Shown: positions 1 through 64,000 of the stretch, in pieces
How the letters are laid out: each line of letters starts with the position of its first letter
Numbering within the stretch: the stretch's first letter is position 1
Source: Brevundimonas vesicularis
GTDB taxonomy: Bacteria; Pseudomonadota; Alphaproteobacteria; Caulobacterales; Caulobacteraceae
DNA length: 64,000 nucleotides
Assembly: GCF_027105095.1 (NCBI RefSeq)
Contig: NZ_CP114278.1
Span: 62,001 to 126,000, forward strand
Direction: 5' to 3'
The notes under the pieces: model-generated
What the model was told of the DNA's origin: nothing
The model's database searches: none
The model's input: the letters and a program-made list of their open reading frames with translations, nothing else
Position numbers and translations under genes: made by a program

Positions 1-1
1 G

Positions 2-928
2 GGCCACTACGCCACCCTGCTGCGCGGCACGGTCGAAGCCTTCCTTCAGGACCACGACGTCTACGTCACCGACTGGGTCAACGCCCGCCAGGTGCCGATG
101 CTGGAGGGGCGGTTCGATTTCTTCGACTACATCGACCACGTCCGGCTGATGCTGGCCGAGATCGGGGGCCGCGCCCACGTCGTCGGCGTGTGCCAGCCCG
201 GCCCGCCGGTGCTGGCCGCCGGCGCGGTGATGGCCGAGGACGAGGACGAAAACCGTCCGCTGTCGATGACCTTCATGGGGTCGCCCATCGACGCGCGCCT
301 GTCGCCGACCGTCACCAACCAGTTGGCCGAGGAAAAGCCCTTCACCTGGTTCAAGTCGAACATGATCCACACCGTGCCCCTGCCCTATGCGGGCTTCGGG
401 CGGCGCGTTTATCCGGGCTTCGTCCAGCTCTACAGCTTCATGTCGATGAACGAGGATCGCCACCGCGACGCTCACTGGAACTACTTCAACAGCCTGATCG
501 CCGGCGACGGCGACGGGGTGGAGAAGCACGAGGAATTCTACGACGAATATCTGTCGGTGCTGGACCTGACCGAAGAGTTCTATCTCCAGACCATCGACAT
601 CGTCTTCCAGCAGCACCTGCTGGCGCGCGGCCTGTTGGAACATCGCGGGCGCAAGGTCGATCTGTCCAGGATCACCGACATCGGCCTGATGACCGTCGAG
701 GGCGAGAAGGACGACATCTCCGGCGTCGGCCAGACCCAGGCCGCGCACGGCCTGTGTCCCAATATCCCTGAAGATCGCCGCGTCCTCTACGTCCAGCCGG
801 GCGTGGGCCATTACGGCGTGTTCAACGGCCGGCGATTCCGTGACGAGATCTATCCCTGCGTGCGCGATTTCATCGCCCAGAACGAGGCCGCCGGTGGCGT
901 ACCGCAACGGTCAGCGGCTGCCGCTTGA
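2..928 (+). CDS. phaZ: Intracellular polyhydroxyalkanoate (PHB) depolymerase, 5' truncated by window edge
   Basis: The frame is open from the window's first bases, so the start lies upstream; 308 residues are visible. It matches the intracellular PHB depolymerase family, alpha/beta hydrolases that degrade stored polyhydroxybutyrate granules. A lipase-box-like GVCQPG motif (Cys at about residue 64 of the fragment) carries the nucleophile, as known for this family, which uses Cys instead of Ser. A later EGEKDD segment fits the acidic residue and a GHYGVF segment near the C terminus fits the catalytic His. The gene overlaps the following metalloprotease gene. A phasin gene 8 kb away supports a PHB-storing organism. 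The assignment is secure; only the N terminus is missing. Confidence 0.93.
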   Translation, partial: GHYATLLRGTVEAFLQDHDVYVTDWVNARQVPMLEGRFDFFDYIDHVRLMLAEIGGRAHVVGVCQPGPPVLAAGAVMAEDEDENRPLSMTFMGSPIDARLSPTVTNQLAEEKPFTWFKSNMIHTVPLPYAGFGRRVYPGFVQLYSFMSMNEDRHRDAHWNYFNSLIAGDGDGVEKHEEFYDEYLSVLDLTEEFYLQTIDIVFQQHLLARGLLEHRGRKVDLSRITDIGLMTVEGEKDDISGVGQTQAAHGLCPNIPEDRRVLYVQPGVGHYGVFNGRRFRDEIYPCVRDFIAQNEAAGGVPQRSAAAA

Positions 929-1628
929 CGAAAGCGGGGCCGGCGGGAGCGAAGGTTCTGGCCCGACCCTGAGACTGTCGGTCAATCCGCGCGCGCGGCG
1001 CCTGTCGGTGCGGATCGACGCGCGCGCCGGCGAGGCCGTGGTCATCGCCCCGACCGAGCGCGGCCTGAGCCAGGCCGTCGCCTTCGCCCGATCCAAGGCC
1101 GTCTGGATCAGCGAACGCCTGGCCGTCCGCCCCAAGAGCCGCCCGCTGGAACCGGGCCAGGTCATCTCCCTGCGCGGCAGTCCTGTGCGGCTTGAGGCCG
1201 TGCCCGGCGTGGGCGCCGCGCGCCTGGTCGAGGACGGGACGATCATCCGCTCGGGCGGCGAAGGCGAGGCCTACGCCCGCCGCGTCGAGAACCTGCTGAA
1301 GCGCGAGGCGCGCGAGACGCTTCTGGAACGCACCGACCACCATCTGCGAGCGCTGGGCCAAGGCCCGGTCAAGATGGGCATCGCCGACACCCGGTCGCGC
1401 TGGGGCTCTTGCAGCCCGCACAACCGCACCATCCGCTACTCCTGGCGCGTCATCATGGCCCCGCCCCCCGTCATCGACTACCTCGCCGCCCACGAGGTCG
1501 CCCACCTGGTCCACGCCGACCACAGCCCGGCCTACTGGTCCGTGGTCGAACGTCTGGTCGGGGATCACAAGCCTTGGCGGAAATGGCTGAAGGATTACGG
1601 CGCCGCGCTGCACGCCGTGGGGCGCTAG
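894..1628 (+). CDS. YgjP/SprT-like zinc metalloprotease (DUF45 family)
   Basis: About 244 residues from a GTG start at 894, chosen because the more upstream in-frame start would overlap phaZ by almost 90 bases and adds a non-conserved leader. The C-terminal half carries the zinc signature HEVAH at about residues 200-204, with a further His in a DHSPAYW segment at about 210. The preceding RSRWGSCS segment (167-174) is typical of the YgjP-like family. Substrates of this family are poorly known. The start lies inside the last 35 bases of the depolymerase gene, so the two are probably co-transcribed. Family confidence is high, the exact start less so. Confidence 0.85.
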   Translation: MAYRNGQRLPLDESGAGGSEGSGPTLRLSVNPRARRLSVRIDARAGEAVVIAPTERGLSQAVAFARSKAVWISERLAVRPKSRPLEPGQVISLRGSPVRLEAVPGVGAARLVEDGTIIRSGGEGEAYARRVENLLKREARETLLERTDHHLRALGQGPVKMGIADTRSRWGSCSPHNRTIRYSWRVIMAPPPVIDYLAAHEVAHLVHADHSPAYWSVVERLVGDHKPWRKWLKDYGAALHAVGR

Positions 1629-1686
1629 GCGGAAACCACGGCGGCCAAGCGCGTTTCAGCAGGGCCCGTCCACTCAGGAACGCCCC

Positions 1687-2064
1687 ATGAAAACGATGAT
1701 CACCCTGTCGATCGCGCTCGGCCTCGCCGCTGCCGCCGCCTCGTCCGCCAGCGCCCAGTCGCAGGCCACAATGAACGCCAACGCCGCACAGGAACTGCAG
1801 CGCGCCGATCGCGCGCTGAACAGCCAATACACGACGACAATGGGACGGCTTTCGCCCGCCAGCCGCACCCTGCTGCGCACCGCCCAACGCACCTGGATCA
1901 GCTTCCGCGATCAGCAATGCCGGTTCGAGGCCTCCGGCGTTCAGGGTGGGTCCGCCTATCCGATGGTGCATTCGACCTGCCTCGCGCGCCTGACGACCGA
2001 GCGGACACGCCAGTTGCGGACCCTCAGCCAATGTCAGGAAGGCGACCTGTCCTGCCCCCGCTGA
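1687..2064 (+). CDS. Secreted LprI-domain (DUF1311) protein
   Basis: 125 residues with a clear signal peptide (residues 1 to about 23, ending ASA-Q) and a mature part resembling the lysozyme-inhibitor LprI N-terminal domain. It has the spaced Cys pattern (Cys at about residues 78, 98, 114 and 122) and the W-I-x-F-R-D-x-Q-C segment typical of the family. Proteins of this kind are periplasmic; lysozyme inhibition is known only for some members, so the function here is inferred from domain identity alone. It stands as a single gene followed by a strong intrinsic terminator and faces the penicillin-binding protein gene tail to tail. Confidence 0.8.
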   Translation: MKTMITLSIALGLAAAAASSASAQSQATMNANAAQELQRADRALNSQYTTTMGRLSPASRTLLRTAQRTWISFRDQQCRFEASGVQGGSAYPMVHSTCLARLTTERTRQLRTLSQCQEGDLSCPR

Positions 2065-2083
2065 CCCAGGCCTGAAATGCAGA

Positions 2084-2115
2084 GGGAGGCGACCGCCGGA
2101 TCGCCTCCCTTTTTT
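2084..2115 (+). terminator. Intrinsic terminator after the LprI-domain gene
   Basis: A perfect 9-bp stem (GGGAGGCGA / TCGCCTCCC) with an 8-nt loop is followed by six T residues on the plus strand. There is no matching A-tract on the other side, so it should act mainly on plus-strand transcription. Confidence 0.9.
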
Positions 2116-2135
2116 ACGCGCTGTTTGCGTCGCGA

Positions 2136-4229
2136 TCAGAAGAAGAGGGCGTCGCCCTTTCGCTCGGGCGCCGGACGGCCTTCGGGCTGCTGTGGGTTCG
2201 GCGCATCGCGATAACCGCCCTTGGGGGACGCCGGACTGGACGGTTGCGGCGACGGCGGCTGCATCGGCGCCTGGTCGTCCGGGACATAGGGCTCGCCGGC
2301 CAGGGGATCGACGGGTTCGACAGGCAAGCCGTTCTGGTCCAGGCCGCTCATCAGGTCGCCGACCGGATCGGGCGCCATCCACCCCTCTGGCATGGGCGGA
2401 CCGTTGGGGATGGCGGGGGCGTCCAGGCGCGGCAAGGCCGCCTCCATGAAGCCTTTCCAGATGGCGGCCGGCGACGAGCCGCCGGTCACGCCGCGCATGG
2501 CGGTGTTGTCGTCCTTGCCCACCCAGACGGCGGTGACGAAGCCGCCGGTATAGCCGACGAACCAGGCGTCCTTGTAATCCGAGGTCGTGCCGGTCTTGCC
2601 CGCCAGGTCGCGTCCCGAGATCGCGGCCGACCGCCCCGAGCCGCTGGTCACCACGCCCCGCAGCATCTGGTTCATATAGTACAGCGACGGATTGTTGATC
2701 GCCTGACCGTTCTGGCCAGACTGGCGCTGATAGATGACGCGGCCCTGCGGCGTGCGGATGCGGCTGATGCCATAGGCGTCGACACGGCGCCCGCCGTTGG
2801 CGAAGGCGTCATAGGCGGTGGCCATCTCGATCGGCGAGACCTCGACCGCGCCCAGCGCCATTGCGGGCTCCAGACCGATGCGGCTTTCGATGCCCAGACG
2901 CCGCGCGGCGCGGGCCACGCTGTCGCGCCCGACCTGATCGGCGACGTAGGCCGCCACCGTATTGGTCGACTGGGCCACGGCCTGGGCCAGGGTCATGTTT
3001 CCGCTGAACGTGCCCGAATAGTTGCGGGGCGACCAGTTGCCGATGGTGATGGGCTGATCGACCACCGGGGTCTGGGGTGTATAGCCGGCCTCGACAGCCG
3101 CCAGATAGACGAAGGGCTTGAAGGCCGAACCCGCCTGGCGCTTGGCGTCGACGGCGCGGTTGAACTGGCTGTCGGCATAGGAGGAGCCGCCGATCATGGC
3201 CCGCACCCGGCCGTCGCCGTCCAGCGCGACCAGGGCCGCCTGCTGCACGCCCTTGCCGGCGTCACGATCCAGGATGCGGCGCACCGACCGCTCGGCCGCC
3301 GTCTGCAGCGTCAGGTCCAGCGTGGTCTCGACCACCATGTCCTCGGTCGGTTCGCCGACCAGGCTGCGGATCGACTTGTCCAGCCAGTCGATGAAATACT
3401 GGGCGTGCTGGGTCGCGAGCGTCCGCGAGACGATGACCGGCTGGGTCACGGCCTGTTCGCGCTGGGCGGCGGTAATGACGCCGGCCTCTTCCATCTCATT
3501 CAGCACGACGGTGGCGCGGGCGGCGGCGCGCTCGCTCTCCGACACCGGCGAATAGCGCGAGGGCGCCTTCAGCAGACCCGCCAGCAGAGCGGCCTCGCCG
3601 ACCGTCAGGTTCTTGGCCGACTTGTCGAAATAGCGTTGCGACGCCGCCTCGATCCCATAGGCCCCGGCGCCGAAATAGACCCGGTTCAGATACAGGGCCA
3701 GGATCTCCTTCTTAGAGAATTTCATCTCCAGCCAGACGGCCAGCATCAGCTCCTGCACCTTGCGGCGCAGGTTCTGGTCGGGCGTCAGGAACAGGTTCTT
3801 GGCCAGCTGTTGCGTCAGGGTCGAGCCGCCCTGCACCACCCGACCGGCGCGGACGTTGGTCGCCATCGCCCGCATCATGCCGATGGGGTCAAACCCGGGG
3901 TGGCGGTAGAAACGCCGGTCCTCGATCGCGATGAAGGCGGCCGGCACATAGTCCGGCAGGGCGTCCAGATCGGCGGGCGGCGCCATCTGGGTGCCTCGCG
4001 TCGCGATCAGCGCCCCATTGCGATCCAGATAGGTGATCGAGGGCTGGCGGTCGACCTGATAAAGGCTGGAGGTGTCCGGCAGGCCGCGCGCGAAGACGGC
4101 GAAGAAGACGACCAGGAAGATCAGCCCCCAGACCGCCAGCACGGCGCTCCAATAGAACAACCGTCCCAGGGCCGACCGGCGGGGCTTGCCCTGCGCCTGT
4201 GGTCCGCCCGCATTCACCGGTCCCGCCAT
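2136..4229 (-). CDS. Bifunctional class A penicillin-binding protein (PBP1A type)
   Basis: 697 residues; polymerises and cross-links peptidoglycan at the outer face of the inner membrane. A short cytoplasmic N terminus is followed by one membrane segment (about 26-48). The glycosyltransferase domain shows the EDRRFYRHPGFDP motif with catalytic Glu at about 103 and GGSTLTQQLAKN at about 134-145. The transpeptidase domain has all three active-site motifs: S-x-x-K at about 368-371, STN at 421-423 and KTG at 545-547. A Pro-rich, low-complexity C-terminal tail follows. It is a single gene convergent with the LprI-domain gene. Catalytic residues of both activities are present, so it should be fully active. 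Confidence 0.95.
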   Translation of the reverse strand: MAGPVNAGGPQAQGKPRRSALGRLFYWSAVLAVWGLIFLVVFFAVFARGLPDTSSLYQVDRQPSITYLDRNGALIATRGTQMAPPADLDALPDYVPAAFIAIEDRRFYRHPGFDPIGMMRAMATNVRAGRVVQGGSTLTQQLAKNLFLTPDQNLRRKVQELMLAVWLEMKFSKKEILALYLNRVYFGAGAYGIEAASQRYFDKSAKNLTVGEAALLAGLLKAPSRYSPVSESERAAARATVVLNEMEEAGVITAAQREQAVTQPVIVSRTLATQHAQYFIDWLDKSIRSLVGEPTEDMVVETTLDLTLQTAAERSVRRILDRDAGKGVQQAALVALDGDGRVRAMIGGSSYADSQFNRAVDAKRQAGSAFKPFVYLAAVEAGYTPQTPVVDQPITIGNWSPRNYSGTFSGNMTLAQAVAQSTNTVAAYVADQVGRDSVARAARRLGIESRIGLEPAMALGAVEVSPIEMATAYDAFANGGRRVDAYGISRIRTPQGRVIYQRQSGQNGQAINNPSLYYMNQMLRGVVTSGSGRSAAISGRDLAGKTGTTSDYKDAWFVGYTGGFVTAVWVGKDDNTAMRGVTGGSSPAAIWKGFMEAALPRLDAPAIPNGPPMPEGWMAPDPVGDLMSGLDQNGLPVEPVDPLAGEPYVPDDQAPMQPPSPQPSSPASPKGGYRDAPNPQQPEGRPAPERKGDALFF

Positions 4230-4335
4230 GTCCGTCCTTCAGATGCCGCCCTGGGCGAGTTCTCGTTCATCGGCTGTGTATCGCGTATGAACGCCCGCCG
4301 AAACGGTCCCGCCGACTTCACGGGATCGTGAGCGG

Positions 4336-4959
4336 CTATTTCGCCGAAAGAAAGGCGCGCCGGGCCAGCCACACGCCGCTTTCCGCCCCGTCGTATTCCA
4401 CGCGCAATCCGGCGTCGGCCAGCAAGGCGCGATAGGCCTCCGGGTCAAGACTGGCGTGATAGAGCGGCTCGCCCCGCCAGTGCCCGATGGTCTCGCCGTG
4501 CGCCTGGCCGGAGGTGAACATCAGCCGCCCACCCTGGGCGACGCATGCGGCCAGTTTCGGCAGCACCTTTTTCTGATCGTCGGGGCTGAGATGAAACAGG
4601 CTGTGCCAGGCCAGAACGCCGTCGAACGGACCCGGCGGAAACGCACGGCGCATATCCGCCACCAACCAAACGCCTGTCGGCAGCGTCGCCTGCGCATGGG
4701 CGATCAGGCCCGGCGACGCATCCACCCCCGTCACCTGATGCCCCCGCTCCAACAGGGCGGCCCCGATGGGCCAGCCCGAACCACAGCCGACGTCCAGAAC
4801 AGATGCGCCAGCGGGCAGGCCGGCGACGAAGCGGCCCAGCCAGACCGCTTCGTCAACCCCGCCCTCGCCCGAATACAGGGTCGCGCCCCGATCCCGGACC
4901 CAGTCGTCGGCCTTGTCCCGATAGAGGCCGACGATCCGTTTCTCCGACGGATGGGTCAC
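4336..4959 (-). CDS. Class I SAM-dependent methyltransferase
   Basis: 207 residues with a standard SAM-binding motif I (VLDVGCGSGWPIG at about 55-67) and an acidic motif II (GVDAS). A middle segment DGVLAWHSLFHL resembles motif IV of small-molecule methyltransferases. The substrate cannot be deduced. It lies just downstream of, and on the same strand as, the secreted alpha/beta hydrolase gene, with only 5 bases between them, so the two are probably one operon. Confidence 0.82.
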   Translation of the reverse strand: MTHPSEKRIVGLYRDKADDWVRDRGATLYSGEGGVDEAVWLGRFVAGLPAGASVLDVGCGSGWPIGAALLERGHQVTGVDASPGLIAHAQATLPTGVWLVADMRRAFPPGPFDGVLAWHSLFHLSPDDQKKVLPKLAACVAQGGRLMFTSGQAHGETIGHWRGEPLYHASLDPEAYRALLADAGLRVEYDGAESGVWLARRAFLSAK

Positions 4960-4964
4960 GGCGC

Positions 4965-5936
4965 TTATTTCGCCAGGAAGGCGTCCAGGTCGGCGTAGAA
5001 GGCCTGGGGCTGGTCGAACATGATGAAATGGGCGCTGTCGTCGATCCGCTTCAACTGCGCGTCCTTAAGATTGGCGAACGACATCCGATAGATGCTGTCG
5101 GTGATCTGGGGCGTCATGCGCGGATCGTTGAACTTGACGTAAAGCACCTCGGTCGGGGCGGTGATCTTGGACAGTTCGGGACGCAGGTCCGTTGTGATCA
5201 GCTCGCGGAAGGCGGCGGCCGAGACCTTCTGGTCGCTTTCGCGCATGTCTTCCAATGCCTCGGCGCGGCGGCTTTCGGTGTTGATCATGCCGTTAATGCT
5301 GGTCGTCGCCTGGGCGACATAGGCCTCGCGCGGGCTGTTGGCCTGGGCGGCCCAGATCTGGTCCGCGACCGGGGTCACGCTTTCGGCCGAGGCGCCGGGG
5401 GCGGCGAACATCGCGCCCATGAAAGGCACCATGTCCACGACCATCAGCTTGCCGACCGCATCCGGATGGCGCGCGGCCAGCATCATGCCGATGGTGCCGC
5501 CCATCGAATGGCCGACGACGACCGGCTTGGTCAGGCCCTGTTCGCGAATATAGCGCGCGATCTCTTCGGCGACCGGCGCGGCGACCGGCGACGGGGTCGC
5601 GCCCTGCGCATTGCCCTCGGCCGGCGCGCCGGCGAAGCCCTGGACGTGCACGCGATGCACGCGCCAGCCGGCGCCCAGATGATCCACCGTACCCTGCCAG
5701 ACCTCCTGCGACGAGCTCAGGCCGGGGATCAGGATGATGTCGCGCCCGCCGGCGTCGCCGTCGACGCGGACGTGGATGCGGTCGGACTGGAAGTCGGCGT
5801 GCTGATGGCCGTGAGCATGGCCGCTTTCGGCATGGGCGCCGTGCCCGTCCTGCGCCAGGGCGGCCGGTGCGACACACAGCAGGGCGGCTGCCGCTGCGGC
5901 GCCGACGGTGCGGTTCAGAATGGATGCGATGGTCAT
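4965..5936 (-). CDS. Secreted alpha/beta hydrolase with His-rich N terminus
   Basis: 323 residues from the ATG at 5936, chosen because an AAGGGGAG ribosome site lies 9 bases upstream and a signal peptide (about 1-28, cleavage after ALA) follows directly. The mature N terminus carries seven histidines interspersed with Gly and Ala, a possible metal-binding stretch. The hydrolase core has the nucleophile elbow GHSMGG with catalytic Ser and a late SAHFIMFDQP segment supplying the catalytic His. It is probably a periplasmic esterase or related enzyme; the substrate is unknown. It leads a two-gene operon with the methyltransferase. Confidence 0.85.
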   Translation of the reverse strand: MTIASILNRTVGAAAAAALLCVAPAALAQDGHGAHAESGHAHGHQHADFQSDRIHVRVDGDAGGRDIILIPGLSSSQEVWQGTVDHLGAGWRVHRVHVQGFAGAPAEGNAQGATPSPVAAPVAEEIARYIREQGLTKPVVVGHSMGGTIGMMLAARHPDAVGKLMVVDMVPFMGAMFAAPGASAESVTPVADQIWAAQANSPREAYVAQATTSINGMINTESRRAEALEDMRESDQKVSAAAFRELITTDLRPELSKITAPTEVLYVKFNDPRMTPQITDSIYRMSFANLKDAQLKRIDDSAHFIMFDQPQAFYADLDAFLAK

Positions 5937-6327
5937 GATCAAACTCCCCTTTGACGCCCGCTTATGGTGCATAAACTTTGATATGTAAAGTTCTCTGCCA
6001 TGTTAGGCGGTATATCGGCTTCTCCAGCCAGCGCAATCTGCCGGCCTTTAGTCAGTCTATTCAACGTCTTGTAGCTCCTTTGGGACCGCCAGCCGTCCCC
6101 GCCTGCAGTCGCGCTATAATGTGGGGTTTTCGACCGATGGCACCGACATTGGACCAGTGAGACGAATTAGACTCGTTTTTATGGAGACTATCATCCCCCG
6201 CTTCGCTCGCCTGACTTCAGACGAATTAGACGAATTAGACGGTGTTTTTGTCGCCGACCGTCTGAACGGCCGGACCGCGTTCGCGAATGCGGATGACGTC
6301 GGCCTTCGCCCCCGCTAAAGCCACTGC
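5937..6327. other. 391-bp intergenic region with no recognised gene
   Basis: The region separates the divergent hydrolase and ftsY genes. It looks less GC-rich than its neighbours. Two short open frames on the plus strand (5978-6160 and 6121-6318) have no recognisable domain or convincing ribosome site. A TATAAT hexamer at 6115-6120 has no matching -35 element at normal spacing. A 9-base unit GACGAATTA occurs at 6161 and twice in tandem from 6220. It should contain the promoters of both flanking genes. Otherwise I see nothing I can name. Confidence 0.5.
6220..6240. repeat. Tandem 9-bp repeat GACGAATTA
   Basis: Two tandem copies of GACGAATTA plus a further GAC. A third copy (GACGAATTAGAC) lies 50 bases upstream at 6161-6172. 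The function is unknown; it could be a protein-binding site or part of a decayed coding segment. Confidence 0.6.
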
Positions 6328-7263
6328 ATGAACGATACGCCGAAAAAGGGCTGGTTCCAGCGCCTGTCCGCTGGGCTCTCGCGCTCCTCCAAACAGATGA
6401 CCGATCAGGTCGTCGCCACCTTCGTCAAGGAGCCTTTGTCCGAGGCCTCGCTGGAGCAGCTGGAGGAGCATCTGCTGGAGAGCGATCTCGGCCCGGCCGC
6501 CTCGGCCCGGATCGTCGAACGCTTTCGCGGGCTGAAGTTCGGCAAGGACGCGCCCGAGCGTGAGGTCAAGGAGGCCCTGGCCGAGGCGGTCGCCGCCGAA
6601 CTGTCGCCGCGCCAGGCCACCTTCGACCCCCTGTCCGGCCCCAAACCCTATGTCGTCCTGTTCGTCGGGGTGAACGGGTCGGGCAAGACCACGACGCTCG
6701 GCAAGATCGCCGCCGATCTGACGGGCAAGGGCGCCAAGGTGATGATCGTCGCCGGCGACACCTTCCGCGCCGCCGCCCGCGAACAGCTGAAGGTCTGGGC
6801 CGAGCGCTCAGGCGCCGACTTCGAGAGCCGTCGCGACGGCGCCGATGCCGCAGGCCTGGCCTTCGACGCCTATACCAAGGCGCGGGCCGAAGGCTATGAC
6901 GTCGTCCTGATCGACACCGCCGGCCGGCTTCAGAACAAGTCCGCCCTGATGGACGAACTGCTCAAGATCGTCCGCGTGCTGAAGAAGGTCGATCCCGAGG
7001 CGCCGCACGACACCCTGCTGGTGCTGGACGCCACCGTCGGCCGCAACGCCCTGGCCCAGGAACAGATCTTCGGCCGCACCGCCTTCGTGACTGGCGTGGT
7101 CATGACCAAGCTGGACGGCACCGCGCGCGGCGGCGTGCTGGTGCCCGTGGCCCAGGCGTCCGACGCCCCCCTGATGCTGATCGGCGTCGGCGAAGGGGTC
7201 GAGGATCTGCAACCCTTCGACGCCCGCGCCTTCTCCCGCTCGCTGGTGGGACTGGAAGACTGA
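6328..7263 (+). CDS. ftsY: Signal recognition particle receptor FtsY
   Basis: 311 residues. The membrane-associated GTPase docks ribosome-SRP complexes at the inner membrane and is partner of Ffh, whose gene lies at 40-41.6 kb. A helical N domain (about 1-95) precedes the G domain. Visible motifs are G1 GVNGSGKTTT (114-123), the SRP-specific DTFRAAA insertion box (about 143), DTAGR (about 196) and TKLDG (about 254). The long acidic A domain of the Escherichia coli protein is absent, as usual in alphaproteobacteria. No strong ribosome site precedes the ATG. The yciB gene follows one base after the stop codon. Confidence 0.97.
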   Translation: MNDTPKKGWFQRLSAGLSRSSKQMTDQVVATFVKEPLSEASLEQLEEHLLESDLGPAASARIVERFRGLKFGKDAPEREVKEALAEAVAAELSPRQATFDPLSGPKPYVVLFVGVNGSGKTTTLGKIAADLTGKGAKVMIVAGDTFRAAAREQLKVWAERSGADFESRRDGADAAGLAFDAYTKARAEGYDVVLIDTAGRLQNKSALMDELLKIVRVLKKVDPEAPHDTLLVLDATVGRNALAQEQIFGRTAFVTGVVMTKLDGTARGGVLVPVAQASDAPLMLIGVGEGVEDLQPFDARAFSRSLVGLED

Positions 7264-7264
7264 C

Positions 7265-7885
7265 ATGACCGAGACGCCGAAGAAGGCTTCCAACATCCGC
7301 CAGGCCGTCGATTTCGGCGCCCTCGTGGCCTTCATGGCCGCCTATGCGGTCAACCGGTTCGCTCGCGGTCTGGACGGTCAGGAAGCCTTGGTTCAGGCGA
7401 CCTGGGTCCTGGTCGGCGCCTCGCTGATCGCCCTGATCGTCGGCTATGTGGTGGAGCGTCGGCTGGCGCCTCTGCCGCTGCTGACCGGCGGCTTCGCCCT
7501 GATCTTCGGCGTGCTGACCATCGTCTTCCACGATCCGAACCTGTTGAAGATCAAGCTGTCGATCCAGAACGGCCTGCTGGCGGTCGTTCTGCTGGGGTCG
7601 CTGCCGCTGAACCGCTATCCGTTCAAATATCTGCTGGGCGAGGCGATCCGCATCACCGACGCGGGCTGGCGCGGGCTGACCCTGCGTTACGGCATGTATT
7701 TCGCCGCCGTCTGCATAATCAACGAGATCGTCTGGCGCACCCAGTCCGACGACACATGGGTCGCCTTCCGCGGCGGACTGTGGATCGCCTCGGCCGTGTT
7801 CGGCGTCTGGCAGGTCTTCTTCATCATGAAGCACCTGATCAAGGACGACGAGCCGGCGCCCGTCTCGCCCGATACCGGGCTCTAG
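7265..7885 (+). CDS. yciB: Inner-membrane septation protein A family (YciB/IspZ)
   Basis: 206 residues with about five or six hydrophobic segments and the family pattern: an N-terminal QAVDFGALVAFMAAY helix, a central RRLAPLPLLTGGFALIFG segment and FHDPNLLKIK. Members of this family affect cell-envelope integrity and septation; the molecular activity is unclear. It starts one base after ftsY and is surely translated from the same transcript. The ftsY-yciB order is, as I recall it, common in alphaproteobacteria. Confidence 0.92.
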   Translation: MTETPKKASNIRQAVDFGALVAFMAAYAVNRFARGLDGQEALVQATWVLVGASLIALIVGYVVERRLAPLPLLTGGFALIFGVLTIVFHDPNLLKIKLSIQNGLLAVVLLGSLPLNRYPFKYLLGEAIRITDAGWRGLTLRYGMYFAAVCIINEIVWRTQSDDTWVAFRGGLWIASAVFGVWQVFFIMKHLIKDDEPAPVSPDTGL

Positions 7886-7983
7886 GGCGCAAGCGGAACT
7901 GTCACGGAACCGACGCGCTTTCCCCGTCAAATCGTAAAGCAGAGCTGATACGTGTTCGGACGAAACTTCAGGGGAGCGGCGCG

Positions 7984-8598
7984 ATGGTGAAGGCGGGAAA
8001 AGCGGCAAGGAAGGTCGGGCCCCTGGCCACCTCGCCCAGCCACCTGATGCACCGCGCCCTGCAACTGGCGCTCGACATCTATGCCGAGGAGACCGGGGCC
8101 GACGGCCTGACCCAGCGCCAGTTCGCGGTGCTGGAGGCGGTGTCGCTCAAGGCCGGCCTGACCCAGACCGAACTGGTGCGCATGACCGGCATCGACCGCT
8201 CGACCCTGGCCGATCTGGTCACGCGCATGACCAGCAAGGGCCTGCTGGAGCGGGAGCGTTCGACCCTGGACGCCCGCGCCAAGGCCGTGCGTCTGTCGGC
8301 TGAGGGCGCCGCCCGTCTGGAGGCCGCCCGCCCGCTGGTCGAGGCCGCCGACAAGCGGATCATGGCCCTGCTGCCCAAGGGCCAGCGCGAGACCTTCCTC
8401 AATCAGCTGGCCGATCTGGCCGCCGCCGCCGACGCCGCTCCCGACGCCGCAAAGGCCGAGGCCAAGGCCGCCAAGAAGGCGCTGAAGGCGGCGGAAAAGG
8501 AAGCCCGGAAGGCCGAGAAAGCCGCCAAGAAGGCCGACCGTCCAGTCAAGGCGCCCAAGGTCAAGAAACCCAAGCTGAAGCTGGTGGAGCCGGCCTAG
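7984..8598 (+). CDS. MarR-family regulator with Lys/Ala-rich histone-like C-terminal tail
   Basis: 204 residues from the ATG at 7984, preceded by AGGGGAG at good spacing. A MarR winged-helix domain covers about residues 20-140 (GLTQTELVRMTGIDRSTLADLVTRM is the recognition region, followed by a basic wing with LDARAK). From about 146 to the end the protein becomes a low-complexity tail dominated by Ala and Lys, with about 16 Lys in the last 52 residues, like histone H1 or AlgP tails. It should bind DNA both specifically and through the tail. The gene is convergent with phasin and shares its stop region by 4 bases (CTAG). Confidence 0.85.
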   Translation: MVKAGKAARKVGPLATSPSHLMHRALQLALDIYAEETGADGLTQRQFAVLEAVSLKAGLTQTELVRMTGIDRSTLADLVTRMTSKGLLERERSTLDARAKAVRLSAEGAARLEAARPLVEAADKRIMALLPKGQRETFLNQLADLAAAADAAPDAAKAEAKAAKKALKAAEKEARKAEKAAKKADRPVKAPKVKKPKLKLVEPA

Positions 8599-9065
8599 CT
8601 CTTTTTGCGCAGCCGTTTGGCGTTGGCGGTCGCGGTCTTGTGGATCGGCGCCAGCGCTTCGGCCTGGGCCTTCAGCAGTTCGCCGTTCAGGGTCATGGCC
8701 TGGGCCGCCGCCCGGCTCCACCAGCCCATGGCGTAGCTGAACTGGGCCTCGGCCGCGTGGGCCGGAGTGCGGGCCTGGGCCACAGCCGCCGCCGCCCGCA
8801 GGGCATGGGCGCTCTCGTCCATCGCCACACGCCCCAGCCGCTGACCGATGGCCCCGGCGCTGGCGGCCATGGCTTCGGCGGAGGCGGACATCGCCTCGGT
8901 CTTCTCGGAGCTCATCAGCGACAGCTCCTTGAAGTCCTGCCCCTTGGCGCTGGTCAGGCCCTCGGCCATCAGCCCGGTGCGAGCCGCGATCACCTCGGCC
9001 GAGGCGGCCAGAATCTCGGCGCCGACGACGGCGGCGCTGGCGGCTGTGGGCGTCCTGCGGGTCAG
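8595..9065 (-). CDS. Phasin family protein, start uncertain
   Basis: A helical, Ala-rich protein with the phasin pattern (SAEVIAARTGLMAEG, then EKTEAMSASAEAMAASAGAI), expected to coat PHB granules. The start is a puzzle. The frame upstream of residue SAEV has no ATG, GTG or TTG close by. The only well-placed start is a CTG at 9065-9063, which overlaps the TGA stop of the upstream creatininase-like gene in the same way as an ATGA junction. In-frame alternatives are GTG at 8993 and ATG at 8969, neither with a ribosome site; the ATG start would remove part of the conserved region. The family call is good, the N terminus not settled. Confidence 0.78.
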   Translation of the reverse strand: MTRRTPTAASAAVVGAEILAASAEVIAARTGLMAEGLTSAKGQDFKELSLMSSEKTEAMSASAEAMAASAGAIGQRLGRVAMDESAHALRAAAAVAQARTPAHAAEAQFSYAMGWWSRAAAQAMTLNGELLKAQAEALAPIHKTATANAKRLRKKS

Positions 9066-9835
9066 AGCGACGCTCCCGGTTGGGTCTCTGCGGCGAAGGC
9101 CGCGATGTCGCTCAACAGGGCGGGGATCGCCGCGTCGATGATCTGTTGTCCCTTCTCGGGGCTGGCCTGGGCCGGGTCCGAGCCGATCCGGCCGTCGGGG
9201 AAGCGGGCGCGATAGTCCAAGGCGTCGCGGATCGGCCCGTTTGGCGCGATCTGCGGGCTGTAGTCGGCGGTCTTGATCCGCTCGGGATAGGCGGCCTGCG
9301 TCACCGCGATCTCGGACGGCGTGGCGTGCATGCCGTGGCCGGTTGGAAACAGGCGGTTGCACAGGCCATGGACGCCGGGCAAGTCCCACCAGTTCTTCAG
9401 CTTGAGCACAAACGGAGGCTCCTCCTCTATGAAGCTCCACTCGGCGTAGATTTCCGAGATGGTCGCCTCGATGGTCGCGACGTTCCCGCCGTGCCCGTTC
9501 AGGAAGTAAATCCGCTCGAACCCGTGACGGCTCAGGGACGACACCCAGTCCGTGATCGCGGCCATGAAGGTCGAAGGGCGCAAGCTGATGGTGCCGGCGA
9601 AGGCCAGGTGATGCTGTGCCATGCCGATGTTGAAGGTCGGGGCCACGATCAGGTTGGCGTCAGTCTTCTCGGCCGCATGGGCGATGATCTCCGGGCACAG
9701 CCAGTCTGTGCCCAGAAGCCCCGTCGGTCCGTGCTGCTCGTTGGAGCCGATGGGCACGATCACCGTTCTGGACAGCGGACCGCCGTCGTTCAGTCGCGCA
9801 TCGATTTCGGGCCAGGAGGACAGGTGGATCAGCAT
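9062..9835 (-). CDS. Creatininase family amidohydrolase
   Basis: 257 residues with the metal-binding pattern of the creatininase (creatinine amidohydrolase) family: GSNEQHGP (about 29-36), GTDWL with the ligand Asp, and LNGHGGN in the middle. The family also includes formamide-hydrolases of riboflavin-type pathways and mycofactocin-maturing peptidases, so creatinine as substrate is not proven. A late EIAVTQAAYP segment is also typical. It is immediately upstream of phasin on the same strand and seems translationally coupled to it. Nothing else in the vicinity points to a pathway. Confidence 0.87.
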   Translation of the reverse strand: MLIHLSSWPEIDARLNDGGPLSRTVIVPIGSNEQHGPTGLLGTDWLCPEIIAHAAEKTDANLIVAPTFNIGMAQHHLAFAGTISLRPSTFMAAITDWVSSLSRHGFERIYFLNGHGGNVATIEATISEIYAEWSFIEEEPPFVLKLKNWWDLPGVHGLCNRLFPTGHGMHATPSEIAVTQAAYPERIKTADYSPQIAPNGPIRDALDYRARFPDGRIGSDPAQASPEKGQQIIDAAIPALLSDIAAFAAETQPGASL

Positions 9836-9882
9836 GAAGGCGGTCTCAGGCGACAGGGTGGAACGACTGTAGCGCGCCGGGC

Positions 9883-10500
9883 TCAGGAAGTCTTGGCGGC
9901 CGTGGCGGGCGGATGGGCGGCCATGAAGATGCGGGCGGCCTCTCTGGCGCGGCCTGCGCGTTTGTCGGCCTCCAGTTGCGGCACGTCCAGCATCGCGCGC
10001 AGATGGCCGTGGCCCAGCACAAGGCCGGCGAACATCTCGGCCGCCTCTTCCGGATCGGCGACGTTCATCCGCCCCAGCCGCGTCTGTTCCGACAACCAGG
10101 CGCCCAGTTCGCGCAGGCTGCGACGCGGGCCGGCCTCATAGATGGCGTGGGCGATCTCGGGCGCCTCGACCGAAACCAGGGCGACCCCGCGCATCGAGCC
10201 GACCTTGTCGGCGCTGCACACCCGGTTCAGCAGCGTCAGGGCCAGGGCCTCCAGCACCGTCTGCGGATCGCCGGCGCCGCGCAGGGGGGCGACGATATCC
10301 TCGACCCGCTTTGACGCCAGGGCCTGGGCGATCTCCAGCTTGGAGGCGAAGCGGTTGTAGACCGTCTGTTTGGAGACGCCCGCCAGTTTGGCGATCTCGT
10401 CCATCTTGGCCTGCAATCCCTTGTCGGCGAACAGGGTCGCGGCGGCGTCCAGAATCGCCTCGCTCTTCTTCTCGTCGACCTGTCCGCGACGGCGCGCCAT
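9883..10500 (-). CDS. TetR-family repressor, probable regulator of the emrAB operon
   Basis: 205 residues from the ATG at 10500, which overlaps the TGA of emrB (ATGA junction). The N-terminal helix-turn-helix is standard: ILDAAATLFADKG, then MDEIAKLAGVSKQTVYNRF (about 15-55). The C-terminal ligand domain is variable. As third gene of emrA-emrB-tetR it most likely represses that operon and responds to an exported compound. A TGGAC-N6-GTCCA inverted repeat upstream of emrA is a candidate operator. Confidence 0.9.
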   Translation of the reverse strand: MARRRGQVDEKKSEAILDAAATLFADKGLQAKMDEIAKLAGVSKQTVYNRFASKLEIAQALASKRVEDIVAPLRGAGDPQTVLEALALTLLNRVCSADKVGSMRGVALVSVEAPEIAHAIYEAGPRRSLRELGAWLSEQTRLGRMNVADPEEAAEMFAGLVLGHGHLRAMLDVPQLEADKRAGRAREAARIFMAAHPPATAAKTS

Positions 10501-12110
10501 CAATGGGCGTCCGACGGCGGGGCGCCAGCCGGGGCCTTCACCGGCTGGGCCAGCAGTGTGACGAAGGCCGCGCCCGCGCACAGGACGCCCAACAGGGCGA
10601 AGGCGTCGCCGAAGGCCATGGTCGTGGCCTGCTTCTGCAACAGGCCATAGACGGCCTTCATCGCCGAGGCGGCGGGGTCGATGGTGCCGGCGAACCTCTG
10701 GGTCATGCCGGCCATCATGTTACGTATGGCCTGGTCGCCCTGACCGATGGCGCTGGTCAGTTCGCTCATGTGCAGGGCGGTGTTGGACGTCAGGCTGGTG
10801 TTCAGGATCGCCAGGCCGAAGGCGCCGCCGACGTTGCGCGCCAGATTGACCAGGCCCGAGGCGTTCTTGACCATGTGCGGCGGCAGGGTCGCCATCGTCA
10901 CCTGCTGGGACGCGATCATGGCCAGCATCGCGCCGACGCCCCGGAAGGCCTGGATCGAGGCGAAGTTCCAGAAGCCCCAGTTGTCGGTGACGACGCGCGC
11001 CTCCCACATGCCCCAGGCGCACAACATGAAACCGCCGAACATCAGCACCCGCGCATCCAGCTTGCGCACCAGTCGTCCGGCGAAGGGGCCGGTGGCGAAC
11101 ATGGCCAGGCCCGAGACGACCATGGTGGTGCCGACCTCGGACGACGAATAGCCCAGCACCCGGCCCAGGAAGAGCGGTAGCAGGAAGGTGCCGCCGAACA
11201 GGGCGAAACCGACGATGAAGGTCATGATGAACCCCACCAAGAAGTTGCGATTGCCAAAGGCGCGCAACTCCACGATCGGCTGGCGATAGGTCAGGGACCG
11301 CCAGATGAAGATCGGTCCGGCAACCGCCGCCACGACGGTCAAAAGCAGGATGTGGGTGTCGTCGAACCAGTCGTTCTTGGCGCCCTCTTCCAGCACGAAT
11401 TGCATCGACATCAGAAAGGCGGCCATCAGGCCCAGGCCCCACCAGTCGAAGCCCTTGGCCAGCGACGGATCGCCCTTGTCGAAGTTTCCGTAGCGACCGA
11501 CCAGGAACAGCACCAGCAGGCCCGGCCCGACGTTGATGAAGAACAGCCAGCGCCAGCTCAGCCACTCTGTCAGGTGCCCGCCCAGCGTGGGGCCGACGGT
11601 CGGCGCCAGGGTGACGATCAGACCCATGACGACGCTGGCGGTGACGCGCTTGTCGGGCGGAAAGGCGGTGAAGGCGACTGCGAAGACGGTCGGGATCATG
11701 GCGCCGCCCACGAAACCCTGAATGGCGCGGAACAGGATCATCATGTCGATCGACGACGACAGGCCCGTGGCGACGCTCATCAGCACGAAGCCGGCGCAGG
11801 AGACCAGAAACAGCCGCTGCGTGCCCCACAGCCGCGACAGGAAGCCCGACAGGGGGATCATCACCACCTCGGGGATCAGATAGGCGGTCTGGATCCAGCT
11901 GATCTCGTCGGCCGAGGCGCCGACCCCCGCCTGGATCTGAGGCAGGGAGGCGGCGACGATCTGGATGTCCAGAATGGCCATGAACTGGCCCACCACCATG
12001 CCGGCGAAGCCCAGCAGCAGCATGGTCCAGTTGATCTCGGGATGGCCGGCGACGGGACCCTTTTGCGCGACAGGGGCCCCGCCATCTGCGGCGGGGTTGG
12101 CGGCGGTCAC
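10500..12110 (-). CDS. emrB: DHA2-family drug:H+ antiporter, EmrB/QacA type
   Basis: 536 residues with about 14 hydrophobic segments. The N-terminal helix has the DHA2 pattern (QFMAILDIQIVAASLPQIQ, motif D1), followed by a motif-A-like loop FLSRLWGTQRLF and motif C in the fifth helix. It would work with the adjacent periplasmic adaptor EmrA and an outer-membrane channel to export hydrophobic toxic compounds. Its start overlaps the emrA stop by 4 bases and its stop overlaps the tetR start by 4 bases, so all three are tightly coupled. No outer-membrane factor gene is found in this operon. Confidence 0.94.
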   Translation of the reverse strand: MTAANPAADGGAPVAQKGPVAGHPEINWTMLLLGFAGMVVGQFMAILDIQIVAASLPQIQAGVGASADEISWIQTAYLIPEVVMIPLSGFLSRLWGTQRLFLVSCAGFVLMSVATGLSSSIDMMILFRAIQGFVGGAMIPTVFAVAFTAFPPDKRVTASVVMGLIVTLAPTVGPTLGGHLTEWLSWRWLFFINVGPGLLVLFLVGRYGNFDKGDPSLAKGFDWWGLGLMAAFLMSMQFVLEEGAKNDWFDDTHILLLTVVAAVAGPIFIWRSLTYRQPIVELRAFGNRNFLVGFIMTFIVGFALFGGTFLLPLFLGRVLGYSSSEVGTTMVVSGLAMFATGPFAGRLVRKLDARVLMFGGFMLCAWGMWEARVVTDNWGFWNFASIQAFRGVGAMLAMIASQQVTMATLPPHMVKNASGLVNLARNVGGAFGLAILNTSLTSNTALHMSELTSAIGQGDQAIRNMMAGMTQRFAGTIDPAASAMKAVYGLLQKQATTMAFGDAFALLGVLCAGAAFVTLLAQPVKAPAGAPPSDAH

Positions 12111-13192
12111 TGGCCTGCGGCTCCGGTCGTCGTGGCGGCTTCCGCGAAGCTCTGGCCACCCTGGCTCTTCAGGTCGATCTTGACGTCCACCGACAGGCCC
12201 GGACGCAGGGCCAGGCTGCGGTCTGCGCCGCTGACGACGATGCGGACGGGCACGCGCTGGGTGATTTTGGTGAAGTTGCCCGTGGCGTTCTCGACCGGGA
12301 TCAGGGCGAACTCGGATCCTGTCGCGGGGGCGAAGCTGTCCACGCGGCCCTCGATCTTGCGGCCGGGGAAGGCATCGGCGGAAATCTCGACGGTCTGGCC
12401 CAGACGCACCTTGTCCAGCTGCGTCTCCTTGAAGTTGGCGACGATGTAGGTGTTGGTCAGGGGCACGACCGACAGCAGTTGCGTGCCGGCGTTGACATAC
12501 TGGCCGGGCCGCACGCTGCGGGCGCCGACGACGCCGGCGACCGGGGCGCGGATGACGGTGCGCTCCAGCGCGATGCGAGCCTGATCAACGACGGCGCGGG
12601 CTTGTTCGACGGCGGCGACGCTCTGCTGACGGGTCGAGCCCAGCACCCCGGCGGTGCGTTGTTCGGCGACCAGGGCGGCCTGGGCCTGCTGGACGCTGGC
12701 GGCGGCGGTGGCGGCCGAGGCGCGCTCGGTCTGGATGCGCTGCTGCGAGACCCAGCCCTGTTCGGCCAGTTTTCCATAACGATCGACCTCGGCGCGGGCC
12801 AGGCCGGCCTGGGCGTTGGCCTGGGCGACGGAGGCGGCGCGGGCGGCGATGGTGGCCTGTTCCTGCTCGGCCTGGGCGTCGACATGGTCGACGGCGGCGA
12901 TGGCGGCGGCCAGATTGGCCTCGGCCTGCGCCAGTTGGGCCTTCTGGTCGGAATCGTCCAGCTTGACCAGGATCTGGCCCGCCGCGACCCGCTGGTTGTC
13001 GCCCACCAAGACCTCGGTGACCCGGCCGGACAGTTGCGGGCTGACGAGGGTAGTGTCCGCCTGGACGAAGGCGTTGTCGGTGCTTTCCCAACGCTGGCCG
13101 TTCACCCACCAGACGATGCCGCCCACGATCAGGGCCAGGCCGACGAGGGCGGCCGCGAACAGCGGCAGGCGTTTCTTGAGTTCAGGCGACAT
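12107..13192 (-). CDS. emrA: HlyD/EmrA-family membrane fusion protein
   Basis: 361 residues from the ATG at 13192 (start of MSPELKKRLPL). One N-terminal membrane anchor (about 8-27) is followed by a lipoyl-like half-motif (NAFVQADTTLVSPQLSGRV), a long Ala/Gln-rich coiled-coil hairpin (about 85-200) and the second lipoyl half (VIRAPVAGVVG), then a beta-barrel domain. It bridges the inner-membrane pump EmrB to an outer-membrane channel. Only a weak ribosome site is visible. It is the first gene of the emrA-emrB-tetR operon. Confidence 0.93.
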   Translation of the reverse strand: MSPELKKRLPLFAAALVGLALIVGGIVWWVNGQRWESTDNAFVQADTTLVSPQLSGRVTEVLVGDNQRVAAGQILVKLDDSDQKAQLAQAEANLAAAIAAVDHVDAQAEQEQATIAARAASVAQANAQAGLARAEVDRYGKLAEQGWVSQQRIQTERASAATAAASVQQAQAALVAEQRTAGVLGSTRQQSVAAVEQARAVVDQARIALERTVIRAPVAGVVGARSVRPGQYVNAGTQLLSVVPLTNTYIVANFKETQLDKVRLGQTVEISADAFPGRKIEGRVDSFAPATGSEFALIPVENATGNFTKITQRVPVRIVVSGADRSLALRPGLSVDVKIDLKSQGGQSFAEAATTTGAAGQ

Positions 13193-13235
13193 GGAAAATC
13201 CGGGGGAGGTGCGGCGTTTTGAAGCAGCGCTAAAA

Positions 13236-13251
13236 TGGACCCCGCCGTCCA
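13236..13251. promoter_or_regulatory. Candidate TetR operator upstream of emrA
   Basis: Inverted repeat TGGAC-N6-GTCCA, 44 bases upstream of the emrA start codon, in the region between the divergent emrA and amine oxidase genes. A second repeat GATCGG-N7-CCGATC lies at 13265-13283, nearer the amine oxidase. Size and position suit a TetR-family operator, but binding is only inferred. Confidence 0.4.
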
Positions 13252-13313
13252 AAAATCAATAGGCGATCGGGACGGCGCCGATCACGACCGGTTTTCGTGT
13301 ATGTCCTGACGCC

Positions 13314-14630
13314 ATGAACGCCCGCATCTCCGCCTCCCAGCCGCTGCCGTCACAGGTCGATGTCGTGGTGATCGGCGCAGGCGCCGCCGGCATCGCCGCC
13401 GCGCGTCGTCTGATGCGACCCGGCGTGTCGGTTCTGGTGCTGGAGGCCCGCGACCGGATCGGCGGGCGCGCCTGGACGGTTCGGGCCGAGGGCGAAGGGT
13501 TGGACATGGGCTGCGGCTGGCTGCATTCCGCCGATGACAATGTGCTGGCGAGACGGGTCGAGGCCGAGGGGCTGACGCTGGACCAGACCCCGCCGCCCTG
13601 GCGCACCCAGGCCTTCGATCACGAGATGACCCGCGCGGATCAGGCCGAGTTCGGCGAGGCCTTCGCCGCCTTCGACCAGCGGGTGACCGAGGCGGCGGCC
13701 CTCGTCCGCGCGAGTGTGGGTGAGGATCGTCCGGCGTCGGACTTCTTCGATCCCGACTGTCGCTGGAACCCGCGCATGGACGCCATCTCGGGCGCCCTGA
13801 ACGGCGCGCGGTTCGCCGAGGTGTCCAGCCTGGATTACGACGCCTATGGCGACACCGGCGTGAACTGGCGGGTGCGCGAGGGCTACGGCCGCCTGATCGC
13901 GCGGCTGGGCGAGGCTGTGTCGCCCATCACGGTCACGGACTGCGCCGTCAGCCGCATCGACCGTTCCGGACCTGTGCTGCGCCTGGAGACCAATCGCGGC
14001 GAGTTGACCGCGCGGATCGTCATCCTGACCGTGCCCAACAGCCTGATCGCCAGCGAGACGATCCGCATCGATCCCCCGGTTCCGGCCTTGCTCGAGGCGA
14101 CGGCGGGCATCCCGCTGGGCCTGGCGTCCAAGGTGCATATGACCGTGCGCGGCGCCGGCGATTTCCAGCCCGACACCCAGTTGTGGACCCGCACCGATAC
14201 GGCCGAGACCGGCGGCTATCACCTGCGGCCCTTCGGGCGGCCGATGATCGAGGCCTATTTCGGCGCCGACCTGGCCTGGGGGCTGGAGGCGCAGGGGCCG
14301 GCCGCCCTGTTCGACTTCGCCGTGTCCGAACTGGTCGCGGCCCTGGGATCGGACATGCGCCGCCGGCTGGAAGCGGTCGCGGTCAGCGGCTGGGGCGTCG
14401 ACCCCTGGTCGCGCGGCGCCTATTCCCACGCCTTGCCGGGCCATGCGGCGGACCGCGCCAAGCTGCGCTCGTCGGTGGAGGACCGAATCTTCCTCGCCGG
14501 CGAGGCGACCGCGCCGGTCTATTACGGCACGGCCCACGGCGCCTGGATGGAGGGCGAGCGCGCCGCCGACGCCGCACTGACTACCCTGGGTCTTGACCCG
14601 CGTCGCCCCCAGGACGACAGCGAGGCATGA
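13314..14630 (+). CDS. FAD-dependent amine oxidase (flavin monoamine oxidase family)
   Basis: 438 residues. The N-terminal Rossmann dinucleotide-binding motif VVVIGAGAAGIAAARRL (about 21-37) is followed by the LEARDRIGGRAWT signature. The C terminus carries the FAD-contacting segment FLAGEATAPVYYGTAHGAWMEG typical of amine oxidases. It should oxidise a primary or secondary amine to an aldehyde or imine with release of peroxide; the substrate is not evident, though a polyamine is possible given the polyamine genes elsewhere in the window. Its stop overlaps the nth start by 4 bases (ATGA). Confidence 0.9.
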   Translation: MNARISASQPLPSQVDVVVIGAGAAGIAAARRLMRPGVSVLVLEARDRIGGRAWTVRAEGEGLDMGCGWLHSADDNVLARRVEAEGLTLDQTPPPWRTQAFDHEMTRADQAEFGEAFAAFDQRVTEAAALVRASVGEDRPASDFFDPDCRWNPRMDAISGALNGARFAEVSSLDYDAYGDTGVNWRVREGYGRLIARLGEAVSPITVTDCAVSRIDRSGPVLRLETNRGELTARIVILTVPNSLIASETIRIDPPVPALLEATAGIPLGLASKVHMTVRGAGDFQPDTQLWTRTDTAETGGYHLRPFGRPMIEAYFGADLAWGLEAQGPAALFDFAVSELVAALGSDMRRRLEAVAVSGWGVDPWSRGAYSHALPGHAADRAKLRSSVEDRIFLAGEATAPVYYGTAHGAWMEGERAADAALTTLGLDPRRPQDDSEA

Positions 14631-15370
14631 AGCCCGCCAAGGCCAAAAAGCCCGCCGCCAAGCCTGCCAAACGCCCGGCTGTGATGACCGGGGCGGCCAT
14701 CCCCGTGCTGCGCTGGCCGCCTGACGAAGACCGCGTCGAGGCGATCTTCGAACGCCTGTTCGGCGTCATGCCGGAACCCAAGACCGAGCTGGATTTCTCC
14801 AATCCCTTCACCCTCGTCGTCGCCGTCGCCCTGTCGGCCCAGGCCACCGATGTCTCGGTCAACAAGGCGACCGAGCGCTTGTTCAAGGTCGCGGACACGC
14901 CGGAGAAGATGCTGGCCCTGGGTGAGGAAGGCCTGATCCCTTACATCGCCTCCATCGGCCTTTATCGCGGCAAGGCGCGGAACGTCATCGCTCTGAGCCG
15001 CATCGTGCTGGAGCAGCATGGCGGCGAGGTCCCACTCAACCGCGCCGATCTTCAGGCCCTGCCCGGCGTGGGTCGCAAGACGGCCTCGGTGGTGCTGAAC
15101 GAACTGGGGATCGAGGCGGCCATCGCCGTCGACACCCACGTCTTTCGCGTCTCGCACCGGCTGGGGCTGGCCAATGCAGGCACGCCGGACAAGGTCGAAG
15201 CCCAGTTGTTCAAGGTCGTGCCGGAGGACTGGCTGCCCAAGGCGCACCACTGGCTGATCCTGCACGGCCGCTACACCTGCACGGCGCGCAAGCCGAAATG
15301 CCCGTCCTGCATCATCGCCGACCTGTGCCCGTCGCGGGCGAATCTGATGGCGCTGGGCGAGGGCGTCTAA
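14627..15370 (+). CDS. nth: Endonuclease III, base-excision repair glycosylase/AP lyase
   Basis: 247 residues. The helix-hairpin-helix LPGVGRKTASVVLNEL carries the catalytic Lys, and the following VDTHVFRVSHRLGL contains the catalytic Asp. Four Cys with spacing C-X6-C-X2-C-X5-C at the C terminus bind the [4Fe-4S] cluster. It removes oxidised pyrimidines from DNA. A Lys/Ala/Pro-rich N-terminal extension of about 20 residues precedes the core. It is translationally coupled to the amine oxidase upstream and overlaps the convergent MarR gene by 4 bases. Confidence 0.97.
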   Translation: MKPAKAKKPAAKPAKRPAVMTGAAIPVLRWPPDEDRVEAIFERLFGVMPEPKTELDFSNPFTLVVAVALSAQATDVSVNKATERLFKVADTPEKMLALGEEGLIPYIASIGLYRGKARNVIALSRIVLEQHGGEVPLNRADLQALPGVGRKTASVVLNELGIEAAIAVDTHVFRVSHRLGLANAGTPDKVEAQLFKVVPEDWLPKAHHWLILHGRYTCTARKPKCPSCIIADLCPSRANLMALGEGV

Positions 15371-15855
15371 GGCCGCTTCGCGCCGTCCGTCCCGTCAGCG
15401 AGCTTCTCCGCCACGGCGTTCAGAACCCGGAGCGCGGCGGCCAAGTCGTCTTGCGAAACACCATCAAACACCCTCTGCCGCATGGAGGCGGCATGCACTT
15501 CGAACGCCTGCATCTCCGCGCGACCGGCCGGTTCCATGATGATGAGCCACGACCGCCCATCACCGATCATGCGATGGCGACTGACAAAGCCGTCGCGTTC
15601 GAGCCTCTGCACCAATCGCGTCAAGGATGCGCCTGACAGCTCCATCCTGACCGACAGTTCGGAAAGCGTCAGCCCCTTTGGCTCATCGGCCAGGTGGTAG
15701 AGGACGACGATCGGCGCGCCGGTATGGCCTGCGTTCCTAAACATCTCGCCCATCCAGAGTTTCCATCGCCGCGCGGTCAGCATGACCTGCATGGCGACCT
15801 TCAGCTGTAAGGCCTCGCGCGAGAGGCTGGGCGACAAGGCGTGGATGTTGGGCAC
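15367..15855 (-). CDS. MarR-family transcriptional regulator
   Basis: About 162 residues from a GTG at 15855, chosen because a GAGG ribosome site lies just upstream and the length fits the family. Another GTG at 15927 would add 24 residues without conserved content. The winged helix covers about 50-120 (LTLSELSVRMELSGASLTRLVQRLERDGFVSRHRM), with an RSWLIIMEPAGRAEMQAF wing and dimerisation helix. Its target is unknown. It is convergent with nth and divergent from the chemoreceptor gene. Confidence 0.85.
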   Translation of the reverse strand: MPNIHALSPSLSREALQLKVAMQVMLTARRWKLWMGEMFRNAGHTGAPIVVLYHLADEPKGLTLSELSVRMELSGASLTRLVQRLERDGFVSRHRMIGDGRSWLIIMEPAGRAEMQAFEVHAASMRQRVFDGVSQDDLAAALRVLNAVAEKLADGTDGAKRP

Positions 15856-16025
15856 GGCGTCCTCGGAGAGCCCTCCGACGGCCCGTCGTTTGAGTGGCAA
15901 CAATGAACGCAAACACGAAGACCACACCCGTCGTGGTTGAGCCTTAGCATGCTAACCAGGGCCATAGTCCTTCTAAAGGGGTTGTGTGGGATTAAGCTTG
16001 GAAAATCTATAGGGAGGCCAAGGGG

Positions 16026-17543
16026 ATGCGCGTTTTTGGTAAGCCTCGGGACGACAGCAAGCTTGTCGAGTTGCAAGCCATGTTGGCCGCGGTTGATCGG
16101 TCTCAGGCGGTGATCCAGTTCGACCTGGATGGGACGGTGCGCGAGGCGAACGCGAATTTCCTGTCGGTCATTGGCTATGAGCTCGGCGAGATCGTGGGGC
16201 GCCATCACCGGATGTTCGTCGATCCGGCTGAGGCGCAGACGCCCGCCTATGCCGAGTTCTGGCGCCGATTGAACGCTGGCGAGTTCGTCGCCGACAAGTT
16301 CGTGCGCTACGGCAAGGGCGGCAAGCGCGTCGTGATCGAGGCGAGCTACAATCCGATCCTCGACAAGGACGGCCGCCCCTACAAGGTGGTCAAGTTCGCC
16401 ATGGACGTGACTGCGGTCGAGCAGGAGCGCGAGCGCCGCGCCGAGATCGAGCGCGAGGCCGCCCAGGTCCAGGCCGCCGTCGTCGCGGGCACGGCCAAGG
16501 GCCTGTCGGCGATGGCGGCGGGCGATCTGTCCTATCGCATCCAGGATGAGTTCCCCGGCGACTACGCCGTCCTGCGCGACAACTTCAACCAGGCCATGGG
16601 CGCTCTGGACGAGGCGGTCGGGGTGATCGGCACGAACGCCGGGTCGATGCAGTCGGGCGCGCAGGAGATCAGCAGCGCCGCCGAAGATCTGTCGCGCCGC
16701 ACCGAACAGCAGGCCGCCAGCCTGGAGGAAACCGCCGCCGCGCTGGACCAGATCACCGCGACCGTGCGCAAGACCGCCGAGAACGCCCAGGCGGCGGACG
16801 GGGTGGTCACCCAGGGACGCAGCCAGGCCGAGACCGGCGGCGTGGTCGTGCAGAAGGCCGTCGCCGCCATGGGCGAGATCGAACGCTCGTCCGATCAGAT
16901 CAGCCAGATCATCGGCGTCATCGACGAGATCGCCTTCCAGACCAACCTCCTGGCCCTGAACGCCGGGGTCGAGGCCGCCCGTGCGGGCGAGGCCGGTCGC
17001 GGCTTCGCCGTCGTCGCCTCGGAAGTGCGCGCCCTGGCCCAGCGATCGGCGGACTCGGCCAAGGAGATCAAGACGCTGATCTCGGCCAGCTCCAGCCAGG
17101 TCAAGGACGGGGTGGTTCTGGTGCGTCAGTCGGGCGAGGCCTTGGCGGGCATTGCGGGGCGGATCGAGGAGATCACCACCCTGATGAGCGAGATCCGCGC
17201 CTCGACCCAGGAGCAGGCGGTCGGTCTGGCCGAGGTCAACACGGCGGTGAACCAGATGGATCAGGTCACCCAGCAGAACGCGGCCATGGTCGAACAGTCG
17301 ACCGCCGCCAGCCTGAGCCTGAGCCGCGAGGCGGCCGAACTGGCCGAACTGGTCGGTCGTTTCGAGACCAGCCAGGTCGCCGCCAAGGCCCCCACGCCGA
17401 TCCGTCAGCCCGCCGTCCAGCAGATGAAGGCGCGTGTCGAAAGCTTCGCCCGCGCCCACGCCGCCCCCGCCCGCGCCCGCATGGCCGCAGGCGGCGGACA
17501 GGCCGCCATCGCCGCCGTCCAATCCGACTGGGAGGAGTTCTGA
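16026..17543 (+). CDS. Cytoplasmic PAS-domain methyl-accepting chemotaxis protein
   Basis: 505 residues with no membrane segment. An N-terminal PAS domain (about 15-130: QFDLDGTVREANANFLSVIGY, then KGGKRVVIEASYNPILD) probably binds a cofactor or ligand. A HAMP-like stretch follows (about 150-205) and then the signalling hairpin, whose tip is IDEIAFQTNLLALNAGVEAARAG-like (about 300-325). The C terminus ends in DWEEF, the pentapeptide known to dock CheR/CheB methylation enzymes. A strong ribosome site (GGGAGG) precedes the ATG. The stop overlaps the cheW start (TGATG), so receptor and adaptor are co-produced. Confidence 0.95.
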   Translation: MRVFGKPRDDSKLVELQAMLAAVDRSQAVIQFDLDGTVREANANFLSVIGYELGEIVGRHHRMFVDPAEAQTPAYAEFWRRLNAGEFVADKFVRYGKGGKRVVIEASYNPILDKDGRPYKVVKFAMDVTAVEQERERRAEIEREAAQVQAAVVAGTAKGLSAMAAGDLSYRIQDEFPGDYAVLRDNFNQAMGALDEAVGVIGTNAGSMQSGAQEISSAAEDLSRRTEQQAASLEETAAALDQITATVRKTAENAQAADGVVTQGRSQAETGGVVVQKAVAAMGEIERSSDQISQIIGVIDEIAFQTNLLALNAGVEAARAGEAGRGFAVVASEVRALAQRSADSAKEIKTLISASSSQVKDGVVLVRQSGEALAGIAGRIEEITTLMSEIRASTQEQAVGLAEVNTAVNQMDQVTQQNAAMVEQSTAASLSLSREAAELAELVGRFETSQVAAKAPTPIRQPAVQQMKARVESFARAHAAPARARMAAGGGQAAIAAVQSDWEEF

Positions 17544-17995
17544 TGACGAACCAAGCCCTCGGCAAAAGAGAGCTGGTCGGTTTCCGCGTAGGGGACCAGG
17601 CCTTCTGCATCGACATCACCTCGGTGCTTGAGATCCGGGGCTGGACGGCGACCACGCCCCTTCCCGGCGCGCCGGCCTATATGAAGGGCGTCGTCAATCT
17701 GCGCGGGACGGTGCTGCCGATCATCGATCTGGCGGTCAGGCTGGGCCTGCCGACGACCGAGCCGTCCGCCCGCCACGCCATCGTCGTCGTGCGCTGCGGC
17801 GAACGCACTGTCGGCCTGCTGGTCGAAGGCGTGTCGGACATCATGCAGTTGGACGATGCGGCGCGTCAGGACCCGCCGAACATGGGCGAAGCTCAAGGCG
17901 CTGGCGTCGTCTCCGGCGTCTTCGCCGTGGACAGCGCCTTGATCAGCCTGCTCGACCTGGACAATCTGCTGCCGCCCGTGCGCGAGGCGGCTTAA
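17543..17995 (+). CDS. cheW: Chemotaxis coupling protein CheW
   Basis: 150 residues forming one CheW domain: an N-terminal VGFRVGDQAFCIDITSVLEIRG strand region, the central YMKGVVNLRGTVLPIIDLAVRLGL core and a C-terminal region. It links chemoreceptors to CheA kinase. The start overlaps the stop of the upstream PAS chemoreceptor by one base. No cheA or cheY gene is nearby, so this pair may feed a chemotaxis cluster encoded elsewhere. The gene shares a 4-base TTAA overlap with the convergent ATP-grasp gene. Confidence 0.96.
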   Translation: MTNQALGKRELVGFRVGDQAFCIDITSVLEIRGWTATTPLPGAPAYMKGVVNLRGTVLPIIDLAVRLGLPTTEPSARHAIVVVRCGERTVGLLVEGVSDIMQLDDAARQDPPNMGEAQGAGVVSGVFAVDSALISLLDLDNLLPPVREAA

Positions 17996-18864
17996 GGCTC
18001 AAGCCGCGCTTTGACGGCCTCGGCGAAGCCGGCGCCATTCGCGGGGTCGTGGTCCAGGTAGAAGTCCGGTTCGATCAGTTCGGCCTCCATCAGCACCCAT
18101 CGGCCGGCGTCGTCGCGGGCCATGTCGATGCGGGCATAAAGCAGCGGTTCGTCGATGGCGGCCAGCACCTGCTCGGCCAAGGCCATCGCCGCCGCATCCG
18201 GCGTCACGGCCGTATACAGGCCGCCGAACTGCACCTGGATGCGGAAGTCGCCGGCTGCCGGCCGTTTGTTGACCGCATGGCTGAACCGGCCGCCGAAGAA
18301 CAGCAGCGAGGTCTCGCCCTGGGTTTCGATAGACTTCAGATAGGGTTGGATCATCGCCGCGCCCTCGGGCGCATCGCTCAACACCTCGCCTGGCATCAGG
18401 CGCAGGGTGCGAAACGCCCCGGCCGAGACGGTCGGCTTCACGATCAGCACTGGCGCGCCGGTCTCTGCGAAGGCGGCGTGCACCTGTTCCTGGGTCACGC
18501 CGTCGGTCCATCGCGTCGGCGGGATCGGCACGCCCCTGTCCGCCAGTCGCGCCAGATAGGTCTTGTCGGAGTTCCAGCGCAGCACCTCGGCCGGATTGGC
18601 GACCGCCAGGCCGGCTTCGCTCCACGTCGCGCACGCCTTCAGCCATCGCCCATGATCGCGATGATAGCCCCAGGCGATGACCGGCAGGATCAGGTCATAG
18701 GCCGCCAACCCCGACGCGTCCTCGACGTGATCGGTCCAGGGCGTGGCCGTGACCGTCACGCCCGTGCTCTCCAGCGTCGCCTTCAACCGCTCCAGCACCT
18801 CGGGCCAGCGGCCGATGTAGGATTTGTCGGCGCGATCGGGGGTCAGGACGGCGATCTGGGTCAT
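17992..18864 (-). CDS. ATP-grasp domain protein of unknown substrate
   Basis: 290 residues from the ATG at 18864 (MTQIAVLTPD). The fold resembles glutathione-synthetase-type ATP-grasp ligases: a pre-ATP-grasp N-terminal part (1-100), the nucleotide-binding VLIVKPTVSAGAF strand-loop, and a C-terminal WVLMEAELIEPDFYL segment with acidic metal ligands. Such enzymes join a carboxylate to an amine or thiol using ATP. Neither the amine nor the acid can be guessed from the neighbours, which are cheW (convergent) and a sugar/nucleoside kinase (divergent). A standalone biosynthetic ligase is unusual here. Confidence 0.82.
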   Translation of the reverse strand: MTQIAVLTPDRADKSYIGRWPEVLERLKATLESTGVTVTATPWTDHVEDASGLAAYDLILPVIAWGYHRDHGRWLKACATWSEAGLAVANPAEVLRWNSDKTYLARLADRGVPIPPTRWTDGVTQEQVHAAFAETGAPVLIVKPTVSAGAFRTLRLMPGEVLSDAPEGAAMIQPYLKSIETQGETSLLFFGGRFSHAVNKRPAAGDFRIQVQFGGLYTAVTPDAAAMALAEQVLAAIDEPLLYARIDMARDDAGRWVLMEAELIEPDFYLDHDPANGAGFAEAVKARLEP

Positions 18865-18892
18865 GCAGTCCTCATACCGAAGCGACGCGCAG

Positions 18893-18914
18893 CATATAAG
18901 GGCTTCCTTATATG
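18893..18914. promoter_or_regulatory. Perfect palindrome in a divergent promoter region
   Basis: CATATAAGG-GCTT-CCTTATATG: a 9-bp perfect inverted repeat with 4-nt spacer, AT-rich against a GC-rich background, between the divergent ATP-grasp and kinase start codons (29 and 43 bases away). It could be an operator for a dimeric regulator, or two overlapping -10-like TATAAG elements facing opposite ways. Confidence 0.55.
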
Positions 18915-18956
18915 ATTTCGGGTGACGTGCGGGCATTCACCAGCTAAGGCGCGACC

Positions 18957-19973
18957 ATGACCCAGAACACCGCCCAATATGATGTCTGCGCCGTCGGCAA
19001 CGCCATCGTCGATGTCCTCAGCCCCTGCGACGCCGCCTTCCTGACGGCCCAGGACCTGGTGCCCAACTCCATGCAGTTGGTCGACGCCGAACGCAGCGCC
19101 GCCCTGTATGACGCCATGGCGCCGGGCGTGGAGGCTTCGGGCGGGTCGGCTGGCAACACCGTGGCGGGCGTCGGCTCGTTCGGCGGGCGCGCGGCCTATA
19201 TCGGCAAGGTCGCCGACGATACGCTGGGCCAGGTCTTCACCCACGACATCCGCGCCGCCGGCGTTCACTTCGACACGCCTGTCCTGACGGGCGGGGCGGA
19301 TCAGGGCTTCGGCACCGGCCGCTGCCTGATCAATGTGCTGTCGGACGGCGCGCGCACCATGGCGACCTTCCTGGGCGCCGCAAACCAGCTGTATGCCGAC
19401 GACATCGACGAGGCCCTGATCGGCGCCAGCGAGATCGTCTATCTGGAAGGCTATCTGTTCGATCCGGCGCCCGCCCGCGCCGCCTTCGAACGCGCCGCCG
19501 CCGCCGCGCACAAGGCGGGCCGCAAGGTCGCCATCACCCTGTCGGACACCTTCGTCGTCGCCCGCTGGCGCGCCGAACTGCTGGACTTCATCACCCAGTC
19601 CGCCGACATCGTCCTGGCCAACGAGGCCGAGCTGGGCGCCCTGTTCGAAACGGATGATTTCGATGCCGCCGCCGCGCAACTGGCCGCCATCGTGGAGATC
19701 GCCGCCGTCACGCGCGGCGAGCACGGCTCGGTCGTGATCAAGGGCGACGAGCGCGTCGTGGTCGCCGCCTATCCCGTCGCCAAGGTGATCGACACCACCG
19801 GCGCCGGCGACCAGTACGCCGCCGGCTTCCTGCTGGGCCTTGCGCGCGGCCTGACGTTGGATGAGGCCGGCAAGCTGGGCTCGCTGGCGGCGTCCGAAGT
19901 CATCGCCCACTGGGGCCCGCGCCCGATGGTGAAGCTGGTCGACCTGGCCAAGGAGAACGGGCTGAAGCTGTAA
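18957..19973 (+). CDS. PfkB-family kinase, adenosine kinase type
   Basis: 338 residues of the ribokinase/PfkB fold. The N terminus has AVGNAIVDVLSPCD and the GGSAGNTVAGVGSFGG substrate-binding segment (about 61-76). The C terminus carries the family signature DTTGAGDQYAAGFLLGL, with the catalytic Asp in GAGD (about 277-283). The closest group by pattern is the adenosine-kinase-like proteins of alphaproteobacteria, although sugar or other nucleoside substrates cannot be excluded. It is a single gene, divergent from the ATP-grasp gene and followed by a strong hairpin. Confidence 0.88.
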   Translation: MTQNTAQYDVCAVGNAIVDVLSPCDAAFLTAQDLVPNSMQLVDAERSAALYDAMAPGVEASGGSAGNTVAGVGSFGGRAAYIGKVADDTLGQVFTHDIRAAGVHFDTPVLTGGADQGFGTGRCLINVLSDGARTMATFLGAANQLYADDIDEALIGASEIVYLEGYLFDPAPARAAFERAAAAAHKAGRKVAITLSDTFVVARWRAELLDFITQSADIVLANEAELGALFETDDFDAAAAQLAAIVEIAAVTRGEHGSVVIKGDERVVVAAYPVAKVIDTTGAGDQYAAGFLLGLARGLTLDEAGKLGSLAASEVIAHWGPRPMVKLVDLAKENGLKL

Positions 19974-19981
19974 GACCCAGT

Positions 19982-20012
19982 GTCCCCCTCCCCACAAAGT
20001 GGGGAGGGGGAC
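19982..20012. repeat. Long perfect hairpin, palindromic repeat and probable transcript end
   Basis: A perfect 14-bp stem GTCCCCCTCCCCAC / GTGGGGAGGGGGAC with a three-A loop lies between the convergent kinase and Rieske oxygenase genes. There is no U-tract. The arm GTCCCCCTCCCCA recurs at 24435-24447 within a larger palindromic element, so this is probably a member of a dispersed repeat family that may also stop or protect transcripts. Confidence 0.75.
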
Positions 20013-20019
20013 CACGGCG

Positions 20020-21141
20020 TCAGCTCTTCCACCTCAGCGTCGTCGGCTGGATCGGGTTCACGAACGCGCGGTCCTCAGCGCGGCTCTTGGCCCATTCGCG
20101 CTTCAACTGCTGATACCATTTGGCCTGTTTGTCGGCGTCGTCGATCCAGATCAGGGCGGGGTCGTAGCGCAGGCCTTCGTTCTGAAGGTTCACCATCCCG
20201 CCGTCCTGTTTCAGGAAGGCGACGACCCCCATACGCAGGAAGGGCTTGGCCAGGCCGAACACCCAGTGGTCGGACCAGAAGATCTGGGTGATCCGCGTCT
20301 TGGTATCGGTGATCGGCGTCAGGCAGGTCAGGGCCAGGACCTGTTTTTCGCCCACTTGGATATGTTCCCAGCGGAAGCCGGGCAGGCGGAAGGTGATCTC
20401 GGTCGCGGGCGCGCCGCCCAGGATCTTATAAAGGCGGCTGTTCGACGACGGGGCGTGGCGCACCATGGCCCAGCCGAACGCGGTCGGGGCGAAGGCCTTG
20501 GATTTCTCGTGCATCGAATGCTCGGACCGCCACCACCATTGCTGGTGGACGTAGGGGCCGTGGGCGGGGTCCATCAGGCCGACGACGGCGTGGTCGATGT
20601 GGCTGTCGAAATCCATCGCCTCGACCAGCTTGGCCTCGCCGCCGACCACGCCGGGGAAGAGCGGCGGCTCATGGTCCGGCTCCATCGGATTGCGGGCGTC
20701 CGACGCCATCCAGACGAAAACGATCCCTTGGCTCTCGCGCACCGGATAGGACCGCACGCGAATGCGGTTCGCCTCGAACGCCTGATCCTCGACCAGCGAA
20801 GGAATGGCGGCGCAGACGCCGTCGGGCCGGAAACGCCAGCCGTGATAGGGGCATTCGACCGTCTCGCCCTCGCCGGGCTTCTCGACCAGCTTGCCGGCCG
20901 ACAGGGGTGCAGCGCGGTGGGGACAGATGTCGCGCATCGCATAGACCTGGCCCGCGCGGGTGCGGCCGATCATCACCGGCTCGCCCATGATCTCGTAGCG
21001 TTTCAGGCTGGCAGGCGCGACGTCACGGCCCAGGGCGACGAAATACCAGGCGTCGGTGACGAACCCCTTGCCGAAGGGCTGCGCGCCCGCCTTGGACGGG
21101 GCGGGTTCAGCTTGGGGCGGTGGCACAGGAGCGGCGGTCAT
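20020..21141 (-). CDS. Rieske non-haem iron oxygenase, alpha subunit type
   Basis: 373 residues. The N-terminal Rieske domain binds a [2Fe-2S] cluster through the CPHRAAPLSAG and CPYHGWRF motifs (C-x-H ... C-x-x-H, about 67-95). The C-terminal domain has a mononuclear-iron motif (DSHIDHAVVGLMDPAHGPYVH, with Asp and two His). It belongs among the ring-hydroxylating or O-demethylating oxygenases such as vanillate demethylase-like proteins; the substrate is unknown. No ferredoxin or reductase gene is adjacent, so electrons must come from proteins encoded elsewhere. A palindrome GCTGTT-T-AACAGC sits at 21146-21158 just upstream of the start. Confidence 0.9.
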   Translation of the reverse strand: MTAAPVPPPQAEPAPSKAGAQPFGKGFVTDAWYFVALGRDVAPASLKRYEIMGEPVMIGRTRAGQVYAMRDICPHRAAPLSAGKLVEKPGEGETVECPYHGWRFRPDGVCAAIPSLVEDQAFEANRIRVRSYPVRESQGIVFVWMASDARNPMEPDHEPPLFPGVVGGEAKLVEAMDFDSHIDHAVVGLMDPAHGPYVHQQWWWRSEHSMHEKSKAFAPTAFGWAMVRHAPSSNSRLYKILGGAPATEITFRLPGFRWEHIQVGEKQVLALTCLTPITDTKTRITQIFWSDHWVFGLAKPFLRMGVVAFLKQDGGMVNLQNEGLRYDPALIWIDDADKQAKWYQQLKREWAKSRAEDRAFVNPIQPTTLRWKS

Positions 21142-21219
21142 CTGCGCTGTTTAACAGCGGCTGACAGGCGAGGCCATCATCCGAGCCGGACTCAACAATA
21201 TGGCTTGTCGTTCTATCGA

Positions 21220-21238
21220 TATAATATACGAAACGTAT
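21220..21238 (+). promoter_or_regulatory. AT-rich promoter/operator region of the ParD-like gene
   Basis: A TATAAT hexamer (21220-21225) is followed directly by ATACG-AAA-CGTAT (21226-21238), a perfect 5-bp inverted repeat, 28 bases before the ParD-like start. The surrounding 70 bases are strongly AT-rich. No good -35 element is seen. The arrangement suits auto-repression by the ribbon-helix-helix protein encoded downstream, which is an inference. Confidence 0.45.
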
Positions 21239-21265
21239 CTGTTGCATATATTCGGGAGCCAGCAG

Positions 21266-21478
21266 GTGGGCATCGTCAATATCGAGGACGAACTGCACGA
21301 GCAGCTGCGTCGCGCCGCGAAGGCGTCCTATCGGTCGATCAACGCCCAGGCGGCGTTCTGGATCAGGATTGGCATGTTGTGTGAGACGCACCCCGGCGTG
21401 ACGTTCCAGGAACTGGTGGCGCGCGAGTTGCGGGCGGCGGGCGTTGATGCGTCGGTCCCCACGGACGCCGCCGCATGA
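21266..21478 (+). CDS. ParD-like ribbon-helix-helix antitoxin-type protein
   Basis: 70 residues from a GTG at 21266, chosen because a GGGAG ribosome site lies 7 bases upstream and the conserved GIVNIEDELHEQLRRAA segment starts right there. The sequence (strand, then ELHEQLRRAAKAS, then SINAQAAFWIRIGML) fits the ParD-like antitoxin family of ribbon-helix-helix DNA-binding proteins. No ParE or other standard toxin follows. Its stop overlaps the start of a methionine aminopeptidase gene (ATGA), so the peptidase is its apparent partner. Related pairings exist in other proteobacteria as far as I recall, but I cannot verify that here. Confidence 0.8.
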   Translation: MGIVNIEDELHEQLRRAAKASYRSINAQAAFWIRIGMLCETHPGVTFQELVARELRAAGVDASVPTDAAA

Positions 21479-22185
21479 TCAAGACGCCGGCAGAGATCGC
21501 GCTGATGGCCGAGGCGGGGCGACTGCTGGCCTCGGTCTTCACCCACCTGGACGCGATGACGCTGGAGGGGTTGAGCACGCTGGAAATCGACCGACGGGTC
21601 GAGGCCTTCATCGTCGACGAACTGAAGGCGCGGCCGGCAAGCAAGGGTCAGTACGGCTATGGCTTCGTGCTGAACAGCGGCGACATCGTCAATCTGGACA
21701 TCACACTGGAGAAGGACGGCTTCATCGCCGATTCCTCCAAGACCTATCTCATCGGATCGGTGGGACCGCAGGCCCGGCGGCTGGTGCGCACCACATATGA
21801 GGCCCTGTGGAAGGGCATTCAGGCGGTGCGTCCGGGCGCGAAGCTCGGCGACATCGGTTTCGCCATCGAAAGACACGCCAAGCAGGCCGGCTATTCAGTA
21901 GTGCGCGACTACTGCGGGCATGGCATCGGGCGCGAGATGCATGAAGAGCCGCAGGTGCTGCATTTCGGCAAGGCCGGGACCGGCGTAACCCTGCGCGAAG
22001 GCATGACCTTCACCATCGAACCGATGCTGAACCAGGGCGTGCGCACGGTCCTGACCGAGGACGACGGCTGGACCGTGGTCACCTCCGACGGAAAACTGTC
22101 GGCCCAATTCGAACATACGGTGGCGGTGACGAAGGACGGTGTACGGGTCCTGACCCTGAGGCCGGACGAGAAGCGGGGCGCATAG
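21475..22185 (+). CDS. map: Type I methionine aminopeptidase paralogue with an internal deletion
   Basis: 236 residues of the M24 fold, which removes N-terminal Met from new proteins. All five metal ligands are present: Asp75, Asp86, His149, Glu182 and Glu213; the second-shell His156 is also kept. Compared with the E. coli enzyme from memory, about 18 residues are missing at Asn67/Ser68 (nucleotides 21675/21676). This removes the stretch around VCHGIP that contains the conserved His79 next to the scissile bond. The frame is intact on both sides, so it is not a frameshift. The enzyme may be impaired, altered in specificity or purely regulatory. It is translationally coupled to the ParD-like gene. 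Confidence 0.88.
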   Translation: MIKTPAEIALMAEAGRLLASVFTHLDAMTLEGLSTLEIDRRVEAFIVDELKARPASKGQYGYGFVLNSGDIVNLDITLEKDGFIADSSKTYLIGSVGPQARRLVRTTYEALWKGIQAVRPGAKLGDIGFAIERHAKQAGYSVVRDYCGHGIGREMHEEPQVLHFGKAGTGVTLREGMTFTIEPMLNQGVRTVLTEDDGWTVVTSDGKLSAQFEHTVAVTKDGVRVLTLRPDEKRGA

Positions 22186-22273
22186 GCGCGCGAAGGAGAG
22201 TTTCCGTCCCTTCATCATTCGCGCCTATATGAAGGCCGACGACCGGCGCGGGCCGGGTGATGCGGACGATCCG

Positions 22274-24313
22274 ATGGCTGATGCTCTGTTCCATTCTCCC
22301 AAGACCCACGGCTTTGTGCGCGTGGCGGCGGCGACGCCGGTCAGCCATCCGGGCGACCCCAGGGCGAACGGGCAAGAGCACGTCGCGCTGATCCGTCAGG
22401 CGGGCGAGCAGGGCGTGGACCTGATGGTCTTTCCCGAGCTGTCGCTGTCGGCCTACGCCATCGACGATCTGCATATGCAGGCGGCGCTGCTGGACGAGGT
22501 CGAGCGGCAGATCGCTGTGGCAGCCGAGGCGACGGCCGAGGCGGGCGTCGTGGCGGTGGTCGGGGCGCCGATCCGCAACGGCGACGCCCTGTATAATTGC
22601 GCGGTGGTGATCGGGTCCGGCGAGGTGCTGGGGGTCGTGCCCAAGACCTATCTGCCCAACTACCGCGAATACTATGAGAAACGCTGGTTCGCGCCGGCGA
22701 CGGCGCGGGCCGAGGACGTGATCGCGCTGAACGGCGAGACGGCGGACTTCGCGCCGGGTCTGTTGTTCGAGGCCGTCAATCGGCCGGGCTTCGTCTTCTC
22801 GGTCGAGATCTGTGAGGACTATTGGGCGCCGCTGCCGCCCTCGACGAGGGCCGCATTGGCGGGCGCGCGGATCCTGCTGAACCTGTCGGCGTCCAACATC
22901 GTCATCGGCAAGGCGGACGAGCGGGCGATGCTGAGCGCCAGCCATTCGGCGCGAACGCTGTCGGCCTATGTCTTCGCCGCCTCTGGCTGGGGCGAGAGCA
23001 CCACCGACCTGGCCTGGGACGGTCAGGCGACGATCCATGAACTGGGGTCCAAACTGGCCGAAGGCGAGCGGTTCGCCCTGGAGAGCCATCTGACGATCGC
23101 CGATGTGGACGTGGACCGGATCGGACTGGACCGGTTGCGCAACGGCACCTTCGCCGAGTGTGCGAGAAACGAAGGCGAGCCGGCGACGGTCGTGCCGTTC
23201 ATGGCGCGCGAGGATCCTGAGGCCAGCGAGCTGATCCGGCCGCTGGACCGGTTCCCCTTCGTGCCGGACGACGCCGGGCGGCTGGATCAAGACTGCTACG
23301 AGGCGTTCAACATCCAGGTTCAGGGGCTGATGCGCCGGATGACGGCGACCGGCGCCAGGTCGCTGGTGATCGGGGTGTCCGGGGGGCTGGATTCGACCCA
23401 GGCCCTGCTAGTGGCCTGTCGCGCCTTCGACCGGCTGGATCTGCCGAGGACGAACATCCTGGCCTTCACCATGCCGGGGTTCGCGACCTCGGACGGGACC
23501 AAGTCCAATGCCTGGGCCCTGATGAAGGCGCTGGGCGTCACGGGCGCCGAGATCGACATCCGCCCCGCCGCCGAACAGATGTTCCGGGACATCGGCCACC
23601 CCTATGCCGAGGGGCAGCCGGTTCACGACATCACCTTTGAGAACGTGCAGGCGGGCCTGAGGACCGACTATCTGTTCCGGCTGGCGAACCAGCACAAAGC
23701 TTTCGTCCTGGGGACCGGCGACCTGTCGGAACTGGCGCTGGGTTGGGCCACCTATGGCGTCGGCGACCATATGAGCCACTACAACGTCAACGGCGGGGTG
23801 GCGAAGACGTTGATCCGGCACCTGATCCGCTGGGTGGCGGCTGGCGACCTGATCGGCGCGGGCGCGCGCGACACGCTGCACGCCATTCTGGACACCGAGA
23901 TTTCGCCCGAGCTGGTGCCGGCCAAGGATGGGGTGATCCAGTCGACGGAAGGGACCGTCGGACCCTATGCGCTGAACGACTTCTTCCTGTTCTACATCAG
24001 CCGGTTCGGGATGGCGCCGTCCAAGGTCGCCTTCCTGGCGCATCAGGCCTGGAGCGATGCGGGCGCAGGGCATTGGCCGGCGAATACGCCGGACGACGAG
24101 AAGGTCGAATACGATCTGGCGACGATCAAGGGCTGGCTGCGGAAGTTCCTGATCCGCTTCTTCCAGACGGCCCAGTTCAAGCGTTCGGCCCTGCCGAACG
24201 GGCCCAAGGTCGTCACCGGCGGATCGCTGTCGCCGCGCGGCGACTGGCGCGCGCCGTCGGACGGCAATGCGCGGGTCTGGCTGGATGAACTCGACGCGAA
24301 CGTGCCGGACTGA
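22274..24313 (+). CDS. nadE: Glutamine-dependent NAD+ synthetase
   Basis: About 679 residues from the ATG at 22274 (MADALFHSPKTHGFVRV), which matches the usual family N terminus; an in-frame ATG at 22229 would add 15 residues. The N-terminal nitrilase-type glutaminase domain shows the catalytic triad: Glu in FPELSLSAY, Lys in PKTYLPNYREYYEKRWF and Cys in SVEICEDYW. The C-terminal synthetase domain has the ATP pyrophosphatase loop GVSGGLDST (about residue 373). It makes NAD+ from deamido-NAD+, ATP and glutamine. The nadD gene of the same pathway lies at 48 kb. Confidence 0.96.
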   Translation: MADALFHSPKTHGFVRVAAATPVSHPGDPRANGQEHVALIRQAGEQGVDLMVFPELSLSAYAIDDLHMQAALLDEVERQIAVAAEATAEAGVVAVVGAPIRNGDALYNCAVVIGSGEVLGVVPKTYLPNYREYYEKRWFAPATARAEDVIALNGETADFAPGLLFEAVNRPGFVFSVEICEDYWAPLPPSTRAALAGARILLNLSASNIVIGKADERAMLSASHSARTLSAYVFAASGWGESTTDLAWDGQATIHELGSKLAEGERFALESHLTIADVDVDRIGLDRLRNGTFAECARNEGEPATVVPFMAREDPEASELIRPLDRFPFVPDDAGRLDQDCYEAFNIQVQGLMRRMTATGARSLVIGVSGGLDSTQALLVACRAFDRLDLPRTNILAFTMPGFATSDGTKSNAWALMKALGVTGAEIDIRPAAEQMFRDIGHPYAEGQPVHDITFENVQAGLRTDYLFRLANQHKAFVLGTGDLSELALGWATYGVGDHMSHYNVNGGVAKTLIRHLIRWVAAGDLIGAGARDTLHAILDTEISPELVPAKDGVIQSTEGTVGPYALNDFFLFYISRFGMAPSKVAFLAHQAWSDAGAGHWPANTPDDEKVEYDLATIKGWLRKFLIRFFQTAQFKRSALPNGPKVVTGGSLSPRGDWRAPSDGNARVWLDELDANVPD

Positions 24314-24315
24314 CT

Positions 24316-24465
24316 GTCTCCTCCTCATCGCAGATGGGGAGGTGGGTCGGAGCGCAGCGGAGAGACGGAGGGGCTTTCACCGCGCGAAGGACCGACGTCG
24401 GTGGGGCTTCGAGAGCCCCTCCACCGCTTCGCGGTCCCCCTCCCCATCTGCGATGGGGAGGAGAC
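24316..24465. repeat. 150-bp MITE-like palindromic element with 30-bp terminal inverted repeats
   Basis: The first 30 bases (24316-24345) and the last 30 (24436-24465) are inverted copies with 28 of 30 positions matching. Each end itself contains a CCCCATCGC / GCGATGGGG-type palindrome. The interior includes the palindrome ACCGACGTCGGT (24390-24401) and a GGGGCTTCGAGAGCCCC hairpin. No coding capacity is evident. It lies between nadE and the PhnA-like gene, 2 bases after the nadE stop. It shares its GTCCCCCTCCCCA arm with the hairpin at 19982-20012. Confidence 0.8.
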
Positions 24466-24526
24466 GTTATGAATAGCCGCATATTTAGCATGGATATTCG
24501 CCCACCCGGACGCTAGAAGCTTGGCC

Positions 24527-24751
24527 ATGACCGATGACGTGACCAAAGATTCCAACGGCAATATCCTGGCCGACGGCGACAGCGTGACCCTGATCAAGGA
24601 CCTGAAGGTCAAGGGATCGGGCGGGGTGACGCTGAAGCGCGGGACGCTGGTCAAGAACATCCGCCTGACTGGCGATGCGGACGAGATCGAGGCCAATGTG
24701 GAGAAGGTGCGCGGCCTGGTCCTGCGCACCGAGTTCGTGAAGAAGGCCTGA
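24527..24751 (+). CDS. PhnA-like (YjdM) small protein
   Basis: 74 residues from the ATG at 24527; a TTG two codons upstream is less likely. It matches the C-terminal domain of the PhnA/YjdM family (DSNGNILADGDSVTLIKDLKVKG, then LKRGTLVKNIRLT, then VLRTEFVKKA). The N-terminal zinc ribbon of longer members is missing, as is common in alphaproteobacterial versions. Despite the historic name, the family is not shown to act in phosphonate use, and its function is unknown. It stands upstream of the CobW-family gene with 41 bases between. Confidence 0.85.
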   Translation: MTDDVTKDSNGNILADGDSVTLIKDLKVKGSGGVTLKRGTLVKNIRLTGDADEIEANVEKVRGLVLRTEFVKKA

Positions 24752-24792
24752 CCCTCTTCCCTTCGCGCGATGCAGCCGCCATCTAGCGGCCT

Positions 24793-25920
24793 ATGACCGA
24801 CACCCTCGCCGCCCCGACCTCGACTGCCGCAACGAACGGCAAGATCCCCGTCACCGTCCTGACCGGCTATCTCGGCGCGGGCAAGACGACGCTGCTGAAC
24901 CGCATCCTGACCGAGGATCACGGCAAGCGCTACGCCGTCATCGTCAATGAGTTCGGCGAGATCGGCATCGACAACGACCTGGTGGTCGGCGCCGACGAGG
25001 ACGTGTTCGAGATGAACAACGGCTGCGTCTGCTGCACGGTACGGGGCGACCTGATCCGTGTGGTCGCCGGCCTGATGAAGCGCCAACGTCCGGGAAAGCC
25101 GGCTTTCGACGCCATTATCGTGGAGACAACGGGCCTGGCCGATCCCGGTCCCGTGGCCCAGACCTTCTTCGTGGACGAGGACGTCAAGGCCAAGACGCAG
25201 CTGGACAGCGTCACGACCCTGGTCGACGCCAAACACGTGATGGCGCGTCTGGACGACTCCAAAGAGGCGCGCGAGCAGGTGGCTTTCGCCGACCGGATCA
25301 TCCTGAACAAGGTCGATCTGGCGACGGCTGACGAACTGGACGCGGTCGAGGCGCGTCTGCGGGCGCTGAACCCGCTGGCGCCCGTCGTGCGGGCCGAGCG
25401 GTCGAACGTGCCGCTAGATCAGGTGCTGGGCCTGGGCGCCTTCGATCTGGAGCGCATTCTCGAGGTCAAGCCGGACTTCGTGAACCCGCCGCACGGCGCG
25501 GACGGCCATGTGCACGACGAGCACTGCGGTCATGACCACGACCATGATCACGGGCACGACCATCATCACCACGATCACGATCACGGCGCCCATTCCCACG
25601 GAGTCAGGGGTCACGCCCACCAGGACGACATCAAGGGCATCTCCCTGTCTCTGGATCGGCCGCTGGACGGGGCCAAATTCACTGCCTGGCTGGACCGGTT
25701 GCTGGGCGAGCAGGGTCAGAACATCCTGCGCGCCAAGGGCATCATCGACGTGAAGGGCGAGAACCGCCGCCTCGTCTTCCAGGCCGTGCACATGATCCTG
25801 GAAGGCGATCTGCAACGCGAATGGGGCGCCGCCGAACGCCGCTGGAGCCGGGCGGTCTTCATCGGCCGCGATCTGAACGATACCGAACTGCGCCAAGGGT
25901 TTGAGGCCTGTGCGGCCTAA
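24793..25920 (+). CDS. CobW/COG0523-family GTPase metallochaperone
   Basis: 375 residues. Walker [10 protein letters not shown] (about 25-33), the family metal-binding motif C-x-C-C (Cys78, 80, 81), and an NKVDL guanine-recognition segment are present. A His/Asp-rich stretch spans about 233-276 with around twenty histidines, followed by the CobW C-terminal domain. Members deliver zinc, cobalt or nickel; the His-rich loop and a zur gene at 49.7 kb favour zinc handling here, which is inference. No Zur box could be recognised upstream. Confidence 0.92.
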
Positions 25921-25955
25921 AGTTCTTGCTTTGTTCTGATTCGTACACAAGGATG

Positions 25956-25980
25956 GACGTCTCACCGATGAGGAGACGTC
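25956..25980 (+). promoter_or_regulatory. Hairpin sequestering the ribosome-binding site of the VOC gene
   Basis: GACGTCTC (25956-25963) and GAGACGTC (25973-25980) form a perfect 8-bp stem with a 9-nt loop, ending one base before the ATG. The AGGAG ribosome site (25971-25975) lies partly in the loop and partly in the 3' arm. When folded, ribosome access should be limited, suggesting translational control; alternatively the repeat is a DNA operator. Confidence 0.5.
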
Positions 25981-25981
25981 A

Positions 25982-26365
25982 ATGCAGCCCTATCTTACCC
26001 TTGGCGTGAAAGACGCCGACGCTGCCAATGCCTTCTACGACGCCGTTATGTCCACGGTCGGCTGGAGCAGCCATGTGAGTTTTCCGGGCTGGCGCGCCTA
26101 TTCGGCCGGAGGAGCCGGCGAAGGATTCACCGTCTGGATCTGCCAGCCCTTCGACGGTCAGCCGGCGACGGCCGGCAACGGAACCATGCTGGGGCTGCCG
26201 GCGTCGTCGCGCGAGGCGGTCGAGGCCTTCCATGCCGCCGCCATGGCTCACGGCGGGACTGACGAGGGCGAGCCGGGCCATCGGCCGCATTATGGACCGG
26301 ACTGGTTCGCCGCCTATGTCCGCGACCCGTCCGGCAACAAGATCGGCGCCATCTTCAACGGCTGA
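25982..26365 (+). CDS. VOC-family (glyoxalase/bleomycin resistance fold) protein, PhnB-like
   Basis: 127 residues with the vicinal-oxygen-chelate pattern: YLTLGVKDADAANAFYDAVM at the N terminus and a C-terminal FAAYVRDPSGNKIGAIFNG segment. It is close to the glyoxalase-like proteins of about 125 residues that are widespread in alphaproteobacteria. The ligand or substrate is unknown. It is a single gene; its ribosome site is tucked into a hairpin, and a strong bidirectional terminator separates it from the convergent deoxyhypusine-synthase-like gene. Confidence 0.87.
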   Translation: MQPYLTLGVKDADAANAFYDAVMSTVGWSSHVSFPGWRAYSAGGAGEGFTVWICQPFDGQPATAGNGTMLGLPASSREAVEAFHAAAMAHGGTDEGEPGHRPHYGPDWFAAYVRDPSGNKIGAIFNG

Positions 26366-26371
26366 CTATGC

Positions 26372-26406
26372 CGGCTTCCTTCTCCCTTTTGGGGAGAAGG
26401 AAGCCG
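26372..26406. terminator. Bidirectional hairpin terminator
   Basis: A perfect 15-bp stem (CGGCTTCCTTCTCCC and its complement) with a TTTTG loop lies between the convergent VOC gene and the deoxyhypusine-synthase-like gene. There is no long U-tract, but the stem strength and position suit termination or transcript-end protection for both. Confidence 0.7.
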
Positions 26407-26417
26407 ACGAGTAAGTC

Positions 26418-27470
26418 TTACTTCTCGAACAGCTTGTTCCAGCGGCGCTTGTCGCGGGCCTTCCAGGCTCCGCGGTGGTAGGCGTCGGAGCCGATCAGGG
26501 GGACGACCGTGGTGGCCTCGGCGAAGACCATCTGTTCGTGAGTGGTCTGGACCTTGCCCCAGGAGGCTGCCTCTTTCAGCGTCGAGGACGAGCAGGCGCC
26601 GTCACGCACGTCAGCGACGGTGATCTGGACCGCATAGCGGTGCATCTCGGCCTCGACGCCCAGGATCTCGGCGCAGACGACCGTGTCCTGGGCGAAGTTC
26701 TTGGGCACGCCGCCGCCGACCATGAACAGGCCGGTGACGCCGGCGGCGATCTTGATGTCGGTCAGTTCGCGGAAGTCGGCGATGGCGTCCAGCATCAGAT
26801 AGGGCTGGCCGGCGGCGGCCCGTTCCTTCTGGTGCTTGACCAGACCAAAGCCGGCCGAGCTATCGACGAAGGCCGGGCAGAAGATCGGCACGCCCTCTTC
26901 ATAGGCGGTCTGGATCAGCGAGCCGGGCTTCTTGGCGTTACCCTCGCTCAGCCACTTGCCCATCTCCCAGATGAATTCGCGGCTGGAATAGCCGCGCGGC
27001 TCCAGCCGGTTGGCGATCTCCAGGATGGTGTGGTCGCAGGCCTGGAGCTCTTCCTCGTCGATGTAGGTGTCGTAGATCCGGTCGATGTAGTTGTCGCGCA
27101 GGACGTTGTCGTCCACCTCGCCGGCCGCCTGATAGTGTTTGAAGCCCAGAGCCTCGAAGAAATCCATGTCGACGATCGAGGCGCCGGTGGCGACCACGGC
27201 GTCGACCATGCCGAACTTCACCATGTCGCGGTAGACGTGCATGCAGCCGCCGGCCGAGGTCGAACCGGCCAGGATCAGCCAGGGCGAGCAGTCCTTGTCC
27301 TCGATGGCCATCGAGAAGATGTCCGCAGCGCGGGCGGTGTCGCGCGACGAGAAGGACATCTTGCGCATCGAGTCGATGATCGGGCGCGCGTCGAAGCTGG
27401 TGATGTCGACGTGCTCGACGACATTCTGCAGCAGTTGGGCCTTGGCGTTGGACGAAACGGGTGCGTTCAT
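26418..27470 (-). CDS. Deoxyhypusine-synthase-like protein, probable homospermidine-type aminobutyl transferase
   Basis: 350 residues from the ATG at 27470 (MNAPVSSNAKAQ). It is clearly related to eukaryotic/archaeal deoxyhypusine synthase: FLILAGSTSAGG-like NAD-binding segment (here WLILAGSTSAGGCMHVYRD), GGGVPKN, and a C-terminal SWGKVQ carrying the Lys equivalent to the catalytic one. Bacteria have no eIF5A, and related proteins make homospermidine by transferring an aminobutyl group from one polyamine to another. The gene lies directly downstream of an ornithine-type decarboxylase, which would supply putrescine. The exact product is inferred. Confidence 0.88.
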   Translation of the reverse strand: MNAPVSSNAKAQLLQNVVEHVDITSFDARPIIDSMRKMSFSSRDTARAADIFSMAIEDKDCSPWLILAGSTSAGGCMHVYRDMVKFGMVDAVVATGASIVDMDFFEALGFKHYQAAGEVDDNVLRDNYIDRIYDTYIDEEELQACDHTILEIANRLEPRGYSSREFIWEMGKWLSEGNAKKPGSLIQTAYEEGVPIFCPAFVDSSAGFGLVKHQKERAAAGQPYLMLDAIADFRELTDIKIAAGVTGLFMVGGGVPKNFAQDTVVCAEILGVEAEMHRYAVQITVADVRDGACSSSTLKEAASWGKVQTTHEQMVFAEATTVVPLIGSDAYHRGAWKARDKRRWNKLFEK

Positions 27471-27565
27471 TTCGGCGGTTTCCCTGTGATTTGAGCGCCC
27501 GTCGAACAAGCAGACGTGCCGGGACGGAGCGACCGACAGGACCGATAGACGCCCGACCTTCGGCC

Positions 27566-27664
27566 GTCACCCTCGGACTTGATCCGAGGGTCGGACGTTC
27601 CGCCGCGCGCTCCTCGCAAGGAAGACGCAGAGCGGCCGATCCTCGGGTCGAGCCCGAGGATGAC
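27566..27664. repeat. 99-bp palindromic element with 29-bp inverted ends
   Basis: Ends 27566-27594 and 27636-27664 are inverted copies with 24 of 29 positions matching. Each end is also a self-complementary hairpin (CCCTCGGA-N5-TCCGAGGG, and ATCCTCGG ... CCGAGGAT). The pattern resembles the dispersed 'GTCATCCTCGGGCTTGACCCGAGG'-type repeats common between genes in alphaproteobacteria. It lies between the decarboxylase and the deoxyhypusine-synthase-like gene, inside their presumed shared transcript. Confidence 0.75.
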
Positions 27665-27683
27665 GATTACAGGTGCGGGCGTC

Positions 27684-28949
27684 CTACTTCCGGCGCGACT
27701 TGCGCTGACCGGCTTTACCCTTGGGGCGTGACAGGCGCACGACCTTACGGGCGTTCTCCTCCGCCGTGGTGCGCACGGTGGGGATGGAACGTGGAGCCAG
27801 ACCGTACAGCGAGGCCATCGGGGCGTCCTCGACCGCGGCGATGTCGTGTTCGCCATAGCCGTTGAAGCCCGTCGACATGGCCACGCCGTAGGCGCCCAGC
27901 ATGCCGATCTCGATGAAGTCGCCTTCGCGCACATCGGCCGGCAGCCAGAAGGGCCCCGGCATATGGTCGATGGAATCGCAGGTCGGGCCGTAGAACTGGA
28001 AAGCCTTCAGCTCGCCCGCGCTTTCACCGTCCCGCACCAGCTTGGTCGGGAAGGGCCAGCGCGAATGGGTCGCGTCGAACAGCGAGCCGTACGAGCCGTC
28101 GTTCAGATACAGGGCGTCGCCCTTGCGCAGGTCGACACGGGCCAGGATCGACGAGCTTTCGGCGACCAGCGCCCGGCCGGGCTCGCACCACAGCTCGGTC
28201 GTTTCCGACACCGGCATCTCGTTGAAGCCGCGATGGATGGCGTCGGCATATTCGCTCATGTCCGGCGGAACCATGCCCGGATAGACGGACGGGAAGCCGC
28301 CGCCGACATCGACGATATCGACGATCACGCCCGCACGGCTGATCGACCGGCCGACCTGGGCCATGGCGGCCTGATAGGCGGTCGGGCGCATGCACTGGCT
28401 GCCGACGTGGAAGGAGACGCCCATCAGGCCGTCCTTGACCGCCTGGCGCGTCGCCATCAGCAGGGCCGGCGCCTGATCCGACGACACGCCGAACTTGCCC
28501 GACAGCGTATAGGCGGCGCCGTCGGCCGAGACGGCCATGCGCACGATCAGGTTCAGGTCGTCCGCGCCGCCGGTGGCGTCGAGAATCTTGTTCAGCTCAT
28601 CGACGCAGTCGAGCGAGAATGTGCGCACGCCGTGATCGAAATAGGCCTTGGTGATCGCAGAGCGGCTCTTGACCGGGTGCATGAAGGCCAGGCGCACGTC
28701 ATGGCTGACCGAGCGAACCAGCTCGATCTCGGCGATGGACGCCACGTCGAAGCCGCGAACGCCGGCCTCAATCAGGGTTTCGACGACCCAGCGCGAAGGG
28801 TTGGCCTTCACAGCGTAGAAGACGTCGGCCTTTAGATTATCCTGGAACCAGCGCGCCGCTACGGAAACCGAACGCGGCCGCACGAGGGCGACGGGACGTT
28901 CAGGGGACCGCTCACGGACCAGGTCCAGGGGAAGCTGATACGTGCGCAA
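27684..28949 (-). CDS. PLP-dependent ornithine/lysine decarboxylase, alanine-racemase fold
   Basis: 421 residues of the fold type III decarboxylases. The PLP Lys lies in FYAVKANP (Lys48), with HVGSQ (181-185), the phosphate-binding GGGFP (216-220), EPGRA (256-260) and the second-subunit Cys in GPTCDS (Cys324). It decarboxylates ornithine, perhaps also lysine, to putrescine or cadaverine. The start is TTG at 28949: an AGGGGG ribosome site sits 9 bases upstream and there is no ATG. The C terminus is rich in Lys/Arg. The deoxyhypusine-synthase-like gene lies downstream on the same strand. Confidence 0.92.
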   Translation of the reverse strand: MRTYQLPLDLVRERSPERPVALVRPRSVSVAARWFQDNLKADVFYAVKANPSRWVVETLIEAGVRGFDVASIAEIELVRSVSHDVRLAFMHPVKSRSAITKAYFDHGVRTFSLDCVDELNKILDATGGADDLNLIVRMAVSADGAAYTLSGKFGVSSDQAPALLMATRQAVKDGLMGVSFHVGSQCMRPTAYQAAMAQVGRSISRAGVIVDIVDVGGGFPSVYPGMVPPDMSEYADAIHRGFNEMPVSETTELWCEPGRALVAESSSILARVDLRKGDALYLNDGSYGSLFDATHSRWPFPTKLVRDGESAGELKAFQFYGPTCDSIDHMPGPFWLPADVREGDFIEIGMLGAYGVAMSTGFNGYGEHDIAAVEDAPMASLYGLAPRSIPTVRTTAEENARKVVRLSRPKGKAGQRKSRRK

Positions 28950-29178
28950 TTCACGTAACCCCCTGCTAATTGTTAAACCCAGACCGGCGTTAGCGGCGCA
29001 GACAGGACCTACGGGGTCCGCCGGAGAGCGCGATATGGGGACGCGCGACTGTCATGTAAAGAGGTTTTTTCGTGGCGGGGCCTAGGTTTGGCTGTCACAA
29101 ATCCCCCCTGCGCCCTCCACGACACGATCTAGCGGCAACCTTGACCTTTCTATGCCGTTGCCATGGTCGGAGGGTTTC

Positions 29179-30408
29179 ATGAACCGATGGCTGTTCTTTT
29201 GGCGCAAGATGCAGCGTCAGCTGTGGGTGCGCGCCACGGCCTATGCCGCCGCAGGCGTCGCCGCAGCCTTGCTGGCAGCCGCCCTGGCCCCCTGGGTGCC
29301 GCAGGAGATGGCCGAGCGTCTGGGCGGCGAGTCTGTAGAATCGATCCTGACGATCCTCGCGTCCAGCCTGCTGGGCGTGGCGACCTTTTCGGTCGGCGCC
29401 ATGGTTACGGCCTATACGTCGGTGTCGTCGGCGGCCAGTCCGCGTGTGGCGGCCTTGGTCACCAGCGATGACGAGACCCAGAAATCGCTGGCGACCTTTG
29501 TTGGAGCGTTCCTCTACGCCATCGTCGCCGTCACCGCGATCAACGCCCATTATTACGGCCAGAACGGCCGGGCGATCCTGTTCCTGATCAGCCTAGCCAT
29601 GGTGGGTCTGGTGGCGTTTCGCCTCCTGGCCTGGATCAACCGTCTGTCCAGCCTGGCGCGGGTCGGTCACATGATCGATCTGGTCGAGGCCCGGGCGCGC
29701 GAGGCGTTGGAGCAGCGACGCGACAATCCGTTTCTGGGCGGGCGCGCAGGCCGTCTTGAAAACGGCGCAGAGGTGACGGCGCCGGAAACCGGCTACGTCC
29801 AGAACGTCGATCCCGATCGCCTGCAAGCCATGGCCGAGAAACGAGAGTGCCAGGTCGAGGTGGTCGCCGCGCCCGGCGCCTTCGTGCGACGCGGCGAGGT
29901 CCTCGCCCGGGTGAGTCTGCCGGCCTGCGACAAAGAGGCCCAGGACGCCTTCTGCTCCGCCTTCGCGATCGGAGACTCGCGCTCCTATGATCAAGACCCG
30001 CGCTTTGGCCTGATCGTTCTGGGCGAGATCGCCGCCAAGGCTCTGTCGCCTGGCGTCAACGATCCCGGAACGGCCATTCAGGTGGTGTCGACCGGCGTGA
30101 GGCTGATGGACATCTGGGCCCGCGAGCGCGGGGAAGACGAGAAGCGGACCCTGCGCGATCGCCTGATGATGCCGGGCGTGTCGGATGATGACCTACTCGA
30201 CGATCTGTTCGGTCCCATCGCCCGCTATGGGGCCGGCGACGTTGCGGTGGCCATCAGATTGCAAAAGGGGCTGAGGGCGCTGGCCTCGATCCCTTGTCTG
30301 GCCGCGCCGGTCCGGACAATGGCCGATCAAGCGCTGGAGCGATCGCGCGCCGCCTTGCCGATTCCGGCGGACTACGCCCGGGTGAAGGGTGCGGCGGAAG
30401 GCTCCTGA
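29179..30408 (+). CDS. DUF2254 membrane protein
   Basis: 409 residues from the ATG at 29179, preceded by GGAGGG at good spacing (a further ATG nine codons upstream lacks one). About four hydrophobic segments lie in the first 160 residues (about 18-42, 55-80, 105-125, 135-155), followed by a soluble C-terminal part. The sequence ILASSLLGVATFSVGAMVTAY and PSRV-like SASPRVAALVTSDD are typical of DUF2254. The role is unknown; some members are called ion-channel-like without proof. It is divergent from the decarboxylase, across 229 bases that must hold both promoters. Confidence 0.87.
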   Translation: MNRWLFFWRKMQRQLWVRATAYAAAGVAAALLAAALAPWVPQEMAERLGGESVESILTILASSLLGVATFSVGAMVTAYTSVSSAASPRVAALVTSDDETQKSLATFVGAFLYAIVAVTAINAHYYGQNGRAILFLISLAMVGLVAFRLLAWINRLSSLARVGHMIDLVEARAREALEQRRDNPFLGGRAGRLENGAEVTAPETGYVQNVDPDRLQAMAEKRECQVEVVAAPGAFVRRGEVLARVSLPACDKEAQDAFCSAFAIGDSRSYDQDPRFGLIVLGEIAAKALSPGVNDPGTAIQVVSTGVRLMDIWARERGEDEKRTLRDRLMMPGVSDDDLLDDLFGPIARYGAGDVAVAIRLQKGLRALASIPCLAAPVRTMADQALERSRAALPIPADYARVKGAAEGS

Positions 30409-30514
30409 AGCGCTCGGGTCTGGACGAGATTGCGCCCGACGTGCGATTAGGACTTGCCCGAGCGCGATTTCAGCTTATTGCGGCGCCCCTTCGCCATAGC
30501 CTCCTAGCGAGTTC

Positions 30515-31324
30515 ATGAGTTCATCCGCAGCCGCCGCCGCCCCTGGGCTAGTCCTGGCGCGTGACGTGTCGAAGACCTTCGGATCGCGAAAGGCGCTGGA
30601 CGGCGTCTCGATTTCCGTGGCCTCCGGCGAAATGGTCGCCCTGATCGGTCCGTCCGGGTCGGGCAAGTCCACCCTGCTCCGCTCCATCACCGGCCTGCAG
30701 TCGATCGACGCCGGCGCCGGCACGATCCAGGTGTTCGGCGAGACCGTGCAGAAGGACGGCCGCGTCACCGGCGCCGTGCGCAAGGCGCGCAGCAAGCTGG
30801 GCATGATCTTCCAGCAGTTCAATCTGGTCGGGCGCTTGAGCCTGTTCTCCAACGTCATGCTGGGCGCGCTAGGCCGTCTGCCCGGATGGAAGGGCCTGCT
30901 GGGCCTGTGGCCCCAGGCGGACAAGGACAAGGCCATGGCGGCCCTGCACCGCGTCGGCGTCAGCGACTACGCCGCCCAGCGCGCCAACACCCTGTCCGGC
31001 GGTCAGCAGCAGCGCGGCGCCATCGCCCGCGCCATCGTGCAGGGCGCCAAGGCGATTCTGGCCGACGAACCTGTCGCCTCGCTGGACCCTGTGTCAGCCC
31101 GCAAGGTGATGGAACTGCTGGTTGAGCTGAACAAGCGCGACGGCATGGGGGTGATCGTCACCCTGCACCAGGTCGATTACGCCATCCGCTACTGCGACCG
31201 CGTCATCGCCCTGCAAGGCGGCAAGATCGTCTATGACGGCCCGTCCACGGCGCTGGACCAAAAGCGCCTGATCGAAATCTACGGTCCCGAGTTCGAGGAC
31301 GCGTTCTGGGAGACCAAGGCATGA
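30515..31324 (+). CDS. phnC: Phosphonate-type ABC transporter, ATP-binding subunit
   Basis: 269 residues. Walker A GPSGSGKST (about 45-53), the ABC signature LSGGQQQRGAIARA, Walker B AILADEP and the switch His in VTLHQVDYA are all present. It energises import together with PhnD and PhnE encoded directly downstream, each with a 4-base overlap. No C-P lyase genes are in the window, so the substrate may be phosphonate, phosphite or phosphate. Start: ATG at 30515. Confidence 0.94.
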   Translation: MSSSAAAAAPGLVLARDVSKTFGSRKALDGVSISVASGEMVALIGPSGSGKSTLLRSITGLQSIDAGAGTIQVFGETVQKDGRVTGAVRKARSKLGMIFQQFNLVGRLSLFSNVMLGALGRLPGWKGLLGLWPQADKDKAMAALHRVGVSDYAAQRANTLSGGQQQRGAIARAIVQGAKAILADEPVASLDPVSARKVMELLVELNKRDGMGVIVTLHQVDYAIRYCDRVIALQGGKIVYDGPSTALDQKRLIEIYGPEFEDAFWETKA

Positions 31325-32337
31325 GCCTGTCGCGCATTTCCCCCACCCGCCGTCTAATTGCTGCGGCCGGCGCCGCCGTCATGATCCTGGGCCTGGCGGC
31401 CTGCGGCGGCGGCGAGGACAAGAAGGCTGCGGGCGGGGCGCCCAGCGAGATCACTTTCTCCATCCTGTCCGCCGAAGGCCAAGCCTCGGCCGGCCCGCTG
31501 TGGCAGCCGCTGCTGGACGACATGTCCAAGGCCATCGGCGTGCCGGTGAAGCCCTATTTCGGTTCGAACTACACCGTCCTGGTCGAGGCCATGCGCGGCA
31601 ACCATACCCAGGTGGGCTGGTTCTCGGCCAAGCCTGAGGTCGAGGCCATCGATCGCGCCAAGGCCGAAGTCATCGCCCGCACCGTCAACCGCGAGGGTCT
31701 GGACAGCTATCAGTCCACCCTGATCGTCAAGAAGGGGTCGGGCATCACGCTGGATCAGGTCATGGCGTGCGGCAAGAAGTACAACTTCGGCATCGGCGAC
31801 GCCCAGTCGACGTCGGGCACCCTGGCCCCGCTGACCTTCCTGTTCAATCCGCGCGGCGTCGTCCCCAGCCAGTGCTTCAAGACCGTGCGCTCGGCCAACC
31901 ACCAGGCCAACGCCTTCGGCGTGGCGACCGGCGTGATCGACGTGGCGACGTCCAACAGCGTGAACACCATCTTCATGCGCAAGGAAAACCCGCAGCTGGC
32001 CGGCCAGATCGAGGAAATCTGGACTTCGCCGCCCATCCCCGAGAGCGGCATCGTCGTGCGCGAGGACCTGGATCCGGCGCTGAAGGAAAAAATCCGCAGC
32101 TTCTTCCTGACCTATGGCCAGGGTGAAGGCGCCGAGGCCGAGCGGCAGCGCAAGATTCTGGCGGACCTGGAATATTCCCGCTTCACCGCCGCCGACGACA
32201 GCTATCTGGACCCGATCCGCGAAATGATCGCCGACCAGAAGCTGGGCGAGGCCCGCGCCAAGGGCGATACGGCCGCCGCCGCCGCCGCCGAGCGCGAGCT
32301 TCAACGCCTGCGCAGCCTGCGTGAGGTCCGGCCTTGA
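31321..32337 (+). CDS. phnD: Phosphonate-type ABC transporter, substrate-binding lipoprotein
   Basis: 338 residues. A lipoprotein signal with lipobox LAAC (Cys at about 29) follows a positively charged start. The mature protein has the PhnD pattern (PYFGSNYTVLVEAMRGNHTQVGWF, then a STSGTLAP anion-binding segment). It captures phosphonate-like anions in the periplasm and passes them to PhnE. The start overlaps the phnC stop by 4 bases (ATGA). An Ala/Glu-rich C-terminal helix extends beyond the core. Confidence 0.93.
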   Translation: MSLSRISPTRRLIAAAGAAVMILGLAACGGGEDKKAAGGAPSEITFSILSAEGQASAGPLWQPLLDDMSKAIGVPVKPYFGSNYTVLVEAMRGNHTQVGWFSAKPEVEAIDRAKAEVIARTVNREGLDSYQSTLIVKKGSGITLDQVMACGKKYNFGIGDAQSTSGTLAPLTFLFNPRGVVPSQCFKTVRSANHQANAFGVATGVIDVATSNSVNTIFMRKENPQLAGQIEEIWTSPPIPESGIVVREDLDPALKEKIRSFFLTYGQGEGAEAERQRKILADLEYSRFTAADDSYLDPIREMIADQKLGEARAKGDTAAAAAAERELQRLRSLREVRP

Positions 32338-33146
32338 CCGCAGTCGCGTCTCCCGCCGTCGCGATTCCGGCGGCGCCCAAGAAGTCCGCCCTCGCCTGGG
32401 TCGCCGACGTCCTGGTCTGGGGCGGCGTCGCCGCCGTCCTGCTGTACAGCATCGACGCCGTCGACCTGGGCAATATCTCGCGTCTGTTCGCTGGCAACGA
32501 CAGCACACAGTTGTTCGTCCACGACCTGCTGCGTCCCGACTTCAGCGACTGGAAGATGTTCGTCGCCAAGATGTGGGAGACGGTGCAGATCGCCCTGTGG
32601 GGCACCTTCCTGGCCGTGATCCTAGGTATCCCGCTGGGTCTGGCGGCGGCGCGCAACATCGCGCCCGTCTGGGTCGTGACGCCGGTGCGCTGGATCATGA
32701 ACCTGCTGCGTTCGGTGCCGGATCTGGTGATCGGCCTGCTGTTTGTGACCGCCGTGGGCCTGGGGCCTCTGGCGGGTGTTCTGGCCATCACCCTGAATAC
32801 GGCCGGGGTTCTGGCCAAGCTGTTCTCGGAAGCGGTCGAGTCAATCGACAAGGGTCCGGTCGAGGGCGTGCGCGCCACCGGCGCGGGCAAGTTGCATGAG
32901 ATCGTCTGGGGCGTCCTGCCTCAGGTCGCGCCGCTTTGGACCTCGTTCGCCCTGTACCGTTTCGAATCCAACAGCCGGTCCGCGACCGTGCTTGGTCTGA
33001 TCGGCGCGGGCGGCATCGGCCAGGTGCTGTTCGACAGCATGAACGCCTTCGATTTCCGCGCCGTCTCGGCCATCGTCATCGTCGTCGTGGTCGCCGTGAC
33101 CCTGATCGACACGCTGTCGCAGGTGATGCGCCGCCGCCTGCTGTAG
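32334..33146 (+). CDS. phnE: Phosphonate-type ABC transporter, permease subunit
   Basis: 270 residues from a TTG start that overlaps the phnD stop (TTGA). Several membrane helices are visible (about 20-42, 80-110, 130-155, 215-260), with the permease EAA-like loop EAVESIDKGPVEGVRATGAGKLHEIVWGVLPQ near the middle. It forms the translocation channel with PhnC. pstS follows 79 bases downstream behind its own probable Pho box. Confidence 0.94.
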   Translation: MTAVASPAVAIPAAPKKSALAWVADVLVWGGVAAVLLYSIDAVDLGNISRLFAGNDSTQLFVHDLLRPDFSDWKMFVAKMWETVQIALWGTFLAVILGIPLGLAAARNIAPVWVVTPVRWIMNLLRSVPDLVIGLLFVTAVGLGPLAGVLAITLNTAGVLAKLFSEAVESIDKGPVEGVRATGAGKLHEIVWGVLPQVAPLWTSFALYRFESNSRSATVLGLIGAGGIGQVLFDSMNAFDFRAVSAIVIVVVVAVTLIDTLSQVMRRRLL

Positions 33147-33169
33147 CGGCGGCGGTCCCCTTCGCGGGA

Positions 33170-33187
33170 CTGTCATAATCCTCTGCT
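33170..33187 (+). promoter_or_regulatory. Probable Pho box upstream of pstS
   Basis: CTGTCAT-N4-CTCTGCT: the first half is a perfect PhoB half-site, the second keeps the spacing with a weaker match. It lies 39 bases before the pstS start codon. PhoB activation under phosphate limitation is therefore likely, based on the known consensus. Confidence 0.6.
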
Positions 33188-33225
33188 CTAAGCATCGCGA
33201 AATCGATGCTCAGGGAGAGCCTTGG

Positions 33226-34293
33226 ATGATCCGCACACTGAAACTGGCGGCTTCGGCCGCCGCCCTTCTGGCCCTGGCGGCCTGTGGCGACAACGGCGGG
33301 GGCGGCTCCGCCTCCGGGGCGCGCTCCGGCATCTGGGCGGCCGGTTCGTCGACCGTCTTCCCCTTCGCCACGCGGGTCGCCGAGACCTTCGCGCGCGGTT
33401 CGGGCGGCGCGGCGCCGCGCGTCGAATCGCTGGGCACCGGCGGCGGCATCCAGGCCTTCTGCCAGGGCGTCGGCCCGACCACCCCGGACATCGCCAACGC
33501 CTCGCGTCAGATGAAGCAGTCCGAGTTCGACCTGTGCGCCAAGAACGGCGTCACCGACATCGTCGAGATCAAGATCGGCTTCGACGGCATCGTCATCGCC
33601 ACGGCCCGTAACGGCAACGGCTTCAACTTCGAACTGAACGACCTGTACGAAGGCCTGGCCAAGGAAGTGCCGGGCGCCAACGGTCAGTTCGTCGCCAATC
33701 CGGCCAAGACCTGGAACCAGGTCAACGCCGGCCTGCCGAACCAGCGCATCCAGGTCTATGGCCCGCCGCCCACCTCGGGAACGCGCGACGCCTTCCTGGA
33801 GCTGGGCATGACGCCGGGCGCCAAACTGGTGCCGGCGGTTAAGGCGATCGAAGACGACAAGGATCGGTTCGAAGCCATCGCCCACACCCTGCGCGAGGAC
33901 GGCGCCTGGATCGATTCCGGCGAGAACGACAACGCCATCGTCCAGACCCTGACCCGCACGCCAGGCTCGCTGGGGGTGTTCGGCTATTCGTTCCTGGAGC
34001 AGAACCTGGATACGGTGAAGGCCGAGACCATCGACGGCGTCGCCCCGACCGCCGACACCATCGCCAGCGGTGAATACCCGCTGTCGCGCAGCCTCTACAT
34101 CTATGTGAAGAAGGCCCATATCGGCGTTATTCCGGGCCTGCAGCAGTTCGTGCAGGAGTTCCTGTCGGAAGGCGCCGCCGGCAAGGGCGGTTATCTGGCC
34201 GACCGCGGCCTGATCCCGCTGCCGGAAGACCAACTGCTGGCCCAGCGCGCGACCATCGCCGCCATGACGCCGATGGCACGCCCCGCCAAATAA
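33226..34293 (+). CDS. pstS: Phosphate ABC transporter substrate-binding lipoprotein
   Basis: 355 residues with a lipoprotein signal (LAAC lipobox, Cys at about 20). The mature N terminus GIWAAGSSTVFPFATRVAE and the later TSGTRDAF segment bind phosphate, as known for PstS. It captures phosphate for the PstCAB importer, none of whose genes is adjacent. It sits behind phnCDE with its own Pho box. An unusually Gly-rich linker follows the lipidation site. A terminator follows the stop. Confidence 0.94.
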   Translation: MIRTLKLAASAAALLALAACGDNGGGGSASGARSGIWAAGSSTVFPFATRVAETFARGSGGAAPRVESLGTGGGIQAFCQGVGPTTPDIANASRQMKQSEFDLCAKNGVTDIVEIKIGFDGIVIATARNGNGFNFELNDLYEGLAKEVPGANGQFVANPAKTWNQVNAGLPNQRIQVYGPPPTSGTRDAFLELGMTPGAKLVPAVKAIEDDKDRFEAIAHTLREDGAWIDSGENDNAIVQTLTRTPGSLGVFGYSFLEQNLDTVKAETIDGVAPTADTIASGEYPLSRSLYIYVKKAHIGVIPGLQQFVQEFLSEGAAGKGGYLADRGLIPLPEDQLLAQRATIAAMTPMARPAK

Positions 34294-34326
34294 GGCGGAA
34301 CCCGACCGCCGTTCCGCCCCTTCTTT
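34294..34326 (+). terminator. Hairpin terminator after pstS
   Basis: GGCGGAAC (34294-34301) pairs with GTTCCGCC (34311-34318) around a 9-nt loop and is followed by CCCTTCTTT. It begins directly after the pstS stop codon. The T-rich tail is imperfect, so efficiency is uncertain. Confidence 0.65.
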
Positions 34327-34340
34327 CACCGGGTCGCCCC

Positions 34341-34363
34341 GTTGAAGCGCGAAGCGCTTCAAC
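34341..34363. repeat. Perfect 10-bp inverted repeat upstream of galU
   Basis: GTTGAAGCGC-GAA-GCGCTTCAAC, a strong short hairpin with a 3-nt loop, lies 51 bases before the galU start. It could be a second transcript end for pstS, a galU leader structure or an operator. Confidence 0.55.
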
Positions 34364-34413
34364 TGAAGCGCACGAGGCCGTAGAAGGGGCGGGATAGCTG
34401 TCAGGATGATTTT

Positions 34414-35292
34414 ATGACCACCACGCCCGCGCGCCTGCGCAAGGCCGTACTGCCCGTCGCGGGCCTCGGCACCCGGGTCCTGCCCGGCACCAAGACGACG
34501 CCCAAGGAACTGCTGAACGTCGTCGACCGGCCGATCCTGTCCTACATCGTCGAAGAGGCGCGCGAAGCCGGGATCGAGCACATCGTCTTCGTCACCGGTC
34601 GCTCCAAGGGCGCGATCGAGGACTATTTCGATCACCAGATCGAGCTGGAAGCCCAGCTTCTGGCCAAGGGCAAGACCGATATCCTGGAGATGATGAACGC
34701 CGAACTGGCCTCGGCCGGAGAGATGAGCTTCACCCGCCAGATGCAGCCCAAGGGCCTGGGCCACGCCGTCTGGTGCGCGCGCGATATCATCGGCCACGAG
34801 CCCTTCGCCGTCATCCTGCCCGACGTCATCGTGGATTCTCAGCCCGGCGCCCTGAAGCAGTTGGCCGAGGTCTATGCCGAAACCGGCGGCAACATCATCG
34901 GCGTGGAATCCGTCCCCGAAGATCAGACCCACAAATACGGCATTGTCGATCCGGTGAGCCGCGACGGTTCGCGCATCGTCATGAAGGGCATGGTCGAAAA
35001 GCCCGCCGCAGGAACCGCGCCGTCCAACCTGTCGATCTCGGGCCGTTACATCCTGCAGCCGGAGATCTTCGACCTTTTGGCGACGCAGGAAAAGGGCGCG
35101 GGCGGCGAGATCCAGCTGACCGACGCCATGGCGCGACTGATGGCGGACCAGAGCTTCACCGCCGTCGAATACGAAGGCGTCACCCACGACTGCGGCGACA
35201 AGATCGGCCTGTTGCGCGCCAACGTCGCCCTGGCCCTGAAACGCCCCGATCTGGGCGACGCGGCGCGCCAGGCGATCGCGGGCCTGCTCTGA
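34414..35292 (+). CDS. galU: UTP-glucose-1-phosphate uridylyltransferase
   Basis: 292 residues. The N-terminal nucleotide-binding segment KAVLPVAGLGTRVLPGTKTTPKELL (about 10-34) and the EKP motif (VEKPAAG at about 193) define the GalU family. The enzyme makes UDP-glucose for envelope polysaccharides and glycolipids. It stands alone between pstS and fabI, with a strong inverted repeat in its leader. Confidence 0.96.
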   Translation: MTTTPARLRKAVLPVAGLGTRVLPGTKTTPKELLNVVDRPILSYIVEEAREAGIEHIVFVTGRSKGAIEDYFDHQIELEAQLLAKGKTDILEMMNAELASAGEMSFTRQMQPKGLGHAVWCARDIIGHEPFAVILPDVIVDSQPGALKQLAEVYAETGGNIIGVESVPEDQTHKYGIVDPVSRDGSRIVMKGMVEKPAAGTAPSNLSISGRYILQPEIFDLLATQEKGAGGEIQLTDAMARLMADQSFTAVEYEGVTHDCGDKIGLLRANVALALKRPDLGDAARQAIAGLL

Positions 35293-35369
35293 CGCAAGGG
35301 AAGGCGGCGGGGGTTCCGGTTTACGCCCGCCCCTGCTAACCCTCCGCGCAAATCATCTGGAGACGAACC

Positions 35370-36191
35370 ATGGCGACTTCCGAAGGCTGGGACATGCCGA
35401 CCGGCGACCTCATGAAGGGCAAGAAGGGCCTGATCATGGGCGTGGCCAACTCCAGCTCCATCGCCTGGGGCATCGCCTCGCAGCTGGCGGCCCAGGGTGC
35501 CGAGCTGGCCTTCACCTATCTGGGCGAGAGCCTGGAGCGCCGGGTTCGTCCCCTGGCCGAAAGCGTCGGCGCAAAGCTGCTGATCCCTGCCGACGTCACC
35601 GACGACGCCTCGATGGACGCGGCCTTCGCCGAGCTGGAAAAGACCTTCGGCACGATCGACTTCGTCGTCCATTCGGTGGCCTTCGCCAACAAGGACGAGT
35701 TGAAGGGCAGCTTTGTCGACAACACCACGCGCGACAGCTTCCTCCTGGCCATGAATATCTCGGCCTTCAGCTTCGTGGACGTGTCCAAGCGCGCGGCCAA
35801 GCTGATGCCGAACGGCGGCAGCCTGATCACCCTGACCTATCTGGGGTCCGAGCGGGTCATTCCGAACTACAACACCATGGGCGTGGCCAAGGCCGCGCTG
35901 GAAGCCGCGACCCGCTATATCGCGCGCGACCTGGGTCCGAAGAACATCCGCGTCAACGCCATCTCGGCCGGGGCCATGCGCACCCTGTCGCTGGCCGGCA
36001 TTTCGGGCGGGCGCGGCCTGCACTCCAAGTCGGCGCAGTTCTCGCTGATCAAGGAAGAGACCTCGATGGAAGGCGTTGCGGGCGCGGCCCTGTGGCTGTG
36101 TTCGGACCTGGGCCGTTCGACCACGGGCGAAGTCGTCCACGTCGATGCCGGCTTCCACGCCGTGGGCCTCCCGGAAGACATCGAAGGTTGA
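35370..36191 (+). CDS. fabI: Enoyl-ACP reductase I
   Basis: 273 residues of the short-chain dehydrogenase fold. The divergent NAD-binding loop GVANSSSIAWGIA (about 24-36) is typical of FabI. The catalytic pair Tyr and Lys lies in the segment TYLGSERVIPNYNTMGVAKAAL, where Y-X6-K is correctly spaced. It performs the last reduction step of fatty-acid elongation and is the classic target of triclosan-type inhibitors. A GGAG ribosome site precedes the ATG. It starts 77 bases after galU. Confidence 0.97.
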   Translation: MATSEGWDMPTGDLMKGKKGLIMGVANSSSIAWGIASQLAAQGAELAFTYLGESLERRVRPLAESVGAKLLIPADVTDDASMDAAFAELEKTFGTIDFVVHSVAFANKDELKGSFVDNTTRDSFLLAMNISAFSFVDVSKRAAKLMPNGGSLITLTYLGSERVIPNYNTMGVAKAALEAATRYIARDLGPKNIRVNAISAGAMRTLSLAGISGGRGLHSKSAQFSLIKEETSMEGVAGAALWLCSDLGRSTTGEVVHVDAGFHAVGLPEDIEG

Positions 36192-36262
36192 TTGGAGAAG
36201 GTTGATCGGGGAAGCCTGATCCGGCCCTTCCGGCGTCAGAGGTGACGGTTTAAGGCCGGGGC

Positions 36263-37447
36263 ATGAATGCTCCGGCCTTTTCCATGCGCGCCCTGCCCGC
36301 CTCCGCCTTTTCGTCCGCCGCCGTGGCGACGGTGATCGGGTTTGGCGGGACGGTCGCCCTGGTGGTCCAAGCGGGCCAGGCTATGGGCGCGGACGCGGGC
36401 CAGATCGGGTCAATGGTGACGGCCCTGTGCCTGGGCATCGGGGCGCCGGGCGCCTTTCTGAGCTGGCGGCTGAAGATCCCGGTTGTGCTGGCCTGGTCCA
36501 CGCCGGGGGCGGCCCTGCTGGCGGCCTCGACCCTGGGCCTGTCCTGGCCGACGGCGATCGGCGCCTTCGTCTTCGCCGCCTTGCTGATGATCCTGACCGG
36601 CCTGATCCCGGCGCTGGGAAGGCTGGCCGCGCGGATACCGGCGGCCATCGCCTCGGCCATGCTAGCCGGGGTGTTGCTGCCCTTCGTGCTGAGACTGTTC
36701 AAGGTGGCGCCGGAAGAGACGACCCTCGTCATCGGGCTGATCGCGGTGTTCCTGATCTTCAGACGGCTGTGGCCGACCTGGGCCTTGCCCGCCGTGCTGG
36801 CGGCGGCTTTTGCGGTGCTAGCGATGCGGGGGCAGCTGACCCTGCCCGCCGGGACCGGCCTATTCGGCCATCTGGAGCCGATCGCGCCCGTCTTCGACTG
36901 GAAGGCCGCGGTCAGCCTGGGCTTTCCGTTGTTTCTCGTGACGCTGGCGGCCCAGAACCTGCCCGGGCTGGTGGTGCTGCGGAGCGCGGGGTATCCGCCC
37001 CCCGCAAACCGATTGATCCTGTCGACCGGCGTGGCGAGCCTGTTGATCGCGCCCTTCGGCGGGCATGGGGTCAATCTGGCGGCGATCACGGCGGCCATCT
37101 GCACCGGGCCTGACGCTCATCCCGACTTCGCCAAGAGGTGGATCGTGGGCGTGATCTACGGCGGTCTTTATCTGGTGGTGACCCTGTTCGCCGCGCCGCT
37201 GGCGGGCCTGTTCACCGCCATGCCGCCGGCCGTGCTGGCGGCGGTGACGGGTCTGGCGCTGATCGCGCCGCTGACCGGCGCGCTGCAGAACATGATGACG
37301 GAGGTTGGATCGCGCGAGGCGTCTGTGTTGACGTTTGCGGCTACGGCGTCAGGCCTGACCCTGTTCGGCGTCGGGTCGGCCTTCTGGGGTCTGGTGGTAG
37401 GGTTTGCGGCGCTGGCCGCGATGCGCTGGATCAGACCGCGGGCCTGA
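36263..37447 (+). CDS. benE: BenE-family benzoate/H+ symporter
   Basis: 394 residues with about 11-12 hydrophobic segments over the full length. The pattern SAVVATVIGFGGTVALVVQAG at the N terminus, WSTPGAALL and the FPLFLVTLAAQNLPGLVVLRSAGY segment with GHGVNLAAITAAICTG are characteristic of BenE. It would import benzoate or a related aromatic acid. No benzoate degradation genes are adjacent; the Rieske oxygenase at 20 kb lacks obvious linkage. It is convergent with the DUF3597 gene with 14 bases between. Confidence 0.9.
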   Translation: MNAPAFSMRALPASAFSSAAVATVIGFGGTVALVVQAGQAMGADAGQIGSMVTALCLGIGAPGAFLSWRLKIPVVLAWSTPGAALLAASTLGLSWPTAIGAFVFAALLMILTGLIPALGRLAARIPAAIASAMLAGVLLPFVLRLFKVAPEETTLVIGLIAVFLIFRRLWPTWALPAVLAAAFAVLAMRGQLTLPAGTGLFGHLEPIAPVFDWKAAVSLGFPLFLVTLAAQNLPGLVVLRSAGYPPPANRLILSTGVASLLIAPFGGHGVNLAAITAAICTGPDAHPDFAKRWIVGVIYGGLYLVVTLFAAPLAGLFTAMPPAVLAAVTGLALIAPLTGALQNMMTEVGSREASVLTFAATASGLTLFGVGSAFWGLVVGFAALAAMRWIRPRA

Positions 37448-37461
37448 TCCAGCGAGAGGGA

Positions 37462-37848
37462 TTAATCCCGCAGCGAGGCCGGGACCTGACCGCCGTTTTC
37501 GGCCAGCTTCTTCCAGACCGCCTTGGACAGGGCGATGTTCTGTTCGGCCGAGCCGTGCTCGCCGGCGTGGACGTTCAGTTCGTCGGCCAGTTCCTTGCGG
37601 GCCGCCAGGCTGGAATCCAGGTCCAGCAGCTTCAGCAGGTCGACGATCGAGGTGCGCCAGTTGCCGCCGCCGCCCTTGGACGCCGCCAGATCGCTGAGGA
37701 CCGCCTCGACATCGACGGGCGGCAGGGCCGGCGTCGGAGTTGGTGCGGTGCCCGGCGCGGGTTGGGCGCTGGGCGCCGGGGTCGGCTGAGGCGCCGCCTT
37801 GGGCTTGTGGCCCGTGATCTTGTTCCAGATCGAAGAGAAGATACCCAT
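37462..37848 (-). CDS. DUF3597 protein
   Basis: 128 residues. The N terminus MGIFSSIWNKITG is conserved in DUF3597, followed by a Pro/Ala-rich linker (about 17-46) and a C-terminal domain (about 47-128) with NWRTSIVDLLKLLDLDSSLAARKELADEL. The C-terminal domain resembles small helical, LysM-companion-like domains, but no function is established. No signal peptide is seen. It is a single gene between benE (convergent) and a GST gene (same strand). Confidence 0.85.
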   Translation of the reverse strand: MGIFSSIWNKITGHKPKAAPQPTPAPSAQPAPGTAPTPTPALPPVDVEAVLSDLAASKGGGGNWRTSIVDLLKLLDLDSSLAARKELADELNVHAGEHGSAEQNIALSKAVWKKLAENGGQVPASLRD

Positions 37849-37899
37849 AGGTCGCGCTCCAGTTGATGCCGTCAGATAATGCCCGTGGGCGGCGACGGT

Positions 37900-38616
37900 T
37901 CAGTGACGCGCCGGAATCTCTAGGCCGCGCTGGACCGCGGGGCGGGCCAAACCGCGCTCCAGCCAGGCGGCGACGCGCGGGAAGTCGGCGAATCCCACGA
38001 TTTCGCCCGCTTCGTAGAAGCCGATCAGGTTGCGGACCCAGCCCAGGGTGGCGACATCGGCGATGGAATAGTCGCCGACAAGCCAGTCGCGGGGTTCTCC
38101 CCCGTCATTGGCAAGCCGCGTCTCCAGCACCTCCAGCAGGCGGCGGCTTTCGGCGACGTAGCGGTCGCGCGGGCGCTTGTCCTCGTAGTCCTTGCCGGCG
38201 AAGCGGTGGAAGAAGCCCAGCTGGCCGAACATCGGGCCGATCGCGCCCATCTGGAACATGACCCACTGGATCGTCTCGTAGCGGGTCGCCGGGTCGGCCG
38301 AGAGCAGTTTGCCGGTCTTTTCCGCCAGATAGATCAGGATGGCGCCGGATTCGAATAGGGCCAGCGGCTTTCCGTTCGGGCCGTTCGGATCGAGGATGGC
38401 GGGGATCTTGCCGTTGGGGTTCAGCGACAAAAACTCCGGCCCCCAGGTCTCGTTCTTGGTGATGTCGACCAGGTGCGGCTCATAGGCCAGGCCGACCTCC
38501 TCCAGCATGATCGAGACCTTCACGCCGTTGGGCGTCGGCAGGGAATACAACTGGATGCGATCGGGGTGCTGGGCCGGCCAGCGTTGCGTGATCGGGAAGG
38601 CGGACAGGTCGGTCAT
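37900..38616 (-). CDS. Glutathione S-transferase, Nu class (YghU/YfcG-like)
   Basis: 238 residues. The thioredoxin-like N domain includes LYSLPTPNGVKVSIMLEEVGLAYEPHLVDI, where the Thr-Pro-Asn segment of this class contacts glutathione, and LFESGAILIYLAEK, with the Glu-Ser pair that binds the glutathione gamma-glutamyl group. The helical C domain follows. Nu-class enzymes are known for disulfide-bond reductase and peroxidase activity with glutathione. It is a single gene, divergent from the YegP-like gene. Confidence 0.9.
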   Translation of the reverse strand: MTDLSAFPITQRWPAQHPDRIQLYSLPTPNGVKVSIMLEEVGLAYEPHLVDITKNETWGPEFLSLNPNGKIPAILDPNGPNGKPLALFESGAILIYLAEKTGKLLSADPATRYETIQWVMFQMGAIGPMFGQLGFFHRFAGKDYEDKRPRDRYVAESRRLLEVLETRLANDGGEPRDWLVGDYSIADVATLGWVRNLIGFYEAGEIVGFADFPRVAAWLERGLARPAVQRGLEIPARH

Positions 38617-38775
38617 GGCGGGCCTCTGCGGGTTTCCGTCCTTATGTTGGCGCGGTCTGCAGGCTTCGCAACAGTCACCGGCGCCATTTGATCGCGGGCT
38701 TGTGTCTGGAACCGTACGGCTGGCGATGCCAGCTTGGCCGTGACCGATCGACGGTCGCAGTCAGGGGAACGCCCG

Positions 38776-38949
38776 ATGGCGCACAAGTTCGAAGTCTATC
38801 AGGACAAGGCCGGCGAATACCGCGTCCGCTTCAAATACAATTCCGAGGTCATCTTCTCGACCGAAGGCTACGCAGACAAGTCGGGCGCCAAGCGGGCGAT
38901 CGAATCTATCAAGAAGCACGTCGTCGACGCGCCCGTAGAGGACGCCTAA
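38776..38949 (+). CDS. YegP-like DUF1508 protein, single repeat
   Basis: 57 residues from the ATG at 38776, preceded by AGGGGAA. It consists of a single DUF1508 unit (FEVYQDKAGEYRVRFKYNSEVIFSTEGYADKSGAKRAIESIKKH), a small alpha-beta domain that occurs singly or in tandem. The function is not known. It overlaps the convergent rimM gene by 4 bases at the stop codons. Confidence 0.88.
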   Translation: MAHKFEVYQDKAGEYRVRFKYNSEVIFSTEGYADKSGAKRAIESIKKHVVDAPVEDA

Positions 38950-39473
38950 TCGGGCTCGCGCTCGCCCACCTCAGTCGGCGGTACGGCCATGAGCCAGCCG
39001 TCGGCCAGATGCAGTTCCGGCGTCGCTTTCTTGGTGAAGGGCAGATACCAGGTCGGGCCGCCGGCGGCGGGCGCGATCTCCAGCATGTCGTCGGCGCCGA
39101 AGTTCTGAACCGATTTCACCGTGCCCATGACGGCGCCCGCCGTGTCGCGGACCTGAACGCCCAAGAGGTCGGCGAGGTAGAACTCGTCCTCATCCGGCTC
39201 GGGGAACCGGTCGCGGGGGACGTGCAGCTTCAGGCCGCGCAGCGCGTCGGCCTGTTCCTTGGTCGTGATCTCCTTGGCCCGACCGACGACGCCGTTCTTG
39301 TCGGGCCGCGTCGAGGTCAGGGTCAGGGCCACGGTCCCATCGGCGCGCAGCAGAGGGCCATAGGCGGTCAGGGCCAGGGGGTCGGCGGTGAAGGCGGTCA
39401 CCCGCACCTCGCCCCGCACGCCGAAGCCACCGCCGATCTGGCCGACGAGGATCAATCTGCTGTCCGTGGTCAT
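38946..39473 (-). CDS. rimM: Ribosome maturation factor RimM
   Basis: 175 residues. The N-terminal domain begins with LILVGQIGGGFGVRGEVRV, and the C-terminal PRC-barrel includes EFYLADLLGVQVRD. RimM helps mature the 30S head and binds ribosomal protein S19. It follows ffh and rpsP on the same strand; trmD and rplS, usual next neighbours, are absent here. A strong hairpin with T-run separates it from rpsP. Confidence 0.95.
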   Translation of the reverse strand: MTTDSRLILVGQIGGGFGVRGEVRVTAFTADPLALTAYGPLLRADGTVALTLTSTRPDKNGVVGRAKEITTKEQADALRGLKLHVPRDRFPEPDEDEFYLADLLGVQVRDTAGAVMGTVKSVQNFGADDMLEIAPAAGGPTWYLPFTKKATPELHLADGWLMAVPPTEVGEREPD

Positions 39474-39491
39474 GCGTGTTCTTAACCCATG

Positions 39492-39518
39492 AAAAAGGCG
39501 GCGTCGAAGGACGCCGCC
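39492..39518 (-). terminator. Intrinsic terminator between rpsP and rimM
   Basis: On the minus strand GGCGGCGTC-CTTC-GACGCCGCC is followed by TTTTTC: a perfect 9-bp stem with tetraloop and U-tract. It lies 25 bases after the rpsP stop and 19 bases before the rimM start, so it should lower or end transcription into rimM. Confidence 0.85.
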
Positions 39519-39542
39519 CTGATCATCGTCAAACCGAAAGGC

Positions 39543-40094
39543 TTAGCCTTCGGCCTTTTCCTCGGTCGCTTCAGCAGCCGGGGCTTCCTCGGCGGCGGCG
39601 TCAGCGGCCGGAGCCTCTTCGGCAGGCGCTTCTTCAGCAGCGGGAGCGTTCTTGGCGGCTTCGGCGGCGGCGGCGGCCTCTTCCTTGGCGCGGGCGGCGG
39701 CTTCAGCGGCCTCGACCTTGGCGGCGGCTTCGGCTTCCAGGCGGTCGGCTTCGCGCTGGGCGCGTTCGGCGGCGCGCTCTTGCGCCTTCTTGCCCGGAGC
39801 GCCCTTGTTCGGGTTGTTCGACTGCGTCCACTTGACCTTCTGGCCCAGGGTCTCGTCCTGCGACAGGAAGCGGGCGACGCGGTCGGTCGGCTGGGCGCCC
39901 TTGCCGAGCCACTCGGCGACGCGCTCGACCTTCAGAGCGACGCGCGGTTGGGCGCCGTCCTTGGGCAGCATCGGGTTGTAGCTGCCGACCTTCTCGATGA
40001 ACTTGCCGTCGCGCGGCGAGTGCGAGTCGGCGATGACGATGTGGTAGTAGGGGCGCTTCTTGGCGCCGCCGCGGGCCAGACGAATCTTCAGCAT
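39543..40094 (-). CDS. rpsP: 30S ribosomal protein S16 with long acidic/Ala-rich tail
   Basis: 183 residues, about twice the normal length. Residues 1 to about 85 are ordinary S16 ([20 protein letters not shown], then [13 protein letters not shown]). From about 100 onward follows a long, probably helical tail built of Ala, Glu and Lys, ending in Pro/Ala/Glu repeats. Extended S16 tails occur in other alphaproteobacteria. The gene lies 24 bases after ffh in the same transcript. Confidence 0.96.
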
Positions 40095-40118
40095 TTCAGG
40101 TCTCTTTCTAGAAAATCG

Positions 40119-41657
40119 TTATTTCTTGGGAGGGAAGCCCGGCAGGCCAGGAAGACCTCCCGGAAGTTGTCCGCCGCCCAGTCCGGCGAGCCGGTCCTGG
40201 ATGGCTTTCAGATCGTCGGCGGAGGGTTCGGCCATCTTGCCGCCGCCCAGCGCCTTGAGGCGGGCCATGTCGGGGCCGCTGCCCATTCCGGGCACGCCGC
40301 TGCCGCCGCCGAGGCCGCCCAGCATGGCGGCCATCTGCTGCATCTTCTTGGGTCCGCCGCGCGCCATCGACTTGACCACGTCAGCCATCTGGCGGTGCTG
40401 CTTCAGAACCCGGTTCACGTCCTGCACATCGACGCCGGCGCCGGCGGCGATCCGCTTCTTGCGCGAGGCGTTCAGCAGGTCGGGCTTCTTGCGCTCGGCC
40501 TTGGTCATCGAGGAGATGATGGCTTCCTGACGCAGGATCATCCGGTCGTCGATGCCGCTTTCGGCCATCTGACCCTTCATCTTGGCCACGCCGGGCAGCA
40601 TTCCCATGATGCCCTGAAGCCCGCCCATCCGCTTCATCTGCTGAAGCTGGCCGGCAAGGTCATCCAGATCGAACTGACCCTTGGCCAGTTTGCGGGCCAT
40701 CTTCTCGGCCTTGGCCTGATCCAGATCCTGGCTGGCCTTTTCGACCAGGGCGACGATATCGCCCTGACCCAGGATGCGGCCGGCGACGCGACGGGCGTCG
40801 AACACGTCCAGCGCATCGACCTTTTCGCCGGCGCCGAGATATTTGATCGGCAGGCCGGTGACGGCCCGCATCGACAGCATGGCGCCGCCACGACCGTCGC
40901 CGTCGGCGCGAGTCAAGACGAGGCCGGTCAGGGGCAGGCGCTCGTTGAAGGCCTTGGCGGTGCGCACCGCGTCCTGGCCGGTCAGGCTGTCGGCGACCAG
41001 CAGGGTCTCGACGGGCTTGGCGATGTCGGCGACCTCGGCCACCTCGTTCATCAGCCCCTCGTCCAGGGTGATGCGGCCGGCGGTGTCGAGGATCAGGACG
41101 TCGAAGCCCTGGAGTTTTGCCGACTGCAGCGCCCGGCGCGTGATCTGGACCGCGCTCTCGCCCACCACGATCGGCAGGGTGGCGACCTCGATCTGCTTGC
41201 CCAGGGTGGCCAGCTGTTCCATCGCGGCCGGACGACGCGTGTCCAGCGAGGCCATCATGACCTTCTTGCGATCGAACTTGGTCAGGCGCAGCGCCAGCTT
41301 GGCCGAGGTCGTGGTCTTGCCCGAGCCCTGAAGGCCGGCCATCAGCACCACGGCGGGCGGGTTGGCGTTGGTGTTCAGCGGGACCGGCTCTTCGCCGCCC
41401 AGCATCTCGATCAGGCCGTCATAGACCATCTTGACCACCTGATCGGCCGGCTTGACCGAACGGATGACCTCTTCGCCGGTCGCGCGCTCGGTGGCGAAGG
41501 CGATGAATTCCTTGACGACCGGAAGGGCGACGTCGGCCTCGAGCAGGGCCACGCGCACTTCGCGCATCGCCTCGGCGACATCCTTTTCGGACAGGGCGCC
41601 GCGCCCGGTGATCCGGTCAAAGACGCCTGTCAGCCGCTCGTTCAGAGCCTCGAACAT
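40119..41657 (-). CDS. ffh: Signal recognition particle protein Ffh
   Basis: 512 residues. The N domain (1 to about 95) is followed by the G domain with GLQGSGKTTTSAKLA (about 109-123), DTRRPAAMEQL, DTAGR and the alphaproteobacterial TRADGDGRGGA box, then the Met-rich M domain (from about 325) that binds 4.5S RNA and signal peptides. It targets membrane proteins co-translationally with FtsY (6.3 kb). AGAGG precedes the ATG. The C-terminal tail is rich in Gly and Pro. First gene of ffh-rpsP-rimM. The 4.5S RNA gene was not found in this window. Confidence 0.97.
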   Translation of the reverse strand: MFEALNERLTGVFDRITGRGALSEKDVAEAMREVRVALLEADVALPVVKEFIAFATERATGEEVIRSVKPADQVVKMVYDGLIEMLGGEEPVPLNTNANPPAVVLMAGLQGSGKTTTSAKLALRLTKFDRKKVMMASLDTRRPAAMEQLATLGKQIEVATLPIVVGESAVQITRRALQSAKLQGFDVLILDTAGRITLDEGLMNEVAEVADIAKPVETLLVADSLTGQDAVRTAKAFNERLPLTGLVLTRADGDGRGGAMLSMRAVTGLPIKYLGAGEKVDALDVFDARRVAGRILGQGDIVALVEKASQDLDQAKAEKMARKLAKGQFDLDDLAGQLQQMKRMGGLQGIMGMLPGVAKMKGQMAESGIDDRMILRQEAIISSMTKAERKKPDLLNASRKKRIAAGAGVDVQDVNRVLKQHRQMADVVKSMARGGPKKMQQMAAMLGGLGGGSGVPGMGSGPDMARLKALGGGKMAEPSADDLKAIQDRLAGLGGGQLPGGLPGLPGFPPKK

Positions 41658-41972
41658 TCACTACCTCTTATGGCGCAGGTGAAACGGCTCCATACGACAA
41701 CGGCCCCCGGCGACGATCACGTCGGCGGAGGGTTCTCGCCGGGCTCGTCTCATCGAAATGAGGGTCGTCCCGGTGGAGACGCAGGTTCACTTGCGTCGGA
41801 AGCGGCGGCTTATGGCGGAAAAACCGCACAAAGGCAACCGGAGCGATTCAGTCACGCTATAAGAGCCAATATCGGCGCAGGGATTTAGCGGATTGTCATC
41901 ATCGTGCTAAGAGCCGCGCCCTTTATAGGGGCGGCGCTGTCGCCAGGGTTTCAGACTTCGGGAGAAGCACAG
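41658..41972. other. 315-bp region between divergent ffh and the carboxyspermidine dehydrogenase gene
   Basis: No gene is visible. A hairpin with one bulge (GCCGC-G-CCC / GGG-GCGGC, 41913-41935) lies in the probable leader of the dehydrogenase gene. TATAAG at 41859 and TTGTCA at 41893 are promoter-like but not properly paired. No riboswitch or small RNA could be recognised. Confidence 0.45.
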
Positions 41973-43178
41973 ATGAGCAAGGTGCTGGTTATCGGCGCAG
42001 GCGGCGTCAGTTCGGTGGCCGTCCACAAGATGGCGATGAACGCGGACATCTTCTCGCATATCACCCTGGCGAGCCGCACCAAGTCCAAGTGCGATGCGAT
42101 CGCCCAGTCCGTGAAATCGCGCTTCGGCGTCGACATCGACACGGCCGCCATCGACGCCGACGACGTGGCGGCGACCACGGCGCTGATCCAGAAGGTGCAG
42201 CCCGAACTGGTCGTGAACCTGGCCCTGCCCTATCAGGACCTGTCGATCATGGACGCCTGCCTGGCCGCCGGCGTCGACTATCTGGACACCGCCAACTACG
42301 AGCCGCGCGACGAAGCCAAGTTCGAATACAAGTGGCAGTGGGCCTATCAGGACCGTTTCAAGGACGCCGGTCTGATGGCGCTGCTGGGCTCGGGCTTCGA
42401 TCCCGGCGTGACCTCGGTGTTCACCACCTACATCAAGAAGCATCTGCTGGATTCCATCGAGACACTAGACATCCTGGACTGCAACGGCGGCGACACGGGC
42501 CTGCCCTTTGCGACCAACTTCAACCCCGAGATCAACCTGCGCGAAGTGACGGCGAACTCACGTCACTGGGAGAACGGCCAGTGGGTCGAAGGCCCGGCGC
42601 TGAGCCACAAACAGACCTTCGACTTCGAAGGCGTGGGTCCGAAGAACATGTACCTCATGTACCATGAGGAGCTGGAATCGCTGGCGAAGTTCTATCCCGA
42701 GATCAAGCGCATCCGCTTCTGGATGACGTTCGGCGACAGCTATCTGAAGCACCTCGAAGTGCTGGAAAACATCGGCATGACCTCGATCGAGCCGATGTCG
42801 TTCCAGGGCCGCGAGATCATTCCGATCGAGTTCCTGAAGGCCCTGCTGCCCGAGCCGGCCTCGCTGGGTCCGATCACCAAGGGCAAGACCAACATCGGCG
42901 TCATCGCCACCGGCCTGAAGGACGGGGTCAAGAAGACGGTCTACGTCAACAACATCTGTGACCACGAAGAGGCCTATGCCGAGACCGGCAACCAGGCCGT
43001 CAGCTACACCACCGGCGTGCCGGCCATGATCGGCGCGGCCCTGATGGTGACGGGCCAGTGGAAGGGCGATGGCGTGTTCAACATGGAGCAGCTGGACCCC
43101 GATCCCTTCATGGACATGCTGAACAAGCACGGCCTGCCGTGGAAGGTTCAGGACCTGGACGCCCCTCTGGACTTCTGA
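41973..43178 (+). CDS. Carboxynorspermidine/carboxyspermidine dehydrogenase (saccharopine-dehydrogenase-like)
   Basis: 401 residues from the ATG at 41973, with GGGAG upstream. The N-terminal Rossmann fold starts with VLVIGAGGVSSVAVHKMA, and LLGSGFDPGVTSVF and DCNGGDTGLPFATNFNPEINL match the carboxynorspermidine synthase group. The enzyme condenses aspartate semialdehyde with a diamine (putrescine or diaminopropane) using NADPH. The decarboxylase that completes the route follows 13 bases downstream. Saccharopine dehydrogenase proper is unlikely in this context. Confidence 0.92.
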   Translation: MSKVLVIGAGGVSSVAVHKMAMNADIFSHITLASRTKSKCDAIAQSVKSRFGVDIDTAAIDADDVAATTALIQKVQPELVVNLALPYQDLSIMDACLAAGVDYLDTANYEPRDEAKFEYKWQWAYQDRFKDAGLMALLGSGFDPGVTSVFTTYIKKHLLDSIETLDILDCNGGDTGLPFATNFNPEINLREVTANSRHWENGQWVEGPALSHKQTFDFEGVGPKNMYLMYHEELESLAKFYPEIKRIRFWMTFGDSYLKHLEVLENIGMTSIEPMSFQGREIIPIEFLKALLPEPASLGPITKGKTNIGVIATGLKDGVKKTVYVNNICDHEEAYAETGNQAVSYTTGVPAMIGAALMVTGQWKGDGVFNMEQLDPDPFMDMLNKHGLPWKVQDLDAPLDF

Positions 43179-43191
43179 TCGGACCGACTGA

Positions 43192-44364
43192 ATGCAGACC
43201 CAGGCCGGCGATCCGGGCGCCTTTGCGCATTTCGACCTGAACCGCGTCGCCTCGCCCGCCTTCGTGGTGGACGAGGCGGCCATCCGTCGCAATCTGTCCG
43301 TGCTGAAGGGCGTGCGCGACGGAGCGGAGGCGCGCGTGCTTCTGGCGCTGAAGGCGTTTTCGATGTGGTCGCTGGCCGATGTGGTCGGCGAATACCTCGA
43401 CGGGGTCTGCGCGTCGGGTCTGTGGGAGGCGCGGCTGGCGCGCGAGTTCTACACGGGCGAGCTGACCACCTATTCGCCGGCCTATACGGCGCAGGACCTG
43501 CCTGAGATCCTGCGTTTGTCGGACCACGTCATCTTCAACAACCCGGCCCAGATCGCCCGTTTCGCCGATCTGATCGCCAAGGCGCGGGCTGAAGGGCAGG
43601 TGTTCGAGATCGGCCTGCGGCTGAACCCTGAACATTCCGAAGGCGAGGTCGCCAAATACGACCCGGCCCAGCCCTGTTCGCGCCTGGGCTTTCCGGTGTC
43701 GCAACTGACGGCCGACCATCTGATCGGCGTGGATGGTCTGCATATCCATGCGCTGTGCGAGCAGGATTTCCAGCCGCTGTCGCGCATCTGGGCGGCGGTG
43801 GAGCCGAAGCTGGCGCCGCTGCTGGGCGGGATCAAATGGTTGAACCTGGGCGGGGGGCACCACATCACCCGCGCCGACTATCAGACCGAGGATCTGACCG
43901 CCTTCGTGCGCGATCTGCAGGCCCGGCACGGGGTTCAGGTCTATCTGGAGCCGGGCGAGGCCGTGGCGCTGGACGCCGGCATCCTGATCGGCGAGGTGCT
44001 GGACGTGTTCGAAAACGGCATGCCCATCGGCATCACAGACATCTCGGCCACCTGCCATATGCCGGATGTGATCGAGGCACCCTATCGCCCCGCGCTGCTG
44101 AAAGAGCCCGAACATGGGGTGACGGTGCGGCTGGGCGGGCCGTCGTGCCTGGCCGGCGACATCATCGGCGACTACGTCTTCGCCGAACGGCCGACGCCGG
44201 GAACGCGCATCGCGTTTCTGGACCAGGCCCACTATTCGATGGTGAAGACCAACACCTTCAACGGCGTGCCGCTGCCGTCCATCGTGCTGTGGAACTCCCA
44301 GACGGATGCGCTGACGACGGTGCGCGCGTTCGACTATTCGGCCTTCCGCGACCGCCTGTCGTAG
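43192..44364 (+). CDS. nspC: Carboxynorspermidine/carboxyspermidine decarboxylase
   Basis: 390 residues, fold type III PLP decarboxylase. The PLP Lys is in LLALKAFSMW (Lys54). Typical of this group are ASGLWEARLAREF, HIHALCEQDF, LGGGHHITRADY and the C-terminal GPSCLAGD with the catalytic Cys. It converts carboxyspermidine or carboxynorspermidine to spermidine or norspermidine. The pair with the upstream dehydrogenase is the alternative, SAM-independent triamine route. It is convergent with ctpA. Confidence 0.94.
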   Translation: MQTQAGDPGAFAHFDLNRVASPAFVVDEAAIRRNLSVLKGVRDGAEARVLLALKAFSMWSLADVVGEYLDGVCASGLWEARLAREFYTGELTTYSPAYTAQDLPEILRLSDHVIFNNPAQIARFADLIAKARAEGQVFEIGLRLNPEHSEGEVAKYDPAQPCSRLGFPVSQLTADHLIGVDGLHIHALCEQDFQPLSRIWAAVEPKLAPLLGGIKWLNLGGGHHITRADYQTEDLTAFVRDLQARHGVQVYLEPGEAVALDAGILIGEVLDVFENGMPIGITDISATCHMPDVIEAPYRPALLKEPEHGVTVRLGGPSCLAGDIIGDYVFAERPTPGTRIAFLDQAHYSMVKTNTFNGVPLPSIVLWNSQTDALTTVRAFDYSAFRDRLS

Positions 44365-44370
44365 GCGCAA

Positions 44371-44393
44371 GAAAAAAGGCGGCTCGCGCCGCC
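44371..44393 (-). terminator. Intrinsic terminator of the nadD-ctpA operon
   Basis: On the minus strand GGCGGC-GCGA-GCCGCC is followed by TTTTTTC. It sits just after the ctpA stop codon. On the plus strand the T-run is absent, so it is weaker for nspC. Confidence 0.85.
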
Positions 44394-44403
44394 CTTCCCC
44401 GTC

Positions 44404-45780
44404 CTATTCTTCCTTCGGTTCGTCCGCCGCCGGTTCGGCGTCGGGCTTGGGCGTCGAACCCGGCTCGGTGACGACGATGCCTTCGGGCGCGGCCGGCAGT
44501 TTCGACAGGTCGCCGCCGGCGCGCAGGACGTCCAGCGCGCGCTGAAGCTGATAGTCCTTTTCCTTGTCGAACTTGTCGCCCGGAGCTTCGCGCGGGGTGT
44601 GCGGACCCTTGCGCTCGGCGCCGATGGAGGCGTCCAGGGCCGTGGCGTAGGCGGCCTCGGAATAGATGAAGCTGGACCGCGAGACGATGCGCGCCTCGGC
44701 CTCCGAACGCGCAACCTCGAGATCCGGCTCGATGCCGATCTTCTGGATCGAGGCGCCCGAGGGGGTGTAGTAGCGCGCAGTCGTGATCGACAAGGCGCCG
44801 TCCTGGCCCTGACGCAGCGGGATCACGGTCTGGACCGATCCCTTGCCGAAGCTGGTCAGGCCCACGATGGTCGCGCGCTGGTGATCCTTCAGGGCGCCGG
44901 CGACGATTTCCGACGCCGAGGCCGAGCCGTAGTTGACCAGGACGACCAGCGGCAGGCCGCCGGTGACGTCGCCGGGCTTGGCGGAATAGCGCTGGATCTG
45001 CTCGGGCTTCCTGCCCCGCTGGCTGACGATCTCGCCGCGTTCCAGGAAGGCGTCGGACACATCGATGGCGGCGTTCAGCAGGCCGCCGCCGTTGTTGCGC
45101 AGGTCCAGGACATAGCCCTTCACGCCCGGCTTCTCGGCCTTGATCTTGGCGATGGCCTCGTTCAGCTCGCGGCCGGTGTTCTCGTTGAATGTCGAGACGC
45201 GCAGATAGCCGAAGTCGCCCTCGACCCTGCCTGTGACCGACTGAACCTTGATGACCTCGCGGGTCAGGGTCACTTCCAGCGGGTCTGAACCGTCGCGCAG
45301 GAAGGTCACCTTGACGCTGGTGCCCACGGCGCCACGCAGCTTCTCGGACACCTGGCTGACCGTCAGGCCCGCCGCGTTCTGGCCCTCGATCGAAGAGATC
45401 ACGTCGCCCGCCTGGACCCCGGCTTTGGCGGCGGGGCTGTCGTCCATCGGCGAGATGACCTTCACCATGCCGCCGTCGGCGCTGATGGTCAGGCCGACGC
45501 CCGAATACTGGCCCTCGGTGCGTTCGCGCAGATCGTCGTAGTTGGAGGGCGGCAGATAGTTGGAGTGCGGATCCAGCGCCGTCATCATGCCGGCCAGCGC
45601 GGCCTCGATCAGCTTCTTGTTGTCGACCGGGACGACGTAGGCCTGCTCGACGATGCCGACCACGTCGCCGAACAGCTCCAGCATGCGGAAGGTTTCGTTT
45701 CGCGGGGTCTGGCTGCTGACAGCAGCGGCGGATCCGCCGAGCACCAGAGCGGCGCAGCCGACGAGGAGCAGTTTACGCAT
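44404..45780 (-). CDS. ctpA: C-terminal processing protease, S41 family
   Basis: 458 residues from the ATG at 45780 (MRKLLLVGCAALVLGG), a signal peptide start. A PDZ domain (about 90-170) precedes the S41 protease core, with NYGSASASEIVAGAL carrying the catalytic Ser and SFGKGSVQTV the catalytic Lys. Such periplasmic proteases trim or degrade envelope proteins, often peptidoglycan hydrolases and their activators. It directly follows envC in the nadD-rsfS-rlmH-envC-ctpA string. A Pro/Glu-rich tail ends the protein. Confidence 0.95.
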   Translation of the reverse strand: MRKLLLVGCAALVLGGSAAAVSSQTPRNETFRMLELFGDVVGIVEQAYVVPVDNKKLIEAALAGMMTALDPHSNYLPPSNYDDLRERTEGQYSGVGLTISADGGMVKVISPMDDSPAAKAGVQAGDVISSIEGQNAAGLTVSQVSEKLRGAVGTSVKVTFLRDGSDPLEVTLTREVIKVQSVTGRVEGDFGYLRVSTFNENTGRELNEAIAKIKAEKPGVKGYVLDLRNNGGGLLNAAIDVSDAFLERGEIVSQRGRKPEQIQRYSAKPGDVTGGLPLVVLVNYGSASASEIVAGALKDHQRATIVGLTSFGKGSVQTVIPLRQGQDGALSITTARYYTPSGASIQKIGIEPDLEVARSEAEARIVSRSSFIYSEAAYATALDASIGAERKGPHTPREAPGDKFDKEKDYQLQRALDVLRAGGDLSKLPAAPEGIVVTEPGSTPKPDAEPAADEPKEE

Positions 45781-45919
45781 TCGGTCTCTTTCGGTCGGGC
45801 CGATCACTGTGGGCGCCCGTGGGAAGGTTAAGGCCCCGTCCTCACGACCAAATCGTGGCGACGCGGCGTCCCGCCGATAAAATCAGCGTCAGACGAGAAT
45901 GCAAAGGACTATTGCGGGT

Positions 45920-46999
45920 TCAACGCAACCACGGTCCCGGATCGATCGGCCGTTCGTCGCGGCGCAGTTCGAAATAGACGTCGCCGTCCGGGCCGCTGCG
46001 CCCCAGGGTCTGGCCGTCCGAGACCCGGGCGTCCGGACCCACATCGACGCTTTCCAGGCCGGCGATGACGGCGCGCCAGCCGGGACCGAGGTCCAGCACC
46101 ACCACATTGCCCCACCCCGTCAGCGGCCCGGCGTAGGCGACCTTGGCGTCGGCGGGCGCGGCGACGGCCGCGCGGTCAGCCCGCCAGCGCCAGCCGGAGG
46201 TTCCGGCGCCCCAAGTCTGGCTGGGCGCGCCGGCGACGGGCGAACTGAGGCGACCGCGTCCGGCCGGAAGGCGAGCGGTCGGCGTCTCTTCGGCCTGGGT
46301 GGTCGGGACCGCGCCGCCCAGTTCGCGGATGCGGCGCTCCAGCACGGCGGCGGCGCGTTCGGCGGCGCGGGCCTCGGCGTTCAGGACGGCGGTCAGGGCG
46401 GTCTTGCGCGCCGTCAGCCCCTCGATCTCGCCGCGCCGGTCGCCTTGCTCGCTCTCGGTCGTCAGCAGTCGCTCCGAGGACAGGACGGCGAGGCGGCGGA
46501 TGCGCATGATCTCGGCCTGACGGGCGGCCAGCACCTTGGCGCGGCCTTCCAGATCCGGCGTCATGGCCTTGAGCAGGATGGAGGCGCGCACCGTGTCGAT
46601 GGCCTTGTCGGCGGGCACCAGCAAGGGCGGCGGCGGGCGGCGGCTCATCATCTGCAGCGCGCTGAGCAGACGGCCCTGGGCGCCGCGCTCACGCGTCAGG
46701 TCCGTGACCAGTTCGGCCTCGCGTTCGGTCAGTTGCTGGAGGCGCGCGCGCTGATCGTCGATCTGACGGTCGCCGGTCTGTTCGTCGGCTCGCAGCGAGG
46801 CCAGGCGGCGCTCCAACTGAGCCAGTTCGGTCTTGGCGGCGTCGGCGTCAGCGCGCAGACGACGGGCGCGCACCGTTTCGTCGCGGTATTCGGCTTGGAT
46901 GCGCGACAGTTCGCTCTCGGGCGCCTGGTTGCTCATCGCCGGGGCAGCGCAGACGAAACCCGTCAGCAGGGCCAGCGATAAGGGTATGGCGCGACGCAT
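45920..46999 (-). CDS. envC: EnvC-like murein hydrolase activator with degenerate LytM domain
   Basis: 359 residues. A signal peptide (1 to about 22) is followed by a long coiled coil (about 28-230) and a C-terminal M23/LytM-type domain. The zinc ligands of active M23 peptidases (H-x(3)-D and H-x-H) are not seen: the positions read WRWRADRAA and DVYFELR. This matches known EnvC proteins, which activate amidases instead of cutting murein themselves. It is encoded one base after rlmH and upstream of ctpA. Confidence 0.9.
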   Translation of the reverse strand: MRRAIPLSLALLTGFVCAAPAMSNQAPESELSRIQAEYRDETVRARRLRADADAAKTELAQLERRLASLRADEQTGDRQIDDQRARLQQLTEREAELVTDLTRERGAQGRLLSALQMMSRRPPPPLLVPADKAIDTVRASILLKAMTPDLEGRAKVLAARQAEIMRIRRLAVLSSERLLTTESEQGDRRGEIEGLTARKTALTAVLNAEARAAERAAAVLERRIRELGGAVPTTQAEETPTARLPAGRGRLSSPVAGAPSQTWGAGTSGWRWRADRAAVAAPADAKVAYAGPLTGWGNVVVLDLGPGWRAVIAGLESVDVGPDARVSDGQTLGRSGPDGDVYFELRRDERPIDPGPWLR

Positions 47000-47000
47000 G

Positions 47001-47465
47001 TCAGTCGCGATGATAGGGCGATCCGGCCAGAATGGTCACGGCCCGATACAGCTGTTCGGCCAGCATGGCGCGCGCCAGGGCGTGAGGCCAGGTCTGGGGA
47101 CCGAAGGCTAGGGTCGAGGACGCGGCGTCGCGCACGCTGGCGTCCAGCCCGTCCGCCCCGCCGATGGCGAAGACCAGACGGCGCTCGCCCTGATCCCTAA
47201 GTTTGGCGATGTGGTCGGCGAAGGCGCGCGAGGAATAGGTCTTGCCGCGCTCGTCGCAGGCAATCAGGTGCGCGCCCTCGGCGGCAGCGAGGATCAGCTC
47301 GGCCTCCGGCGCCTTGCCGGTTTTGCGGGCTTCCAGATCGATCAGTTCGAGTGGACCGAGGCCAAGCGCGCGCCCCGACAGGGTGGCGCGCTTGGCGTAG
47401 TCGTCGGCGAGCGTCGCTTCAGGCCCTCGGCCCGGTCGGCCGATGGCGACGATGCTCAGCTTCAT
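47001..47465 (-). CDS. rlmH: 23S rRNA pseudouridine-1915 N3-methyltransferase RlmH
   Basis: 154 residues of the SPOUT family. It has the N-terminal MKLSIVAIGR, the LIACDERGKTYSSRAFA segment and the C-terminal knot region FAIGGADGLDASVRDAA and TWPHALARAMLAEQLYRA typical of RlmH. It methylates helix 69 of the large rRNA. It sits between rsfS and envC with gaps of 4 and 1 bases, a conserved order in alphaproteobacteria. Confidence 0.97.
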   Translation of the reverse strand: MKLSIVAIGRPGRGPEATLADDYAKRATLSGRALGLGPLELIDLEARKTGKAPEAELILAAAEGAHLIACDERGKTYSSRAFADHIAKLRDQGERRLVFAIGGADGLDASVRDAASSTLAFGPQTWPHALARAMLAEQLYRAVTILAGSPYHRD

Positions 47466-47469
47466 CTTG

Positions 47470-47904
47470 TCAGTCGCGGACCATGCGGTGAGCGGAATCG
47501 ACCGCCCAGATCTTTTCGATGTTGTAGAAGGTGCGCACTTCCGGGCGGAACAGGTGCACGATCACATCGCCGGCGTCGATCAGAACCCAGTCGCAGTGCG
47601 GCAGCCCCTCGACCTTGGCCTTACCGAGGCCCTGTTCCTTGAGCGTGCGCAGCAGGTGGTCGGCGATGGCGCCGACGTGACGGTGCGAACGACCAGACGC
47701 CACGATCATGGTGTCAGCCATAGCGCTTTTGCCCTTCAGGTCGATCAGGACCATGTCCTGGGCCTTGTCCTCGTCGAGGCGGCTCAGCAGGGCTTCTTCC
47801 AGCGGCGTGGAGCCGACGGGGCGGGGAGCGGAATCGTCGAAGCCGCGCGGGGAGGCGTCGGATTCAAAGCCGTCTTCGGAATGGAGAGGTTCGATAGGGT
47901 CCAT
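47470..47904 (-). CDS. rsfS: Ribosome silencing factor RsfS
   Basis: 144 residues from the ATG at 47904; longer in-frame starts up to 48006 are possible. The conserved core covers about 30-140: DKAQDMVLIDLKGKSAMADTMIVASG, then HCDWVLIDAGDVIVHLF and FYNIEKIWA. RsfS binds ribosomal protein L14 and blocks subunit joining in starvation. The N-terminal 30 residues are acidic and low in conservation. It follows nadD. Confidence 0.95.
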   Translation of the reverse strand: MDPIEPLHSEDGFESDASPRGFDDSAPRPVGSTPLEEALLSRLDEDKAQDMVLIDLKGKSAMADTMIVASGRSHRHVGAIADHLLRTLKEQGLGKAKVEGLPHCDWVLIDAGDVIVHLFRPEVRTFYNIEKIWAVDSAHRMVRD

Positions 47905-48048
47905 CTCGTGCGCCGTATTCGAGACGGCGGCGTCTTGCGTATCATACGCGGGCGAGGGGGTCAGCGGAGGGCTCCGGGAGCGTTGACTAAAGAAGCCCTC
48001 TAGCACGGATAGGCCGCAACGTGAACCGCCGCCCGAATCATCCGGTGA

Positions 48049-48627
48049 TCACGAGGTCGCGCGCACGCCTTTGCCGGTCCTGATCGCCGTGGACGACAGG
48101 GGATTGAGCGGCGCCGTCAGATAGGTCCAGGCGGGCGCCTGAAGCGTCGGCAGAAGCCCCGCCTGCTGGGCGGGAATGCGGAAACCGGCGAAGCGGGCGG
48201 CGGCCGGCGCCGTGCGGCTGTCCAGCAGCGAACCCGGCCGGGCGATGACGGCCACCGGCATCAGCCGCATGATGTCGGTCCAGCCTCGCCAGCGGTGGAA
48301 GCTGGCCAGATTGTCCGACCCCATCAGCCAGACGAAATGCACGCCCGGATGCCGCGCGACCAGAAGGCGCAGGGTGTCCACGGTCCAGGCGACGCCGGCC
48401 CGGCTCTCGAAATCCGAGACGATCATCGACGGACCACGCGCGTGCCGGCGCGCCGAGGACATGCGGTCTTCCAGCGGCGCGCTGTGACGGGCGTCCTTCA
48501 GCGGGTTCTGCGGCGAGACCAGCCAGACGACCCGGTCGAGATCCAGACGCCGCATGGCGGTCTCGGCGACATGGGCGTGACCGTCGTGGGCGGGATTGAA
48601 GGAGCCGCCGAACAGACCGACCTTCAT
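48049..48627 (-). CDS. nadD: Nicotinate-nucleotide adenylyltransferase
   Basis: 192 residues from the ATG at 48627 (MKVGLFGGSFNPAHDGHAHV). The nucleotidyltransferase motifs GSFNPAHDGH (about 8-17) and, near the C terminus, SSTAIRTG (equivalent to ISSTxIR) are both present. An N-terminally extended form from an upstream ATG at 48771 cannot be ruled out. It makes deamido-NAD for NadE. First gene of the nadD-rsfS-rlmH-envC-ctpA string. The coding strand upstream abuts the end of the hydrolase gene. Confidence 0.94.
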   Translation of the reverse strand: MKVGLFGGSFNPAHDGHAHVAETAMRRLDLDRVVWLVSPQNPLKDARHSAPLEDRMSSARRHARGPSMIVSDFESRAGVAWTVDTLRLLVARHPGVHFVWLMGSDNLASFHRWRGWTDIMRLMPVAVIARPGSLLDSRTAPAAARFAGFRIPAQQAGLLPTLQAPAWTYLTAPLNPLSSTAIRTGKGVRATS

Positions 48628-48793
48628 GCCTGGAGCGAGGATCAAACCGTCGCGCAGCGCCCCGGAGCGGGGGCCGGCGCCTTTGGGCGCGGGACCGGCG
48701 TGGAAGAAGGACAAGCGGCGTCTCGGGCGGCGGGCGTTATGCTCAGCGGCGCCCTTATAGCGCGCGCCCATGCTCCGCCTACAGAATTCGTTC

Positions 48794-49690
48794 TCAGACG
48801 GCGGCGTCGAACAGGGCGTCGCGCGCCACGTCGGCATGGGTCATGGGGAACAGGTGCCCGCCGCCGGCCACGACCTCGACGGAGACATTGGGCAGGCCAC
48901 GGGGCCGGACCGGCACATGGGTCAGGGCGCCGTGTTCGGCTTTGAGGATGCGAACCGGTCCGGGATAGCGGTTCATGGCCCGCCACGGATCGTGCGCCTG
49001 GGCTGCGTAGTTGGCCGCCTCCCAGGCCGGCGCCGCGGTCAGGCTGAACCCGCCGTCGCCTTCGTTCAGGCCTTCGGAAAGATAGTCGGCCAGGACCATG
49101 TCGGGCCAACCCTTAAAGGCGCCGCGCCCGCGATAGGCGGCCATGGCCTGTTCGCGGCTGTCGAACTGGCTGCGACGGCGCAGGGTGGCCTTGGCGATGG
49201 GGATCGCCTTCATCAGCTTGTGGGCGAAGGGCAGGTTGAAAGCGAAGACCGCAGATCGTTTCCAGATCACCGGATCGAACAGCACCAGGCTGGACACCCG
49301 ATCAGGCCGAACGGCGGCCGCCAGAAGCGAGGCCGTGCCGCCCATCGAATGGCCGGCCATGACCACGGGCGGGCCGTCGATGGCCTCCAGCAGCGCCAGC
49401 AGGTCGTCGCGGTGGTCCAGCCAGCTGGTCTTGGGCCGGGCGAAGGTCGGCAGCGCAGACCGTCCATGGCCGCGCAGATCCGGCGCCCAGATCCGCAAGG
49501 ACGCCGACAACGGCGACAAGAGGCTGCGATAGGTGGCGGCGTTGAAGCCGTTGGCGTGAGAGAAGATCAGATCGACCGGCCGGTTCGGATCACCGAAATC
49601 CAGCACGACCATCTCGCCGGCGCCCCAGCGATTGTCGATTGGCACGGACAGGCGACGCGGTGGGGACATCAACGCCGCATCCATGGTCAT
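48794..49690 (-). CDS. Alpha/beta hydrolase
   Basis: 298 residues. The nucleophile elbow is GHSMGGTAS (Ser at about 117), with a cap domain in the middle, and GGGHLFPM near the end supplies the catalytic His. The start overlaps the zur stop by 4 bases (ATGA); a second ATG two codons later (49684) is also possible. No signal peptide is seen, so it should be cytoplasmic. The substrate is unknown. Co-transcription with zur is notable but not explained by the sequence. Confidence 0.86.
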   Translation of the reverse strand: MTMDAALMSPPRRLSVPIDNRWGAGEMVVLDFGDPNRPVDLIFSHANGFNAATYRSLLSPLSASLRIWAPDLRGHGRSALPTFARPKTSWLDHRDDLLALLEAIDGPPVVMAGHSMGGTASLLAAAVRPDRVSSLVLFDPVIWKRSAVFAFNLPFAHKLMKAIPIAKATLRRRSQFDSREQAMAAYRGRGAFKGWPDMVLADYLSEGLNEGDGGFSLTAAPAWEAANYAAQAHDPWRAMNRYPGPVRILKAEHGALTHVPVRPRGLPNVSVEVVAGGGHLFPMTHADVARDALFDAAV

Positions 49691-50175
49691 GCGACTTCGC
49701 GACAGGCGGCGCAGCGACCGTGCGCCTCGATCGTGGTGCGGGCGATGGCGTAGCCGGCGGCTGAGGCGGCGGCGTTCATGGCGCTCTGGTCGGGGCCGCT
49801 GACCTCGCGCGTCGCGCCGCAGCAGTCGCAGATCAAAAAGGCGGCCGCGTGGGCGGCCTCGCCGTCGTCGGTGCAGGCGACATAGGCGCTGATCGAGGCG
49901 ATGCGGTGGACCATGCCCAGCCGCTCCAGAAACTCCAACGCCCGATAGACGGTCGGCGGCTTGGCGGCCTGGCCGTCTTCGCCGAAGCGCGCGATCAGAT
50001 CGTAGGCCTTAACCGGCTCGCCGCTTTCCAGCAGCAGGGCCAGGACGCGACGACGCTGGGCCGTCATACGCTCGCCCTGCTGGACCGCGCGCGCCTCGGC
50101 CGCCGCCAGGGCGCGGTCCAGCGCCCCGCCGTTCAGGCCGGAGTGGTCATGGTCGTGATCGCAGGCGGAACCCAT
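49687..50175 (-). CDS. zur: Fur-family regulator, probably zinc-responsive Zur
   Basis: 162 residues. The winged-helix domain (about 30-90: MTAQRRRVLALLLESGEPVKAYDLI, KPPTVYRALEFLERLGMVHRI) is followed by the metal domain with C-D-C-C and a C-terminal C-A-A-C pair forming the structural zinc site. The His in SAYVACTDDGEAAHAAAFLICD fits Zur more than Fur. The N terminus has an unusual DHDHDH stretch. It would repress zinc uptake genes; the CobW-like gene at 24.8 kb may belong to that regulon. Confidence 0.88.
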   Translation of the reverse strand: MGSACDHDHDHSGLNGGALDRALAAAEARAVQQGERMTAQRRRVLALLLESGEPVKAYDLIARFGEDGQAAKPPTVYRALEFLERLGMVHRIASISAYVACTDDGEAAHAAAFLICDCCGATREVSGPDQSAMNAAASAAGYAIARTTIEAHGRCAACREVA

Positions 50176-50292
50176 ACGCCACAGCTAATGGCTGGCGACC
50201 CCCACTGCAACCGACGCATCGCGGGTTTGCCGGTTGCGCGGCGTTGGGCTAGAAGGCGCGCCTCCGATCTTTAACCAGAGCGTCCTCGCTTC

Positions 50293-51075
50293 ATGACCGA
50301 CACGAACAATTCGCCGCTTGAAGGCAACGTCCTCTTCTACACCAACCCTGAGCCGTTGGACGCCGGCCTTCATGCCTCGCTTGGCGTCAACCCGGCCGAG
50401 AAGCCTTATGCGTTCGTCGGCAAGACCAATATCGTCCCGCTGACGGTCACCGAATTCGCCCCGGCGGCGTTGTCCTACCCAATCATCTTCATCGGCGACC
50501 AGAAACTGCCCATGGCGGTCATGGGTCTGCGTCAGGGCGACAATCTTTTTGTGTCTGCAGCAGGCGACTTCCGCCCTGACGCCTACGTTCCCGCCTACGT
50601 GCGCCGCTATCCCTTCGTCTTCGCTGACGACAAGCAGAATGAGCGCATGGTCCTTTGCATCGATCGCGATGCAGAGATCGTCGTAGAGGGCGGCGAAAAC
50701 CCCTTGTTCGTTGATGGACAAGCGAGCGAATACACGCAGATGGCGATGGATTTCTGCAACAACTTCGAGCAGGAGCGTCTTCGTACGGAAGCCTTCCTGG
50801 CTCTCGTGAACGAGCTCGATCTGCTGGATGTGCGCGACGCGACCTTCACTCCACGCAACGCCGACGGCACGCCAGCGCAGCCGCAGAAGATTGCCGAATA
50901 CTACGCGGTGTCAGAAGACAAGCTGCGCGCTCTTTCGGCCGAGAAACTGGTCGAGCTGCGGGACAACGGGGCTCTGGGCCAAATCTACGCCCATCTGGTC
51001 TCTCTGCTGGGTTGGGAGCGTTTGATCGCTCTTGCCTTCCAACGCCAAGCCGAGGCGCCGGCTTCAGTAAACTGA
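50293..51075 (+). CDS. SapC family protein
   Basis: 260 residues, cytoplasmic by composition, with no signal peptide. It matches the SapC family by YAFVGKTNIVPLTVTEFAPAALSYPIIF near the N terminus and AYVRRYPFVF in the middle. SapC was named from the Campylobacter S-layer locus; in alphaproteobacteria the role is not established and it often accompanies outer-membrane receptor or tryptophan halogenase genes, which are missing here. It is a single gene with a strong terminator. Confidence 0.88.
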   Translation: MTDTNNSPLEGNVLFYTNPEPLDAGLHASLGVNPAEKPYAFVGKTNIVPLTVTEFAPAALSYPIIFIGDQKLPMAVMGLRQGDNLFVSAAGDFRPDAYVPAYVRRYPFVFADDKQNERMVLCIDRDAEIVVEGGENPLFVDGQASEYTQMAMDFCNNFEQERLRTEAFLALVNELDLLDVRDATFTPRNADGTPAQPQKIAEYYAVSEDKLRALSAEKLVELRDNGALGQIYAHLVSLLGWERLIALAFQRQAEAPASVN

Positions 51076-51098
51076 TCGCGAGACGCCGACTAGATACC

Positions 51099-51129
51099 CG
51101 CCCCGCCGGTTCGCCGGCGGGGCGCTTTT
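51099..51129 (+). terminator. Intrinsic terminator after sapC
   Basis: CGCCCCGCCGG-TTCG-CCGGCGGGGCG: an 11-bp perfect stem with a stable tetraloop, followed by CTTTT. Confidence 0.9.
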
Positions 51130-51133
51130 CGTT

Positions 51134-51541
51134 TCAGCGGCGCGAGAACAGCGCCCGGGTCAGGCAGGAAAAGACCAGACGACCGGCCTCGTCCAGCAGG
51201 TCATGCGAGGCGATGACGATGCCCTTGTCGTCGCCGACCGGATCCTTGCCCATCACCGTCATGCGACCCCGCAGCAGTTCGCCCGCCGGGGGATTGCGCA
51301 TATAGCGCAGCCCATCGACGGCCAGGACCTTCGTCTGGGCCCAGCCGCCGGACTTGTCGGCCGCCAGTCGGCTCCACAGCACATAGACCATGGCGTCCGG
51401 CGCGCCGTAGGCCACGTCCCAGCCCGGCGAGAACCGCTCGATGAAGACGTCCAGCGCCCCTTGATCGACCGCACAGGCGCCCAGCGGCACGACCTGCCCC
51501 ACCTCCAGGTCTTCGAAATGGACGTGCAGCGGATCGCTCAT
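51134..51541 (-). CDS. MaoC-like hot-dog-fold protein
   Basis: 135 residues with the MaoC-like N-terminal pattern FEDLEVGQVVPLG followed by VDQGALDVFIERFSP, a VLWSRLAADK helix and an LRGRMTVMG strand. Members are usually enoyl-CoA hydratases or thioesterase relatives of fatty-acid or PHA metabolism. The His/Asp hydratase dyad is not clearly present: the segment after the helix reads SPGWDVAYG, so activity is uncertain. It starts 15 bases after the oxidoreductase gene on the same strand. Confidence 0.78.
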   Translation of the reverse strand: MSDPLHVHFEDLEVGQVVPLGACAVDQGALDVFIERFSPGWDVAYGAPDAMVYVLWSRLAADKSGGWAQTKVLAVDGLRYMRNPPAGELLRGRMTVMGKDPVGDDKGIVIASHDLLDEAGRLVFSCLTRALFSRR

Positions 51542-51556
51542 GCGCAGACCTTGGGT

Positions 51557-52588
51557 TCAGGCGGGTTCTTCGGAAACGCGAACCAGCAGCTTGCCGTCGT
51601 GATCGCCGGTGAACAAGCGATTCAACGATCCCACCGCGCCTTCCAGCCCGTCGTCGACGTGAACCTTCCATTTCACCCGGCCGTCCGCCAGCCACGGACC
51701 CATTTCCGCGACCATCTCGCGAGCGCGCGGGGCGTAGTCCAGGACCAGGAAGCCCTGGACGTGCAGGCGATGGGTGATGATGCGCGCGAAGTTAGGCGAC
51801 GGCGGCGCCTTGGTCGCATTGTAGGAGGACACCAGGCCGCAAACCGCCATCCGGCCGTGGACCTTCAGACGGTTGAAAACCGCGATCATGATGTCGCCGC
51901 CGACATTCTCGAAGTTCAGATCGACGCCGTCGGGGGCCAGACGGTCCAGCGCCTCGCCGACATCCTCGTTCTTGTAATCGATGGCCGCGTCGAAACCGAG
52001 TTCGTCGGTCAGCCAGGCGCACTTCTGCGGGCCGCCCGCGATGCCGATGACGCGGCAGCCGCGCTGTTTGGCGATCTGCCCCGCGATCGAGCCGACCGCG
52101 CCGGCGGCGGCCGAGATGACGATGGTCTCGCCTTCCTTGGCCTTCAACACATCGGTGACGCCGAAATAGGCGGTCAGGCCGGTCATGCCGAGCACGGACA
52201 TATTGGCCGTCAACGGCAGGCCAGGCGCGCGGTGGACCGGGCGCAAGCCGCCTTCCGGCACGACCGCATAGTCAGCCCAGCCGCCCGAGGTCGGCATGAC
52301 GATATCGCCGGCCTTGAATCGGCTGGATCGCGAGGCTTCGACCACGCCCAGCGTCAGGCCGCGCATGACCTCGCCCAGGCCGACCGGCGGCAGATAGCCC
52401 TCGGAATCGTTCATCCAGGTGCGATTGGTCGGGTCCAGCGACAGATAGACGGTGCGGACCAGCACCTCGTTCTCTTGCAGATCAGGGATGGCCGTCTCGA
52501 CTAGTTCCAGATCTCTAGGCTGGATAAGGCCCTTGGGGCGCTGGCGCAGCACCCATTGACGGTTCGTCTTGCCGCTTGTCGAAGCCAT
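51557..52588 (-). CDS. NADP-dependent medium-chain oxidoreductase (PTGR/YncB type)
   Basis: 343 residues from the ATG at 52588, with GGAGAG upstream. It lacks the zinc ligands of alcohol dehydrogenases. The cofactor-binding loop AAAGAVGSIAGQIAKQRGCRVIGIAGG is at about 158-184, and ENVGGDIM and the N-terminal YLSLDPTNRTWMND are typical of the prostaglandin-reductase/curcumin-reductase group that reduces the C=C bond of enones. It heads a two-gene unit with the MaoC-like gene. An EcfG-type promoter lies about 190 bases upstream, but a terminator intervenes. Confidence 0.92.
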   Translation of the reverse strand: MASTSGKTNRQWVLRQRPKGLIQPRDLELVETAIPDLQENEVLVRTVYLSLDPTNRTWMNDSEGYLPPVGLGEVMRGLTLGVVEASRSSRFKAGDIVMPTSGGWADYAVVPEGGLRPVHRAPGLPLTANMSVLGMTGLTAYFGVTDVLKAKEGETIVISAAAGAVGSIAGQIAKQRGCRVIGIAGGPQKCAWLTDELGFDAAIDYKNEDVGEALDRLAPDGVDLNFENVGGDIMIAVFNRLKVHGRMAVCGLVSSYNATKAPPSPNFARIITHRLHVQGFLVLDYAPRAREMVAEMGPWLADGRVKWKVHVDDGLEGAVGSLNRLFTGDHDGKLLVRVSEEPA

Positions 52589-52659
52589 TGGCGTCTCTCC
52601 GTGCGTTTTCTTTGACCACCATCTTGGCCGCGACAGCGGCCTCGGTCGAGGTGTGCGAC

Positions 52660-52773
52660 AAGAAAAAAGCGACCCTTGCGGATCGCTTTGAAGTGGCATC
52701 ATCGAGAATGAGGCGCGGAGGCGGCATGATCGGCTTTCGCAGATCAAGTCGGGGGGCGTCGCCGCCTCCACGG
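52660..52773 (-). ncRNA. Candidate EcfG-dependent small RNA of about 114 nt
   Basis: Read on the minus strand, a perfect GGAAC-N16-CGTT promoter (52804-52780) is followed by a region without a plausible ORF. Its first part folds strongly: GGAGGCGGC (52769-52761) pairs with GCCGCCTCC (52725-52717). Inside, a TGATC/GATCA stem (52746-52742 with 52731-52727) lies next to an unpaired run of six C (52756-52751). It ends with a hairpin AAAGCGA-N10-TCGCTTT and a T-tract (52689-52661). The C-rich loop and EcfG control recall GsrN of Caulobacter as I remember it. The 5' end is estimated from the promoter position. It could also be the leader of the oxidoreductase gene with an attenuator. Confidence 0.6.
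52661..52689 (-). terminator. Terminator of the candidate small RNA
   Basis: Minus-strand AAAGCGA-N10-TCGCTTT followed by TTTCTT; the last T residues of the stem and the tail give a run of six T. It lies between the EcfG-type promoter and the oxidoreductase start. Confidence 0.75.
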
Positions 52774-52779
52774 ACCGAT

Positions 52780-52804
52780 AACGACGGCGCCTGAAGCCGG
52801 TTCC
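52780..52804 (-). promoter_or_regulatory. EcfG-type promoter ahead of the candidate small RNA
   Basis: GGAAC at 52804-52800 and CGTT at 52783-52780 on the minus strand, separated by exactly 16 bases. This is the same spacing and sequence as the other three EcfG-type promoters of this locus. Confidence 0.75.
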
Positions 52805-52864
52805 CGACCTCGATCGCTTTTTTTGCGCCTTCGTACTTTGGCCCACCAATGCTGGCGCAAACCA

Positions 52865-52897
52865 AAGAAAAGGCCTCGATCCCGAGGGACCGAGGCC
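52865..52897 (-). terminator. Terminator after phyR
   Basis: Minus strand GGCCTCG-N12-CGAGGCC followed by TTTTCTTT, 27 bases after the phyR stop codon. It isolates phyR transcription from the candidate small RNA. Confidence 0.8.
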
Positions 52898-52924
52898 GAT
52901 CTTGTTGTCAGCGAAAGACCAGTT

Positions 52925-53719
52925 TTAAGCGGCTTCCTTCTGGCGCGACGGGTGGAAGAACAGCGCCTGGCTGATCGCCGCCTTCACCGTTTCCGGCTGG
53001 AAGGGCTTGGTGATCAGGAAGGTCGGCTCGGGACGCTCGCCGGTCAGCAGACGTTCCGGGAAGGCGGTGATGAAGATCACAGGCACGTCCATCGTCTTCA
53101 GGATATCCTTGACCGCATCGATGCCCGACGAGCCGTCGGCCAGTTGAATGTCGGCCAAAACCAGGCCCGGCTTGTGGCGGGCGACGGCGTCGATCGCCTC
53201 GTCGTGCGTCGTGGCGGTGCCGGTGACGCGGTGACCCAGTTCCGTGACCAGGCTCTGGATGTCGGCCGAAATGATGGCCTCGTCCTCGATGACCAGAACA
53301 TCCGTGGCCAGTTCGGCGTCGATGTCCGCCTGGGCGTCGGCGATCAGACGCTCCACGTCGCGCGGATCGGCGGACAGGATTTGCGCGGCTTCCGAAGGGG
53401 TGAAGCCTTCAAGGGCGGTCAGCAGGAAGGCCTGACGCGAGCGCGGCGCGATACGCAGCAGACGCTGCGAGGCGTCGCTGCCCGTGGTTTCCAGCGTGCC
53501 GGTTTCCAGTTGCGCACCGGTCGAGGACCAGATGGCGTGGAACACATGATAGAGAGCGACCCGCGGCGTCATATCGGCCGACAATTGCTGCTCGCCGGCC
53601 GCCAAGGCCTCCAGAGCGACACGGACATAATTGTCGCCTGTGGATTGATCGCCGGTCAGGGCGCGTGCGTAACGGCGCACATAAGGAAGATGCGGCGCGA
53701 GTCTGGCCAGAAGGCTCAT
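52925..53719 (-). CDS. phyR: Anti-anti-sigma response regulator PhyR
   Basis: 264 residues. The N-terminal sigma-like domain (about 1-125) resembles EcfG regions 2 and 4 but is degenerate for DNA binding. The C-terminal receiver domain (about 140-258) has acidic residues EDE (145-147), the phospho-acceptor Asp190 in LADIQ and Lys in TKPF. When phosphorylated, PhyR binds NepR and frees EcfG. The gene is divergent from nepR-ecfG-phyK and has its own EcfG-type promoter, giving positive feedback. Confidence 0.97.
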   Translation of the reverse strand: MSLLARLAPHLPYVRRYARALTGDQSTGDNYVRVALEALAAGEQQLSADMTPRVALYHVFHAIWSSTGAQLETGTLETTGSDASQRLLRIAPRSRQAFLLTALEGFTPSEAAQILSADPRDVERLIADAQADIDAELATDVLVIEDEAIISADIQSLVTELGHRVTGTATTHDEAIDAVARHKPGLVLADIQLADGSSGIDAVKDILKTMDVPVIFITAFPERLLTGERPEPTFLITKPFQPETVKAAISQALFFHPSRQKEAA

Positions 53720-53781
53720 TCAGATAGTCCCCGACAAATCATAGCCCAATCCCGCGGGGGATGGGCGCTGTAGACGGATTA

Positions 53782-53806
53782 AACGTCGCATTCGCACCAC
53801 GGTTCC
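53782..53806 (-). promoter_or_regulatory. EcfG-type promoter of phyR
   Basis: GGAAC (53806-53802) and CGTT (53785-53782) on the minus strand with a 16-base spacer. The expected start lies about 55 bases before the phyR ATG. Confidence 0.85.
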
Positions 53807-53847
53807 GCCGCTGCGAACAAGCTTTAGCATTAAAAGCCGTTCATGCA

Positions 53848-53872
53848 GGAACCCTGCAGGTCGGATGACGTT
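53848..53872 (+). promoter_or_regulatory. EcfG-type promoter of nepR-ecfG
   Basis: GGAAC (53848-53852) and CGTT (53869-53872) with a 16-base spacer; the expected start is about 43 bases before the nepR ATG. This points to autoregulation by the encoded sigma factor. Confidence 0.85.
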
Positions 53873-53922
53873 TGAGACCGACATCTTCTCATGATGACAG
53901 TTGGGTGGGCTTGGCTCTGTCT

Positions 53923-54123
53923 ATGATCGATTCTCCAGACTCCTCTCGTGCCAAAGGCGACCCAAAGGGGGAGGCAGGGCTCGAAGAAGCTCGTCTTCGC
54001 CAGCAGGCCATCGGCGTTAAGCTGCGGCATATGTTCGACGAGGTCGTCAACGAACCCGTGCCCGATGAGTTTCTCGACATTCTAAAACGCGCCGACGCCA
54101 AGGCTTCGGACGGCGCCGCATGA
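53923..54123 (+). CDS. nepR: Anti-sigma factor NepR
   Basis: 66 residues from the ATG at 53923. The conserved region is at about 25-58 (AIGVKLRHMFDEVVNEPVPDEFLDILKRA), two short helices that grip EcfG or PhyR. In unstressed cells it holds EcfG inactive. The flanks are disordered and charged. The ribosome site is weak. Its stop overlaps the ecfG start by 4 bases (ATGA), securing balanced production of sigma and anti-sigma. Confidence 0.95.
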   Translation: MIDSPDSSRAKGDPKGEAGLEEARLRQQAIGVKLRHMFDEVVNEPVPDEFLDILKRADAKASDGAA

Positions 54124-54731
54124 GCACCTCACGCCTGGGGGCCGCTCCCAAACCCGCCTCGGCCGATGACGAGGGCTTCAAGCGCGAACTGGTGCTGCTG
54201 ATCCCGCATTTGCGCGCCTTCGCCCGGACCTTGACCGGCGACCCGACCGCGGCCGACGATCTGGCGCAGGACGCCATGATGAAGGCCTGGGACGCGCGCG
54301 CCAGCTATCAGATGGGCACCAACATGAAGGCCTGGACCTTCATGATCCTGCGCAACCAGTTCTATTCCGAAAAGCGCCGCTCATGGCGCCAGTCGCAGCT
54401 GGATCAGGAAGCGGCCGAACGGACACTGGTCGCCGTGGACGATCCCGAGGCGCCCGTCGCTCTGGACGAGTTGCGTCAAGCCTTGAAGACCCTGCCCGAA
54501 GAGCAGCGCGAGGCCTTGATCCTGGTGGGCGCCGGCGGCTTCGCCTACGAAGAAGCGGCCGAAATTTGCGGCTGCGCCGTCGGCACGGTGAAGAGCCGCG
54601 TCAGCCGCGCGCGGCGTGCGCTGCAAGCCACCCTGGAACGGGGCGGCTACGGACGCGACGGCAAGGCGGCAGGCGACGCCATGCGCTCGATTCTCGGCGA
54701 GGCCGACAGGCTGGCCGGCGCCCGGAGCTGA
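54120..54731 (+). CDS. ecfG: General stress ECF sigma factor EcfG (SigT)
   Basis: 203 residues. Region 2 spans about 25-95 (LRAFARTLTGDPTAADDLAQDAMMKAWDA, then MKAWTFMILRNQFYS), and region 4 about 115-170 (LKTLPEEQREALILVGAGGFAYEEAAEICGCAVGTVKSRVSRAR). It directs RNA polymerase to GGAAC-N16-CGTT promoters and runs the alphaproteobacterial general stress response. It is translationally coupled to nepR and followed after 6 bases by the kinase gene. Confidence 0.97.
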   Translation: MSTSRLGAAPKPASADDEGFKRELVLLIPHLRAFARTLTGDPTAADDLAQDAMMKAWDARASYQMGTNMKAWTFMILRNQFYSEKRRSWRQSQLDQEAAERTLVAVDDPEAPVALDELRQALKTLPEEQREALILVGAGGFAYEEAAEICGCAVGTVKSRVSRARRALQATLERGGYGRDGKAAGDAMRSILGEADRLAGARS

Positions 54732-54737
54732 TCTGCG

Positions 54738-56528
54738 GTGAACCAGACGACCAGGGAGACCTCACGGTCGCGGCTCGGTCGCACGTGGCGGACGGATCGC
54801 TTTCAGGGCATCCGCTTTCGTCTGGGCGCGGCCATGGCCATGGCCCTGTTGCCGATCTTCGTGCTCAGCCTGATCCAGACGCAGGCTGACTTCCAAAGAC
54901 AGGCCGACGACCGGCAGGTGGATCTTCAACTGGCGGCCGAACGCAGCGCCTCCAGCGCAAAGGCGCAGCTGGACAGCGCGCAGGTGCTTTTGCGCGCGCT
55001 CAGCCCCGATGCGGTGGGTCCGTATTGCGCACCGCGCCTGACGGCGCTGGTCGGACGTCTGGAAGGCTATGAGGGCCTCTATCGCATCAGCCCGACGGGC
55101 GAGGCGGTCTGCGCCTCCGGCCGGGCGGACGGCGTGAGATCCGGCGTGGCGCCCGCCGCCCAGGCGACTTGGTTCCAGCGGCTGCGCAACGGCGAAGAGC
55201 TTGTCGTCATGCGCGCGCCCGACGGCGCCGGCTATGAAGGCGCGCTGATCGTGGCCACCCGCGCCGAACGGCCGATGGGCCGGTTCGACGGCGCCATGGT
55301 CGCCGTGATCCCCTTCTCCGCCCTGCAACCGGATGTCACCGATCCCGCCCTGCCCTCGGGCGCTCAAGCCGCCCTGACCGACGGCGCCGGGCGCATTCTG
55401 ACGGCCAGTGATCCGGACGTGTTCAAACTGTCGGCCGGAGACGACATCGCCGGCTGGGTGGCCCGCGCGCGCGACCAGGGATCGGCGGTGTTCGAGGCCA
55501 AGGATTCGCAGAAGCGGCGCCGCGACTATGCGGGCGCGGCCCTGGCTGGCGGCGACCTTTACGCTCTGCTGTCGGCCCCGGCGCCAGGGTGGCTGTCCTG
55601 GGCGCGGCTCAACCCGATCGGCACCCTGTTGCTGCCGCTGGGGGCGTGGCTGACGGCGTTCGCGGCGGTCATGCTGCTATCCGAGCGCATCTTCATCCGC
55701 TGGCTGGATTATCTGGAGCGGGTCGCGGGCATTTACGCCAAGGGCCGGTTCTCGGTGCGTCCGCTGCAGGCGATGAACGCCCCGTCGGAAATCCGCACCA
55801 TGGCGCGTACGCTGGACGAGATGGCCGAGGCCATCACACTGCGTGACCGCGAGCTGACGGACGCCCTGATGGAAAAGGACGCGCTGATGCGTGAAATCCA
55901 TCACCGGGTGAAGAACAACCTTCAGATCATCTCCTCCCTGCTATCGATGCAGCAGCGCGCCCTGACCGATGCGCCGGCCAAGGCGGCTCTGGGCGATACG
56001 CGCCAGCGCATCTCGGCCTTGGCCCTGATCTACCGCACCCTTTATCAGAGCAACGACATCCGCCACGCCGATGCGCGCGAGTTTCTGAACGAATTGGTCG
56101 GACAGCTGATCGCCAGCGAAGCCGGGCGCGGACCGGTAGTCATCAGCTCGGTGGACGCCGACTCCCTGCACGTCGATCCCGACAAGCTGGCGCCTTTGGC
56201 GCTGTGGCTGGTCGAGGCGGTCAGCAATGCGCAGAAGCACGCCTTCGCCCACAGCGGTGGCGAGCTGAAGGTGCGCTTCCGCGTCCAGGGCGAGACATCG
56301 GTTCTGGAAGTCGAGGACAATGGCCCTGGCGCCCAGGCCGGCGCCGAGGTCGGGGTGGGCCGCACCCTGATGAGCGCCTTCGCCAAACAGTTGCGCGGCG
56401 AGACCGAGTTCGCCGCCCCGCCCGGCGGCGGCACCATCGCCCGCATGATCTTCGCCACCCCGGAAGCGCTCGCGCCCGTCGATCCGTCGGACAAGACGCC
56501 CGGAACCGCAGCGCTGGCGTCGCGTTGA
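54738..56528 (+). CDS. phyK: HisKA_2/HWE-type sensor histidine kinase, PhyK-like
   Basis: 596 residues from a GTG start. Two membrane segments (about 33-52 and 293-315) flank a periplasmic sensor domain. A HAMP-like linker follows (about 315-370), then the phospho-acceptor region EIHHRVKNNLQ (His at about 388-389) and an ATPase domain with EAVSNAQKHAF and DNGPGA. Its position after ecfG matches the Caulobacter phyR-nepR-sigT-phyK order that I recall. It should phosphorylate PhyR. An EcfG-type promoter for the next gene lies inside its last codons. Confidence 0.93.
   Translation: MNQTTRETSRSRLGRTWRTDRFQGIRFRLGAAMAMALLPIFVLSLIQTQADFQRQADDRQVDLQLAAERSASSAKAQLDSAQVLLRALSPDAVGPYCAPRLTALVGRLEGYEGLYRISPTGEAVCASGRADGVRSGVAPAAQATWFQRLRNGEELVVMRAPDGAGYEGALIVATRAERPMGRFDGAMVAVIPFSALQPDVTDPALPSGAQAALTDGAGRILTASDPDVFKLSAGDDIAGWVARARDQGSAVFEAKDSQKRRRDYAGAALAGGDLYALLSAPAPGWLSWARLNPIGTLLLPLGAWLTAFAAVMLLSERIFIRWLDYLERVAGIYAKGRFSVRPLQAMNAPSEIRTMARTLDEMAEAITLRDRELTDALMEKDALMREIHHRVKNNLQIISSLLSMQQRALTDAPAKAALGDTRQRISALALIYRTLYQSNDIRHADAREFLNELVGQLIASEAGRGPVVISSVDADSLHVDPDKLAPLALWLVEAVSNAQKHAFAHSGGELKVRFRVQGETSVLEVEDNGPGAQAGAEVGVGRTLMSAFAKQLRGETEFAAPPGGGTIARMIFATPEALAPVDPSDKTPGTAALASR
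56502..56526 (+). promoter_or_regulatory. EcfG-type promoter inside the end of phyK
   Basis: GGAAC (56502-56506) and CGTT (56523-56526), 16-base spacer. The expected start is about 45 bases ahead of the entericidin-like gene. It overlaps phyK codons and ends 2 bases before the phyK stop ends. Confidence 0.8.
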
Positions 56529-56578
56529 TGAGGCGAGACCGGCGGAGTTTCACCCCGGCCAACCCTGGAGCTTCCCCT

Positions 56579-56716
56579 ATGCGCAAGATTTTCGTTCTGG
56601 TCGCCGCCGCCGCCGCCCTGACCACCGCCGCCTGCAACACCGTCGAAGGCGTGGGCCGTGACACCCAGGCCGCCGGCCAGGCCGTGACCGGCGCCGCCCA
56701 AGACGCCAAGAACTAA
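56579..56716 (+). CDS. Entericidin-like small lipoprotein
   Basis: 45 residues: a short signal peptide with lipobox TAAC (Cys19), followed by a small polar part with NTVEGVGRDTQAAGQAVTGAAQDA, as in the entericidin A/B family. Family members are membrane lipoproteins of stress or stationary phase, historically linked to programmed cell lysis; that role is not proven here. The gene has its own EcfG-type promoter and terminator, so it should be induced by the general stress response. Confidence 0.9.
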   Translation: MRKIFVLVAAAAALTTAACNTVEGVGRDTQAAGQAVTGAAQDAKN

Positions 56717-56752
56717 TCGACAGCCGCAGCCCAGGCTGCAGCATTCTACCGG

Positions 56753-56784
56753 CAAGGCCCCGCATCGTCGGGGCCTTGTTCGTT
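56753..56784 (+). terminator. Terminator after the entericidin-like gene
   Basis: CAAGGCCCCG-CATCGT-CGGGGCCTTG, a perfect 10-bp stem, followed by TTCGTTT. It separates the stress lipoprotein from gabD. Confidence 0.85.
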
Positions 56785-56809
56785 TCAGGACCGCGACAGG
56801 AGCCATCCC

Positions 56810-58264
56810 GTGAACCACACCGCCCGCGACGCCGGCCTCAAACTCTTGCGCCAGCACGCCCTGATCGCCGGCAAGGCCATTCCGGCCAACGGCGGCGGCA
56901 TCGCCGTCGATGATCCGGCGACAGGCGATGTGATCGGCCATGTCCCCGATCTGGGCGCCGCCGAAACCGAACAGGCCATCGCGGCGGCGAACGAGACGTT
57001 CAAGACCTGGTCGCGATCCGATCCGCACGTACGTGCGGCCTTTCTGCGCAAATGGGCGGCGCTGATCGACGACAATCTGGATGGTCTGGGCGCCCTGATG
57101 GCGCTGGAAAACGGCAAGCCGTTCGAGGAGGCCAAGGGCGAGGTCACCTACGCCAACGGTTTCCTGAAGTGGTTCGCCGGCCAAGCCGAGCGGTTGATCG
57201 GCGAGACCCAGGACAGTCCGCTGGGCCATCTGATCCTGACCTATCGCGAGGCGGTCGGGCCATGCGCGCTGATCACGCCCTGGAACTTCCCCGCCGCCAT
57301 GCTGACGCGAAAGCTGGGGCCGGCCTTTGCGGCAGGCTGCACCGCCGTGGTCAAGCCGGCCAGCCAGACGCCGTTCACCGCCATCGCCCTGGCCGAACTG
57401 GCCTATGAAGCCGGCCTGCCGAAAGGCGCCCTGTCGATCGTCACCGGGGACGCCGCCACCATCGGCAAGGCGCTGACTGACAGCCCGGACATCCGCAAAC
57501 TGTCCTTCACCGGCTCGACCGGCGTGGGCCGCAAGCTGGCCGAACAGTGCGCCCCGACGCTGAAAAGGGTGTCGATGGAGCTGGGCGGCGCGGCGCCGCT
57601 GATCGTCTTCGCCGACGCCGACCTGGATCTGGCGGTGGCCGAGACCATCAAGGGCAAGTTCAGGAACTCTGGCCAGACCTGCGTCTGCCCCAACCGGGTC
57701 TATGTCGAGCGGTCAGTCGCCGAGACCTATGCCGAAAAACTGGCTGCCGAGGTGGCCAAGATCGTGGTCGGTCCCGCCTTCGACGACGGCGTGAAGGTCG
57801 GGCCGCTGATCGAGGACAAGGCGATCGACAAGGTGGAAAAGCATGTGGCGGCGATCAAGGCCGACGGCGGCCACGTGCTGACCGGCGGGTCGCGCCACGA
57901 TCTGGGCGGCCGCTTCTTCCAGCCGACCGTGACCCTAGGCGGCGACGACGCCCTGTTCCGCGAGGAAGAGACGTTCGGCCCCATGATCCCCGTCTTCGCC
58001 TTCGATACGGAGGAGGAGGCGCTGGAGAAGGCCAACACCAGCGACTACGGCCTCGCCTCCTATCTGTTCACCCGCGACCTGGACCGTGCGATGCGATTCA
58101 GCCGGCGGATCGAGGCCGGCATGTGCGGGGTCAACACCGGCCTGATCTCCACCGCCACCGCGCCGTTCGGCGGGGTCAAGCAGTCGGGCTATGGCCGCGA
58201 AGGCTCGATCCACGGCATCGACGAATATGTGGACGTCAAGACGGTGACACTGGCGCTGAAATAG
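56810..58264 (+). CDS. gabD: Succinate-semialdehyde dehydrogenase
   Basis: 484 residues from a GTG start. The aldehyde dehydrogenase fold shows PWNFPAAMLTRKLGPAFAAGC, the FTGSTGVGRKLAEQ NAD-binding loop, catalytic Glu in MELGG (about 257) and catalytic Cys in NSGQTCVCPNR (about 291). The Cys-x-Cys arrangement and overall pattern fit the GabD branch, which oxidises succinate semialdehyde to succinate in GABA or polyamine breakdown. No gabT is adjacent. A related semialdehyde substrate is possible. Confidence 0.92.
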   Translation: MNHTARDAGLKLLRQHALIAGKAIPANGGGIAVDDPATGDVIGHVPDLGAAETEQAIAAANETFKTWSRSDPHVRAAFLRKWAALIDDNLDGLGALMALENGKPFEEAKGEVTYANGFLKWFAGQAERLIGETQDSPLGHLILTYREAVGPCALITPWNFPAAMLTRKLGPAFAAGCTAVVKPASQTPFTAIALAELAYEAGLPKGALSIVTGDAATIGKALTDSPDIRKLSFTGSTGVGRKLAEQCAPTLKRVSMELGGAAPLIVFADADLDLAVAETIKGKFRNSGQTCVCPNRVYVERSVAETYAEKLAAEVAKIVVGPAFDDGVKVGPLIEDKAIDKVEKHVAAIKADGGHVLTGGSRHDLGGRFFQPTVTLGGDDALFREEETFGPMIPVFAFDTEEEALEKANTSDYGLASYLFTRDLDRAMRFSRRIEAGMCGVNTGLISTATAPFGGVKQSGYGREGSIHGIDEYVDVKTVTLALK

Positions 58265-58286
58265 CGCCGGGTCGCCGGGCCTGTAA

Positions 58287-59363
<1,077 letters not shown>

Positions 59364-60497
59364 TCAGGCCTCCGCTGCGGGCTCCGGTTTGGGTTTGCGA
59401 CGGGTCGATTTCGGGTTGTCGGTCGTCTTGCCCTCGTTCGCATAGGGCTCGCCGTCGCCCGACAGCAGGATCGCCATCCAGCGCGAGCCCTTGAACTCGG
59501 CCAGGATCGCCATGGCCATGACCGCCAGCGGCGTGGACAGGAACATGCCGACCACGCCCCACAGCTTTCCCCAGAAGGCCAGGGCCAGCAGCACCACGAC
59601 CGGGTCGATATTCTGGTTGTCGCCCTGCATGCGCGGCTGGATGAAGTTGCCGACGACGAACAGGATGACCTGCAACCCGACCAGCAGGATGGCGGCGGGC
59701 CAGTAACTTTCGAACTGGACCAGGGCGAACAGCGGCGGCGCAAGGCCCGCGACCGCCCCGCCCAGCACGGGGATGAAGCCGACGATGAAGATGACGAAGG
59801 TCCAGAACTCGGCGTTCTGAAGCCCGACCGCCCGCATCAGGATCCAAGCGACGACGCAGATCATCGCGCCGGTCACCGACTGCACCCAGATATAGCCCTC
59901 GACCCCGCCGCGCACGCGCTGGAACACCGCGACCGCCTCGTCGCGCTGGGCCTCGGACGGGAACATGGCGATGATCTTGCGCCGGAACCCGACCTGAGAG
60001 GCCAGGAGAAAGCCCAGATAGATCAGGACGAAGAAGGCGCCCGACGCGATGCCCTGCACCTGGAACGCCATGGAGGTCAGCCAGCCGCGCACATCCACGC
60101 CGTTGATCAGATCCTGCGCCGTCGGCGGATTGGCCAGACGCACCAGCCCATAGGCGTCGCGAATGATCTGATCGATGCGAGGGCCGATGTTCTGGGACAC
60201 GCCGGACGCCTCGCCGAAGAAGCCCGCCGCCCCGTTCACGATGATGGCGATGGAGGCGAAGAAGGCCAGCACCACCAGCGCCAGGGCCGCGATCCCGGCC
60301 ATGCGGCTGTTCAACGGCGTGCGCGCCTCGACCGACCGCTTCACCCCATCGATCATGATCAGGAGGAAGATGGCCATCGCCAGCGGCGTCAGGATGTCCC
60401 GCAGCCAATAGATCGCCGCCCCGGCCGCGACCGTGGCGATGACGCCGAGGGCATTGCGGGCGGCGACCGAGGACGGCGTGGCGATCGGGTTTTTCAT
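59364..60497 (-). CDS. AI-2E family (PerM/YdiK-type) transporter
   Basis: 377 residues with about seven or eight hydrophobic segments: a helical pair at about 20-60, a hydrophobic helix at 65-90, a cluster at 145-170 and helices in the C-terminal half (about 210-330). The pattern FVIFIVGFIPVLGGAVAGLAPPLFAL and PVVVLLALAFWGKLWGVVGMFLSTPLAVM is characteristic of the AI-2E transporter family. Members transport varied substrates, in some cases ions, so export of autoinducer-2 should not be assumed. Lys/Pro-rich C terminus. Confidence 0.9.
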   Translation of the reverse strand: MKNPIATPSSVAARNALGVIATVAAGAAIYWLRDILTPLAMAIFLLIMIDGVKRSVEARTPLNSRMAGIAALALVVLAFFASIAIIVNGAAGFFGEASGVSQNIGPRIDQIIRDAYGLVRLANPPTAQDLINGVDVRGWLTSMAFQVQGIASGAFFVLIYLGFLLASQVGFRRKIIAMFPSEAQRDEAVAVFQRVRGGVEGYIWVQSVTGAMICVVAWILMRAVGLQNAEFWTFVIFIVGFIPVLGGAVAGLAPPLFALVQFESYWPAAILLVGLQVILFVVGNFIQPRMQGDNQNIDPVVVLLALAFWGKLWGVVGMFLSTPLAVMAMAILAEFKGSRWMAILLSGDGEPYANEGKTTDNPKSTRRKPKPEPAAEA

Positions 60498-60595
60498 GAC
60501 CGTGTTGTCGATCCGCGCGCGACCGCCGTCAATCGCTGTTCCGAGCGCGTCGGGAACGCGCTAGACCTTTGCCGGAGACGCCATCGGAGACCCCA

Positions 60596-62170
60596 ATGCC
60601 CGACGCCCTGCCCGGCCTGTTCCTCGGCCAGTCCGACGCCGCCCAGCCGGAAAACCTGCTGTTCAATCGCGCCAACCGCCACGGCGTCGTCGCCGGCGCG
60701 ACGGGCACCGGCAAGACGGTCACGCTGCAGATCATGGCCCAAGGCTTTTCCGACGCCGGGGTGCCGGTCTTCTGCGCCGATGTGAAGGGCGACCTGTCGG
60801 GCATCTCCCAGGTCGGCGCGCCGAACGAGAAGCTGATCGCCCGCGCGACGGAGATGGGCCTGACCCTGACGCCGCGCGCCGCCCCCACCGTTTTCTGGGA
60901 CCTGTACGGGCAGAAGGGACATCCGATCCGCACCACCGTGTCGGAAATCGGTCCGGTGCTGATGGCGCGGATGCTGAACCTGAACGAGGTGCAGGAGGGC
61001 GTGCTGACCGTCGTCTTCCACGTCGCGGACAAGGAAGGTCTGCTGCTGCTGGACCTCGACGATCTGAGAAGCCTGCTGGTCTATGTCGGCGAGAACGCCG
61101 AGCGGATCGGGCGCGAGGTCGGCAACGTCGCCCCCGCCTCCATCGCCGCCATCCAGCGCGCGCTGTTGCAGGTCGAGCAGCAGGGCGGCGACGCCTTCTT
61201 CGGCGAGCCGGCCCTGAAGCTGGAAGACATGATCCGCGTCGGCCTGGACGGCCGGGGCCAGGTCAATGTGCTGGATTCGACCCGGCTGATGAACAGTCCG
61301 CGCCTGTATGCGGCCTTCCTGCTGTGGCTGCTGTCGGAGCTGTTCGAACAGCTCCCAGAGGTGGGCGATCCGGAAAAGCCGCGCCTGGTCTTCTTCTTCG
61401 ACGAGGCGCACCTGCTGTTCAACGACGCCCCGCGCGCCCTGCTGGAAAAGGTCGAGCAGGTCGTGCGCCTGATCCGATCCAAGGGGGTCGGGGTCTACTT
61501 CGTGACGCAAAACCCGGCCGATATTCCCGACAGCGTCCTGGCCCAGCTGGGCAACCGCATTCAGCACGCGCTTCGCGCCTATACGCCGTCCGAGCAGAAG
61601 GGGCTGAAGGCCGCCTCGCAGAGTTTCCGAGCCAACGCCGCCTTCGACACGGCCGAGGCCATTCAGGGTCTGGGGGTGGGCGAGGCCCTGGTGTCCGTGC
61701 TGGACGAAAAGGGCGCGCCGACCATCGTGGCCCGCACCAGGATCCGCCCGCCGGCCTCGCGCCTGGGTCCCGCGACCGATACTGAGCGCGCCGCCGTCAT
61801 AGCCGCCAGCCCGGTGCGAGGCCTTTACGAGCAGGTGCTGAACCGCGAATCCGCCGCCGAAATCCTGGCCAATCGCCACAGCGCCGCCGATCAGGCTGAA
61901 GTTCAGGCCCAAATTCAGGCCAAGGCGCAGGCCGAGGCCGACAAGGCCGCCGCCGCTCAGGCCAAGGCCGATCAGAAGGCCGCCGAAGCGCGGGCGAAGG
62001 CTCAAGCCCAGGCCGAAGCGCGGGCGGCGCGCGAGGCCGCAAAACCTGCGCGCCGGGCCACCCGCGAAACTCCGGTCGAGGCGCTGACCAAGTCGGTCCT
62101 GCGCACGGCCGGATCGACCCTGACCCGCGAGCTGATGCGCGGTCTGCTGGGCGGGCTGAAGCGGCGCTAG
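60596..62170 (+). CDS. HerA-like/DUF853 ATPase with Ala-rich coiled tail
   Basis: 524 residues from the ATG at 60596, with CGGAGA upstream. The ATPase core has Walker A GATGTGKT (about 34-41) and Walker B LVFFFDEAHLLF (about 264-275), matching the YjgR/DUF853 group of HerA-FtsK-type ATPases. After about residue 425 the sequence turns into an Ala/Gln/Lys/Glu-rich helix (to about 490), then a short C-terminal segment. The role is unknown; no nuclease partner (NurA, SIR2 or similar) is adjacent, which argues against a defence system. Confidence 0.9.
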   Translation: MPDALPGLFLGQSDAAQPENLLFNRANRHGVVAGATGTGKTVTLQIMAQGFSDAGVPVFCADVKGDLSGISQVGAPNEKLIARATEMGLTLTPRAAPTVFWDLYGQKGHPIRTTVSEIGPVLMARMLNLNEVQEGVLTVVFHVADKEGLLLLDLDDLRSLLVYVGENAERIGREVGNVAPASIAAIQRALLQVEQQGGDAFFGEPALKLEDMIRVGLDGRGQVNVLDSTRLMNSPRLYAAFLLWLLSELFEQLPEVGDPEKPRLVFFFDEAHLLFNDAPRALLEKVEQVVRLIRSKGVGVYFVTQNPADIPDSVLAQLGNRIQHALRAYTPSEQKGLKAASQSFRANAAFDTAEAIQGLGVGEALVSVLDEKGAPTIVARTRIRPPASRLGPATDTERAAVIAASPVRGLYEQVLNRESAAEILANRHSAADQAEVQAQIQAKAQAEADKAAAAQAKADQKAAEARAKAQAQAEARAAREAAKPARRATRETPVEALTKSVLRTAGSTLTRELMRGLLGGLKRR

Positions 62171-62219
62171 GTTCCGCTCGGGTCTTGCAACGGGGCGGGG
62201 GCGAGCGCATCTCCCGCTC

Positions 62220-62780
62220 ATGTTCATCCAGACCGAACCCACGCCCAATCCCAACGTGCTGAAGTTCCTGCCCGGCCGCGACGTGTCGCCGACCGCCGCG
62301 CTGGAATACCGCACCACCGACGAGGCGACGGCCTCTCCGCTGGCAGAGGCCTTGTTCGAACTGGAAGGCGTCGACGGCGTCTTCTTCGGCGCCGACTATG
62401 TTTCGGTGACCCGCCAGCCGCAGGGTCCGGAATGGTCCGAGATGAAGGCGCCGATCCTGGGCGTCGTCATGGATCACTTCGTCTCGGGTCAGGCGCTCAC
62501 GCGCGGCGCCGGCGGCGAAACCGACGGCCATGCCGAGGACGACAGCGAGATCGTCGCCGAGATCAAGGCCCTGCTGGACAGCCGCATTCGCCCCGCCGTG
62601 GCCCAGGACGGCGGCGACATCCTGTTCGATTCCTTTGACGAGGCGACGGGTGTGTTGAACCTGCGGATGCGCGGCGCCTGCGCCGGCTGTCCGTCGTCGT
62701 CGGCGACCCTGAAGGCCGGGGTCGAGCAGATGATGCGCCACTATGTGCCCGAGGTGACGCGGGTCGAACAGACCCTCTGA
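62220..62780 (+). CDS. Nfu-type iron-sulfur scaffold/carrier protein
   Basis: 186 residues. The N-terminal Nfu_N domain (MFIQTEPTPNPNVLKFLPG, about 1-90) precedes the NifU-like C domain (about 110-180) with the cluster-binding C-x-x-C in GACAGC. It carries [4Fe-4S] clusters to target enzymes. This two-domain form is typical of alphaproteobacteria and mitochondria. The start is at a fresh ATG after a 49-base gap; tsaB follows. Confidence 0.94.
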   Translation: MFIQTEPTPNPNVLKFLPGRDVSPTAALEYRTTDEATASPLAEALFELEGVDGVFFGADYVSVTRQPQGPEWSEMKAPILGVVMDHFVSGQALTRGAGGETDGHAEDDSEIVAEIKALLDSRIRPAVAQDGGDILFDSFDEATGVLNLRMRGACAGCPSSSATLKAGVEQMMRHYVPEVTRVEQTL

Positions 62781-62826
62781 TCCGGACGCGGTGGCGGTTC
62801 TGCGACGCGCCGCCTAGAAGACGCCC

Positions 62827-63507
62827 ATGAGACTTCTGGTGATCGATACGGCGCTCGGCGCCTGCACGGCGGCGGTGTTCGAGGACGATCGCGCGCTTGC
62901 CGTGCGCTTCGAGCCGATGACCAAGGGGCACCAGGAACGGATCGGCGGCCTGGTGCGCGATGTCATGGCCGAGGCGGGCGGCGGGTTCGACAGCCTGGAC
63001 CGGATCGGCGTCACGGTCGGACCGGGTTCGTTCACCGGTCTGCGCGTCGGCCTGGCCTTTGCCCAGGGTCTGGGCGCGGCGCTGGATCGGCCGGTCGTCG
63101 GTCTGTCGGCGCTGGACGCCCTCGCCGCCTCGCTCGCCAATCAAGACGGCCCCATCGCAGCCCTGATCGATGCGCGGCGGGGTCAGGTCTATGCGCGCCT
63201 CTTCGCCGACGGTGGGCCGCTCGGACACGATGAAGCGTTGTCGCTGGAAGAGGCCGCGCGGCGGATCGCCGACATCGGATCGGACGTGGCCCTGGTCGGC
63301 AATGGCGCGGCGGTCATCGCCCAGGCCTTTCCCGACCTGACCTTCGCCCATCTGGACGACCGCGTCGCACCGTCCCCGGAGGCGCTGGCGCGCCTGGCCG
63401 CCGCCGCCGATCCGTCGACCCATCCGCCCCGTCCGCTCTATTTGCGCGCGCCCGACGCCACGCCGCCCAGCCGCCTGCCGGGCCAGCCGCGCCAGCCTGC
63501 GTCATGA
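62827..63507 (+). CDS. tsaB: tRNA t6A biosynthesis protein TsaB
   Basis: 226 residues. The ASKHA-type N domain begins LLVIDTALGACTAAVF and contains the VGPGSFTGLRVGLAFAQGLG loop. TsaB forms a complex with TsaD and TsaE to make threonylcarbamoyl-adenosine at tRNA position 37. The C-terminal tail is rich in Pro and probably disordered. The stop overlaps the rimI start by 4 bases (ATGA), as commonly found for this pair. Confidence 0.95.
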   Translation: MRLLVIDTALGACTAAVFEDDRALAVRFEPMTKGHQERIGGLVRDVMAEAGGGFDSLDRIGVTVGPGSFTGLRVGLAFAQGLGAALDRPVVGLSALDALAASLANQDGPIAALIDARRGQVYARLFADGGPLGHDEALSLEEAARRIADIGSDVALVGNGAAVIAQAFPDLTFAHLDDRVAPSPEALARLAAAADPSTHPPRPLYLRAPDATPPSRLPGQPRQPAS

Positions 63508-63947
63508 CAACGGCGGACCCCGTCTCTCTCGCCGCCCTGCACGTTCAGGCGTTTGCCGCGCCGTGGAGCGCCGACACCTTCGCCGATCTGCTGTCGCAGC
63601 CGGGCGTGCTGGCGGTACGCGAGGCCGACGGCTTCATCCTGATCCGGACCGTCGTCGACGAGGCGGAAATCCTGACCCTGGCCGTGGTCCCGTCCGCGCG
63701 CCGCCACGGACTGGGGCGGCGTCTGGTCGAGGCGGCGGCCGTCGCTGCGGCCCAGGCCGGCGCGACGCGGCTGTTCCTGGAGGTCGCCGACGACAATATC
63801 GCCGCGCGTGACCTGTATGAGCGGACCGGGTTCGATCCGATCGGTCGCCGCAAAGCCTATTATGCGGGCGCCGACGGATCGCGGACCGATGCGGTGGTGA
63901 TGAGCCGCGAGCTCTGTGCGCCTGACGCCAACCTGACGCTTCCCTGA
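63504..63947 (+). CDS. rimI: Ribosomal protein alanine N-acetyltransferase RimI
   Basis: 147 residues of the GNAT fold. The acetyl-CoA loop is PSARRHGLGRRLVEAA (about 64-79), preceded by the strand AEILTLAVVP and followed by LFLEVADDNIAARDLYERTGF and a YY(A)-type C terminus. RimI acetylates the N terminus of ribosomal protein S18 and possibly others. It is coupled to tsaB and precedes a Fur-family gene. Confidence 0.94.
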   Translation: MTTADPVSLAALHVQAFAAPWSADTFADLLSQPGVLAVREADGFILIRTVVDEAEILTLAVVPSARRHGLGRRLVEAAAVAAAQAGATRLFLEVADDNIAARDLYERTGFDPIGRRKAYYAGADGSRTDAVVMSRELCAPDANLTLP

Positions 63948-63974
63948 TGCGATCCAAGCCCCTATTCTAGGCGC

Positions 63975-64000
63975 ATGGACCGGATCGAAAAACTCTGCGC
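63975..64000 (+). CDS. Start of a Fur-family regulator gene, 3' truncated by window edge
   Basis: Only eight complete codons are visible, reading MDRIEKLC. They match the typical N terminus of alphaproteobacterial Fur/Mur proteins, and I recall a fur-type gene following tsaB-rimI in many of them. With so little sequence, the call rests mainly on position. Confidence 0.5.

Follow-up and report, generated by a model that had tools for sequence, protein, structure and literature searches.

The small RNA gene that lies next to the stress genes in this DNA of Brevundimonas vesicularis is very probably (we put it at about 93%) the gsrN of Brevundimonas, an RNA that would be transcribed by EcfG, end at its own terminator and pair through a run of C with G-rich stretches of mRNAs. 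This identification is carried by homology of sequence and structure, the promoter and terminator sequences, the neighboring genes and the covariation of paired bases; positions refer to the 64,000-nt stretch that was analyzed as a whole (the window). GsrN was described in Caulobacter crescentus as ccna_R0081 (PMC5869019, cited here, like the other two papers, from excerpts), and BLASTn matches to it were reported in Caulobacter, Brevundimonas and Phenylobacterium, as a rule close to ecfG, nepR and phyR, with C. crescentus as the exception. Because homologues in Brevundimonas and their usual place by the stress genes were reported there, the identity and placement of the present gene were already known; these family homologues had been called by BLASTn and not via the katG role of GsrN. 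In a literature search that lay outside most subscription journals we found no other study of GsrN in Brevundimonas, and the excerpts of PMC12559287 deal with other Caulobacter RNAs. The new details, which are worth following, are a difference concerning katG and an apparently separable linker.

Match to the GsrN family, conservation and fold

The gene and its parts are as follows.

52661..52771, minus strand: gsrN (RF01529/CC3552) small RNA, with estimated ends at 52771 (5') and near 52661 (3')
52715..52771, minus strand: 5' domain, a 12-pair outer stem (52771-52760 with 52726-52715) around the loop and inner hairpin
52747..52759, minus strand: C-rich seed loop ACGCCCCCCGACT, with six C at 52756-52751
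52727..52746, minus strand: inner hairpin
52697..52712, minus strand: conserved linker CTCATTCTCGATGATG, a proposed second module
52660..52689, minus strand: intrinsic terminator, a 10-bp hairpin (52689-52666) and T-rich tail

The sequence-only reading had offered a choice between a GsrN homologue and a new RNA and had proposed a covariance-model search, which decided for the homologue. Rfam family RF01529 (CC3552) covers the RNA end to end (52769-52667 on the minus strand, model 1-106) with 88.9 bits, against a gathering cut-off of 50 bits (E = 5.9 × 10-13 for the 64-kb window), and is the sole over-cut-off Rfam match in the whole window; a lax scan of 52600-52860, with E up to 1, gave no family besides it. 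A genuine stress-response RNA had thus been recognized by a first reading of the raw sequence. That the RNA is a new, unrelated EcfG-controlled small RNA, GsrN-like in layout only, is refuted for practical purposes: its score is indeed lower than that of many relatives (up to 124.7 bits in genus genomes), and its loop region is shorter than the consensus, with two loop bases and two bases after the loop missing, but the model is matched over its whole length and a graded series of relatives runs across the genus and family. The exact loop sequence is also present in the records of B. vesicularis NBRC 12165 and S00192. CcsR-type RNAs are anti-Shine-Dalgarno RNAs with CCUCCUCCC in the loop; this motif was not found in 52661-52771, and the RNA is not assigned to that group. 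No tRNA was found in the window.

We equate RF01529 with the GsrN of Caulobacter because the model has 106 positions, because numbered positions agree and because C. vibrioides alone among 14 control genomes exceeded the cut-off. GsrN is numbered to 106, with positions C53, T54 and T64 (PMC5869019); when the RNA of a 4.0-Mb Caulobacter-genus genome (L039) is started two bases upstream of its model match, it is 106 nt long and has C, T and T at 53, 54 and 64. The same numbering places the 5' end of the present RNA at 52771, close to the end near 52773 named earlier, although this position, too, is estimated from the model. As in C. crescentus (PMC5869019), the RNA has an EcfG/sigma-T promoter, a length of about 106 nt, a C-rich 5' loop in a closed stem with an inner hairpin, and an intrinsic terminator, as judged by sequence.

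In its own genome, gsrN is the only over-cut-off match. A second candidate, C1:2147276-2147392 (32.7 bits, below the cut-off), was regarded as chance: it sits antisense inside a long reading frame, which we take to be that of aspartate carbamoyltransferase, and no GGAAC-N15/17-NNTT was found on either strand of its 3.1-kb locus. Matches of 117 bases like this one occur in 11 further genus genomes.

RF01529 exceeded the cut-off in 105 of the 131 genus genomes and in 270 of the 390 family genomes (17 of 22 genera having matches at E ≤ 0.001), and in three of the 289 genomes sampled across the class, all three Brevundimonas. The GsrN-like RNAs proposed for Rhizobiaceae are likewise described as lying near the stress locus, with an EcfG site and a C-rich 5' loop that is exposed (PMC5869019), but RF01529 found nothing outside Brevundimonas in the 289-genome sample. 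The loci that were read number 155, comprising 112 from the genus (105 over the cut-off plus seven of 11 weaker genomes) and 43 from other genera, the latter drawn from the higher-scoring among 165 over-cut-off genomes. Strongly altered genus relatives score below the cut-off. PhyR was searched for in the 26 genus genomes without an over-cut-off match and was found in 22; in the other four (two of them only 78% and 84% complete) the lack of the RNA follows from the selection. An EcfG-type promoter and a small-RNA-like region stand downstream of phyR in 18 of the 22 (in G119 at another fetched locus), and this region is absent in at least four PhyR-bearing genomes (G050, G056, G099 and G118). 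In G099 (L252) and G118 (L251), where gsrN is missing, a terminator-like remnant lies between phyR and the oxidoreductase gene. Eleven loci found via promoter and place bring the genus set to 123; since the promoter was part of their search, it is not independent evidence in these 11.

The predicted fold is far more stable than chance (-51.4 kcal/mol versus -32.8 kcal/mol in shuffles; z = -5.6), and none of 200 shuffles was as low. The 9-bp stem around six C and an inner stem, noticed earlier, is a perfect inverted repeat (52717-52725 / 52761-52769) that grows to 12 pairs in the fold, and the final hairpin with its T-tract was likewise read correctly; with promoter, stem-loops, linker and terminator in place, the layout is that of a complete small RNA gene. 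A run of at least five C followed by GAC was found in 104 of the 123 genus loci and in all 43 other-genus loci, a set selected with a model in which the loop itself raises the score. That the stems are kept in relatives is evident from an alignment of the 48 sequences left after thinning 146 at 90% similarity, in which 91.6% of the cells pair and 22 of the 33 pairs show two-sided changes; none of 500 shuffles reached any of the five measures, and slid structures paired in only 34-54%. Such changes were seen in eight of the 12 pairs of the outer stem (98.1% of cells paired), in six of seven counted pairs of the inner hairpin and in five of seven counted pairs of the terminator helix, some terminators having been shortened by the end rule. 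Two small helices in the linker region were weaker (74.5% and 88.6% of cells paired), and RNAalifold, run on the same alignment, predicts neither these two nor the terminator helix.

Promoter and setting in the stress locus

The location within the stress locus, claimed in the sequence-only reading, was borne out: phyR, nepR, the sigma factor gene and phyK adjoin the RNA.

52800..52804, minus strand: EcfG (sigma-T) type -35 element GGAAC
52780..52783, minus strand: EcfG type -10 element CGTT, spacer 16 nt
52925..53719, minus strand: phyR (NF006623, 378.9 bits), upstream of gsrN on the same strand
53782..53806, minus strand: EcfG-type promoter upstream of phyR
53848..53872, plus strand: EcfG-type promoter upstream of nepR-ecfG
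53872..54123, plus strand: nepR anti-sigma factor (NF051865, 108.2 bits), start codon provisional
54120..54731, plus strand: ecfG-type sigma factor (sigma-70 region 2 and 4 domains)
54738..56528, plus strand: phyK sensor kinase (NF051872, 896.6 bits)
51557..52588, minus strand: NADP-dependent-type oxidoreductase (ADH_N_2, ADH_zinc_N), downstream of the gsrN terminator

The sigma factor was named EcfG because of its position beside nepR and phyR, and the closest NCBIfam model to the oxidoreductase (curcumin reductase) scores below its cut-off. In C. crescentus, gsrN is not at the stress locus (PMC5869019), whereas it adjoins phyR in Brevundimonas: phyR, in the same orientation, precedes it in 103 of the 112 genus loci (four of the nine misses have short flanks) and in 29 of the 43 other-genus loci.

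The minus-strand promoter GGAAC-N16-CGTT described earlier stands at 52804-52780 (GGAACCGGCTTCAGGCGCCGTCGTT). The pattern GGAAC-N16/17-CGTT occurs four times in the window against 0.94 expected (one of 100 shuffles reached four), and all four copies are confined to 52780-56526, that is, to the stress locus. Throughout the genome, however, it is hardly enriched (52 versus 42 for the reversed control), so the motif by itself proves little and the weight is carried by its conserved position. GGAAC was found upstream of the RF01529 match in all 155 fetched loci, at a distance of 35 or 36 nt from the estimated start of the RNA in 151 of them, which upholds the reading as an EcfG-type promoter. CGTT follows after a spacer of 15-17 bases in 84 of the 112 genus loci and 25 of the 43 other-genus loci (109 of 155 in total), and the remaining loci, 28 of them in the genus, have another NNTT, which is a loose criterion. 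Because a terminator-like hairpin (52872-52897, minus strand) separates phyR from gsrN, the latter probably depends on its own promoter.

Under stress, PhyR would free EcfG from NepR, and EcfG would then transcribe gsrN from GGAAC-N16-CGTT, as is suggested by the dependence on this sigma factor shown for Caulobacter GsrN (PMC5869019). The RNA of about 110 nt would stop at its own terminator, and its 5' domain would expose the C-run for pairing with G-rich stretches of mRNAs, by analogy with katG of Caulobacter.

Could the conserved region instead be the 5' leader or an upstream reading frame of the oxidoreductase gene, with no independent RNA at all? The two are on the same strand, in the window one frame runs without a stop codon from the start of the RNA up to that of the oxidoreductase gene, and the oxidoreductase gene lies downstream in 100 of the 112 genus loci. 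Yet the frame is open in only 26 of these 100 loci, no oxidoreductase homologue was found in the fetched flanks of the 43 other-genus loci, and a conserved terminator stands between the RNA and the gene, all of which makes the leader highly unlikely. Since the frame across the RNA is not conserved, the coding alternative was ruled out, and the earlier statement that the region holds no plausible ORF is right in the sense that it holds no conserved one. An independent gsrN transcript is therefore preferred.

A fourth EcfG-type promoter (56502-56526, plus strand) lies ahead of a 45-codon frame (56579-56716, plus strand), which by eye looks like an entericidin-type lipoprotein and may be another output of the stress switch.

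Comparison of katG leaders

In Caulobacter, katG is the proven direct target of GsrN, the first seven katG bases pairing with the GsrN loop (PMC5869019). It is unlikely, though, that the Brevundimonas RNA acts chiefly in exactly this way, by activating katG translation through its C-loop. The mechanism is proven in Caulobacter and katG itself is common, being matched in 116 of the 131 genus genomes, B. vesicularis included, but its leaders differ. From the description in PMC5869019 and its recurrence in katG leaders, GTCGGGG is presumably the site for the loop in Caulobacter. It was found in eight of 16 Caulobacter-genus leaders and in none of 30 Brevundimonas leaders (150 nt upstream plus 20 nt), with the same counts in both genera after widening to -300..+100. 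No run of five G occurs in the 150 nt upstream of katG in any of the 30 genus leaders, and duplexes of the loop with the leaders were no better than with shuffled leaders (mean z = +0.25, n = 30; for Caulobacter, -0.74, n = 16; both weak). The genus set consists of the best-scoring 30 of the 116 genomes with a match, and the Caulobacter set of 16 nearly complete copies, found in 15 of the 20 genomes chosen, including the G204 copy with an internal stop and leaving out five partial stretches. The katG start codons were chosen by alignment, and a different pairing site may exist in the leaders.

Given the lack of GTCGGGG in the 30 genus leaders, the link to katG should not be transferred to this genus, katG is doubtful as a target of GsrN in Brevundimonas, and the role proven in Caulobacter should not be assumed there from annotation. 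In genome G003, katG appears as three adjacent matches (C1:971861-974015), which points to a disrupted gene or to errors in sequencing.

The linker as a possible second module

The linker CTCATTCTCGATGATG is exact in 102 of the 123 genus loci, and its conservation seems separate from that of the C-loop, for of the 13 variants whose 5' domain has been rebuilt, 12 have it in exact or near-exact form. In ten of these (type B: G013, G014, G015, G020, G029, G030, G032, G037, G057 and G077) both outer stem and loop have been remodeled, and GAC no longer follows the C-run, which is four or five long; the linker is exact in nine and one base off in G057. In the other three (type C: G034 (L253), G116 (L256) and G123 (L255)) the 5' domain lacks five consecutive C, while an EcfG-type promoter and terminator are present, and the linker is near-exact in two and partial in G123. 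Conversely, G006, G038 and G075 have kept the loop and lack the linker, which is partial in G119. A PhyR tree, which took in 117 of 127 rows, places types B and C in one broad clade (82/98) and G006, G075 and G119 in another (100/95), so that the variants represent few events. Eight of the ten type B genomes fall among the 15 of 131 genus genomes without a katG match; since types B and C share a clade, the loss of katG and the type B change are not independent evidence.

A 16-base linker variant with GCGACT gave 18 matches in the 390 family genomes, versus none for the reversed control among the matches listed; 17 lie at known loci of the small RNA and the remaining one in G388. Outside the genus, the linker varies more than the loop: TCTCGATGATG occurs in 22 of the 43 other-genus loci, and in 13 of the 43, including two 4.0-Mb Caulobacter-genus genomes, TTTGTTGATGCGAACT replaces the CTCATTCTCGATGATG of Brevundimonas.

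This distribution suggests that the linker is a second module of the RNA. A fuller proposal, which we offer tentatively and rate at somewhat below even odds, is that GsrN consists of two modules, that the linker CUCAUUCUCGAUGAUG is independent of the loop as a second seed or as a cleavage or Hfq site, and that the RNA of this genus has moved off katG to other targets. In Caulobacter, GsrN has a stable 5' isoform of 51-54 nt, Hfq affects the full-length form, the 5' part alone is enough against peroxide, and osmotic protection is independent of katG, with its target undefined; the isoforms may differ in their targets (PMC5869019). The excerpts of PMC11005374 say that a role of Hfq in GsrN activity has not been observed. 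Processing of the present RNA would fall near the foot of the outer stem, and by the RF01529-based numbering the linker overlaps the mapped T64 end, so that a cleavage site is as good an explanation of it as a second seed. It could be the linker that accounts for the role of GsrN in osmotic stress. Since some natural lineages combine a rebuilt 5' domain with a retained linker and others have the loop but have lost the linker, the two modules are testable apart, and the separate conservation of the linker offers a way to ask what portion of GsrN gives osmotic protection.

When the complement of the linker was searched for as an 18-mer, nine matches with three mismatches turned up in the genome in addition to the locus, and none with the reversed control. 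Each of the nine falls inside, or at the end of, an open frame of 120 codons or more, and only one (L271, 16 nt inside) is near the first possible start. As these matches look like codon use, no mRNA target is claimed for the linker. A 20-mer complementary to the C-loop gave one further three-mismatch match, and its control also one. Among the 123 loci, only three variants, G006 (L259), G075 (L260) and G119 (L150), showed no T-tract within the scanned stretch, and their genomes are small, at about 2.5-2.6 Mb.
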